From contig JAJTXV010000002.1 in assembly GCA_021463845.1 (NCBI GenBank), forward strand, positions 1 to 40,961: a stretch of DNA of 40,961 bases. The letters run 5' to 3'. Below, in pieces: positions 1-40,961 of this stretch. How positions within the stretch are numbered: the first letter of the stretch is position 1; every line of letters begins with the position of its first letter. The notes under the pieces were generated by a model. It was not told where the DNA came from, did not search any database, and saw only the letters and a list, made by a program, of their open reading frames with translations. Both the position numbers and the translations under genes were made by a program. This DNA is from Anaerolineales bacterium. GTDB taxonomy: Bacteria > Chloroflexota > Anaerolineae > Anaerolineales > UBA11579.

Positions 1-81
1 CAACAGCGACAACAGCGACAACAGCGACAACAGCGACAACAGCGACAACAGCGACAACAGCGACAACAGCGACAACAGCGA
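1..81. repeat. 9-bp tandem repeat (CAACAGCGA)n, cut by window edge
   Basis: Nine perfect head-to-tail copies of CAACAGCGA fill the left edge, and the array probably continues outside the window. The unit length is a multiple of three and no frame has a stop inside the array: the plus frames read Gln-Gln-Arg, Asn-Ser-Asp or Thr-Ala-Thr, and the minus frames Ser-Leu-Leu, Arg-Cys-Cys or Ala-Val-Val. It could therefore be coding for a gene to the left or be an intergenic minisatellite. The stretch from 82 to 177, up to the murE stop, shows no gene or clear hairpin. Confidence 0.9.
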
Positions 82-177
82 CAAGTCTTACACAACCGAC
101 CAAGGTGACACAATCTACAACAGGTTCATCTCTCCAGCAGCTTGGATGCGGGTCGACGCTACCCGCTCGTCGACGGT

Positions 178-1713
178 CTACCCTGCCGTCGGCAGGCGCG
201 GCATCTCTGGCCCAGGCACGCCCAGCAGCTCCGCCAGCGCCGCCCGGGTTGCCACCCGGTCGTCCCACGGGTACTCGGTCTCGCCGAAGCACATCGACTG
301 CTCGTGCCCCTTGCCCAGCACGATGACCACATCGCCCGGCTTGGCCTGCAGCACCGCGAACGAGATCGCCGCCCCGCGGTCCGGCACGCGGAAGAAGCTC
401 TTGCCCTCCACGCCGCCGCGGCTTTCGGCCGCTCGCGCCATCTCTGCCAATATCTCGTCCAGGCTCTCCGTGCGCGGGTCCTCGGCTGTCAGCACGCTGA
501 CGTCGGCCAGCTCAGCCGCGTGTTCCGGCATCATGCGCCGCTTGGCTTTGTCGCGCAGCCCGGCCGAACCGAACACGGTGATCACCCTGCCGCTCGTGAA
601 CTGGCGCGCCGACTCCAGCGCCACTTTGAGCGCATTCGGCGTATGGGCAAAATCCACGATCGCCGTAAAGTCCTGCCCCATCTCGATCCGCTCCATGCGC
701 CCGGGCACGCCTTCGAGCGCCGCGATCCCGGCCTGGGCTGCCTCAATAGGCAGCCTCAGGCCCACCACGCTGGCGCCGATCGCGGCCAGCGAGTTGGACA
801 CGTTGTAGGCGCCGAACATCTTCGTTTCCACCGGGAAGCTGAAGCCCGGCCCGTGCGCCACAAAGCTCAGCCTGCCGGGCTCATTGCGGATCTCAGTGGC
901 CCGCAGATCCGCATCCGGATGCAAGCCATACGAGATCTGTTTGGCTTTGGTGCGTCGCGCCAGCCCTTCGTACGATTTGTCGTCCCGGTTCAAAACCGCC
1001 AGGCGCTCCACCGGCCGCGCCTTCTCGAACGGCTGGTTCAGCCCTTCAAACAGCAGCGCCTTGGCGTCAAAATAGGCTTCATAGGTGCCATGGTCGTTCA
1101 GGTGCTCATGGGTGATGTTGGTGACGATGGCGATATCAAACTCACGCGGCCGCGCCCCGCGCTGCTGCACCAAGCCGATCGAAGTCATTTCCAGGATCGC
1201 ATGCGTCAGGCCACCATCCACCATCTGGCGCAGGTAACGCTGGGTATCAAACGCTTCCGGCGTCGTCACATGGAAACCAGTATCCAACACCTCATCGCCG
1301 ATCTGGGCATTGACCGTGCTCACCATGCCGGTCTGCAAGCCCGCCGCCCGCAAGATCTGGTACATGAAATTGGACGTAGTGGTCTTGCCATCCGTGCCGG
1401 TGATTCCCAGCAGGGTCAGATCACGCGCTGGGTAGCCGTAGAACGCCGCTGCCACCTCAGCCAACGCCAGGCGCGCATCCGGCACGGTGACATGCGGCAG
1501 GGGTGCTTGCACATCGCTGCGCTCGCCCACCACAGCCACTGCGCCGCGGGCTGCCACCTGTTCCAAATACTGGTAGCGGTCCACACCGCGCACGATCGCA
1601 AAGTACACGTCCCCGGGCTGCACCAGACGCGAGTCGAGCGAGATACCGGTCACTTCAACATCCGGCACACCCGCGCCCAGGTTCAACGTGCTCAACAGCT
1701 GGCTAAGTTTCAT
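178..1713 (-). CDS. murE: UDP-N-acetylmuramyl-tripeptide synthetase (MurE-type Mur ligase)
   Basis: This cytoplasmic Mur ligase adds the third amino acid to UDP-MurNAc-L-Ala-D-Glu in peptidoglycan synthesis. The 511-residue protein has the usual MurE layout: an N-terminal UMAG-binding domain, the ATP loop GITGTDGKTTT at 103-113, TTPE near 150, THEHLNDHG with the lysine DAK218 that is carbamylated in the family, and a C-terminal domain with GSAGLRDKAKR near 382 and GKGHEQ near 467. Two motifs are unusual. The SSH-type motif reads EMTSIGLVQQR (175-185), and the amino-acid-selecting DNPR motif reads EDPR (411-414), so the third residue may not be meso-diaminopimelate. Its start is preceded by a -10-like box but no clear ribosome binding site. 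It lies behind the ATP-synthase terminator, so it is probably transcribed separately. Confidence 0.9.
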   Translation of the reverse strand: MKLSQLLSTLNLGAGVPDVEVTGISLDSRLVQPGDVYFAIVRGVDRYQYLEQVAARGAVAVVGERSDVQAPLPHVTVPDARLALAEVAAAFYGYPARDLTLLGITGTDGKTTTSNFMYQILRAAGLQTGMVSTVNAQIGDEVLDTGFHVTTPEAFDTQRYLRQMVDGGLTHAILEMTSIGLVQQRGARPREFDIAIVTNITHEHLNDHGTYEAYFDAKALLFEGLNQPFEKARPVERLAVLNRDDKSYEGLARRTKAKQISYGLHPDADLRATEIRNEPGRLSFVAHGPGFSFPVETKMFGAYNVSNSLAAIGASVVGLRLPIEAAQAGIAALEGVPGRMERIEMGQDFTAIVDFAHTPNALKVALESARQFTSGRVITVFGSAGLRDKAKRRMMPEHAAELADVSVLTAEDPRTESLDEILAEMARAAESRGGVEGKSFFRVPDRGAAISFAVLQAKPGDVVIVLGKGHEQSMCFGETEYPWDDRVATRAALAELLGVPGPEMPRLPTAG

Positions 1714-1721
1714 GGCGGCTC

Positions 1722-1727
1722 ATTGTA
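1722..1727 (-). promoter_or_regulatory. Candidate -10 box for murE (short-leader start)
   Basis: TACAAT on the minus strand lies 8 bases before the murE ATG, which would give a transcript with almost no leader. No good -35 box is visible because the region upstream is the terminator hairpin. The pattern matches several other genes in the window. Confidence 0.4.
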
Positions 1728-1731
1728 TTGC

Positions 1732-1763
1732 AAAAAAGAGACGCCCGTTGCCGGGCGTCTCTT
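1732..1763 (-). terminator. Rho-independent terminator of the ATP-synthase Fo cluster
   Basis: A 12-bp perfect stem (1736-1747 with 1752-1763, loop of 4) is followed on the minus strand by a run of six T. It lies between the b/delta fusion gene and murE. Two further perfect hairpins sit just upstream: 1779-1787 with 1791-1799, and 1801-1810 with 1813-1822, the latter overlapping the stop codon of the fusion gene. Confidence 0.9.
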
Positions 1764-1820
1764 GATCGCAAGTCAACAGGAGAAGGCTCCGCCTTCTCCC
1801 AAGCTGCGCACCTGCGCAGC

Positions 1821-2558
1821 TTATCGAATGCTCTGGCGCAAGGCGCCCAGCTGGCCGGATACAGAGCCGTCCAGCACTTTGTCGCCCACACGCACCACCA
1901 GGCCGCCCAGGATGTTCGGGTCCACCTTGAAGGTGACCTCACCCTTGCCGCCCAGCGTCTTCAGCACCTGCTCCTGCACTGAGGATTGCTCCGCCGCGCT
2001 CAGCGGCAGGGCGCTGGTCACTACCGCCGCGCTGCCGGCAGCGTCCGCGCCTTCCAGCACAGTCACTTTGCCAGCCTTCACGCCGGAGAAGAACTCGTCG
2101 ATCAAGGTCTGCTGCTTCTTGGCGTCCAACGCCTCACCGATCAGCTTCTGGGCGGCGGCCACAGCCAATGCACCTACCTGGCCGCGCACTTCACCCAGCA
2201 CACGCACGCGCTCCTGGTCCACTTCGGCCAGAGCAGCTTCACGCGCCTTGCCAGCCTTGGCTTCAGCGTCCTTGATGATCTCCTTGGCCTGCGCCTCAGC
2301 ACGGGCGGTCAGCTCGCGCGCCTCAGTAGCGGCCTTCGAACGGGCTTCGCTCAGCAGTTTCTCGGCTTCCTTCTCGGCATTCTCGCGGGCTTCAGCAGCA
2401 ATGCTGGCGTCCTCGAGGCCCTTGCTGATCGTTTCGCGGCGCTTCTCCAGCATGTTCACAATTGGCGTGAACACAAACTTGCGCAGCAGGATCAACAGCA
2501 GCAGAAAGTTGAATACCTGAACGAGCAGAAAACCCAGGTTAATACCTAAAGCTTCCAA
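1821..2558 (-). CDS. atpF: ATP synthase b subunit fused to the delta C-terminal domain
   Basis: This is the peripheral stalk subunit of F1Fo ATP synthase. The 245-residue protein starts with one membrane helix (about 8-30). A long charged Ala/Glu/Lys-rich coiled coil typical of subunit b follows, to about residue 160. The last 80 residues match the C-terminal domain of delta (AtpH), including the pattern PNILGGLVVRVGDKVLDGSV near the end. The N-terminal helical bundle of delta, which in the family caps F1 by binding alpha, is absent. This is not the full b-delta fusion of mycobacteria, which is much longer. The start has a clear AGGAGA ribosome binding site. The gene is last in the Fo cluster, and no atpA follows. 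A sequencing frameshift is unlikely, because one open frame carries both parts without a delta N-domain remnant. Confidence 0.88.
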   Translation of the reverse strand: MEALGINLGFLLVQVFNFLLLLILLRKFVFTPIVNMLEKRRETISKGLEDASIAAEARENAEKEAEKLLSEARSKAATEARELTARAEAQAKEIIKDAEAKAGKAREAALAEVDQERVRVLGEVRGQVGALAVAAAQKLIGEALDAKKQQTLIDEFFSGVKAGKVTVLEGADAAGSAAVVTSALPLSAAEQSSVQEQVLKTLGGKGEVTFKVDPNILGGLVVRVGDKVLDGSVSGQLGALRQSIR

Positions 2559-2599
2559 TGTCGGGTCTCCTTTCTATCGTGTCCTATTAGCGTCTGTTC

Positions 2600-2824
2600 T
2601 TAGATGAACAGAATGAGCATGGCTACCACCAAACAGTAAATGGCGATAGCTTCAGTGAACACGATACCCAGGATCATGCTGGTCTGGATAGTGCCTGCAG
2701 CATCCGGGTTGCGGGCAATACCCTGCACGCCACCCAGGGCGGCGAGGCCTACGCCCAGACCGGCGCCCATCGCACCGATCATAGCAATCCCAGCACCAAT
2801 CATCTTTGCGGCTTCAGCTTCCAT
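2600..2824 (-). CDS. atpE: ATP synthase c subunit (proteolipid ring)
   Basis: This 74-residue hairpin of two membrane helices forms the rotating c-ring of Fo. Helix 1 has the glycine motif GAGLGVG (20-26). The polar loop has ARNPDA (37-42), and helix 2 carries the ion-binding Glu58 in FTEAIAIY. The residues that make Na+ sites in Na+-dependent rings (Gln in helix 1, Ser/Thr after the Glu) are Val25 and Ala59 here, which points to protons as the coupling ion. The gene lies between atpB and the b/delta fusion and has a GGAGG-type site upstream of its ATG. Confidence 0.96.
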   Translation of the reverse strand: MEAEAAKMIGAGIAMIGAMGAGLGVGLAALGGVQGIARNPDAAGTIQTSMILGIVFTEAIAIYCLVVAMLILFI

Positions 2825-2859
2825 GTTTCCTCAACCTCCATCAAAATGATGTCAAATTT

Positions 2860-3888
2860 TTAGTGGTGTTCTTCGTCGCCGTGATGCGACTGTGTTGCCT
2901 GGGCCATAAAGATCATGGTGAGCATGCCGAACACCAGAGCCTGGATCAGGCCCACGGCAAACTCCAGCATCAACACGCCGGTTTGTGCAGCCACCGGAAT
3001 GAGCGTACCGATCACCAACAACAAGATCATGCCCGCAAAGATGTTGCCGAACAGACGGAACGAGAACGAGATGATCTTGGAAAACTCAGAGACGATCTCA
3101 AAGATACCTACGATGAAATCGATCTTGCCCATGCCGGGCTTGCCCAGGGCACGGATGTTGATGAACTTCTCAAAATAGCGCAGGCCTTGTGCCCGCACAC
3201 CAATGATCTGAATGGCCATAAAGGATACGAACGCCAGGCCTAGGGTAAAGTTCAGATCAGTCGCCGCAGCACGCACAAACGGTGCGATCGCCGCCGCGCA
3301 GTCAGGCTGACCGCCAATAGACACCACGTTCGTGTTGCCAATGGTGAACAGCGGGTCAATGTCACAGTCCGTTTCCACGTGCAGGTCAGGGTTCACATGG
3401 TGGGCGTGCTCCAGGCTGATTTCATTGATGACGCCAATGCTGTCAACACCCGGGATCAGCTCCATCCAGTTAACCGTCAGCACCAGGAACGTGATGGTGG
3501 CGAAGATCGGCACGATCGTCTTGGTCCACTTGCCAGCCGTGCCCGCCGTCAGGTTGTAGATCACCTCAACCAGCGCTTCCACCACGCCCACAATGCCCTT
3601 GAACACCTGCTTGCCTGATTTCAGCGCCGGGCGAATGACGAACAGCGCCAGGGCGATCAGGAACACATCGGCGATCAGTACGGCCACCATGGTGTTGGTG
3701 AGGAAGAACTTCTCACCAGTTAGGGGGAAGTAAAACAGCGTATCGGTAAGATGTTCCGCCGGAAGCGAAATGTATGGGCGCAGGGGCGGGTACATGCCCG
3801 CCGCGATCACACCCGCGATGATGATCGCCAGAGCGATCCAGCGATTTACACCGTACTTCCATTTGCGGGTAGCTTCTTGTTTAGCCAC
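2860..3888 (-). CDS. atpB: ATP synthase a subunit (Fo proton channel)
   Basis: This subunit provides the proton half-channels next to the c-ring. The protein has several membrane helices and the signature SFRLFGNIFAG with the essential arginine, followed by a Gln-containing last helix (VGLIQALVFGML) and a His-rich tail. A stretch of about 60 residues in the middle, rich in His, Asp and Cys (EHAHHVNPD, then ETDCDIDP), looks like an extended extracytoplasmic loop. I chose the GTG start giving 342 residues because AGGAGG lies 9 bases before it; the ATG 18 bases upstream overlaps that site. The GTG lies inside the end of the atpI-like gene, so the two are probably translationally coupled. Confidence 0.95.
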   Translation of the reverse strand: MAKQEATRKWKYGVNRWIALAIIIAGVIAAGMYPPLRPYISLPAEHLTDTLFYFPLTGEKFFLTNTMVAVLIADVFLIALALFVIRPALKSGKQVFKGIVGVVEALVEVIYNLTAGTAGKWTKTIVPIFATITFLVLTVNWMELIPGVDSIGVINEISLEHAHHVNPDLHVETDCDIDPLFTIGNTNVVSIGGQPDCAAAIAPFVRAAATDLNFTLGLAFVSFMAIQIIGVRAQGLRYFEKFINIRALGKPGMGKIDFIVGIFEIVSEFSKIISFSFRLFGNIFAGMILLLVIGTLIPVAAQTGVLMLEFAVGLIQALVFGMLTMIFMAQATQSHHGDEEHH

Positions 3889-4171
3889 TAGCCGCGTCCT
3901 CCTCATCTTTCGGTGAATCCACTGGCGTTATGCGCGAGGTGGTGAAGTTCACCACCCACAGCATCGCCAGCAGTGTTACAGGCACACTCGCGCAGAGCAG
4001 CCCCATCTTCCACACATGGCTTCCAGTTGCAAAGTAGTTGTCCAGCCAAAAACCGGCGAACAAGGCTACGAACAGAATGGCAACTGTCAGGAAGCCAGCC
4101 AAAGAAGCCGCGCCAACCAACGCCATGTTGGCGGCATATCGCCGCGGATTCTTTTTGAGGGGGCTGCCCAT
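3881..4171 (-). CDS. atpI: AtpI/AtpZ-like ATP synthase accessory membrane protein
   Basis: A 96-residue protein with two membrane helices (about 16-44 and 53-77) separated by GFWLDNYFATGS, the loop pattern of the AtpZ/AtpI family. Family members are reported to help c-ring assembly or to handle Mg2+ and Ca2+. It is the first gene of the Fo cluster, directly before atpB, which supports the call. The C-terminal tail is acidic and ends inside the atpB start region. The ATG lies 9 bases after a TATAAT box, so the mRNA may have almost no leader, and no ribosome binding site is visible. Confidence 0.82.
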   Translation of the reverse strand: MGSPLKKNPRRYAANMALVGAASLAGFLTVAILFVALFAGFWLDNYFATGSHVWKMGLLCASVPVTLLAMLWVVNFTTSRITPVDSPKDEEDAASG

Positions 4172-4180
4172 CGTTAGAGA

Positions 4181-4210
4181 ATTATATCACAATCTAGGCT
4201 GTAAAACCAA
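4181..4210 (-). promoter_or_regulatory. Promoter of the Fo ATP-synthase cluster
   Basis: On the minus strand TTGGTT (4205-4210) is followed after 18 bases by TATAAT (4181-4186). The expected transcript starts within a few bases of the atpI-like ATG. The -35 box begins right after the nuoN stop codon and no terminator separates them, so read-through from the nuo cluster is also possible. Confidence 0.65.
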
Positions 4211-4212
4211 AC

Positions 4213-5661
4213 CTAAAACAGCGAGGCCGCCGCGGAAAGGGCCCACTCATACCCGGGCGCAATGATCACGCCCAGAATGAGCACCAGCAGCACGCTGGCC
4301 ACGATCGCCACCCCATGGGCACGCACCACCGGCAGAGCCTCTTCGCTCTTGGGTTGGTCCAGATACGCCACCTTCAGCACGATCAGGTAGTAGTACAAAC
4401 CAATGATCGAAGCCAGCACACCCAGAACCGCCAGCCACACAAAGCCGGCTTCCACCGCCGCCGCAAACACCAGCACCTTGGCAATGAAGCCACCCAGGGG
4501 CGGAATGCCCGCCAGCGAGAGGAAGGCCAGCAGCAGCACCAGCGCCAGCATGGGCGAGCGGCGGTGCAGGCCGGCAAAATCTTCCACCTCGTCGCTGCCC
4601 GTGGCCCGCGCCACGATCAGCACCACGCCAAATGCGGCCATATTCGTCACCACATACACCAGCAGGTAATACACCACACTGGCCACGCCCAGCTCAGAAG
4701 CCGCCACCACACCCAACAGGGCATAGCCTGCATGCGCAATACCAGAGTACGCCAGCAGGCGTTTGATGTTCTTCTGCGTCAGCGCCACCACATTGCCAAT
4801 GAACATGGATGCCACCGCCAGGATGCCCAGCATCAGCTGCCAGTCCGCCAGAATGTTCGGGAAGCTGGCCAGCATCACCCGCACCAGCACCATGAAGCCC
4901 GCCGCCTTGGAGGCGGTCGACAGGAACGCCGTCACCGGCGTCGGGGCGCCTTCGTACACATCCGGCGCCCAGAAGTGCATCGGCACAATCGCAACTTTGA
5001 AGCCCAGGCCCAGCAGCACCAGCACCAGCGTGCCCACCAGCACCGGGCCAGGCACCGCACCCGCGCTGATTGCGTCAGCCATTACATACAGATTGCTGCT
5101 GCCGGCAAAGCCGAACAGCAGGCTGAAGCCGTACAGCATCACCGCCGTGGTCATGGCTCCAAACAGCAGGTACTTGAAGCCCGCTTCAGTGGACTTGTTA
5201 TCGCCGGTCATAAAGCCGGCCAGAATGTACAAGGGAATTGAGGTGGTCTCGATCGCCAGGAACAGCATCACCAGATCAGCCGAGGCCGCCATCAAGGTCA
5301 TGCCGATCGTGGAGGTCAGCACCAGCAGGTAGTACTCGCCCTTCAGCCACACATTCTCCAGCTTGACGCTCAGCAGCACCGTGATGAACGACGCGAAGAT
5401 GAACAGCAGCTTCGCAACATAGCCCAGCATGTCGTGGCGCAGCATGCCGCCCCACACCAGCTCGGCGCTGTTGCCGGGGTTGGCGTACAGCAGCGTCAGC
5501 GCAAAGGTCGCCGCCAGGCCCACGGCAGTGATCACTGCCAGAATGCCACGGCGCGTCTCCGCCAGCACCAGATCAACAATAAAGACGATCGCCAAAACCA
5601 CCAGGAGAGAGATCTCCGGCAGAATGGCCAAAATCATGTCGGGGGTAATGGTGCCAAACAC
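4213..5661 (-). CDS. nuoN: NADH-quinone oxidoreductase subunit N
   Basis: This is an antiporter-like proton-pumping subunit of the complex I membrane arm. The 482-residue protein has about 14 membrane helices. It carries the family landmarks: a Glu in LFLAIETTSIPLYIL, FKVAIVPMHFWAPDVYEGAPTP with the helix-7 lysine, the helix-8 lysine in STASKAAG, and LTQKNIKRLLAYSGIAHAGY. The start is GTG, 9 bases after AGGAGG, only two bases beyond the stop of the upstream nuoM. A downstream ATG lies 8 codons in but has no comparable site. It is the last gene of the nuo cluster. Confidence 0.95.
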   Translation of the reverse strand: MFGTITPDMILAILPEISLLVVLAIVFIVDLVLAETRRGILAVITAVGLAATFALTLLYANPGNSAELVWGGMLRHDMLGYVAKLLFIFASFITVLLSVKLENVWLKGEYYLLVLTSTIGMTLMAASADLVMLFLAIETTSIPLYILAGFMTGDNKSTEAGFKYLLFGAMTTAVMLYGFSLLFGFAGSSNLYVMADAISAGAVPGPVLVGTLVLVLLGLGFKVAIVPMHFWAPDVYEGAPTPVTAFLSTASKAAGFMVLVRVMLASFPNILADWQLMLGILAVASMFIGNVVALTQKNIKRLLAYSGIAHAGYALLGVVAASELGVASVVYYLLVYVVTNMAAFGVVLIVARATGSDEVEDFAGLHRRSPMLALVLLLAFLSLAGIPPLGGFIAKVLVFAAAVEAGFVWLAVLGVLASIIGLYYYLIVLKVAYLDQPKSEEALPVVRAHGVAIVASVLLVLILGVIIAPGYEWALSAAASLF

Positions 5662-5663
5662 AG

Positions 5664-7136
5664 TTACGCGCCTCCTACCAGGGCCAGCACCGCCTCAACG
5701 CCGTGCTCAACCATGGGAACAACCACACTGGGGAAGATACCGATCGCGATCATGATGACGCACAGAATGCCCAGCGCCAGCTTCTCAGAGATCTTGATGT
5801 CGTGCATGTGGCCTTCCAGCGCAGCCGGCAGCTCACCAAAGAACACCTTGCCCACCGCCCGCAGGATGTACGCCGCCGTCACCGCGATCGAGATCGCCGC
5901 CACGATCGCCACCCACGGCGTATCAGCCCACACGCCCATAAAGATCGGGAACTCGGCCACAAAGCCGGAGAAACCAGGCATGCCCATCGAAACCAGGCCG
6001 CCAATGATGAAAGCAATGCCGGCGAACGGCATGATCTTCATCATCCCGCCCAGCTCGGGGATCTGGCGGGTGTGCGCCTGGTCATAGATCATGCCGACCA
6101 CCGCGAAGAACAGCGCCGTCATCACACCGTGCGATACCATCTGCACGCTGGCACCCACCAGGCCGTCATGGTTCAGGGTCGCCAGACCCATCGCCACCAG
6201 ACCCATGTGCGAAACGGACGAATAGCCGATCATGTACTTGAAGTCAGTCTGCGTCATGGCGATGAAGGCGCCATACACCACGTTCACCAGCGTCAGCAGC
6301 AGGATCCACCACATGTGGAACTGGGCGCCCTCGGGCATCAGCATGATGCCTACCCGCAGCGCCGCGAACGCGCCCAGCTTCATCAGCACGCCGGCGTGGA
6401 ACATGGATACAGCCGTCGGGGCAGCCACGTGGCCCACCGGGCTCCAGTTATGGAAGGGGAAGATACCGCCCAGCACCGCAAAGCCAAAGAACACGAACGG
6501 GAACCACAGCTTCTGGAACTGAGGCGAGAAGTTGGCATTCTGCAACGCCAGGAAGTCAAACGTGTTGAGCCCCGAGTTGAAGTACATTGCCAGCACGCCC
6601 ACCAGAGCGATCACTGAGCCAATGAATAGGTACAGGGTCAACTTCATCGCCGCGTATTCGCGTGACTGCTTCCATCCCCAAATGGCGATCAGCAGGTACA
6701 TCGGGAACACGGCGATCTCGTAGAAGAAGAACAGCGCAAACAGGTCCAGCGCAACAAACACACCAAACACACCGCTGGCCAGCAGGAACAAGAAGGCGAA
6801 GAACTCGCGCGGGCGGTCATCAATACGCTGCGAAATGATGACGCCAGTGAAGATCACCACACCGGTCAGCAGCACCAGCGGGGCGGCAATGCCGTCAACG
6901 CCCACGTGATAGCTGATGCCCAACTGCGGCAGCCAGTCGTACTTCTCAATGAACTGGAAGGTAGGCCCGTTGACGTCAAATCCCACATACACCACGATCG
7001 ACAGCAGGAAGGTCACCAAGGCAATCGCCAGGGCGAAGCTGTAGATCAGCTTGTGGTTCTTGGGCGGCAGGAACAGCAAAACCACACCGGCCAGGATGGG
7101 CAGTAAAACAATTGCGCTTAGAAAAGGAAAGGCCAT
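5664..7136 (-). CDS. nuoM: NADH-quinone oxidoreductase subunit M, second copy
   Basis: This is a second NuoM-type antiporter-like subunit directly after the first. The 490-residue protein has about 14 membrane helices, the helix-5 glutamate (Glu140 in FFFYEIAVFPMYLL), the helix-8 lysine (Lys253 in HAGVLMKLGA) and TDFKYMIGYSSVSHMG. The central helix-7 lysine, present in the first copy as AIKVPVWPFH, is replaced: the aligned stretch reads AVLGGIFPFH with Leu222 at that position. I chose the ATG giving MAFPFLS because a possible upstream start would overlap the preceding gene; GGTG lies before the ATG. The 10-base gap to the first nuoM suggests coupling. Two NuoM subunits suggest a complex with an additional pump module. 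Confidence 0.93.
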   Translation of the reverse strand: MAFPFLSAIVLLPILAGVVLLFLPPKNHKLIYSFALAIALVTFLLSIVVYVGFDVNGPTFQFIEKYDWLPQLGISYHVGVDGIAAPLVLLTGVVIFTGVIISQRIDDRPREFFAFLFLLASGVFGVFVALDLFALFFFYEIAVFPMYLLIAIWGWKQSREYAAMKLTLYLFIGSVIALVGVLAMYFNSGLNTFDFLALQNANFSPQFQKLWFPFVFFGFAVLGGIFPFHNWSPVGHVAAPTAVSMFHAGVLMKLGAFAALRVGIMLMPEGAQFHMWWILLLTLVNVVYGAFIAMTQTDFKYMIGYSSVSHMGLVAMGLATLNHDGLVGASVQMVSHGVMTALFFAVVGMIYDQAHTRQIPELGGMMKIMPFAGIAFIIGGLVSMGMPGFSGFVAEFPIFMGVWADTPWVAIVAAISIAVTAAYILRAVGKVFFGELPAALEGHMHDIKISEKLALGILCVIMIAIGIFPSVVVPMVEHGVEAVLALVGGA

Positions 7137-7146
7137 CAATTCACCT

Positions 7147-8703
7147 TTAGCCGAACAATGCCACAACGGCTTGATTGATTACGTTGAGCAGCCAGGCCGG
7201 CCAGAAGCCCAGCCACAGCATCAGCACCACCAGCGGCGCCATCACCAACAGCTCGCGGCCGTTGATCTCCGAGATATGGCCCTTCCAGTGCTCGTTCAGC
7301 GGGCCGTGCAGCGTCTTGGCGATCCCCTTGAGAATGTACGCGCCGGTAAAGAACAGGCCGATCATGCTGATGGCCGTGTACGCCGTAAAGATCGGCCACG
7401 CGCCGCGCACCACCAGGAACTCAGACACAAAGCCGTTCAAGCCCGGCAGGCCCAGCGATGCCATCGAGCTCAGGATCAGCAGGGCGCCGTACAGCGGCAC
7501 CAGCGGAAACAGGCCGCCAAACTGCTCGAGGTCACGCGTATGCGTGCGCTCGTAGATCACGCCCACCAAAAAGAACATCGCCGCCGCCGAAATGCCGTGA
7601 TTGAACATCTGCAGCACCGCGCCGTTCATGGCGATCGTGGCGCTCTCGGTGCCAGCCGCGTACGCCGCCGCGGCAATACCCAGCACCACGAAGCCCATAT
7701 GGTTCACAGAGGAGTAAGCCACCAGGCGCTTGAAGTCTGTCTGCGCCCACGCAGAGAGGGCGCCGAACACGATCGCCGCCGTGGCCAGCAGCGCCAGCAC
7801 GCCCGCATACTGCTGGGCCTGCTCTGGATACAGCGGCAGCACCAGGCGCAGGAAGCCATACGCGCCCAGCTTCAGCAGCACACCGGCCAGGATCATGGAG
7901 CCAGCCGTGGGCGCCTCAGTGTGCGCATCCGGCAGCCAGGTGTGGAACGGCCACACCGGCACCTTGATGGCGAACGCCACCGCGAACGCCCAGAAAGCGA
8001 TGCTCTTGACGGTCGCCACCGGCAGGCCGAACAGGCTGCCCTGCAACGCAGGCCAGCTCTGGAAAATAGCGATCAGGTCAAAGGTGCCCGAAACGACGCC
8101 GATCATCTGGATGGCCAGCAGCAAGCCCAGCGAGCCAGCCATCGTGTAGATCATGAACTTGAACGAGGCATAGCGGCGGGCCGGCACTTTCATGCCGTTC
8201 CACAGCTCACGCTCGCCCTTGGCGCTGCCCCACTGGTCGATCAGGAAGAACATCGGCACCAGGCCGATCTCCCAGAACACAAAGAACAACAGCAGGTCCA
8301 GCGAGAGGAACACGCCGAGCATGCCGGTTTCCAGCGCCAGGAACAGGGCCATATACGTCTTGACCTTTTCCTCAACGCTAAACGAAGCCAGAATGGCGAT
8401 CGGGGTCAGGATCGTGGTCAGCAGCACCATGCTGAGTGAGAGGCCGTCAATGCCCAGGTGGTAGTTGGAGTTGATCGCGCTGTACCACACCGTCTGTTCC
8501 TGGAAGCGGAAGCCGTCCACCACCGGCGCGGCTTCAAAGCCAAACCAGGCCAGCAGCGTCAACGCCAGCGGAACCAGGCTCAGCACAAAGGCCACCCAGC
8601 GGGCAAGGGTCTTGTTCTGGCCGGGCAGCAGCAGCACGATCAACGCCGCCGCCAGCGGGCTGAACAAGATCAACGAGAGAAGATGCGAATTCAAAAAGTC
8701 CAT
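7147..8703 (-). CDS. nuoM: NADH-quinone oxidoreductase subunit M, first copy
   Basis: This is an antiporter-like subunit of the complex I membrane arm. The 518-residue protein has about 14 membrane helices and all the expected pump residues: Glu145 in FVFWEIGLVPMF, Lys247 in AIKVPVWPFHTWLPDAH, Lys278 in LLKLGAYG, and TDFKRLVAYSSVNHMG. The gene starts 9 bases after the nuoL stop. It is the canonical copy; the second NuoM that follows has diverged at helix 7. Confidence 0.96.
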   Translation of the reverse strand: MDFLNSHLLSLILFSPLAAALIVLLLPGQNKTLARWVAFVLSLVPLALTLLAWFGFEAAPVVDGFRFQEQTVWYSAINSNYHLGIDGLSLSMVLLTTILTPIAILASFSVEEKVKTYMALFLALETGMLGVFLSLDLLLFFVFWEIGLVPMFFLIDQWGSAKGERELWNGMKVPARRYASFKFMIYTMAGSLGLLLAIQMIGVVSGTFDLIAIFQSWPALQGSLFGLPVATVKSIAFWAFAVAFAIKVPVWPFHTWLPDAHTEAPTAGSMILAGVLLKLGAYGFLRLVLPLYPEQAQQYAGVLALLATAAIVFGALSAWAQTDFKRLVAYSSVNHMGFVVLGIAAAAYAAGTESATIAMNGAVLQMFNHGISAAAMFFLVGVIYERTHTRDLEQFGGLFPLVPLYGALLILSSMASLGLPGLNGFVSEFLVVRGAWPIFTAYTAISMIGLFFTGAYILKGIAKTLHGPLNEHWKGHISEINGRELLVMAPLVVLMLWLGFWPAWLLNVINQAVVALFG

Positions 8704-8712
8704 GAGTTCCCG

Positions 8713-10869
8713 TTAGCGCAGTACAGTGAATAGATAGTAGAAGAGCCCGCCGAAAGCAACCAGGGCAACCAGCAGCAGGTACTGCTGCACCAGGCCGGTT
8801 TGCACCTTGCGCAGCACGCGGCCAACCGCCGCCGTGCTGTTGGCCGCCCAGTCGGCCACACCCGAAATAACCGGGTTCTCGAAGCGGTCGCGGAACACCA
8901 GGCCAAGATTGACGGAGTTCTGCGCGATCCAGTGCAGCACACCATCGATCACCTTGCGGTCCAGGAACCAGTACGAGAACTTCTCGGCGATCACACCCGC
9001 CGGGCGGATGAAGACCTTTGTATACAGCTCATCAAAGTAGTACTTGTTCTCCAGCAGGGTATACAGCGGGCCAAGCGGCTTGCGCAGCGGATCCTCGGCG
9101 CCGGCCTTGCGGTACACCAGATACCCCAGCGCCAAGCCGCCCAGCGCCACGCCCAGCGAGATGCCCAGTGGAATCCAGCTAAAGTCCGGCGCGTGCGGGT
9201 GCTCCAGCAGCGTGCTGCCCACAAAATCGTGGAACCAGTTGGGCAGCAGCCCGCCGATCACCGGAAAGTGCTCCGGAATGCCGACCCAGCCGGCAATGAT
9301 GGCGAACACAGACAGCACCATCAGCGGGCCGGTCATCACCAGCTTGTTCTCGCTGGCATGGTCAGCCGCCTTGGTGCGCGGTTCGCCGAAGAAGGTCAGC
9401 GTGATCTGGCGCATGGTGTAGAAAGCCGTCAGCAGCGCCGCTACCGACAGCGTGATCAGCAATGCATAGTGATGGTTGGCGAATGCATCCGCCAATATCT
9501 CATCTTTGGACCAGAAACCCGAGGTGATCAGCGGGAAGCCGGACAGCGCAAAGCCGCCGATCAGGAAGGTCCAGAACGTAATCGGCATCTTCTTCTTCAA
9601 ACCGCCCATGTTGAACATGTCCTGCGGGTCCACATGCTCGCCGGTATGCAGCACGCCGTGCTCCATACCGTGAATGACCGAGCCGGATCCTAAAAACAGC
9701 AGCGCCTTGAAGAAGGCGTGCGTCACCAGATGGAAGGCGGCGGCCACATACGCGCCAATGCCCAGCGCCGCGATCATGAAGCCCAGCTGGCTGATGGTCG
9801 AATAGGCCAGCACGCGCTTGATGTCCTTCTGCGCCACCGCGATCGTGGCCGCAAAAATGGCCGTGAAAGCGCCGATGAACGCCATCACCGTCATGGTGGT
9901 GGTCAGCGGGTCGCCGTGGTGCCAGCCCGCCGAAAGCAGCGGGAACATGCGCAGCACCATGTACACACCGGCTGACACCATCGTGGCCGCATGGATCATG
10001 GCCGAGACCGGGGTCGGGCCTTCCATCGCGTCCGGCAGCCACACATGCAGCGGCCACTGGGCAGACTTGCCCACCGTGCCAATGAACAGCAGCAGGCCGA
10101 TCAGGCCGGCTGCCGAGAGGCCCAGCACGCCGCTCGGAGTGCTGGCCAGCATGTGCAGAATGTTCTCGTTGCGCAAAATTTCCTGGAAGTTCAGCGTGCC
10201 GGTGGCCGAGTACAGCGCCACAATGCCCAGCAGCATGAACACATCACCGATACGAGTGGTCAGGAACGCTTTCTTGGCCGCATCACGTGCCGAAGGCTTG
10301 GCGTACCAAAAGCCGATCAACAGGTACGAGCACAAGCCCATGATCTCCCAGCCCACGAACAGGGTCAGCAGGTTGTCCGAGACCACTAGGGTATACATGC
10401 CGAAGGCGAAAAGGGCAATAAAGGCAAAGAAGCGCGAGTACATCGGCTCCACCGAGGGCACATGGTGTCCGTGGTCCTCAGCGCCGTGCGGCGGCAGGCC
10501 CGGCTTGTCATGATCGCCCTTGGGGGCGCCGAAGTTGTGATAGCCGATGCTATAGATGAAGATCATCAGCACGGTCCACGCTACGAAGAACAGCACGGCC
10601 GCGCTCAGCGGGTCGATCATGACGCCAATGTTGAAAGTGCTGGTGCCCGTGGGTAGCCAGGCGATCGCCGAATGGAACGGGTGCTCGCCAAAGTGGTCAA
10701 TACCCACCGCGGCGAAGAACACCAGCATGCCAAGCAACCATGAGGTGGCTGCGGCAACAACGCCCACGGTATGGCTCAGGGCGTTGTTCTTGCGGGTGAA
10801 CAGCAGGATCAGAAAGAACGCCAGCAGCGGCGGGAGCGGAATAAGCCAGATCAAAGTTTCAGTCGGCAT
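8713..10869 (-). CDS. nuoL: NADH-quinone oxidoreductase subunit L
   Basis: This is the distal antiporter-like subunit, with the long lateral helix that runs along the membrane arm. The 718-residue protein has FVGWEIMGLCSYLLIGFW with the helix-5 Glu, GTVGKSAQWPLHVWLPDAMEGPTPVSA with the helix-7 Lys, and VAQKDIKRVLAYSTISQLGFM. It is about 100 residues longer than E. coli NuoL. Part of the excess is a His/Gly-rich cytoplasmic loop around 125-145 (HHVP context) and part lies in the C-terminal third before the final helix. The ATG directly follows the nuoK TAA; a GTG one codon earlier is also possible. A longer lateral helix would be expected if two NuoM subunits must be bridged. Confidence 0.95.
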   Translation of the reverse strand: MPTETLIWLIPLPPLLAFFLILLFTRKNNALSHTVGVVAAATSWLLGMLVFFAAVGIDHFGEHPFHSAIAWLPTGTSTFNIGVMIDPLSAAVLFFVAWTVLMIFIYSIGYHNFGAPKGDHDKPGLPPHGAEDHGHHVPSVEPMYSRFFAFIALFAFGMYTLVVSDNLLTLFVGWEIMGLCSYLLIGFWYAKPSARDAAKKAFLTTRIGDVFMLLGIVALYSATGTLNFQEILRNENILHMLASTPSGVLGLSAAGLIGLLLFIGTVGKSAQWPLHVWLPDAMEGPTPVSAMIHAATMVSAGVYMVLRMFPLLSAGWHHGDPLTTTMTVMAFIGAFTAIFAATIAVAQKDIKRVLAYSTISQLGFMIAALGIGAYVAAAFHLVTHAFFKALLFLGSGSVIHGMEHGVLHTGEHVDPQDMFNMGGLKKKMPITFWTFLIGGFALSGFPLITSGFWSKDEILADAFANHHYALLITLSVAALLTAFYTMRQITLTFFGEPRTKAADHASENKLVMTGPLMVLSVFAIIAGWVGIPEHFPVIGGLLPNWFHDFVGSTLLEHPHAPDFSWIPLGISLGVALGGLALGYLVYRKAGAEDPLRKPLGPLYTLLENKYYFDELYTKVFIRPAGVIAEKFSYWFLDRKVIDGVLHWIAQNSVNLGLVFRDRFENPVISGVADWAANSTAAVGRVLRKVQTGLVQQYLLLVALVAFGGLFYYLFTVLR

Positions 10870-10872
10870 CAC

Positions 10873-11181
10873 TTACCACTTCATCAAGTTGATTTCGTCC
10901 GCGGCCACGGTCTTGCGGCGGCGGTAGATGGAAATGATCAAAGCCAGGCCCACCGCCACTTCAGCGGCCGCGATCGCGAAGACGATCACGACAAACGCAT
11001 GCGCAGCGATCAAGTCAGGCGTGAAATAGCGCCAAAAAGCCACCAGATTGATGTTGACGGCGTTGAGCATCAGCTCCACACCCATCAGAATGGCTACGGC
11101 GTTCTTGCGGGCCAGCACGCCATACAGGCCAATGCAGAACAGCAGGGCGGCCAGCACCAGGTACCAGGAAAGCGGGATCAT
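10873..11181 (-). CDS. nuoK: NADH-quinone oxidoreductase subunit K
   Basis: This small membrane-arm subunit lies next to the quinone-coupling axis. The 102-residue protein has three membrane helices with both buried glutamates of the family: one in MGVELMLNAVNIN on helix 2 and one in AAAEVAVGLAL on helix 3. A basic C-terminal tail follows. It lies 8 bases after nuoJ and its stop abuts nuoL, consistent with tight coupling. Confidence 0.96.
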   Translation of the reverse strand: MIPLSWYLVLAALLFCIGLYGVLARKNAVAILMGVELMLNAVNINLVAFWRYFTPDLIAAHAFVVIVFAIAAAEVAVGLALIISIYRRRKTVAADEINLMKW

Positions 11182-11189
11182 AGCGTCGC

Positions 11190-11705
11190 TTACTTGCCTT
11201 TCTTCTGCGGGCGGGCCACCATCAGCGCACCCACCAGGGCCGCCAACAGCAATACCGAAGCCACTTCAAACGGGATCACAAAGCCTTCAGGTGACACCAG
11301 CGCCACACCCAGCTCAGCCGCCAGGTCGCGGCTGGTGTCGATCTCGCCGGCCAGGCTGGCCACCGCCGGCCATTGGCCGATCAGGATGATCAAGCCAAAC
11401 GCAAACAGCGCCGCCAGCAGCAGCGCCCAGCCAAAGTTCTTGTTGACCGGCGCCTCTTCAATTACATCGCCGCGCGTCAGCATCACCGCAAAGATCATGA
11501 TGATCGAGATCGCGCCGATGTACACCAGCACCTGCACCACCGCCAGGAAGCCTGCGTCCAGCAGCACAAAGATGATCGAGACGCCGAACAGCGCCAGGAT
11601 CAGATAGAAGGCGGCATGCACCAGGTTCTGGCGCGTCACCATCATAAAAGCCGCCCACAGGATCAGGCCGGCCGTAAAAAGAAAGACACCTTGCATTGCA
11701 GTCAT
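11190..11705 (-). CDS. nuoJ: NADH-quinone oxidoreductase subunit J
   Basis: This membrane-arm subunit contributes the pi-bulge helix 3 of the quinone-coupling region. The 171-residue protein has five membrane helices, and QVLVYIGAISIIMIFAVML matches the conserved helix 3 and its surroundings. The usual gene order H-I-J is broken: nuoJ directly follows nuoH after 27 bases and there is no nuoI between them. Confidence 0.95.
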   Translation of the reverse strand: MTAMQGVFLFTAGLILWAAFMMVTRQNLVHAAFYLILALFGVSIIFVLLDAGFLAVVQVLVYIGAISIIMIFAVMLTRGDVIEEAPVNKNFGWALLLAALFAFGLIILIGQWPAVASLAGEIDTSRDLAAELGVALVSPEGFVIPFEVASVLLLAALVGALMVARPQKKGK

Positions 11706-11732
11706 GCGTTTGGCTCCATCACAAGAGGCGCG

Positions 11733-12923
11733 TTACGGCTGAACCGCACGTGCCTCCGGGCGTTTCTTGAAGACTTGGCGCTCGCGGCGCGCCTTGCGAG
11801 ACATCCCCCGCAGCAGCGCCCAGCTCAGCAGCAGCACCACCACATTACCGGCCAGCAAGGCCGGCGCCCGCAGGGCCGTCTCGGCAAACACCTTGTCCAG
11901 CACCGCCGTGGCGATCAGCAAAGCCAGCGAGATCGGGGTCAGAACCTTCCAGTTCAGGTCCAGCATGTGGTCAATGCGGATACGCGGCAGTGTGCTGCGC
12001 ACCCACATCACAATGAAGTAGCCAATGCTGGCCTTCGCCATCAGGTACACCACACCCAAGATCGGGTATTCCACCGCGCCGGGGCCGCGCCAACCACCCA
12101 AGTACAGGATGGCGAACAACACACCCACCGTGAACGCATGCAAAAATTCAGCCGCAAAGAACAAGCCGAACTTCATGCCGGTGTACTCGGTGTGGTAACC
12201 GGCCACAATTTCAGATTCAGCTTCAATAAGGTCAAAAGGGGTGCGGCCCACCTCAGCGATCGAGGAGACCAGGAAGATGAAGCCCGCCACCGGCGCCAGC
12301 ACAATGAACCAGGTGCTCTGCACTTCCACCATGTGCATCATGCCCATGCTGCGCGCCAGCAGCACCGGCACCAGCAGGGTCAGCAGCATCGGCACTTCAT
12401 AAGAGATCAGCTGCGCCACGGCGCGGAAGGCGCCCAGCAGCGCGTACTTGTTGTTGGAAGCCCAGCCGGCCATCAGGATCGAGAGAATGCCGAACGACCC
12501 CACCGCCGCGATGTACAGCACGCCTACGTTCAGGTCCGTGCCGATCCAGCCCGGTGCGAAGGGGATCACCGCCCAGATCAGCAGCACCGCGATCATCGAG
12601 ACGATCGGCGCCAGGTTGAAGGTCAGCTTGTCCGCCTTCTCAGGGATGCTGTCTTCCTTAGTAAGGAGCTTCACAATGTCAGCAATGGTCTGAAGCAAGC
12701 CGTACGGGCCGGCCCGGTTGGGGCCGATGCGGTCCTGAAAGCGGGCCGCCACTTTGCGCTCCAGCCAGATCAGGAAGATCACCAGGATCAAGCCGAACGA
12801 AGACACCAACACCACGCCCACGATCGTGCTGATCAGGGTCGCCCACGCCTCGGGCAGCAGGTCCGCCAGCAGGCCTGTGAACCACTCGTTTGCTACTAAG
12901 ATCGGGTCAGTCCAAAAAGACAT
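11733..12923 (-). CDS. nuoH: NADH-quinone oxidoreductase subunit H
   Basis: This membrane subunit forms the quinone-binding chamber with NuoB and NuoD. Landmarks are LIWLERKVAARFQDRIGPNR, AGPYGLLQTIADIVKLLTKED, SSIAEVGRTPFDLIEAESE followed by IVAGYHTEYTG, and WVRSTLPRIRIDHMLDLNWK. The 396-residue protein carries a C-terminal extension with an extra hydrophobic stretch and a strongly basic tail beyond the last usual helix. GAGG lies upstream of the ATG. The 57-base gap to nuoA contains a terminator-like hairpin, so this gene may need its own promoter or depend on read-through. Confidence 0.96.
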   Translation of the reverse strand: MSFWTDPILVANEWFTGLLADLLPEAWATLISTIVGVVLVSSFGLILVIFLIWLERKVAARFQDRIGPNRAGPYGLLQTIADIVKLLTKEDSIPEKADKLTFNLAPIVSMIAVLLIWAVIPFAPGWIGTDLNVGVLYIAAVGSFGILSILMAGWASNNKYALLGAFRAVAQLISYEVPMLLTLLVPVLLARSMGMMHMVEVQSTWFIVLAPVAGFIFLVSSIAEVGRTPFDLIEAESEIVAGYHTEYTGMKFGLFFAAEFLHAFTVGVLFAILYLGGWRGPGAVEYPILGVVYLMAKASIGYFIVMWVRSTLPRIRIDHMLDLNWKVLTPISLALLIATAVLDKVFAETALRAPALLAGNVVVLLLSWALLRGMSRKARRERQVFKKRPEARAVQP

Positions 12924-12942
12924 TCGCTATCCTCTATGTGTC

Positions 12943-12979
12943 CAAATAAAAAGGCCGCACAGTGTTAACTGCAGCAGCC
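12943..12979 (-). terminator. Terminator-like hairpin between nuoA and nuoH
   Basis: On the minus strand a two-part stem (GGCTGC with GCGGCC, inner CAGT with ACTG around loop TAAC; 12953-12979) is followed directly by TTTTTATTT. It begins two bases after the nuoA stop codon. It has the form of a rho-independent terminator or attenuator inside the nuo cluster. Confidence 0.65.
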
Positions 12980-12980
12980 T

Positions 12981-13337
12981 CTATGACCATTCCAGGGCGC
13001 CCTTGCGCCAGGCGTAGAAAAGACCGCCCGCAAGGATAAGGATGAAGATCACGCCTTCGATGACCGCGAACATCGGCAGCACACCGTAGGCCACCGCCCA
13101 TGGGTACAGGAAGGCAGTCTCAATATCAAAGATCAGGAACACCAGGCCGTAAATGTAGTACTGCACCTTGAACTGCACCCATGTGTCGCCCACCGTCTCC
13201 ATACCGCACTCATAGGTCTCAAGCTTGATGTGGTTGGGTTTGCGAGGGGCAAGGATCCGCGCAATCATGATCGGCAAAAGTGGGAAAACTCCCGCAATTG
13301 CCACGAACACGCCAATAAAAAGCCAGTTTTGTTCCAT
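12981..13337 (-). CDS. nuoA: NADH-quinone oxidoreductase subunit A
   Basis: This is a three-helix membrane subunit of complex I next to NuoH, J and K. The 118-residue protein has the signature KLETYECGMETVGDTWVQF followed by YYIYGLVFLIFDIETAFLYPW. The conserved acidic residues in LIFDIETAFLYPW and the loop Cys in YECG are intact. It is the first gene of the cluster. The genes that normally follow (nuoB, C, D) are missing and nuoH comes next. Confidence 0.96.
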   Translation of the reverse strand: MEQNWLFIGVFVAIAGVFPLLPIMIARILAPRKPNHIKLETYECGMETVGDTWVQFKVQYYIYGLVFLIFDIETAFLYPWAVAYGVLPMFAVIEGVIFILILAGGLFYAWRKGALEWS

Positions 13338-13408
13338 GCGTATTGGGTCTCTTCGTCCTGATTACCGCAAAAAAGTCTCAACGTGCGGCAGATTTACAGA
13401 TAAACCGC

Positions 13409-13414
13409 ATTGTA
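13409..13414 (-). promoter_or_regulatory. Candidate extended -10 box for nuoA
   Basis: TGTTACAAT on the minus strand forms an extended -10 (TGn-TACAAT) about 70 bases upstream of the nuoA ATG. No good -35 box is seen at the expected distance. The leader would be about 65 bases. Confidence 0.4.
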
Positions 13415-13547
13415 ACACAAGTGCACCGTTTGTGCATCTTTCCGCAATCAAACCTCCATTTCATTGACAGATAGACGCAAAATCCAGATATCGCGGCAGA
13501 ACGCTGTAAATTCGGCCAAGCAAAGCAACCCACCGGTCACTCAGCCA

Positions 13548-13585
13548 CCCCTCTCCCTTACAGGGAGAGGGGTGCGCAGCTGCGC
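13548..13585. repeat. REP-like hairpin element
   Basis: An 11-bp perfect stem (CCCCTCTCCCT with AGGGAGAGGGG, loop TAC) is followed at once by the self-complementary GCGCAGCTGCGC, then GGGGTGAGGG. Sequences of this CCCTCTCCC/GGGAGAGGG form commonly occur as dispersed extragenic hairpins in bacterial genomes. Only one copy is present in this window, so repetition cannot be shown here. Confidence 0.6.
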
Positions 13586-13894
13586 TGCGCGGGGTGAGGG
13601 CAGAAAGGCACAAAGATGAAATCTCCAGATATCTTTTTAGTTGCACCCCCCACTCCCACACCAAAAACGAACAACATCTTTGCCCCTTACCTAGAGTTGT
13701 CGCGCCAAGGCGTATGCCGCAGGTGCACAACTCCCGCGCCGCGCAGCGACGCAAAAGCCGAGGAATCCTTTAGGCCACTAGAGCACCTGCCTGATACTGA
13801 TGAACCCAAAGTTGTTAGTTATTAGGAGTTGTTAGTGAGGACCCCCACCCTCCTCAAAACTAATAACTTTCAGGGGAGGGTCAAGCAGCTGGGC

Positions 13895-13917
13895 TATACT
13901 TCGCCTGACCGAAGTAT
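13895..13917 (+). promoter_or_regulatory. -10 box overlapped by inverted repeat upstream of pruA
   Basis: TATACT (13895-13900) lies 48 bases before the pruA ATG. It overlaps a perfect inverted repeat ATACTTCG-N6-CGAAGTAT (13896-13903 and 13910-13917). The position, covering the -10 box and start point, is that of an operator for a dimeric repressor; a hairpin in the mRNA is the alternative. Confidence 0.5.
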
Positions 13918-13948
13918 CCCCCAAGTACGCATCAAGGAGCAAAACACA

Positions 13949-15529
13949 ATGTCAGACCCGGGCAAATTCAGACTCACTTACGCCACCATGTATGACCCCC
14001 CGGAGGATCTACACACCCGCTTCGAAGCCGCCATTGCCAAAGTCAAGGCCAACCTTGGCCAGGAACACCCCATGTTCATCAACGGCAAGGATGTGCGCGC
14101 CGCCGCCAAGTTCGAAGACCGCTCGCCCATCAATACCGATTGGCTCCTCGGCACCTTCCAGCAGGCCATCGCCGCCGAAGTCGCCCCCGCCATGGAAGCC
14201 GCCTACGCCGCCGCCAAAGATTGGGGCCGCCGCCCCTGGCAGGAGCGCGTCGCCCTGGTGCGCAAAGCGGCTGACCTCATCACCGAGCGCATCTTCGATC
14301 TCGCCGCGGTCGTCTCCATCGAAGTCGGCAAGAACCGCATGGAAGCCCTTGGCGATGTGTCTGAGGCCGCCGATTTCTTCTACTACGCCTGCGACCAGAT
14401 GGAGGCCAACAACGGCTTCATCCGCCCCATGGGGGTCGACCCGCTCAAAGGCTACAAAGCCAGCAACACCAACCGCCTGCGCCCCTACGGCGTTTGGGTC
14501 GTCATCAGCCCCTTCAACTTCCCCTTTGCCCTCACCGCCGGTCCGGCCGGCACCGCTCTGGTGGCTGGCAACACCGTGGTCATGAAGCCGGCCGAGGACA
14601 CGCCCTGGGCCTCGCGCCTCCTGGCCGAGGTCTTCCGCGACGCTGGCTTCCCTGATGGCGTGGTTAACTACGTCACCGGAGACGGCGCCATTGCTGGCCA
14701 GGCTCTGGTAGACGACCCCCGCACCGCCGGCCTCACCTTCACCGGCTCCTACAACGTCGGCATGCACATTTACCGCACTTTCGCCAAGGGCCGCTACCCC
14801 CGCCCCATCCTGCTCGAGATGGGCGGTAAGAACCCCGTCATCGTCTCGCGCCACGCCGACCTGGAGCGCGCCACCCAGGGCCTCTACCGCTCTGCCTTCG
14901 GCCTGCAAGGCCAAAAATGTTCCGCTGGCTCGCGCATCTATATAGAAGAGCCGGTCTACGACGAGCTGCTCGAGAAACTGCTCACCGTCACCAAGGCCCT
15001 CAAAATTGGCGACCCTACCCTCAAGGACACTTTCATGGGTCCCGTCATCAACGAGGATGCCTACAGCAACTTCAAGGGCTGGGCCGAGGATCTCTCACAG
15101 AACGGAACCATTGCCGCTGGCGGCCGCGTCCTGACCGATGGTGACTTCGGCAAGGGCTACTTCTGCGAACCCACCATCGTCACCGATGTACCCACCAGCC
15201 ACAAACTCTGGAAGCAGGAGATGTTCCTGCCCATCACCATGATCCACAAGATCAAGAGCCTCGACGAAGGCATGGCCCTCGCCAATGATGTGGACTTTGG
15301 CCTCACCGCTGGCTTCTACGGCAGCCCGGATGAGTCCAAGTGGTTCTTCGAGAACATCGAAGCCGGCGTCACCTACGCCAACCGCCCGCAGGGCGCCAGC
15401 ACCGGCGCTTGGCCCGGCTTCCAGCCCTTCGGCGGCTGGAAAGGTTCCGGCTCCTCCGGTAAGGGCGCTGGCGGCCACTACTACCTGCCGCTCTACATGC
15501 ACGAGCAGACCAACACCGTCATCGAATAA
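13949..15529 (+). CDS. pruA: L-glutamate gamma-semialdehyde (P5C) dehydrogenase
   Basis: This NAD-dependent aldehyde dehydrogenase oxidises glutamate semialdehyde, formed from pyrroline-5-carboxylate, to glutamate in proline and arginine breakdown. The 526-residue protein has the fold's landmarks: SPFNFP near 190, the catalytic Glu290 in LLEMGGKNP and the catalytic Cys324 in QGQKCSAGSR, 34 residues apart as is usual. The C-terminal region has GGWKGSGSSGKGAGG. I chose the ATG (MSDPGKF) because AAGGAG lies 9 bases upstream; the open frame extends 40 codons further upstream through the promoter region. No proline dehydrogenase gene is next to it. A strong palindrome follows as terminator. Confidence 0.93.
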   Translation: MSDPGKFRLTYATMYDPPEDLHTRFEAAIAKVKANLGQEHPMFINGKDVRAAAKFEDRSPINTDWLLGTFQQAIAAEVAPAMEAAYAAAKDWGRRPWQERVALVRKAADLITERIFDLAAVVSIEVGKNRMEALGDVSEAADFFYYACDQMEANNGFIRPMGVDPLKGYKASNTNRLRPYGVWVVISPFNFPFALTAGPAGTALVAGNTVVMKPAEDTPWASRLLAEVFRDAGFPDGVVNYVTGDGAIAGQALVDDPRTAGLTFTGSYNVGMHIYRTFAKGRYPRPILLEMGGKNPVIVSRHADLERATQGLYRSAFGLQGQKCSAGSRIYIEEPVYDELLEKLLTVTKALKIGDPTLKDTFMGPVINEDAYSNFKGWAEDLSQNGTIAAGGRVLTDGDFGKGYFCEPTIVTDVPTSHKLWKQEMFLPITMIHKIKSLDEGMALANDVDFGLTAGFYGSPDESKWFFENIEAGVTYANRPQGASTGAWPGFQPFGGWKGSGSSGKGAGGHYYLPLYMHEQTNTVIE

Positions 15530-15551
15530 GTTTCGCCGTCCCCGTGCTCTT

Positions 15552-15585
15552 GTGTACTGGCGCAGCCTAGGCTGCGCCAGTACAC
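15552..15585 (+). terminator. 34-bp perfect palindrome after pruA
   Basis: A gapless palindrome of 17-base arms centred on CCTAGG lies 22 bases after the pruA stop and is followed by TTT. It would fold into a long hairpin with only the central CTAG as loop. It probably terminates pruA. The same CCTAGG-centred design recurs at 21541-21572. Confidence 0.75.
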
Positions 15586-15612
15586 TTTCCCAAACCATCC
15601 AGAAAGCTGAGA

Positions 15613-17103
15613 ATGTATATGTCAAGCCATCGCTCGCGCGCCCTCCATCTTGCTCTCAGCGCCCTGCTGCTCACCAGCATCGCCTGCCGCACGCTGCTCG
15701 GCGATCTTGACCTCGAGCGTGACAGTGAGCTCACTTTGCGACCCACGCCGCAAGCCACCCAAGTGCGGCCGGCCGCACTTGGCGGCCGCTTGGATGGCTT
15801 GCAGCTGCTGCCCGATCTCACCATTCGCCCGCCATCCCTCAGCCCCGCTGACCATGACCGCCCCCGGCTCAGCGGCACCATGTACGTCCTGGATACGGAT
15901 AACTTTCGCATTCACTACACGTTGGATGGCGAAGATGCCGTCCCCGCAGGCCAGAGCACCGATAGCGGCCACCCCGACTACGTGATCGAGGTTGCCCGCG
16001 CCATGGAGTATTCCTGGTTCGCCTCGATCGACCACTTCGGCTGGGCGCCACCGCCGCCAGACTTTGGCCTGGGCGGCGATGACCGCTACGACGTCTACCT
16101 CATGAACATCATGGACGAGGATTACGCTGGCTACACCGACTCCGACTATGACAACCCGGTCATCGGCGACAATCCCAACAGCCCCTTGGTAGAGATCGCC
16201 TCCACGCACACGCATCTGGTGCTGGACAACGACTACCTTGAGGATTACGAGTACAACGAAGACGGCACCTATCCTGAAGACGCCTTGGATTACATGCGCA
16301 GCACCGCTGCCCATGAATTCCATCACGCCATTCAGTTCGGCTACGATGGCGAAGAGCCGCACGACTGGGTCTGGGAGGCTACCTCCACCTGGATAGAAGA
16401 AGAGCTGTTCGATAGCGTCAACGATCCCATTCGCACCCTCGACTCTGTAATGAAGTCCCCGGACTCTTGTCAGCTGGCTGAGGGTGGTGAGGTGCACGAT
16501 GAAGATCTGGACCGTTGGTACGGCATGTGGATCTTCATGCGTCACTTGTCAGAACAATACGGGCATGAAATCATCCTACGCCTATGGGAGCACATCATCG
16601 AGTTGGACGGATACAACGCCTGGGATGCCACGCTGGCCGAATACAACACCACCTTGGAGGATGTATTCCTCGATTACAGCGTCGCGCTCTTGACCCGCAA
16701 CTTCGAGGAGGGCTTGCGCTATCCCACAGTCGCGCTCGAAGGTCCACTGGCACTGGACGAATGGTTCAGCCCTCCCGATGGGGTGCATCAATTAGGCGCT
16801 GACTACCTCAGCGTGCCGTTCCAGCAGCCCATCACCATCACTTTGGATGCCGAGGGCATGCTGGCCGTCGTAGTGGGTATTGCCGAAGGCGAGAGCTACA
16901 TCTACCCCATGTGGGAGGGCGCCATCAGTCTGGATAGCAGCTGGCACGAGCGCACCTATGTGGTCGTCATGAATATGGAACGCGCCGTCAACGCCCGCAA
17001 CTGCCTCAGCAGCGACTATTACATGTACCTTGCCCCCGGCGGCGCCGCTCAGGAGCCGGAGTGGAACCTGGCGGCCCCCAACTTTCAGCCGCCGCGGCCG
17101 TAA
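15613..17103 (+). CDS. Lipoprotein zinc metalloprotease (MXAN_6640-like)
   Basis: Probably a secreted, lipid-anchored peptidase. The N-terminus is a lipoprotein signal with the lipobox ending at Cys25 (TSIAC). The zinc motif is H234-E-F-H-H238 in AAHEFHHAIQFGYD. It is followed 17 residues later by WEATSTWIEEE (254-264), whose Glu255 is a candidate third ligand, as in gluzincins. The protein is acidic overall (many Asp, Glu and Tyr). The pattern HEF.HAIQFGYD...W.EAT.TW.E is that of the MXAN_6640 family of putative metalloproteases. The C-terminal 130 residues look like a beta-sandwich. ATG codons at positions 1 and 3 are both possible; the ribosome binding site is weak. Substrate unknown. Confidence 0.72.
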   Translation: MYMSSHRSRALHLALSALLLTSIACRTLLGDLDLERDSELTLRPTPQATQVRPAALGGRLDGLQLLPDLTIRPPSLSPADHDRPRLSGTMYVLDTDNFRIHYTLDGEDAVPAGQSTDSGHPDYVIEVARAMEYSWFASIDHFGWAPPPPDFGLGGDDRYDVYLMNIMDEDYAGYTDSDYDNPVIGDNPNSPLVEIASTHTHLVLDNDYLEDYEYNEDGTYPEDALDYMRSTAAHEFHHAIQFGYDGEEPHDWVWEATSTWIEEELFDSVNDPIRTLDSVMKSPDSCQLAEGGEVHDEDLDRWYGMWIFMRHLSEQYGHEIILRLWEHIIELDGYNAWDATLAEYNTTLEDVFLDYSVALLTRNFEEGLRYPTVALEGPLALDEWFSPPDGVHQLGADYLSVPFQQPITITLDAEGMLAVVVGIAEGESYIYPMWEGAISLDSSWHERTYVVVMNMERAVNARNCLSSDYYMYLAPGGAAQEPEWNLAAPNFQPPRP

Positions 17104-17147
17104 ATGGCAAGGGAATGAGAGAATCCTTAACCGCACATCGCGGGGGA

Positions 17148-17153
17148 TATAAT
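17148..17153 (+). promoter_or_regulatory. Candidate -10 box for the NBR1-Ig lipoprotein
   Basis: TATAAT lies 32 bases before the GTG start, in the short gap after the metalloprotease gene. A -35 box is not convincing. No terminator hairpin separates the two genes. Confidence 0.45.
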
Positions 17154-17185
17154 TCCGTATTACGCCAAAAATTTGAGGTGCAGTT

Positions 17186-17854
17186 GTGAGAAATACCCAA
17201 AAAACCCTGATGCTTGTGCTGCTGGCCGGCGCGGTTTTGCTTGGCGCCTGCGGCGGTTCTGCTTCCAATACGGATGCAATCCTCACCGAAGCAGCTCAGA
17301 TCGCATTCCAAGCGCTCACCGAGACCGCCGCGGCGGCTCCGCCCACGGCTACCTTCACTCCGGTTCCGCCCACCCCCACCTTCACCGCTGAGCCGCCTAC
17401 CGCTACAGCCACGCTTGAAGGCGGTGTGACCCCCACGCCATTCCCGACCCAGGCACAACAGCAGCAGCCCAGCACCTCTGGCATTCCCTGCCTGCGCGCA
17501 AACTTGGAATGGGAATCTCACCCAGACGGTGTTCAGATCTACGCCGATATCCCCTTCACCAAAGTGTGGCGTCTGAAGAATACTGGCTCTTGCACTTGGG
17601 ACCGCGAGTTTGCCGCCATTTGGGTCCAGGGTGACCTGATGGGCGCCGAAACTGTAGTCGAGTTCACTGAAAACGAGATCGCACCGGGCGACTACGCCAT
17701 GGTTGAAGTCAGCATGCGTGCTCCTGACCGCTCTGGTTTCTACAAGGGCTACTGGATGCTGCGCGGTGATGGCGTTATTTTCGGTATCGGCAACAATGCT
17801 CGCTCATGGTTCTGGGTAGATATTGAAGTCCTGCCTGTGACCGAGGAAGACTAG
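17186..17854 (+). CDS. Lipoprotein with NBR1-like Ig domain
   Basis: A 222-residue cell-surface lipoprotein. The signal peptide ends in LLGAC (Cys22). A Thr/Pro-rich linker of about 50 residues with repeated PPTATFTP-like units follows, then a globular domain from about residue 100. That domain carries FTKVWRLKNTGSCTWDREFA and later GFYKGYWMLRGDG, the pattern of the NBR1-type Ig-like domain seen in many Chloroflexota surface proteins, where it is thought to mediate binding. It has no catalytic motif. The start is GTG with GAGGTG 5 bases upstream. A strong terminator follows, so it forms a one-gene unit or ends one with the metalloprotease. Confidence 0.8.
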   Translation: MRNTQKTLMLVLLAGAVLLGACGGSASNTDAILTEAAQIAFQALTETAAAAPPTATFTPVPPTPTFTAEPPTATATLEGGVTPTPFPTQAQQQQPSTSGIPCLRANLEWESHPDGVQIYADIPFTKVWRLKNTGSCTWDREFAAIWVQGDLMGAETVVEFTENEIAPGDYAMVEVSMRAPDRSGFYKGYWMLRGDGVIFGIGNNARSWFWVDIEVLPVTEED

Positions 17855-17860
17855 CCCGCA

Positions 17861-17890
17861 AAAAAGCCCGCTGACAACAGCGGGCTTTTT
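17861..17890 (+). terminator. Rho-independent terminator
   Basis: AAAAAGCCCGCTG, loop ACAA, CAGCGGGCTTTTT: a 13-bp perfect stem with an A-run before and T-run after, so it can act on both strands. It lies 7 bases after the lipoprotein stop codon. Confidence 0.95.
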
Positions 17891-17956
17891 ATATGTCTCT
17901 TTTTGAGACGAAACAACTATTTGGGGGTTATTTCGTTATAGCACAATGGATAGTCC

Positions 17957-18715
17957 ATGAGCGCAAGACGTTTTGATGCCATACTCTTTGATCTGGGCAA
18001 CACCCTGCTGTACTTTGATGGCGTCTGGCCCGAAGTCCAGCGAGAAGCTGATGCTCAATTGCTGGCTCATTTGCAAAATGAGGGCTTCGCGCTGGACGCG
18101 CCAAGTTTTCTGCAGCAGTTTCGGGCACGCATAACCGAGTATTACGCCCAACGGGAAGCCGAGTTTGTTGAGCATACAACTGCCTATGTACTAAAAACGC
18201 TGCTAGCGGAGCTTGGATACCCGGATGTAGGCCCGCAACAGCTGTCACCTGCCTTGCGCGCCCTCTATGCAGCCTCGCAAGCCCACTGGCTTCTGGAGGA
18301 CGACTGCCTGCCTGCGCTCCAAGCCCTCAAAAATGAAGGTCACAAGCTGGCCATAATCTCAAATGCGGGTGATGATGAGGACGTCCAAACCCTTGTGGAC
18401 AATACCGGGCTGCGCCCTTATTTTGACCTGGTGCTAAGCTCAGCCGCCTGTGGGGTGCGCAAGCCGAACCCTCGTATCTTCAAACTGGCGCTAGATCGGC
18501 TAGGGGTCCCGGCCAATGGGGCCGCTATGGTGGGGGACACCCTGGGAGCCGACATTCTGGGAGCCCAGAACGCCGGCCTGTACAGCATTTGGCTTACCCG
18601 GCGGGCAGACACCCCCGCCAACCGGGCCCATGCCAGCACTATCGTGCCTGACGCCCAGATCCCCTCCTTGGCGCAGCTGCCCTCCCTCATTAAAGAAATC
18701 GCCCAGCCAAACTAA
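17957..18715 (+). CDS. HAD-superfamily hydrolase (subfamily I)
   Basis: A 252-residue cytoplasmic HAD phosphatase-like protein. Motif I is FDLGNTL with the nucleophile Asp12. The usual second aspartate two residues later, the general acid/base, is Gly14. Motif II is IISNAG, motif III the Lys in RKPNP, and motif IV GDTLGADILGAQNAG. A helical cap of about 80 residues lies between motifs I and II. DLGNTL-type motif I occurs in some HAD subfamilies, so activity cannot be excluded, but the standard mechanism is incomplete. Substrate unknown. It follows a terminator, so it is probably a separate unit. Confidence 0.82.
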   Translation: MSARRFDAILFDLGNTLLYFDGVWPEVQREADAQLLAHLQNEGFALDAPSFLQQFRARITEYYAQREAEFVEHTTAYVLKTLLAELGYPDVGPQQLSPALRALYAASQAHWLLEDDCLPALQALKNEGHKLAIISNAGDDEDVQTLVDNTGLRPYFDLVLSSAACGVRKPNPRIFKLALDRLGVPANGAAMVGDTLGADILGAQNAGLYSIWLTRRADTPANRAHASTIVPDAQIPSLAQLPSLIKEIAQPN

Positions 18716-18763
18716 GTGGCTTGATTCTGGGGAATCTGTGGCACAATTCCACAATTAAAGCCC

Positions 18764-18769
18764 TATAAT
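18764..18769 (+). promoter_or_regulatory. Candidate -10 box of the peptide ABC transporter operon
   Basis: A perfect TATAAT in the gap before the binding-protein gene; no convincing -35 box is seen 16-18 bases upstream. Transcription from here would give a leader of about 170 bases. Confidence 0.5.
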
Positions 18770-18775
18770 GAATTT

Positions 18776-18944
18776 CTGTACTACCAGGGCTCGCAACTCG
18801 TTGCGGCGATAGCTGGCTGTGCTTTTTTTTAGTTGTCAGCTAAAGGCGAAAGCCTAATTTTCAACCAAAGGAGGTGGTACTCACCAGAAGCACTGACTTA
18901 CCTACCTAACCAATCCTTAGTCAAATTTTTACGGAGGAGAACAC
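18776..18944 (+). promoter_or_regulatory. Structured 5' leader with attenuator-like hairpin
   Basis: The presumed leader contains a hairpin (CCAG 18784-18787 with CTGG 18813-18816, enclosing CGCAAC-TC-GTTGCG at 18792-18805). A T-run (18823-18830) follows 6 bases later, resembling an intrinsic terminator. Downstream are a GAAA-tetraloop hairpin AGGC-GAAA-GCCT (18844-18855) and an unused perfect Shine-Dalgarno sequence AAAGGAGGT (18867-18875), part of which can pair with CACC (18882-18885). The ribosome binding site actually used is GGAGGAG just before the ATG. No known riboswitch class was recognised. Confidence 0.5.
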
Positions 18945-21506
18945 ATGCAACGCAATCGCATTTTGGCGCTGTTCAGCATCCTGCTAATCGCTAGCTTGGT
19001 GCTGGGTGCGTGCCAGCCGACTGCCGAAGCTACGGCCACTGAAGCACCGGTCGAAGCTACGGAAGCCCCGGCAACTGAAGCCCCTCCTGCTACCACCCGT
19101 GTGGGTGGCTGGCTGGATGAGATCGGTATGAAGGTCGTGGGCGCCGACTCCGCAATCACCCAGATTGCTGCCGGCGACATCGACATCTATACCTCGAACC
19201 TCTCCCGCCCGCAGGATGTGCAGGCTGCTGACGCAGCCGGCCTGGAGCGCTCGTTCCAGTACGGTATCTACTACGAGCTGACTTTCAACCCGGCCGTGGC
19301 TGAGGCAGGTAGTGTGGAGTTCCTGAACGGTACTCTGAACCCCTTCACCAACGCCACCATCCGCAAGGCGATGAACAACCTCATCGACCGTGACTACATC
19401 AACCAGGAAGTGTACGGCGGCCTGGGCACTCCGAAGTTCTTCTCGTTTGTGTCCGCGTTCCCCGACTACGCTCGCCACGTTGACGTGATCCGCGGCTTGG
19501 AAGCTCAGTTTGCCTATGACCCCGAGGGCGCCAATGCCACCATCTCCGCTGAGATGGAAGCCATGGGCGCTACCCTGGTGGATGGCAAGTGGAACTACAA
19601 CGGTTCCCCGGTCAACATCATCTTCTTGATCCGCACTGACTCTGACGGCACCCGTGTTCCGGTTGGTGACTACATCTCTAACCAGCTCGAGTCCATCGGC
19701 TTCACTGTGACCCGCCAGTACGGCACCTCTTCTGAGTTGGCCGCCCTGTGGGTGAGCGGTAACGCTCCGGATGGTCTGTGGCACATCTACACCGGCGCCT
19801 GGGGCGTTGGTGGTATCACCCGTGATGACGCCGCTGACTTCCAGTTCTTTGACTCCCCGGACAGCGCTTACGGCTTCACCACGCTGTGGCAGTCCTTCGA
19901 AGCCCAGATCAGCCCTGAGTACCGCGCCTTGGCCAATGACCTGGCTAACGCCAACTACTCTTCACTGGATGAGCGCAAGGAAATGGTCAGCCAGGCCCTG
20001 CAGTACGCTGCTGACAGCGCCCTGCACGTTTGGTTGATCGACGGTCAGGCCTTCAGCCCGTGGCAGCCCAACGTTTCCGTGGCTTTTGACTTGGCCGCTG
20101 GCGTTGACATCAACCCGCTGACCGCCTTCACTCTGCGCTTTGACGATCAAGAGGGTGGCACCCTGCAATGGGGTACCCCTGACATCTTCGTCGAGCCCGC
20201 CAACCCGATCGGTGGTAGCAACTGGACCTACGACAACCAGTGGCAGCTGCTGACCCGTGACTCCGCTGTGCTGCTGAACCCGCACACCGGTATCCCCCTG
20301 CCGCAGCGCCTCGAAAGCGCTGAAGTGTACGCGCAGGAAGGCCTGCCCATCGGTACCACCTACGACTGGGTTGACCTGAGCTTCGTTGCTAGCAACGATG
20401 TTCCGGCTGACGCCTGGATCGACTGGAACCCCGAGACTGAGACCTTCATCACCGTCGGTGAGGCTTACCCCGATGGCCTGAGCTCTCTGATCAAGACCGT
20501 CGTCACCTACCCCTCCTCCCTCTATGATCGCACCTGGCACGATGGCAGCCCGATGACCGCGGCTGACTTCATCATGCCCATGATCATGACGTTTGCCACT
20601 GGCACCGAAGGCAGCCCCATCTACGATGAGGCCGCTGCCGGTGGTTTGGCTGCGTTCAAGGGCGGCTTCAAGGGTTGGCGCGTAGTTTCCACCGACCCGC
20701 TGAGCATTGAGTACTACACTGACGTGTGGACTCAGGACGCTGAGCTGATCGCTGGCGCTGGCGCCGCTACCCTGTGGCCGGAGTACGGTTACGGTAACGC
20801 CGGCTGGCACGCCATTGCGGCTGCCAACTGGGCCGAGGCTGAAGGCGAACTCGCCTACACCCCGGACAAGGCCGTTCAGGCCGAGGTGGAGCAGACCAAC
20901 TTCGTTGGTGGCCCCAGCTTGGAAGTGCTGGCCTCCTACCTGCAGCGTGGTGCTGACGAGGGTTACATTCCCTTCGCCGCCACCATGGGTGCTTACGTAA
21001 CCGCCGAAGAGGCGACTGCCCGCTACAACAACCTGCTGGACTTCTATGGCCAGTACGGTCACGTGTGGTCTGGTGTTGGTCCTTACATCCTCGAGCAGGC
21101 TCTGCTGGTGGAGAAGACCGCCGTTCTGGTGCACAACCCGAACTTCACCGACCTGGCTGACAAGTGGTCCGCTTTCGCGGCTCCCAAGGTTGCCACTGCT
21201 GAGATCGATGGCTCCGCCCGCGTAACCGTGGGTGAAGAGGCCACCTTCGACGTTCTGGTGTCCTTCGAGGGCGCTCCTTACCCGGCCGACGAGATCTCCA
21301 GCGTGAGCTATCTGCTGTACAACGCAGAGGGCGCTCTGGTTGAGACCGGCCCCGCCGAGTTGAGCGCTGACGGCCACTACGTGGTCACCCTGAGTGGTGA
21401 ATCCACTGCTGCCCTGGGCGCTGGCTCCAACAAGCTGGAAGTTGCTGTTGTTGCCATCCCGGTCAGCATCCCGGCCTTCGCCACCTTCGACTTTGTGACC
21501 GAGTAA
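18945..21506 (+). CDS. Family-5 ABC substrate-binding lipoprotein, domain order permuted
   Basis: An extracytoplasmic solute-binding lipoprotein (lipobox VLGAC, Cys23; Ala/Thr/Glu-rich linker to about 53) for the ABC transporter encoded downstream, probably for peptides. At 853 residues it is much longer than the usual 500-600. Landmarks of the family-5 fold appear in swapped order. The motif that normally follows lobe I (WLDEI at 56-60, IAAGDIDIY at 74-82) and the lobe II motif IRKAMNNLIDRD (139-150) come first. The normally N-terminal elements come later: GGTLQWGTPD at 404, WHDGSPMTAADF at 531, GVGPYIL at 710 and HNPNF at 730. An Ig-like tail covers about 750-853. Codon use (GCT, GGT, CGT, GAC, AAC) differs from its neighbours and suggests high expression. 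A GGAGGAG site precedes the ATG. Confidence 0.88.
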   Translation: MQRNRILALFSILLIASLVLGACQPTAEATATEAPVEATEAPATEAPPATTRVGGWLDEIGMKVVGADSAITQIAAGDIDIYTSNLSRPQDVQAADAAGLERSFQYGIYYELTFNPAVAEAGSVEFLNGTLNPFTNATIRKAMNNLIDRDYINQEVYGGLGTPKFFSFVSAFPDYARHVDVIRGLEAQFAYDPEGANATISAEMEAMGATLVDGKWNYNGSPVNIIFLIRTDSDGTRVPVGDYISNQLESIGFTVTRQYGTSSELAALWVSGNAPDGLWHIYTGAWGVGGITRDDAADFQFFDSPDSAYGFTTLWQSFEAQISPEYRALANDLANANYSSLDERKEMVSQALQYAADSALHVWLIDGQAFSPWQPNVSVAFDLAAGVDINPLTAFTLRFDDQEGGTLQWGTPDIFVEPANPIGGSNWTYDNQWQLLTRDSAVLLNPHTGIPLPQRLESAEVYAQEGLPIGTTYDWVDLSFVASNDVPADAWIDWNPETETFITVGEAYPDGLSSLIKTVVTYPSSLYDRTWHDGSPMTAADFIMPMIMTFATGTEGSPIYDEAAAGGLAAFKGGFKGWRVVSTDPLSIEYYTDVWTQDAELIAGAGAATLWPEYGYGNAGWHAIAAANWAEAEGELAYTPDKAVQAEVEQTNFVGGPSLEVLASYLQRGADEGYIPFAATMGAYVTAEEATARYNNLLDFYGQYGHVWSGVGPYILEQALLVEKTAVLVHNPNFTDLADKWSAFAAPKVATAEIDGSARVTVGEEATFDVLVSFEGAPYPADEISSVSYLLYNAEGALVETGPAELSADGHYVVTLSGESTAALGAGSNKLEVAVVAIPVSIPAFATFDFVTE

Positions 21507-21540
21507 TCGGCCAACAAAGTAGAAGTAGCTAAAGCTGAAA

Positions 21541-21572
21541 AACAGCGGCAGGGCCTAGGCCCTGCCGCTGTT
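21541..21572 (+). terminator. 32-bp perfect palindrome after the binding-protein gene
   Basis: A gapless palindrome with 16-base GC-rich arms centred on CCTAGG, 34 bases after the stop, followed by TTGCTTT. It probably stops or reduces transcription, or protects the mRNA 3' end, so that the binding protein is made in excess over the permeases and ATPases. Confidence 0.75.
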
Positions 21573-21695
21573 GCTTTAACCATCTTCTTGACTGCCCCTC
21601 GCTGTTGAAAGGGATTCTCATTATAGGCATTTGGGTTTTTTGGTATATTATTTGGGCATTCCGCCCCGCTTCATCCGGAAGCAAGGAGAAATTGA

Positions 21696-22835
21696 ATGAG
21701 TGTTACTACGCCCGATCTTGAGGCGCCGTCAGGCGTACCTCAGGAACAAACCACGAGTCCCAAACGCAAGACCAGCACGTTTGCCCGCGTAGCCAAGTAC
21801 ACCCTGCTCAAATTCGCCAGCATCTTTCTGAGCGTGATTGTGGCAGTGTACTTGACCATTTTGATCGCCAATATGGGCGGTTACGTTGACCAAATTGTGC
21901 GCGGTCAGATCCGCGAATTCATCGGCCAGCAGCTGCGCGCCGATCAGAACTATCAGCAAATGGATCCTGCGCAGAAGAATGAGTTCTTCCTGGCTCAGGT
22001 TGAGCGTGCTGAGAAGCGCTACGGCCTTGACAAGCCGTTTGCGGTACGCAGCCTGACTTTCTTGTGGAATGCCATTCGCATGGACTTTGGTACGGCGCAA
22101 TTAATGGCCAGCGACACCGGCTCTCGCCAGGTGAAGTTGATCATCCTTGACCGCCTGGGGCCAACACTATTGCTAGTTGGGGCGTCAAACCTGCTTCTTT
22201 TCTTTGGCAGCATTGCCCTGGCGCTCATGCTATCGCGCTCCTACGGCAACTTCTGGGATAAGCTGATCATCGGTTTCTCGCCAACCTCATCGGCGCCTTC
22301 ATGGTTCTATGGCTTATTCTTAATCCTTCTCTTCGCGGCGGTGCTCAGGTGGCTTCCCTTTGGCGGCATGATCGACTCCCCGCCGCCACGTGACCAGCTG
22401 GGCTATATACTGAATGTTGGTAAGCACTTGATTTTGCCCACCCTGGCCATCATTCTGAGCAACCTTTTTATCAGTATTTACAACTGGCGCACATTCTTCC
22501 TGATCTACTCCAGTGAAGACTATGTTGAAATGGCTAAGGCCAAGGGTTTGAGCGACCGCGACATTCAATATCGCTACATCCTTCGCCCCACCCTGCCCAC
22601 CATCATCACTAGCTTCGCCTTGCTTGTCATCGGCCTCTGGACTGGCCTGATCCTTACTGAAGGCGTCTTCCAGTGGCCCGGCTTGGGCCGCACCTTCATC
22701 ACTGCGATCGGTCTTTACGACACTCCGGTGATCGTGGCACTAACCATCATCTATGCGTATCTTCTGGCGATCACGGTCTTTGTACTCGACTTCGTTTACG
22801 CCTTGGTTGATCCGCGTGTGAAAATTGGCAGCTAA
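21696..22835 (+). CDS. Peptide-type ABC transporter permease (OppB/DppB-like)
   Basis: A membrane subunit of the importer. The 379-residue protein has a cytoplasmic N-terminal extension of about 30 polar residues, a first membrane helix (about 39-60), a long extracytoplasmic segment to about 130, and then five further helices. The EAA-type loop that contacts the ATPase reads EDYVEMAKAKGLSDRDIQYR, followed by RPTLP. The end VLDFVYALVDPRVK is typical of the OppB family. A good AAGGAG site lies 7 bases before the ATG. The 190-base gap from the binding protein holds the palindrome and an AT-rich stretch that may contain a weak promoter. Confidence 0.93.
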   Translation: MSVTTPDLEAPSGVPQEQTTSPKRKTSTFARVAKYTLLKFASIFLSVIVAVYLTILIANMGGYVDQIVRGQIREFIGQQLRADQNYQQMDPAQKNEFFLAQVERAEKRYGLDKPFAVRSLTFLWNAIRMDFGTAQLMASDTGSRQVKLIILDRLGPTLLLVGASNLLLFFGSIALALMLSRSYGNFWDKLIIGFSPTSSAPSWFYGLFLILLFAAVLRWLPFGGMIDSPPPRDQLGYILNVGKHLILPTLAIILSNLFISIYNWRTFFLIYSSEDYVEMAKAKGLSDRDIQYRYILRPTLPTIITSFALLVIGLWTGLILTEGVFQWPGLGRTFITAIGLYDTPVIVALTIIYAYLLAITVFVLDFVYALVDPRVKIGS

Positions 22836-22862
22836 AACTAAGAAAAACAAGGTGAATCGAAG

Positions 22863-24209
22863 ATGCAAGGAATAATCAAGGGCTTTCAACAGCTCCTCAA
22901 GTATCCCAGCGCCGTTATTGGCCTGGCGCTCATCGCGATCCTGTTCATCGTGTCAATTCTCACGGTGATCATCATCCCGCGCGATGAGGCCATTCGCCTA
23001 TGGCGCGGCGGTGAAGCCATCTGGGGCCAAAATCCCAAGACGGTACCCCCGGCGTGGACGAATTTGTTCCGCTCCAAGAAGCTCCCGGAGACGATCGTGC
23101 TGACCATGACCGACGAGTCAGTACAGTCAGAGATAAATGAACGCGCCGAAGGCGAAAACCGCATTATGGTGTATAGCTTCAACTACATCGCCGACGAAGC
23201 TCCGCAAGACGTTGTTTTCAGCTTTACTTCGCGCTATGCAACCCGCAACCCGTTTGTAAGCATTTTCTGGGTTACCCCTGACGGGCGTGAAATTCGGCTG
23301 ATGGAACAGGGCATCAACTACAACTTCAGCTACCGCGCCACGCAGGACACTAAACTGAGCCGCCGTCTTGGGGGGTTAAGCCCTGAGATCGGTCTGTTTG
23401 ACAACCCGGAAACAGAAGCGGTTGATGTACTCAAAGGCCAATACCAGATCGTGATCGACTACCTGACTTTTGAGAATGATTCGTCAATCTCCAAGGCAGA
23501 TGTGATCATCCACGGCAAGGTGTACGGCCTGTTCGGCACCGACCACCAGCGCCGCGATCTGACGATCGGCATTCTGTGGGGCGTGCCCATCGCGCTGGCC
23601 TTCGGTCTGGTAGCCTCCTTCGGCACATCCATCGCGGCGATCATCTTTGCCGCCCTGGGCGTGTGGTACGGTGGCTGGGTGGACGAGCTGATCCAGCGCA
23701 TCACCGAGATCAACCTCAATCTGCCAATCCTGAGCATTTTGATCATGATCGGCACCTTCTACTCGAAGAGCATCACAACCATTCTTGGCGCCACGGTGCT
23801 GCTGAGTATCTTCAGCGGCGCCATTAAGAGCTACCGCGCCATTTTTATGCAGGTGAAAGAGTCGCCTTATATTGAGGCCGCTCGCTCCTATGGCGCCAGC
23901 AGCTCGCGCATCATCTTCAACTACCTCATTCCTCGCGTAACCCCGCTGCTGATCCCGGGGCTGGTGCTGGGCGTGCCTTCCTTCGTGTTCCTGGAAGCGA
24001 CCCTGGCCTCCTTGAACCTGGGTGACCCGGTACTGCCCACTTGGGGCAAGATCATCTACGAGGCGTGGGGAACAGGCGGCGCTGTGTACAATGGCTTCTA
24101 TTACTGGATCTTGGAGCCTGCGATCCTTCTGATCATCACCGGCTTGGGCTTTGCGCTGGTAGGTTTTGCGATGGACCGCATTTTCAATCCTCGCCTGCGC
24201 GACATCTAA
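22863..24209 (+). CDS. Peptide-type ABC transporter permease (OppC/DppC-like) with large insertion
   Basis: The second membrane subunit of the importer. At 448 residues it is about 150 longer than typical OppC/DppC. The first helix (about 17-38) is followed by a polar extracytoplasmic region to about residue 215, rich in beta-type sequence, before LFGTDHQRRDLTIGILWG, the normal start of the permease core. The EAA loop is SPYIEAARSYGASSSRIIFN. The C-terminus, DRIFNPRLRDI, is typical of the family. It lies 27 bases after the OppB-like gene with AAGGTG upstream. The insertion may contact the unusual binding protein. Confidence 0.93.
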   Translation: MQGIIKGFQQLLKYPSAVIGLALIAILFIVSILTVIIIPRDEAIRLWRGGEAIWGQNPKTVPPAWTNLFRSKKLPETIVLTMTDESVQSEINERAEGENRIMVYSFNYIADEAPQDVVFSFTSRYATRNPFVSIFWVTPDGREIRLMEQGINYNFSYRATQDTKLSRRLGGLSPEIGLFDNPETEAVDVLKGQYQIVIDYLTFENDSSISKADVIIHGKVYGLFGTDHQRRDLTIGILWGVPIALAFGLVASFGTSIAAIIFAALGVWYGGWVDELIQRITEINLNLPILSILIMIGTFYSKSITTILGATVLLSIFSGAIKSYRAIFMQVKESPYIEAARSYGASSSRIIFNYLIPRVTPLLIPGLVLGVPSFVFLEATLASLNLGDPVLPTWGKIIYEAWGTGGAVYNGFYYWILEPAILLIITGLGFALVGFAMDRIFNPRLRDI

Positions 24210-24236
24210 ACCGAGAAGAAAGACGATTCAATCCTC

Positions 24237-25217
24237 ATGACGAACAAGACGCTACTCAAAGTAGAAGACCTCACCCTGTCCTTCCGCACTGCCAAAGGGG
24301 TCGTGCAGGCGGTGGACAAGGTTGAGTTTGAAATGCCATCCAACCAGGCTGTGGTGGTGATCGGCGAGTCTGGCTGTGGCAAGACTTCCTTTGCCAAAGC
24401 CCTGCTGCGCCTGCTGCCCCGCAACATTGAGGAGTACAGCGGCCGCGTATACCTGGATGGTCAGGACACAATGGCCCTGGATGACGAGACCTACCGCCAG
24501 GACATTCGCTGGGCCAAGATCTCCATGGTGCCTCAGGCCGCCATGAACTCGCTCAACCCCGTGCTGCGGGTGGGCGAGCAGGTGGCCGAGCCGCTGATCG
24601 TCCACTTTGGCATGACCCAGGCTGAAGCTCTGGAAAAAGCCAAGGACATGTTCCGCAAAGTCGGCGTGCCGGTCGATTTCCTGGACCGTTACGCCTTTGA
24701 GCTTAGCGGTGGTATGCGCCAACGCGTTGCCATTGCAATGGCGTTGGTCACCAACCCCAAGCTGATCACGCTGGATGAGCCGACCTCGGCGTTGGATCTG
24801 CTGACCCAGGCCAACATCATGAACCTGCTTAAGCGGGTGAAGAAGGAAACGGATGCCAGCTTTATTCTGATCACCCACGACATCGCCACCTCCAGTGAGC
24901 TGGCTGACCGCGTGGTGGTGATGTATGCCGGCCAGATCGTGGAAGATGCAGATTCTGCTCGCTTCTTTACCCAGCCGCTGCACCCGTACTCACAGAAGCT
25001 GATGGCCAGCGTGCCGCGTCTGCGCGAGACGGTTGAGCCTGAATTCATCACGGGCCAACCCCCCAGTCTGATCAACCCGCCCACGGGCTGCCGCTTTGCC
25101 GAGCGCTGCCCCAAGCGTTTTGACAAATGCACCCAGGATCCTCCTCTGTTTGAAGTTGAGAACCGCTATGTGAAGTGCTGGTTGTACGAACCCGGTGGCA
25201 AGGAGCGCAAAAACTAA
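24237..25217 (+). CDS. Peptide-type ABC transporter ATPase (OppD/DppD-like)
   Basis: A cytoplasmic ATPase that powers import. The 326-residue protein has Walker A GESGCGKT (43-50), a Q-loop around VPQAAMNSLNP, the signature LSGGMRQRVAIAMAL, Walker B LITLDEPTSALD and the switch His in LITHDIA. The oligopeptide-transporter C-terminal domain carries a Cys pattern GCRFAERCPKRFDKC with a later KCW. In some family members such cysteines bind an iron-sulfur cluster. It is followed without a gap by the second ATPase. Confidence 0.95.
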   Translation: MTNKTLLKVEDLTLSFRTAKGVVQAVDKVEFEMPSNQAVVVIGESGCGKTSFAKALLRLLPRNIEEYSGRVYLDGQDTMALDDETYRQDIRWAKISMVPQAAMNSLNPVLRVGEQVAEPLIVHFGMTQAEALEKAKDMFRKVGVPVDFLDRYAFELSGGMRQRVAIAMALVTNPKLITLDEPTSALDLLTQANIMNLLKRVKKETDASFILITHDIATSSELADRVVVMYAGQIVEDADSARFFTQPLHPYSQKLMASVPRLRETVEPEFITGQPPSLINPPTGCRFAERCPKRFDKCTQDPPLFEVENRYVKCWLYEPGGKERKN

Positions 25218-26285
25218 ATGGCTACAAAGAAGACTACCTCGGCCAAGGCCGCGGTCAACAACAACGAGAATCCCAACGCTCCGTTGCTTTCTGTCAAGAA
25301 CCTGCGCGTATGGTTTGAGTTGCGCCGTTTTGGTTTCGGCAACGCAGGCTATGTGCGCGCTGTGGATGGCGTCACCTTTGATCTGCATGAAGGCGAAGCC
25401 ATCGCCATCGTAGGTGAAAGTGGCTGTGGTAAATCCAGCCTGATGAAGACCATCCTGGGCCTTAACACCCCGACGGAGGGCTCGATCGTTTTCAAGGGCC
25501 GCGATATCAGCAATTTCAACCGCCAGGATCTGGAGTGGTATCGCTCGCTGATCGGCTATGTTCAGCAGGATCCCTTTGGCTCGCTGGCGCCCTTCATGAC
25601 CATTGAGCGCATTCTTGAAGAGCCGCTGATCATTCACGGCATCAAGGACAAAGAAGAGCGCATGCGCCGCATCAACAAGGTGATGGAGGAAGTCAAACTC
25701 ACTCCACAAGCTGAAGTGTTGCCCAAGTTCCCCCACCAGATCAGCGGTGGCCAGGCCCAACGCGTAGTGATCGCCCGCGCCATGATCCTGGAGCCCAAGT
25801 TCATCGTTGCTGACGAGCCTGTCTCCATGCTGGACGCTTCGGTGCGTGTGGAGATCCTCAAGCTGCTGCGTGACCTTCAGTCCAGCCACAAACTGGCTGT
25901 GATCTACATCACTCACGATCTTTCCACGGTGCGTTATTTCTCTGAGCGCATCTTCGTAATGTATGCCGGCCAGTTGATCGAGAAGGCCCCCATGGAGGCC
26001 CTGCTCAAGAACGCCCGCCATCCCTATACGCAAGCCCTGTTGGCCGCCACCTCTGACCCGGATGCCAACAACGCGCTGCACTACAAGGATGTGCCCCCCG
26101 GCGAGCCGCCCAGCTTGGTGAAGCCGCCCACAGGCTGCCGCTTCCACCCGCGCTGCTCGCACTATATGGAAGGTCTGTGCAATCTGCAGGACCCGCCCGA
26201 GGTCTCGCCTGAGCCAAACTACCTGACCTCCTGCTGGCTGTACGACCCGGAATTAGAGGTGAAACTTGCTGAGGCTCAGCGCTAA
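25218..26285 (+). CDS. Peptide-type ABC transporter ATPase (OppF/DppF-like)
   Basis: The partner ATPase of the importer. The 355-residue protein has a polar N-terminal extension of about 20 residues. It has Walker A GESGCGKSS, QQDPFGSL at the Q-loop, the signature ISGGQAQRVVIARAM, Walker B FIVADEPVSMLD and the switch His in YITHDLS. The C-terminal domain has the family Cys motif (GCRFHPRCSHYMEGLC, then SCW). The ATG immediately follows the stop of the preceding ATPase gene. Confidence 0.95.
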   Translation: MATKKTTSAKAAVNNNENPNAPLLSVKNLRVWFELRRFGFGNAGYVRAVDGVTFDLHEGEAIAIVGESGCGKSSLMKTILGLNTPTEGSIVFKGRDISNFNRQDLEWYRSLIGYVQQDPFGSLAPFMTIERILEEPLIIHGIKDKEERMRRINKVMEEVKLTPQAEVLPKFPHQISGGQAQRVVIARAMILEPKFIVADEPVSMLDASVRVEILKLLRDLQSSHKLAVIYITHDLSTVRYFSERIFVMYAGQLIEKAPMEALLKNARHPYTQALLAATSDPDANNALHYKDVPPGEPPSLVKPPTGCRFHPRCSHYMEGLCNLQDPPEVSPEPNYLTSCWLYDPELEVKLAEAQR

Positions 26286-26508
26286 ACAGTATCTGATCTA
26301 CGGCTTCTTGATGGTCCTTTTTGGGTTCATCATGCCGTGGCTGTTCATCCTGCGCATTGTGGAGATCAATTTCTTCCTTGCCTTCCTGAGCTATGGCGTT
26401 TCGCTTGCGGGCCTGCTCTTCGGCATCATCGGCATTGCCATGATCGGCCTTGAGCGGCGGCATCGAGATCGCCGGGCGCGCGAAGAACGCGGGGAATACG
26501 ACGAATAA
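26266..26508 (+). CDS. Small two-helix membrane protein, unknown function
   Basis: An 80-residue protein with two hydrophobic helices (about 9-30 and 36-59) and a strongly charged C-terminal tail rich in Arg, Asp and Glu. It starts at TTG inside the 3' end of the second ATPase gene (20-base overlap), with AGAGGTG 5 bases upstream, which supports this start. It is probably the last gene of the transporter operon, but nothing in the sequence shows a role in transport. Its stop codon lies within the shared terminator. Confidence 0.7.
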   Translation: MLRLSAKQYLIYGFLMVLFGFIMPWLFILRIVEINFFLAFLSYGVSLAGLLFGIIGIAMIGLERRHRDRRAREERGEYDE

Positions 26509-26546
26509 AAAAACCGCCTGCACTTGCAGGCGGTTTTTTTTATTCG
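26503..26546. terminator. Bidirectional terminator containing both stop codons
   Basis: A hairpin with arms ACCGCCTGCA and TGCAGGCGGT is flanked by a run of seven A and a run of eight T, so it works in both directions. The TAA of the small membrane protein and the TAA of the convergent rsgA both lie inside the A and T tracts. Confidence 0.95.
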
Positions 26547-27445
26547 CTGCTTCCGAGCCTCAGCATTCGGTAGGACTCGTACCGCTCAGGGTGAACTGAG
26601 CCAGTCTCTACTGCGGCTTTCACGGCGCAGTCCGGCTCTTCAAGGTGCCGGCAGCCCCGATATTTGCATTGGTGGATCAGTGGCTTGATCTCAGGGAAAT
26701 ACCCATCCAGCTCCTCAGGTTGAATATCCCACAGCGCCAGCGCTTTGATCCCCGGCGTATCGGCCACATATCCGCCGCCATCCAGCTTGTACATTAAGCG
26801 CTCGGCGGTCGTGTGCTTGCCCTTGCCCGAACTTTGCTGCACATTCCCTACGCGCAGGTCCAGCCCAGGCTGGACCGCGTTCATCAAGCTGGACTTGCCT
26901 GTTCCTGAAGGGCCAGCCAACACAGAGATCTTGCCGCTCAGCAGGCTGCGCAGCTCCTCAATGCCCAGGCCCTGTTCAACTGAGGTGTAGTGCACGGGGT
27001 AACCAAGCTCAGCATAATGGCCGAAGATCGCCTGCGCTTGCTCAATACCAACGAGGTCAACTTTGCTGGCAACGATGTGTGGGGGAATTTCCTGAGCTTC
27101 GGCAATGATCAGGAAACGGTCCAGCATGCGCAGGCGGGGTGCAGGGTCAGCGCATGCAAAAATGAAGAGGGCCTGGTCAGGGTTGGCGATCAACACCTGC
27201 TCATATTCGCCGTTGGGACGTGGGTCTCTGCGTACAAGGGCACGCTCACGCGGCGCAACCGCCTCAATCATCGGCTCGGCGCCATCTTCAACACTGATCT
27301 CTACGCGGTCACCGATGGCAACAATATCCCCGGTGGGGCGCCCCTGCTTCAGGCGGCCGCGCAACCGCGCAAGATATTCGCCCTGCGCGGTTTCCACGGC
27401 ATAGAAGCCGGATTGTGAGCGTAAGACCAGACCGCTAAGCTGCAT
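26540..27445 (-). CDS. rsgA: Small-ribosomal-subunit GTPase RsgA
   Basis: A circularly permuted GTPase that helps the maturation of the 30S subunit. The 301-residue protein starts with an OB-fold domain. The GTPase motifs follow in permuted order: G4 at 127-130, G1 GPSGTGKS at 178-185, G3 DTPG at 229-232. The zinc finger is Cys260, Cys265, His267, Cys273. G4 reads SKVD where the consensus is NKxD, a change at a base-recognising residue. It lies just downstream of the penicillin-binding protein gene (12 bases), so the two are probably co-transcribed. Confidence 0.94.
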   Translation of the reverse strand: MQLSGLVLRSQSGFYAVETAQGEYLARLRGRLKQGRPTGDIVAIGDRVEISVEDGAEPMIEAVAPRERALVRRDPRPNGEYEQVLIANPDQALFIFACADPAPRLRMLDRFLIIAEAQEIPPHIVASKVDLVGIEQAQAIFGHYAELGYPVHYTSVEQGLGIEELRSLLSGKISVLAGPSGTGKSSLMNAVQPGLDLRVGNVQQSSGKGKHTTAERLMYKLDGGGYVADTPGIKALALWDIQPEELDGYFPEIKPLIHQCKYRGCRHLEEPDCAVKAAVETGSVHPERYESYRMLRLGSSE

Positions 27446-27457
27446 TAGGAAGAGACT

Positions 27458-29713
27458 TTACGGTTCCGGAGTTTCAAGAGCCTGCTGAGTAGCCTCTGCC
27501 TCAGCAGTGCCAGTGGCCTGCTGCTGCAGGATGGGGTTGAAGAATACCGGGTTGACTACACCGTAATCAGTCTCCCACGGGTACAGAGGGCCGGGGCTGC
27601 TGAAGAAGTAGTAGCCAGCTACACGGCGGAAGATGGGGGCGGCAAAATCAGAGCCGTCACCCACGTTCTCCACGAGCACAGCTATCGCAATGTCAGGCTG
27701 ATTTTCGCGATTGGCATCGGTGTAGCCGATGAACCAGGCATGGGGCAGGAGCCCGGTGCCTGCGGTGGCGGTGCCGGTTTTGCCATACACGGGCAGACCG
27801 AACCCGGTGAAGCGGCGGTACGCGGTGCCGCGTGAATCAGACACCACCAAGCGCATACCAGCCTGCAGGGTCTCCAGCGTGGTCTGGCTGATCGGCAGCG
27901 TGCCTTTCACCTGCGGAGTGAAGCTCAGCACCTCATCACCGTTGGCGTTCACCACGCGGTCCACCAAGCTGGGCACATACAGGGTGCCCCCGTTGCCCAC
28001 GGCGGCGGTATATACGGCCGCCTGCAACGGAGTGAGCAGTGTGGTGCCTTGGCCGAAGGCCTGCTGCACGGCCTGGTTGCGGCCGGTTTCCTCATCGGTC
28101 GGCTCAGGGTCAACCACGGAGCCGGCTACCTCGTTCAGGCTTTGGATGCCAGTTAGGGAACCCAAGCCGAAACCGCGGGCCATCTCGGCCACGGCGTTCT
28201 TGAAGCCCGCGTTGTACAGGTCCATACCGATCTGGTAGAACCATGGATTGCATGAGCGCATGATGCCTTCAACCAGGGTCAGGCGTCCGCTGCTGGGCAG
28301 TTCCTTGTCAAGCGTCCAGTCGATCAAGGTCTGGCCAGCCAAACCGTGCCATTCCTGTACGCAGTCCATCTCCTGATCGGGCTGGAACTGGCCGCTTTCC
28401 ACAGCGGCAGCGTAAGTGATGACTTTGAAAATTGAGCCTGGCGGGTATTGGCCTTGGGTAGCCCGGTTGAAGAAGACATCATCGCCGGTGGTGAAGTAAG
28501 AGTTCCAGTCCGAGTTCGGGTTGCTAAAGTCAGCCCAGTTTTGATTGAACCCAGGCGAAGAGGCCATAGCCAAGATGCGACCCGTGTCCCGCTCCAGCAC
28601 CACCACAGCGCCATCGAAGTCCTTGATGGCTTCCTGCGCACGGCGCTGCAACTCGCTATCTATGGAAGTGTAAATGGAATCGGATGGCTGAGAAGCGCTT
28701 TGGGCCAACTGCGTGACCACTTCGCCCGCTGGGTTGAGCACATACAGCGTACCGCCGCGCGTGCCGGCCAGATACTCTTCACCCCACGACTCCAAACCGA
28801 TGCGGCCAATGCGGTCATCACTCTGGTAGCCGCGCGGGATGAACTCCTGCACTTGTTCGGCTGGGATGGAGGCGTAGTAGCCAACAGTTTGTGGAGCCAG
28901 GCCGCCGTTATAGTACAAGCGGGTGTCGTAGTACATGAAGCGGATGCCGGTCAGATCGCTCCAGTCTCCGGCGCGCGCCATGAATTCTTCTTCGGATACT
29001 TCTGCGATCGGTACATAGAAGGGCGCCTGCCCTTGCTCAGGAAAGAGGAGATTGCTGATCTCGGACACCGGGCGGCGGCTCACACGCGCCAGCTCACTGA
29101 TCACGCGGTCAACATCTTCCGGGTCAGTCAGGCTCGGCAGGGCGCCCACCGCCACCGCGGTAGCGCTGCCGGCAATCACGTTGCCATTGCGGTCATAGAT
29201 GATGCCGCGCGTCGGCACAGAACGCTGCATGCTGAGCGTATTGCCGCCTGCCAGCTCAGGCAGGATGATGCGCTCGTCCCAGGTGATGCGCCAGTTGCCG
29301 CTCTCCAGCTTAAGGTCCATGGCGGTGTCCCGCGTGATGGCCCCGATGACCGCTGAGTTCAGCGTCAAGCGGTAGCCCACCTGAGCGGTCTGCGGATTGA
29401 TCAGCGATTGCAGGAGCTCATAATCCACCCGGAACAGGTTGGCCTGGGTGGCCACATTGGCATAGCGGGCGACAAAGTCTTCTTCAGTGATCAGGCTGCG
29501 GCTTTCAGCCGTCAGCATGGCGTACATGCTGGGGTAATCGCCCGCATTCCACGCATCCAGATAGGAGCGCACCGCCAGCTCCGCATCGGGAGCCGCGCTT
29601 ACATTGATCTGCGGCGTAGGCAAGGCTTGGGATGACCCCAGGCCACAGGCGCTGAGGATCACCGAAAGGAGTGCCAAACTGAGAATGACGCGACGCATTG
29701 GTGTGCCGTGCAT
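27458..29713 (-). CDS. Class B penicillin-binding protein (lipoprotein, MecA_N-type NTF2 domain)
   Basis: A D,D-transpeptidase that cross-links peptidoglycan. The 751-residue protein has a lipoprotein signal ending at Cys23 (VILSAC) instead of the usual membrane helix. An NTF2-like domain of the MecA_N type follows (about 43-140, LDAWNAGDYPSMYAML), then the PBP dimerisation region and the transpeptidase. Active-site motifs are Ser427-IFK430, SCN (487-489) and KTGT starting at Lys645. The end is Gln/Glu/Thr-rich. I chose the ATG that overlaps the maf stop in TAATG, with GGGAG 5 bases upstream; an ATG 5 codons later and longer versions lack a site. The domain order resembles low-affinity PBPs such as PBP2a, but resistance cannot be inferred. 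Confidence 0.9.
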   Translation of the reverse strand: MHGTPMRRVILSLALLSVILSACGLGSSQALPTPQINVSAAPDAELAVRSYLDAWNAGDYPSMYAMLTAESRSLITEEDFVARYANVATQANLFRVDYELLQSLINPQTAQVGYRLTLNSAVIGAITRDTAMDLKLESGNWRITWDERIILPELAGGNTLSMQRSVPTRGIIYDRNGNVIAGSATAVAVGALPSLTDPEDVDRVISELARVSRRPVSEISNLLFPEQGQAPFYVPIAEVSEEEFMARAGDWSDLTGIRFMYYDTRLYYNGGLAPQTVGYYASIPAEQVQEFIPRGYQSDDRIGRIGLESWGEEYLAGTRGGTLYVLNPAGEVVTQLAQSASQPSDSIYTSIDSELQRRAQEAIKDFDGAVVVLERDTGRILAMASSPGFNQNWADFSNPNSDWNSYFTTGDDVFFNRATQGQYPPGSIFKVITYAAAVESGQFQPDQEMDCVQEWHGLAGQTLIDWTLDKELPSSGRLTLVEGIMRSCNPWFYQIGMDLYNAGFKNAVAEMARGFGLGSLTGIQSLNEVAGSVVDPEPTDEETGRNQAVQQAFGQGTTLLTPLQAAVYTAAVGNGGTLYVPSLVDRVVNANGDEVLSFTPQVKGTLPISQTTLETLQAGMRLVVSDSRGTAYRRFTGFGLPVYGKTGTATAGTGLLPHAWFIGYTDANRENQPDIAIAVLVENVGDGSDFAAPIFRRVAGYYFFSSPGPLYPWETDYGVVNPVFFNPILQQQATGTAEAEATQQALETPEP

Positions 29714-30378
29714 TAGTGCTCCCATTGAAGGATGGAGTGGCTTACGGGGCAATCATAGTTCAGATGTTGCTGGCAGGCCGCCGGCAGGTCCACCATCACC
29801 GGCAGCTCCCAACGCCGCCAATTACGCAGCAGATGGCATAGAGGGAGGCCAGCAACATTTGCGAAGCACCCGGCAAAGGCTTCCACCGGGTGGAAACTGG
29901 TATTTTGTATCCCATAGGCGCCAGCTTTGTCCATAGGCTGCCCGCTGGCGATATAAGCGCTCATCTCGCTATCAGAATAGTTGCGCATCGGCACCTGGCT
30001 GAGCGCCAGATCGTTTACCTGGCGGCCGCTGGCGGTATCCAGCAGGCACAGACCGCTATACACCTGATGGGTGCGGCCGCGCAGAGAGCGCAGGATGCGC
30101 TCGGCGTCAGCCGCATCCACCGGCTTGCCGATGATCTCACCTTCGTGCACCACTGTGGTGTCGGCGGCGATCACCAACGCGGCGGCTCCGTTCAGGCGCT
30201 CGGCAACCGCCTGTGCCTTGCCGAGGGCCAGGCGCACCACATAGTCGGTTGGCGCTTCCCTCGGCAGCACATCCTCGTTGATGTCGGCGGGCATCACTTC
30301 AAACGCCAGCCCGAACAACGAAAGCAACTCCTTGCGGCGCGGCGAGGTTGAGGCCAAGACAAGTTTTGGAGAGTCCAT
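29713..30378 (-). CDS. maf: Maf-type nucleotide pyrophosphatase
   Basis: A cytoplasmic house-cleaning enzyme that hydrolyses nucleoside triphosphates (dTTP, UTP or modified bases in the family) to the monophosphates. The 221-residue protein has the N-terminal signature STSPRRKELL, the catalytic-Asp region IAADTTVVHEGEIIGKP, RTHQVYSGL, and the end DKAGAYGIQ. It is about 20-25 residues longer than usual at the C-terminus (NWRRWELPVMVDLP onwards). The stop overlaps the ATG of the penicillin-binding protein, so the two are probably coupled. Open frame continues upstream of the ATG but has no Maf similarity. Confidence 0.93.
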   Translation of the reverse strand: MDSPKLVLASTSPRRKELLSLFGLAFEVMPADINEDVLPREAPTDYVVRLALGKAQAVAERLNGAAALVIAADTTVVHEGEIIGKPVDAADAERILRSLRGRTHQVYSGLCLLDTASGRQVNDLALSQVPMRNYSDSEMSAYIASGQPMDKAGAYGIQNTSFHPVEAFAGCFANVAGLPLCHLLRNWRRWELPVMVDLPAACQQHLNYDCPVSHSILQWEH

Positions 30379-30424
30379 AAGCTTCAATTTTAGCTGGCGA
30401 TGCAGTAAAGCAACAAAGTTGTGG

Positions 30425-30430
30425 TTAAAT
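30425..30430 (+). promoter_or_regulatory. Candidate -10 box for xpt (short-leader start)
   Basis: TTAAAT lies 8 bases before the xpt ATG in the 60-base divergent gap to maf; no ribosome binding site or clear -35 box is present. This spacing would give a leaderless transcript. Confidence 0.35.
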
Positions 30431-30438
30431 GCTGCGAT

Positions 30439-31008
30439 ATGCAGGCGCTCAAGGACCGCATTCGCAAAGATGGACGCAATCTGGGCGGTGGCATCCTGAA
30501 AGTGGATGGCTTCATCAACCACCAGGTAGACCCGGCACTGATGGAAGCTTGCGGCCGCGAATTTGCCCAGCACTTCAAGGACAGCGGCGCCACCAAGATC
30601 CTCACCGCAGAAATTTCGGGGATCGCCCCGGCAGTGACCACCGGCATGCACCTTAACCTGCCCGTGGTGTACGCCCGCAAGAACAAGCCCATTACCATGC
30701 CCGACCAGGTGTTCCTGACTCTTGCGCCTTCGCACACCAAGGGCCGCATGGTCGAGCTCATCGTCTCACCCGAATACCTCTCCAACGGGGAGAAAGTGCT
30801 CATCATCGACGACTTTCTGGCCAGCGGCGCCACCATCCTGGGCCTGGCGCGCCTGGCGCAAACAGCCGGCGCCGAGATCGTGGGCGTAGGCGCCCTGGTT
30901 GAGAAGACTTTTGAAAACGGCCGCACCGCCCTCGAGGTGCTTGGCGTGCCCATCGTCTCGCTGGTTGCCATCACCAACATGGATGGCGACGCCATCGAAT
31001 TTGCCTAA
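30439..31008 (+). CDS. xpt: Xanthine phosphoribosyltransferase
   Basis: A salvage enzyme that converts xanthine and PRPP to XMP, which the following GMP synthase uses. The 189-residue protein begins MQALKDRIRKDG, as the family does. It has GGGILKVDGFINHQVDP, TAEISGIAPAV, and the PRPP-binding motif VLIIDDFLASGATILG. I chose this ATG from the family start; an in-frame GTG 18 bases upstream adds residues not seen in the family. The stop is 6 bases before guaA, making a purine-salvage operon. Confidence 0.94.
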   Translation: MQALKDRIRKDGRNLGGGILKVDGFINHQVDPALMEACGREFAQHFKDSGATKILTAEISGIAPAVTTGMHLNLPVVYARKNKPITMPDQVFLTLAPSHTKGRMVELIVSPEYLSNGEKVLIIDDFLASGATILGLARLAQTAGAEIVGVGALVEKTFENGRTALEVLGVPIVSLVAITNMDGDAIEFA

Positions 31009-31014
31009 CTGACA

Positions 31015-32550
31015 ATGATCGTCATCCTGGACTTCGGCTCGCAAACCTCACAACTCATCGCCCGCCGTTTGCGCGAAGCCCAGGTCTATTGCCAGCTCTT
31101 TGCCTGCGATACGCCGGCTGATGAAATCCTCGCCCTGAAACCTGAAGGCTTTGTGCTTTCCGGCGGGCCTTCCTCGGTGTATGCCGAGGGCGCACCCCAA
31201 CTCCCCGAGTACGTGATCGAAAGCGGCAAGCCGGTGCTGGGCATTTGCTACGGCATGCAGGCCATGACGCATGCACTCGGCGGCCAGGTGGCCGCCAGCC
31301 AGCACCGCGAGTACGGCTCTGCCCAATTGCGCACAACCAAGCCCAACGCCCTGCTTGGCGAAGGCGCGCAAACGGTGTGGATGTCGCACGGCGACCGCAT
31401 TGAGCAGGCGCCGCTGGGCTTCACGCCCATCGCCGCCAGCACCAACGCCCCGGTCGCGGCGATGGCGGATGCCAGCCGCGGCTACTACGGCGTGCAATTC
31501 CACCCTGAGGTGCATCACACCCCGGGCGGCGCGGAGATCCTGCGTCGCTTTGCTGTGGAGGTGTGCGGGGCGCCAGCCACCTGGTCGCCCGGCGTCATTG
31601 TGGAGCAATCCATCGAGGCTATCCGCGCTCAAGTGGGCGACGCCAACGCACTTTCGGCCATCAGCGGCGGCTTGGATTCGAGCGTGGCTTCCGCCCTGGT
31701 GCATGCCGCCATTGGCGACCAGTTGGTCTCCATGTTTGTGGATACCGGCTTGCTGCGCCAGGGCGAACGCGAAGAAGTCATCCAAGCCTTGCAAAGTGGC
31801 CTGGGCATTGAACTCGTGGTCGTCGATGCGGCCGCCATGTTCCTGGCCGATCTCAAGGGTGTGACCGACCCGGAAGAAAAGCGCCGCCGGATCGGCGAGC
31901 GCTTCATCCGCGTGTTTGAAACGCAAGCCCAGCAGCTCGGCTTACCGCCATTTCTGGTGCAAGGCACCATCTATCCCGATGTAATCGAATCGCGTGCTCC
32001 TGAACGGCAGCATGCGGAGCGAATCAAGACCCACCACAACGTTGGCGGCCTGCCAAAGAACATGCGCTTCCAGTTGGTGGAGCCGCTGCGCTACCTGTTC
32101 AAAGATGAGGTGCGCAAGGTGGGTGAAAGCCTGGGCCTTGCGCCCCAGCTGCTGTGGCGCCAGCCCTTCCCCGGCCCCGGGTTGGCTGTGCGCTGCCTGG
32201 GCGAGGTAAGCGGGCCGCGCTTGGCCGCTTTGCGCGCCGCCGACGGCATCTTCACCGGCGAGCTAATAGAGGCGGGCCTGGTGAACCGCCCCAATGCGCC
32301 GCTGGCGCAAGCCTTTGCCGTACTGCTGCCCGTGCGGAGCGTGGGGGTAATGGGCGACCAGCGCACGTATCAGGAAACCGTAGCACTGCGAGCCGTATCC
32401 AGCCAGGATTTCATGACCGCGGATTGGGCCGCCCTCCCCGACGAGTTGCTGCGCAAAGTGTCCAGCCGTATCGTTAACGAAGTGGCCGGTGTCAACCGGG
32501 TGGTCTACGACATCAGCAGCAAGCCACCGGCAACAATCGAGTGGGAGTAA
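31015..32550 (+). CDS. guaA: GMP synthase (glutamine-hydrolysing)
   Basis: Converts XMP, ATP and glutamine to GMP. The 511-residue protein has an N-terminal class I glutamine amidotransferase domain with Cys78 (GICYGMQ), His163 and Glu165 (FHPEV). The ATP pyrophosphatase domain has the loop SGGLDSS (217-223; usually SGGVDSS). The C-terminal dimerisation domain has [11 protein letters not shown] and ends with the family's [10 protein letters not shown]. It lies 6 bases after xpt. No PurR box or purine riboswitch is visible upstream of the pair. Confidence 0.97.
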
Positions 32551-32643
32551 CCCGCGATCTGGGGGATGCAGCAACCAAACGATCTGATAGTCCCATAGCA
32601 CGCAAGCGCGTGTATCATCTTAACCGTAAGGAGAAACTCAAAC

Positions 32644-33558
32644 ATGGAAATGAGCAACATACTCTCTCGTGCTTGGAAGATCGTCTGGAAGCACAAGGTA
32701 TTGTGGATCTTTGGCATCCTGGCTTCCTGCGGCTCGCGCAGTGGAGGCAGTAGCGGCGGGGGCGGCAACAGCTTTAGCACCGACTCGGGGCAAAACTTCA
32801 ACCCACCGCCCGAGCTGGAGCGCTTCTTCACCAACATTGAACGCAGCATGCGGTCTGTGTCCGAGGAGCAAATTGCCATCTTTGTAGCCATCTTCATCGC
32901 CGCCATCTGCTTGCTGGTCATCATCACCTGGTTGGTGGGCCTGTACGGCAAAACCGGCGTCACCGTTGGCGCCCTGCAGGCTGAAGCCGGCCGCGCCGTC
33001 ACCTTCCGCAGCATCTGGGGTGAAAGCTGGGGCGTGTTTGACCGCGTTGTGGGTCTCAACTTCCTGCTGGCCCTGCCGCCCATTTTGCTTGGGTTCGTGC
33101 TGGTGTTCGGCTTCGTTGCCGTAGGCGCCCTCACCATGGGCATTGGCGCGCTGTGCCTGCTGCCTCTGCTGTGCCTGTTCATCCCCATTGGCATCGCCTA
33201 TGGCATCTTCACTGACTTTGCCAGTATCGCGGTGGTCAAGGACGGCCTCAGCATCAGCGCTGCCATCCAGCGCGGCTGGGACGTGCTTTCCAAGAACGTA
33301 GGCAGCCTGGCGCTACTGGCGCTCATTCTTATTCTGGGCAGCTTCTTCATCAGCATCATCCTGGCGCTTCCCTTCTTTGTGGCCATGCTACCCCTTTTAC
33401 TGGGTGCAGCCAGCGGTGACGCCATGCAGAACATGACCTTCACGCTGGTGTGCTTTGCTGCCGCCATCCCGGTCATCCTGGTGGCCAGCGGCATCCTCTA
33501 TAGCTACCTGCAAACCGCATGGACCCTGGCCTACTCGGAGCTCACCGCAGCGAAGTAA
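32644..33558 (+). CDS. Multi-helix integral membrane protein, unknown function
   Basis: A 304-residue membrane protein. It starts with an amphipathic stretch SRAWKIVWKHKVLWIFGILA. A Gly/Ser-rich low-complexity loop of about 30 residues follows, then about five hydrophobic segments between residues 75 and 300. The pattern 'W+ ...HKVLWIFG' followed by Gly/Ser loops is typical of uncharacterised membrane proteins related to the glycerophosphodiesterase membrane domain and the DUF7544/DUF975 type; I give no firm family. A clear AAGGAG site lies 11 bases before the ATG. It probably starts an operon with the next two genes, whose spacings are 2 and 1 bases. Confidence 0.75.
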   Translation: MEMSNILSRAWKIVWKHKVLWIFGILASCGSRSGGSSGGGGNSFSTDSGQNFNPPPELERFFTNIERSMRSVSEEQIAIFVAIFIAAICLLVIITWLVGLYGKTGVTVGALQAEAGRAVTFRSIWGESWGVFDRVVGLNFLLALPPILLGFVLVFGFVAVGALTMGIGALCLLPLLCLFIPIGIAYGIFTDFASIAVVKDGLSISAAIQRGWDVLSKNVGSLALLALILILGSFFISIILALPFFVAMLPLLLGAASGDAMQNMTFTLVCFAAAIPVILVASGILYSYLQTAWTLAYSELTAAK

Positions 33559-33560
33559 GC

Positions 33561-34064
33561 ATGGGCCTACTGGACACTTCCGCCTTCTCGCGCCTGCGGC
33601 GTAACCACGGGCTGGAGCACGCAACCATCCACGTGCTCAGCCGCACCCAGCCGCGCGTATCCACCGCCGGGCACTCTGACCCCGGCGGCTTCTGGCTTCT
33701 GGGGGATCTAAGCACCGAAGCCGTATACGCCGCGGCCGAGGAAGCGCTGGCGCGTTTGCGCGCCGGGGAACGCCAGCTGGCCATCCACCCCAACTGCGGC
33801 ACTAACCTGGTCACGGCCAGCCTAACGGCTGGCCTGGCCGGGGCCTTTGCTCTGGGCAGCGCTCGCAATGACCGTGAGCGGCTGGAGCGCCTTCCGCTGG
33901 CCGTCTTGTTCTCGATGGGCGGGCTATTGCTTGCGCGCCCGCTTGGTACGCGGGTACAAGAGCGGGTCACCACATCAGGTGACCCGGGCACGCTGCACAT
34001 CACCGAGATCCGCCGCACGCAGCGCGGCCGCTTCACCGCCCACCGCATCAGCACAGCAGACTGA
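33561..34064 (+). CDS. DUF6391-like protein
   Basis: A 167-residue protein. It begins with RLRRNHGLEHATIHVLSRTQP followed by GHSDPGGFWLLGDL, the pattern I associate with DUF6391 proteins of cyanobacteria and Chloroflexota, whose function is not known. A hydrophobic glycine-rich stretch (about 76-95) and a second (about 112-128) could be membrane-associated, with IHPNCGTNLV between them and the first part. I chose the ATG two bases after the upstream stop; the frame extends 14 codons further into that gene. The conserved NHGLEHA His residues might bind metal, which is only inference. Confidence 0.7.
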   Translation: MGLLDTSAFSRLRRNHGLEHATIHVLSRTQPRVSTAGHSDPGGFWLLGDLSTEAVYAAAEEALARLRAGERQLAIHPNCGTNLVTASLTAGLAGAFALGSARNDRERLERLPLAVLFSMGGLLLARPLGTRVQERVTTSGDPGTLHITEIRRTQRGRFTAHRISTAD

Positions 34065-34065
34065 T

Positions 34066-35046
34066 ATGGCTACCAAACCCTGCGTGTATGTATTCATGGG
34101 GGAGGATGACACTGCCATCCGTGAGGAGGTGGCCAAGCTGGCCCGCAAACTGGGCGACCCGGCCACCGCGGAGATGAACACAACCCGCCTTGAGCCTGGC
34201 GCAAACCTGGATGCTTTGCGGCGGGCTGCCTTGGCGGCGCCTTTCCTTGCTGAACGCAGGCTGGTAATTGCCCAACAAACCGCCAAAACCTACAACGCAA
34301 CCGAGCCACGCGGGCGTTTTCTTGAATTCCTGAACGAAGTACCAGACAGCACAGCATTGGTGCTGATCGAACCAGCCGGGCTGGAAGACCGCCACTGGCT
34401 GATGAAGTGGGCCGACGCCGCCGAAGGGCGCGCCTTCGTGCGCGGGTTTAACCTGCCCGAGGGCGCTCAGCTGGCCAGCTGGCTGATCCAGCGTGCCAAG
34501 GAGCTGGGCGGCGAGTTGCAGCCGCAGGCCGCCGCCGCGCTGGCCCAGCTGCAAGCCACAGACAAAGCCTCCGCCGAGCAGGAGCTGCACAAGCTGCTGG
34601 CGTACGCCAACTACGGCCGCCCGGTGACCATCGCCGATGTGCAATTACTCAGTCTGCCCAGCGGTGAACACGGTGACTTCTTCGCCTTGGCAGACGCACT
34701 CAGCGCCTCCAATGGAACCCGTGCAATGCAAGCGCTGCTACCTCTCCTTGAAGAGCGCGACCTGATCTTGCTTTATTTCAGTATGGTGGGGCACTTCAGG
34801 GCTTTGCTGCAAAGCCGTGACCTACTGGATGCCGGCCAGGGCGAAGCAGATATTGCCAAACAGCTAGGCATGCATCCTTATCGCGCCAAGAAAATGGCCG
34901 CCCAGGCACGCTTGTTTAGCTTGCAAAGCCTGGAGCGCATTTACGCCCGCTTGCTGGAATACGACGAACAGATCAAGACCGGCGAGATCGAACCGCGCCT
35001 GGCGATGCAAACCTTCGTTGCAGAGCTCAGCCTGCAAGCGGCGTAG
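34066..35046 (+). CDS. holA: DNA polymerase III delta subunit
   Basis: A clamp-loader subunit that opens the sliding clamp. The 326-residue protein matches the HolA layout: an N-terminal AAA+-like domain beginning YVFMGEDDTAIREEVAKL, a central lid with SWLIQRAKELGGELQPQAAAAL and a C-terminal helical collar containing LGMHPYRAKKMAAQARLFS, the conserved end region of the family. There is no intact Walker A, as expected for delta. The ATG begins one base after the preceding stop. The last 20 bases overlap the convergent small gene. Confidence 0.9.
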   Translation: MATKPCVYVFMGEDDTAIREEVAKLARKLGDPATAEMNTTRLEPGANLDALRRAALAAPFLAERRLVIAQQTAKTYNATEPRGRFLEFLNEVPDSTALVLIEPAGLEDRHWLMKWADAAEGRAFVRGFNLPEGAQLASWLIQRAKELGGELQPQAAAALAQLQATDKASAEQELHKLLAYANYGRPVTIADVQLLSLPSGEHGDFFALADALSASNGTRAMQALLPLLEERDLILLYFSMVGHFRALLQSRDLLDAGQGEADIAKQLGMHPYRAKKMAAQARLFSLQSLERIYARLLEYDEQIKTGEIEPRLAMQTFVAELSLQAA

Positions 35047-35263
35047 CCGCGTTCGTATCCTCGCCGACCCAGAGGTAACTCGGCAGCACCGTCTTGCGCG
35101 GCTCCAAACGCAACGCACCAAGCTGGCGCTGGCTGCGCAACAAGCTGGGGTGCAGCATCACCAGTGTGGCCGCCCGGCCATACTTCTGACGATAGCGCTC
35201 CGCCGCCCACAGTATCTTGCCGTCCAATTGGCTGGCATCTTCAATAAAGAATAGGTCTCCCAT
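35027..35263 (-). CDS. Small conserved-looking hypothetical protein
   Basis: A 78-residue soluble protein with mixed alpha/beta-like composition (GKILWAAERYRQKYGRAATLVMLHPSLL, then LPSYLWVGED). I do not recognise a family. A GGGGAG site lies 9 bases before the ATG, and the composition is protein-like, which separates it from the shadow frames around it. Its 3' end overlaps holA by 20 bases in the opposite direction. Confidence 0.6.
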   Translation of the reverse strand: MGDLFFIEDASQLDGKILWAAERYRQKYGRAATLVMLHPSLLRSQRQLGALRLEPRKTVLPSYLWVGEDTNAATPLAG

Positions 35264-35308
35264 ACTCAGATTCTCCCCGCAGAGTATTGGAGATTAATTA
35301 ATGCTTGG

Positions 35309-36352
35309 TTATCTCTCTGTTAGCGCCCAAAGCAGCCGAAACTGGCGCAGGTACTCCACCGCCAGGTCCGAACTGTAAATGACCAGCGTATTTTCATCGT
35401 TGCGGAATTCAGCATTGGTGCTGAAATTGTATGACCCTGTCACCACAATCGCTTCGTCAACGATCAATACTTTATCGTGCAGGTTGCTGCCGGGCTCATC
35501 CATATGCACCTGAATTCCATTCTGGCGCAAAAAGCCATATTCGCCACCCTGATTGCTGATCTGGTCATCATCCATAATGCCCAGCACCTCAACCCCGCGC
35601 TGCTGGGCGCGTACCAGCGCGTCGCCGATCTCATCCAGGGTCAGCGAAAAGGCCAGGAAGTATATGCTCTCGTCGGCGCCATCGATCAAATCGACCAGCG
35701 CAGCAGCCACATTGTCATCTGGCGAGAAATAGGTATGTACTTCTACATCGCCAATGTGCAGTTCCTGGTGGGGCGTGTTATCAAAAGTATCCTCACCAAA
35801 GAACCCACGCGTGAACATCTCGTCAAACTCGTTGGCGTAGTTTTCTGCCAGCTCACTGGAGCGGATACGCAACAGATTATTGCGGTTCCCATACATATCG
35901 CTGACCGTGTAATTGGTCGAACCTGTCCACAGTTCGTATTCGTCGATCACTACAAACTTGTTATGCATGTAATTGCGGCTGGTGTCGGGCACCAATGGGA
36001 TGCCTGCGTGCGCCAGCTCCTGCAGCTCGCGGCGGTCCATATTGTCGGCCTCCACCACCAGGCGCACATCCAGCCCGCGGGTATGCGCATCCAGCAGGGC
36101 ATCGCGGATGCTCCATAGGTTGAGGTCATAGATCGCCATGTGCACACTGCTGCGGGCAGCGTAAATCGACGCCGCGATCGCCTCATCCGGGCCGCCCTCA
36201 ACTTGGCGAGCGCCGGGAGCGTATGGGTCCGTGAAATACACCTCGACCCAGTCACTGCTGACGGCTGGAGCGGGCTGTACTGCCACGACGGCAGCAGTTG
36301 GCGGGGCACAGGCTGCAGTCATCAGCAGTAGGCAAAGAATTGTCTTGCGCAT
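35309..36352 (-). CDS. Phospholipase-D-fold lipoprotein
   Basis: A lipid-anchored, extracytoplasmic member of the PLD superfamily; phosphodiesterase, nuclease or phospholipase activity are all possible. The 347-residue protein has a lipobox ending at Cys15 (LMTAAC). It has two HKD motifs, His130-x-Lys132-x4-Asp137 (MHNKFVVIDE) and His292-x-Lys294-x4-Asp299 (LHDKVLIVDE), each followed by TGS. Both active-site halves are complete. Several ATGs are in frame; I chose MRKTILC because the -10 element overlaps the earlier ones and the signal peptide starts well here. No ribosome binding site is visible. The gene is divergent from the phosphoribosyltransferase. Confidence 0.88.
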   Translation of the reverse strand: MRKTILCLLLMTAACAPPTAAVVAVQPAPAVSSDWVEVYFTDPYAPGARQVEGGPDEAIAASIYAARSSVHMAIYDLNLWSIRDALLDAHTRGLDVRLVVEADNMDRRELQELAHAGIPLVPDTSRNYMHNKFVVIDEYELWTGSTNYTVSDMYGNRNNLLRIRSSELAENYANEFDEMFTRGFFGEDTFDNTPHQELHIGDVEVHTYFSPDDNVAAALVDLIDGADESIYFLAFSLTLDEIGDALVRAQQRGVEVLGIMDDDQISNQGGEYGFLRQNGIQVHMDEPGSNLHDKVLIVDEAIVVTGSYNFSTNAEFRNDENTLVIYSSDLAVEYLRQFRLLWALTER

Positions 36353-36358
36353 CGGCGA

Positions 36359-36368
36359 CATTATAATG
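36359..36368. promoter_or_regulatory. Symmetric -10 element of a divergent promoter
   Basis: The palindrome CATTATAATG contains TATAAT on both strands (plus 36362-36367; minus 36365-36360). The plus-strand ATG lies 8 bases beyond and the minus-strand ATG 7 bases beyond. On the plus strand TTGTCT (36340-36345) with a 16-base spacer can serve as -35; the minus-strand -35 is weak. Confidence 0.6.
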
Positions 36369-36375
36369 ATTGCAA

Positions 36376-36918
36376 ATGAGCACACACTCCGTACAAGTAG
36401 CCGGCCTGACGCGCGAGCTTCCCCTGTTTGAGGTGGCCCCCGGCGTCACCATCGCCATTCTCAACATCCTCGGGGATGTTGAACTGGTGCGCGCCTGTGC
36501 AAAGGAGCTAGCCAGCAAGCTTGCCGCCAAAGAATACGATGTGCTGCTGACCGCCGAGGCCAAGAGCATTCCGCTCATTCATACGCTAGCCGAGGAAACC
36601 AATAAGCCCTACGTGGTGCTGCGCAAGAACTACAAGTCGTACATGGGCGATGTCATCTCGGCCGAGACCGTTTCCATCACCACCAATTCAAACCAAACTT
36701 TGTATCTCGACGCCAAGGACCAACCACTGGTTGCCGGCCACCGCGTCGTCTTGCTTGACGATGTTGTGAGCACGGGCTCCACCCAACTGGGCATGCGCAC
36801 CGTAGTGGAGAAGGCTGGCGGCACAGTAGTGGCCGAAGCCGCTATCTTCACTGAGGGTGACCGCGCAAAGTGGGCGCATGTGATCGCACTGGGCCACTTG
36901 ACTGTTTTCACTTCGTAA
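36376..36918 (+). CDS. Phosphoribosyltransferase family protein (purine type)
   Basis: A 180-residue type I PRTase. The PRPP-binding motif is VVLLDDVVSTGST, flanked by a hydrophobic strand. Upstream is LLTAEAKSIPLIHTLAEETNKPYVVLRK, comparable with the base-recognising region of adenine and xanthine PRTases. The start GLTRELPLFEVAPGVTIA is unlike xpt in this window, so this is a different subfamily; the nucleobase used is not clear, though adenine is plausible. The ATG lies 8 bases after TATAAT and lacks a ribosome binding site, suggesting a leaderless transcript. Confidence 0.82.
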   Translation: MSTHSVQVAGLTRELPLFEVAPGVTIAILNILGDVELVRACAKELASKLAAKEYDVLLTAEAKSIPLIHTLAEETNKPYVVLRKNYKSYMGDVISAETVSITTNSNQTLYLDAKDQPLVAGHRVVLLDDVVSTGSTQLGMRTVVEKAGGTVVAEAAIFTEGDRAKWAHVIALGHLTVFTS

Positions 36919-36968
36919 ATATTCTGTTATTGCTTTTACTGCTCCCGTGAAATGCGCGTGACAGGTGC

Positions 36969-36974
36969 TATACT
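36969..36974 (+). promoter_or_regulatory. Candidate extended -10 box of the glycosyltransferase operon
   Basis: TGCTATACT forms an extended -10 (TGn-TATACT), with GTGAAA 16 bases upstream as a poor -35. Transcription would start about 36981, giving a leader of about 107 bases. Confidence 0.5.
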
Positions 36975-36980
36975 ACTTTT

Positions 36981-37013
36981 GAAAGTCTAGTGCCCTCCTG
37001 AACTTTCTGGGCA
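36981..37013 (+). promoter_or_regulatory. Possible H-type pseudoknot at the 5' end of the leader
   Basis: GAAAGT (36981-36986) can pair with ACTTTC (37002-37007). TGCCC, in its loop (36991-36995), can pair with GGGCA just downstream (37009-37013). This nested arrangement is a classical H-type pseudoknot and would begin at the predicted transcript start. The rest of the leader to 37087 has only short hairpins, such as CGAG-GCTG...CTCG near 37052. No known riboswitch was recognised. Confidence 0.4.
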
Positions 37014-37087
37014 TTCCCACAGACGTATCTCTTGCTCTCTGCGCATGGGCGCGAGGCTGCTCGGCAAACGGGCAACTATTGTTAATC

Positions 37088-38308
37088 ATGAGTAACGTAG
37101 CCATCCTCCACTATTCCGCGCCGCCCATCGTTGGCGGTGTTGAAAGCGTCATCGATCATCACACCCGCATGATGGTGCTGGCGGGCCACTCCGTGCGCAT
37201 CATCGCCGGCCGCGGCCAGGCTACAGATCGCCGCATCGCCTTTGCCAAAATTCCGCTCATCGACTCACGCCACTCGCGCGTCCTGGCCGCCAAGCAAGCC
37301 CTGGATGCTGGCAAGCTGCCCGCCAGCTGGCCGCGGCTGGTCGCCGACATCCGCAATCGGCTGGAGACTGCGCTGGCTGATGTAGATGTCTTGCTGGCCC
37401 ACAATGTGGCCTCGCTGCACAAGAATTTGGCGCTCACTGCAGCTCTATACCAGCTCTCGCAGCAGCCAGGCTTCCCTCGCCTGGTCCTTTGGCACCATGA
37501 CCTGGCCTGGGGCTCCGAACGCTATGGGCATGAATTGCATCCTGGCCAGCCCTGGGACCTGTTGCGTACTGCTTGGCCAGCTGCCACGCAAGTGACCATT
37601 TCCGCCACACGCCAGGCCGAGTTGGCCAAGCTGCTCAACATTCCCACAGGCCAAATATTGGTGGTGCCCAACGGCGTCAGCCCGCGCCTGTTCTTCAAGC
37701 TTGGCCGCTTGTCGATCGAGTTGGTGAACTCACTCAGTCTGCTGGCTGCCAGCCCCCTGCTCCTCATGCCAGTACGCCTCACTTCCCGCAAGAATATTGA
37801 GCTAGCTCTGCGCAGCCTGGCTGAGCTGCGCCAGCACATGCCTGATGCGCGCGTGCTCATCACTGGCCCGCTTGGCCCACACAACCCGGCCAACCACGGC
37901 TACTTCGAAAAGCTCAAGCAATTACGCGCAGAGCTTGGCCTTCAGCAACACGCCCACTTTTTAGCCGAGCATGTGGATGGCTTTATTGCCGACGAAGTCA
38001 TTAGCGATTTCTACCACCTAGCGGATGGCTTATTCCTGCCTAGCAAGGACGAAGGTTTTGGCATCCCCGTGCTTGAAGCGGGTCTGGCCGGCATCCCCAT
38101 CTTCTGCTCCAATATCCCCGCCTTGCAAGAACTCGGTGGCAAAGAGGCACACTACTTTTCCCCAGAGGCTGAACCCAAGAAAGTAGCCGCACTCATCAGC
38201 GACACCTTGCAATCCAGCCCCACTTGGCGGCTACGGGCGCGCGTACGCAGCAACTACACCTGGCAGCAGATCTACCAGCAACACCTGGCCCCACTGGTGA
38301 CAGTATGA
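37088..38308 (+). CDS. Glycosyltransferase family 4 (GT-B)
   Basis: A retaining glycosyltransferase that transfers a sugar from a nucleotide-sugar donor. The 406-residue protein has the N-terminal GT4 start ILHYSAPPIVGGVESVIDHH, a central GGVE-type acceptor region, VVPNGV near 197 and the donor-binding motif DEGFGIPVLEAGLAGIP with the E-x7-E pair. LWHHDLAW near 137 resembles sequences in trehalose- and mannosyl-type GT4 enzymes, but the sugar cannot be told from sequence. I chose the ATG nearest the family start; TTG and other starts upstream are unlikely. It overlaps the next gene by four bases (ATGA), so the pair probably acts together. Confidence 0.88.
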   Translation: MSNVAILHYSAPPIVGGVESVIDHHTRMMVLAGHSVRIIAGRGQATDRRIAFAKIPLIDSRHSRVLAAKQALDAGKLPASWPRLVADIRNRLETALADVDVLLAHNVASLHKNLALTAALYQLSQQPGFPRLVLWHHDLAWGSERYGHELHPGQPWDLLRTAWPAATQVTISATRQAELAKLLNIPTGQILVVPNGVSPRLFFKLGRLSIELVNSLSLLAASPLLLMPVRLTSRKNIELALRSLAELRQHMPDARVLITGPLGPHNPANHGYFEKLKQLRAELGLQQHAHFLAEHVDGFIADEVISDFYHLADGLFLPSKDEGFGIPVLEAGLAGIPIFCSNIPALQELGGKEAHYFSPEAEPKKVAALISDTLQSSPTWRLRARVRSNYTWQQIYQQHLAPLVTV

Positions 38309-40149
38309 AGCTGAGCCGCAAGTCTGACTTGCTGCGCCACATTCTGGTGCCCGTCATCGACGGCTGCGACATGGAGATGCCGCGCACGCTCGCTCACCTC
38401 TTGGCGGGCGAGCAGCCCGATTTGCTTGGTATTGTTCCCGTGGATCAGGACGAGTCTCTCAGCACTGGGGCCGCGCCTGCCCGCCAGTTACGCGCCGTGA
38501 TGCGCAGCATCCCCGGCGGCCAGCCGCTGCGCACCCTGGTATCCCATCAGCCCTGGCAGGAGCTGTTGCGGGCAGTCGCTGATGAGGAGCCCGATCTACT
38601 GGTGCTCGAATATCCAACCGCCCTTGAACGTCTGGGTGTGTCACTCGAGACTCTGCTGCGCGAGCTGTCCTGTGATGTGGCCCTCATCCGCGGCCCCTTG
38701 CCGCGCCGGCTCAGCAAGGTACTGGTGGCGCTGCGCGGCGGCCCCTTCGCCGAATTGGCTCTGCGCCTGGCGCTGACCCTCTCGCAAACCAGTGGAGCCC
38801 GCGTGCAGTCACTGCATGTACGCTCCACGCGCAAACCTGACATTCCGTCCGCCAAGCGCGTGGCCGCCCAACGGGATGCTGCTTTCCGCGGCCTCCAGCG
38901 CGTACTGGAAAATCTGCCAGAAGTAGAGCAAATTCAGCTTGAAAGCAGCGACCCGGCCCAGTCCATTGTTCGCGCTTCACAACGCAGCAGCCTGACCATC
39001 CTGGGTGTGGCGGCGCACTTTCCGGCCACTGGTCCTTCATTCGGGCGCACCGTCCAGCGCGTGCTCAAAGAGAGCGCCGGCAGTGTGATCCTGGTGCGTT
39101 CCAGCCAGCCGGTGCCCACCGGCGTCCTCACTGAAAGCGCCGGCAGCAAAGCCATTTCCGTTCTGGTTGACAAGTGGTTCGCTGAGAACACGTATCATGC
39201 CGAGGAATTTGCAGACCTGAAACAACTGGTAGCTCTCAAAGAACAACAGGGCCTCACTATCAGTCTGGCAATGCCGTCACTGAACGAAGAAGCTACAGTG
39301 GGCAAAGTGATCCGCACTGTCAAAACAGCCTTGATGGAGCGCCTGCCACTGGTTGACGAACTGGTCCTGATCGACTCAGGCTCTACCGACAGAACCCGCG
39401 CCATTGCAGAAAAGCTGGGTGTCCCCGTCTATGTGCACCAGGAACTTCTGCCTGAATATGGCGCGCGCCGCGGCAAGGGCGAAGCCCTCTGGAAGAGTCT
39501 GTATGCCACCCGCGGCGACATTGTGGCCTGGATCGATACCGACATCGTCAACATCCATCCCCGCTTCGTGTATGGCTTGCTGGGGCCGCTGCTGGTCAAT
39601 CCAAAATTGCAATTCATCAAGGGCTTCTACCGCCGTCCGCTGCGCGTCGGCCGCCAGCTGACCGCCGGCGGCGGCGGCCGCGTGACTGAGCTGACCGCAC
39701 GCCCCATGCTCAACCTGTTCTACCCGGAGCTGTCCGGTGTAGTCCAGCCGCTCTCCGGCGAGTACGGCGGCCGCCGTTCCGCTCTGGAACGGTTGACCTT
39801 CTACTCTGGCTACGGCGTGGAAACCGGATTGCTGATCGATATGCTGGAGAAGTTTGGCTTGTCAGCCATTGGTCAGACAGATCTGATGGAGCGCATCCAC
39901 CATAATCAAAGCCTGGAAGCGCTGAGCATGATGTCCTTCGCCATCATTCAAGTGGTCATTCACAAGCTTGAAGCCCGCAAAGGCCTTGAGCTGCTCGAAG
40001 ACGTCAATAAGACCATGAAACTTATCCACTACACGGATGACCGCTTCTCGCTGGATGTGCAGGAGATCAACGAGCAGTCTCGCCCGCCCATGCTCACCCT
40101 GCCTGAGTACAAAAAGGCGCAAACGCGCCTGCGTAAACGCCGCCGCTAG
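38305..40149 (+). CDS. gpgS: Usp-Usp-glucosyl-3-phosphoglycerate synthase fusion
   Basis: A 614-residue fusion. Residues 1 to about 275 hold two universal-stress-protein-like domains: HILVPVIDGCDMEMPRTLAHLL opens the first, and LSKVLVALRGGPFAELALRLAL opens the second, which ends in SAGSVILVRSS. From about 310 the protein matches GpgS (family GT81): SLAMPSLNEEATVGKVI from 320, DSGSTDRT from 357, GKGEALWKSL from 390, the metal-binding D411-T-D413, FYRRPL, GGGRVTELTARPML and QPLSGEYGGRR. GpgS makes glucosyl-3-phosphoglycerate from NDP-glucose and 3-phosphoglycerate, the precursor of glucosylglycerate, a compatible solute or glycan primer. No phosphatase gene (gpgP) is adjacent. The start overlaps the GT4 gene. 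Confidence 0.9.
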   Translation: MKLSRKSDLLRHILVPVIDGCDMEMPRTLAHLLAGEQPDLLGIVPVDQDESLSTGAAPARQLRAVMRSIPGGQPLRTLVSHQPWQELLRAVADEEPDLLVLEYPTALERLGVSLETLLRELSCDVALIRGPLPRRLSKVLVALRGGPFAELALRLALTLSQTSGARVQSLHVRSTRKPDIPSAKRVAAQRDAAFRGLQRVLENLPEVEQIQLESSDPAQSIVRASQRSSLTILGVAAHFPATGPSFGRTVQRVLKESAGSVILVRSSQPVPTGVLTESAGSKAISVLVDKWFAENTYHAEEFADLKQLVALKEQQGLTISLAMPSLNEEATVGKVIRTVKTALMERLPLVDELVLIDSGSTDRTRAIAEKLGVPVYVHQELLPEYGARRGKGEALWKSLYATRGDIVAWIDTDIVNIHPRFVYGLLGPLLVNPKLQFIKGFYRRPLRVGRQLTAGGGGRVTELTARPMLNLFYPELSGVVQPLSGEYGGRRSALERLTFYSGYGVETGLLIDMLEKFGLSAIGQTDLMERIHHNQSLEALSMMSFAIIQVVIHKLEARKGLELLEDVNKTMKLIHYTDDRFSLDVQEINEQSRPPMLTLPEYKKAQTRLRKRRR

Positions 40150-40961
40150 TCTGCCGCGCCGGCCACCTCATCCATATACGCCTTAATGCTGGGCACGCCG
40201 CTCATGCGGTCATAGTAAAAGTTATTGACCAGATTGATCACTTCGGCGCGCGCCGCTTCAGCCCGGCCAGACAACGGTTCGCCCTCGTGCTCACGCGAGA
40301 GGATGTCGCGTAATTGCAGTAGTTCGCGCACGATCTCCTGCTCTTCCGCTCCATCAAGCACCCGAACCACCGCCAGAATCAACTGGTCAGCCTGCGCCAG
40401 CAAATGGTCGATCTTCACTGGCGAACCGGGATGAAAACAGTCATCGATCGTGCGGATGAGCGACCACACCTGGTAGAGCACGGTGGCTGGCTCATCAAAT
40501 AGCTCACGCAGGAAAGCGGCGTCACCGTATCGCCCGGTCAGGCGAAAGATGTTGTACATGCGCTTGGCGGCCTTGCCGAAATTGCGATCCTTGGTGACAT
40601 ATGTGCGCACTTGCTTCTCGAGCTGGCGCACATACTCGTCGAGCGCGTCTCCATCCACCTGCTTTGCCAGCTTGGTGAACAGGGGAATTGACTCAGCTTC
40701 CAGATACACCTCCTGGAAGTACGGGTCAAGGTAGCCATCCAGCGGGGTCAGGGTCCCATCTGGCGCCTGCCAGGTGACATCCAGCATGTTGCTGGCGTTC
40801 ACCAGTTGCTTGCGCACAGGATCCACCACCACCCAATCCAACTTGCACCAGCCAGGCTGAAGGGCGGCCTGTTCCCAGGTCAGCGTGAGCGGCTGGCCGC
40901 CAGCATCCTGCAGGTCCAGCTTGCCGGCCTGCACATCCGCCGCGCTCCAGGAAATGGGCGA
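40146..40961 (-). CDS. Unrecognised protein, 5' end outside the window
   Basis: The frame stays open to the right edge, so the real start lies outside. The visible 271 residues are soluble. The first 80 or so look beta-rich (LTLTWEQAALQPGWCKLDWVVVD). The rest is helical, with many charged residues (LDEYVRQLEKQVRTYVTKDRNFGKAAKRM, then VLYQVWSLIRTIDD). I do not recognise a family or catalytic motif. Its TAG stop and the TAG of gpgS share the tetramer CTAG on opposite strands, so the two genes end back to back. Confidence 0.65.
   Translation of the reverse strand, partial: SPISWSAADVQAGKLDLQDAGGQPLTLTWEQAALQPGWCKLDWVVVDPVRKQLVNASNMLDVTWQAPDGTLTPLDGYLDPYFQEVYLEAESIPLFTKLAKQVDGDALDEYVRQLEKQVRTYVTKDRNFGKAAKRMYNIFRLTGRYGDAAFLRELFDEPATVLYQVWSLIRTIDDCFHPGSPVKIDHLLAQADQLILAVVRVLDGAEEQEIVRELLQLRDILSREHEGEPLSGRAEAARAEVINLVNNFYYDRMSGVPSIKAYMDEVAGAAD

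Follow-up and report, generated by a model that had tools for sequence, protein, structure and literature searches.

A family-5 substrate-binding protein of an Anaerolineales bacterium is very probably a natural circular permutant and belongs to a family widespread in archaea and bacteria

To our knowledge, ABC binding proteins that are circularly permuted in nature have rarely been described. The one precedent that we found is MglB-2 (Tp0684) of Treponema pallidum, a natural circularly permuted glucose-binding lipoprotein that has retained its function; its authors proposed anchoring as the reason for the rearrangement and considered that the moved part possibly came from a different gene (PMC4990184). 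A search of the literature on circular permutation in OppA, family 5, solute-binding proteins and Chloroflexi yielded no family-5 case within open-access papers. Natural permutation of a binding protein is thus already known, and the family-5 case described here appears to be new within the open-access literature searched. TpMglB-2 shares with our protein the natural permutation of a two-lobed ABC binding lipoprotein; however, it belongs to cluster B (type I) and is cut at another site, whereas the protein described here belongs to cluster C (family 5). The best match to both blocks of our protein, by sequence as well as by structure, is OppA of Thermococcus kodakarensis (TkOppA, PDB 7fi3), an archaeal Opp-type protein that was crystallised with a pentapeptide according to the title of the entry. 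The two proteins have in common large insertions and the dGKW..ngepv motif. The order of TkOppA is canonical, whereas in our protein residues 54-402 precede residues 404-735 and an Ig-like domain is added.

The window, that is, the whole stretch of 40,961 nucleotides of Anaerolineales DNA that was analysed, carries a gene whose product had been read in a first-pass annotation as a circularly permuted family-5 binding protein with an Ig-like tail. The open reading frame encodes exactly 853 amino acids, and the following features were assigned to it:

18945..21506, plus strand: gene of the circularly permuted family-5 substrate-binding protein, a putative lipoprotein of 853 aa (ORF, Pfam, AlphaFold2 model, rotation scan)
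18945..19013, plus strand: signal peptide with lipobox LVLGAC and putatively lipidated Cys23 (sequence; like the leaders in most bacterial homologues)
19104..20150, plus strand: residues 54-402, the canonical C-terminal-half block (WLDEI, GDIDIY, IRKAMNNLIDR), first in the chain (Pfam 148-357; 7fi3; DppA 1dpp)
20154..21149, plus strand: residues 404-735, the canonical N-terminal-half block (GGTL, WHDGSPMTAADF, GVGPYIL, HNPNF), second in the chain (7fi3; 404-443 by motif only)
21183..21503, plus strand: residues 747-853, Ig-like C-terminal domain (VIA-align)

The family motifs were found where they had been placed, namely G54/W56/D58, R140..D148-R149, G404-G405, W531-H532-D533-G534, G712-P713 and HNPNF near 730, and most of these residues are invariant or nearly so among 15 homologues. 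The GGTLQWG motif (404-410) is likewise present; its equivalence to the canonical first strand was assigned from motif and position only, residues 403-443 lying outside every alignment. The Ig-like tail claimed after the permuted core was borne out by VIA-align, in which residues 747-853 matched alpha-2-macroglobulin MG, PKD and filamin-type Ig folds with Z scores of 10-12. The domain occurs in most homologues of the family, and some are without it.

A profile search with PF00496 (SBP_bac_5) gave the protein a score of 84.4 bits, above the curated cut-off of 32.4, distributed over two stretches in an order that differs from the collinear canonical one. The better stretch pairs residues 57-297 with profile positions 148-357. 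It had been predicted that, after splitting, the C-terminal half would match the start of the profile and the N-terminal half its end. This agrees with the result: the C half searched alone aligned with the early positions 28-140, although weakly (E 0.013), and the first block with 148-357, residues 54-402 giving an E value of 4.2e-21. The same order is contained in a single frame of 838 aa in the homologue L012 (genome G302), where profile positions 148-350 are matched first (E 1.3e-25) and 18-141 second (E 7.8e-6). When a profile of the 15 homologues was compared with solved structures, 7fi3 ranked first, with profile positions 54-295 aligned to its residues 324-585 (E 5.2e-26) and positions 466-719 to residues 63-306 (E 3.9e-13); a profile of the C half only found 7fi3 at 2.1e-14. 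A single collinear SBP_bac_5 match is ruled out by the swapped matches to the PF00496 profile and to 7fi3. A frame or annotation artefact is ruled out as well, because the swapped order is kept by 15 homologues at 40-96% identity, most of them with a leader peptide. The window protein is a permuted variant of SBP_bac_5, set apart from the ordinary members. NCBIfam gave only sub-threshold matches for the protein and its relatives, and a tblastn search of the plasmid collection gave no match.

In a rotation test, residues 54-748 of the family alignment were scored by HHalign against a profile built from nine canonical members of family 5. The unrotated alignment scored 144 over 298 columns, whereas the rotated one reached 192 over 423 columns, with a plateau over all rotation points sampled between 405 and 510. 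For control, the nine canonical proteins were rotated one by one and compared with a profile of the remaining ones; every one had its top score without rotation or no more than 20 residues away from there, and the score fell by about a third to a half at mid-rotation. Rotation restores collinearity for the permuted family, and the canonical controls need none.

The AlphaFold2 model of the full protein, built from a shallow alignment of 15 rows, had a pLDDT of 84.8 and a pTM of 0.81, the latter suggesting one packed unit in the prediction. In VIA-align superpositions, residues 54-402 of the model paired with 7fi3 348-755 (Z 27.0, rmsd 2.5, 341 residues) and with DppA (1dpp) 209-507, where 507 is the last residue of DppA (Z 21.4); among the matches listed, the Foldseek and VIA-align rows for this block were of family-5 type. 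Residues 400-853 were folded separately (pLDDT 80.8), and 444-722 of this model paired with 7fi3 77-323 (Z 21.3, 238 residues); the rows after 7fi3 had Z scores of 12 and below and were Ig-like folds matched by 747-853. Ig folds dominated the results of Foldseek alone for the C half, and a second look with VIA-align recovered 7fi3. The family-5 fold was found in both predicted halves, and each half, placed on 7fi3 in a superposition run of its own, pairs once with the opposite half of this same crystal structure. The swapped profile matches, the rotation test and the half-by-half structure matches support the reading as a permutation, and we consider it very probable that this substrate-binding protein of family 5 (cluster C) is the product of a natural circular permutation.

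Searches with the family profile detected relatives in 29 of 301 Chloroflexota genomes (E 1e-30), in 117 of 200 genomes of Thermoproteota, the phylum of the archaeal relative L019 (E 1e-10), and in 12 of 199 genomes of a third phylum, that of L012 (Clostridiales). A survey of the order among homologues, proposed together with the original reading, found the permuted order in all 106 family ORFs; since these were gathered with the permuted profile, canonical-order cousins lie outside the count, which gives no estimate of their number. The 106 include about 20 archaeal regions that were fetched mainly for a partial or split match and were permuted as well. In a FastTree phylogeny with a midpoint root, some long branches and some inferred group names, the two main groups each have archaeal sequences around their base and sequences from Chloroflexota nested within, which suggests an archaeal home of the family and at least two transfers. 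The nesting of L012 among Chloroflexota may be due to transfer or mis-binning. A second, distant branch (L045-L050, L101, L104) comprises Chloroflexota and archaeal proteins that start near PGPA and suggests a separate transfer. At G256:C85 (L043, L051), two permuted genes stand in tandem, with the family match extending to about profile position 728 and without the Ig-like tail. The permuted form makes up a family that is old and widespread among archaea and bacteria and best represented in archaea.

The permuted gene heads a complete OppBCDF operon, whose downstream genes occupy positions 21696-26285 of the window:

21696..22835, plus strand: OppB-type permease (PF00528, E 3.8e-27; conserved synteny)
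22863..24209, plus strand: OppC-type permease, its transport domain preceded by about 150 extra residues (PF00528 at 258-446; conserved over the full length, archaeal relative included)
24237..25217, plus strand: OppD-type ATPase (ABC_tran and oligo_HPY; synteny)
25218..26285, plus strand: OppF-type ATPase (ABC_tran and oligo_HPY; synteny)

The order SBP-OppB-OppC-OppD-OppF is found in nearly all relatives with a long enough contig, including the archaeal L019, whose OppC shows 43% identity along its entire length; L016 and L018, where the contig ends, are the exceptions. The dN/dS ratio of the permuted gene against close relatives is 0.12-0.16, indicating purifying selection. The operon, the conserved synteny and the dN/dS values together make it most likely that the permuted protein works as the binding protein of the adjoining Opp importer. 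The extra stretch of OppC (window 23010-23477) lies between the first membrane helix and the transport domain and is conserved to the archaeal relative; it may serve the large binding protein as a docking domain. Two other genes of the window are found near the transporter in close relatives too. The one at 17186-17854 codes for a small protein in which PF16158 detects an Ig domain of the NBR1 type (E 6.8e-20), familiar mainly from the autophagy receptor NBR1. The other, at 15613-17103, encodes a lipoprotein-like protein with the metal-site motif HEFHH and a weak DUF6055 match, which is probably a surface metallopeptidase.

The length of the protein, 853 aa against about 550 in usual members, could be taken to indicate that a family-5 protein was duplicated in tandem, giving two complete pairs of lobes. 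However, the match of each half to the family is confined to the opposite half, and the extra length consists of the Ig domain, a linker and insertions common to 7fi3 (724 residues). With each half present once and the two matching different halves of 7fi3 and of the Pfam profile, a tandem duplication is ruled out, and we assign it a negligible probability. Blocks from different family-5 genes might instead have been joined in a chimaeric fusion, with no permutation of a single ancestor. Block 404-735 has diverged from family 5 much further than block 54-402 has (Pfam E 0.013 vs 4.2e-21), and a chimaera was also considered for TpMglB-2 (PMC4990184). We nevertheless regard such a fusion as quite improbable: 7fi3 is the best PDB match of both blocks, ahead of all other structures, which is expected if both derive from one TkOppA-like ancestor.

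A further explanation concerns the cause of the rearrangement, namely that the permutation is a specific adaptation by which an end was freed for a surface anchor and spacer, or for docking on the enlarged OppC. It would fit the division in anchoring, with an N-terminal lipid in bacteria (a lipobox in most Chloroflexota members) and a C-terminal hydrophobic helix in 47 of 50 archaeal members, and also the enlargement of OppC in the operons examined and the anchoring proposed for TpMglB-2 (PMC4990184). However, canonical family-5 proteins are anchored too, so that no permutation is needed for anchoring; moreover, the bacterial and archaeal members of the permuted family carry their anchors at opposite ends, and the Ig domain is missing from some permuted members. 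We therefore consider an adaptive cause rather unlikely.

For the circular permutation of a single ancestor, the reading that we prefer, the position of the cut had been placed between the HNPNF-like and WLDEI-like elements. Comparison with DppA gives the same position, the new ends falling in the loop that connects the RNP-Y element to the YLDEI strand. Lobe I of DppA comprises about residues 1-260 and 479-507; given these limits and the DppA comparison, the new ends are within lobe I, away from the hinge and the cleft. The trap mechanism is plausibly retained, because the cut lies inside lobe I and the old ends are bridged by few residues. The ancestral ends, side by side on lobe I, would have been joined via a linker of few residues at about 400-404 while the new ends opened in the surface loop, and such a gene may have arisen through duplication with trimming, or else through fission and fusion. 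The predicted fold of the permuted chain is still the usual trap of two lobes, which would be tethered by the N-terminal lipid and bear the Ig-like domain at its new C-terminus. We infer that binding and transport are retained and that the ligand, an oligopeptide or an oligosaccharide, would be captured and passed to the OppBCDF importer encoded just downstream. Family 5 binds oligosaccharides too, and early work reportedly described sugar-binding proteins of the oligopeptide class in Sulfolobus.

The same genome encodes a second permuted family-5 protein, P2 (G000:C15:42727-44388, minus strand; L002:901-2562, minus strand), and of the four family-5 genes detected there, two are permuted. The PF00496 matches of P2 are inverted, with profile positions 62-365 followed by 4-58. 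Against canonical Chloroflexota relatives, its residues 54-426 aligned to 207-591 (E 1e-57) and 427-522 to 77-172 (E 5e-21); against HbpA (3m8u), 54-423 aligned to 126-499 (E 1e-43) and 446-542 to 15-118 (E 3e-9). Rotation at 436 raised the score from 461 to 586. Relatives collinear with P2 are present in 22 of 151 sampled Chloroflexota genomes, its own included, the others having 46-60% identity, and the conservation of P2 extends across the order. DppA and HbpA are the closest relatives of P2, both halves of which match 3m8u and 1dpp at high significance; unlike in these proteins, the chain of P2 starts after the F-HDG-DVV helix. Owing to this relationship and this cut site, P2 is a permutation event independent of that of the window protein.

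The spread of the family, its archaeal weight and the differently cut permutant in the same genome had gone unseen in the first-pass annotation. The results reveal a large, conserved permuted family, present in the majority of the genomes sampled from one archaeal phylum. Annotation tools catch mostly half of each permuted protein, because the matches of Pfam and NCBIfam fall mainly in the first block. The occurrence of two differently cut permutants in one genome is a natural experiment on the relation between chain order, anchoring and trap closing in a fold that is used for biosensors too. It is likely that family 5 has undergone two or more independent permutations, each with its own cut point, and that one of the permutants founded a family which is old and dominant in archaea and has spread to Chloroflexota and other groups; permutation would thus be a path taken repeatedly in this fold, possibly for adaptive reasons.
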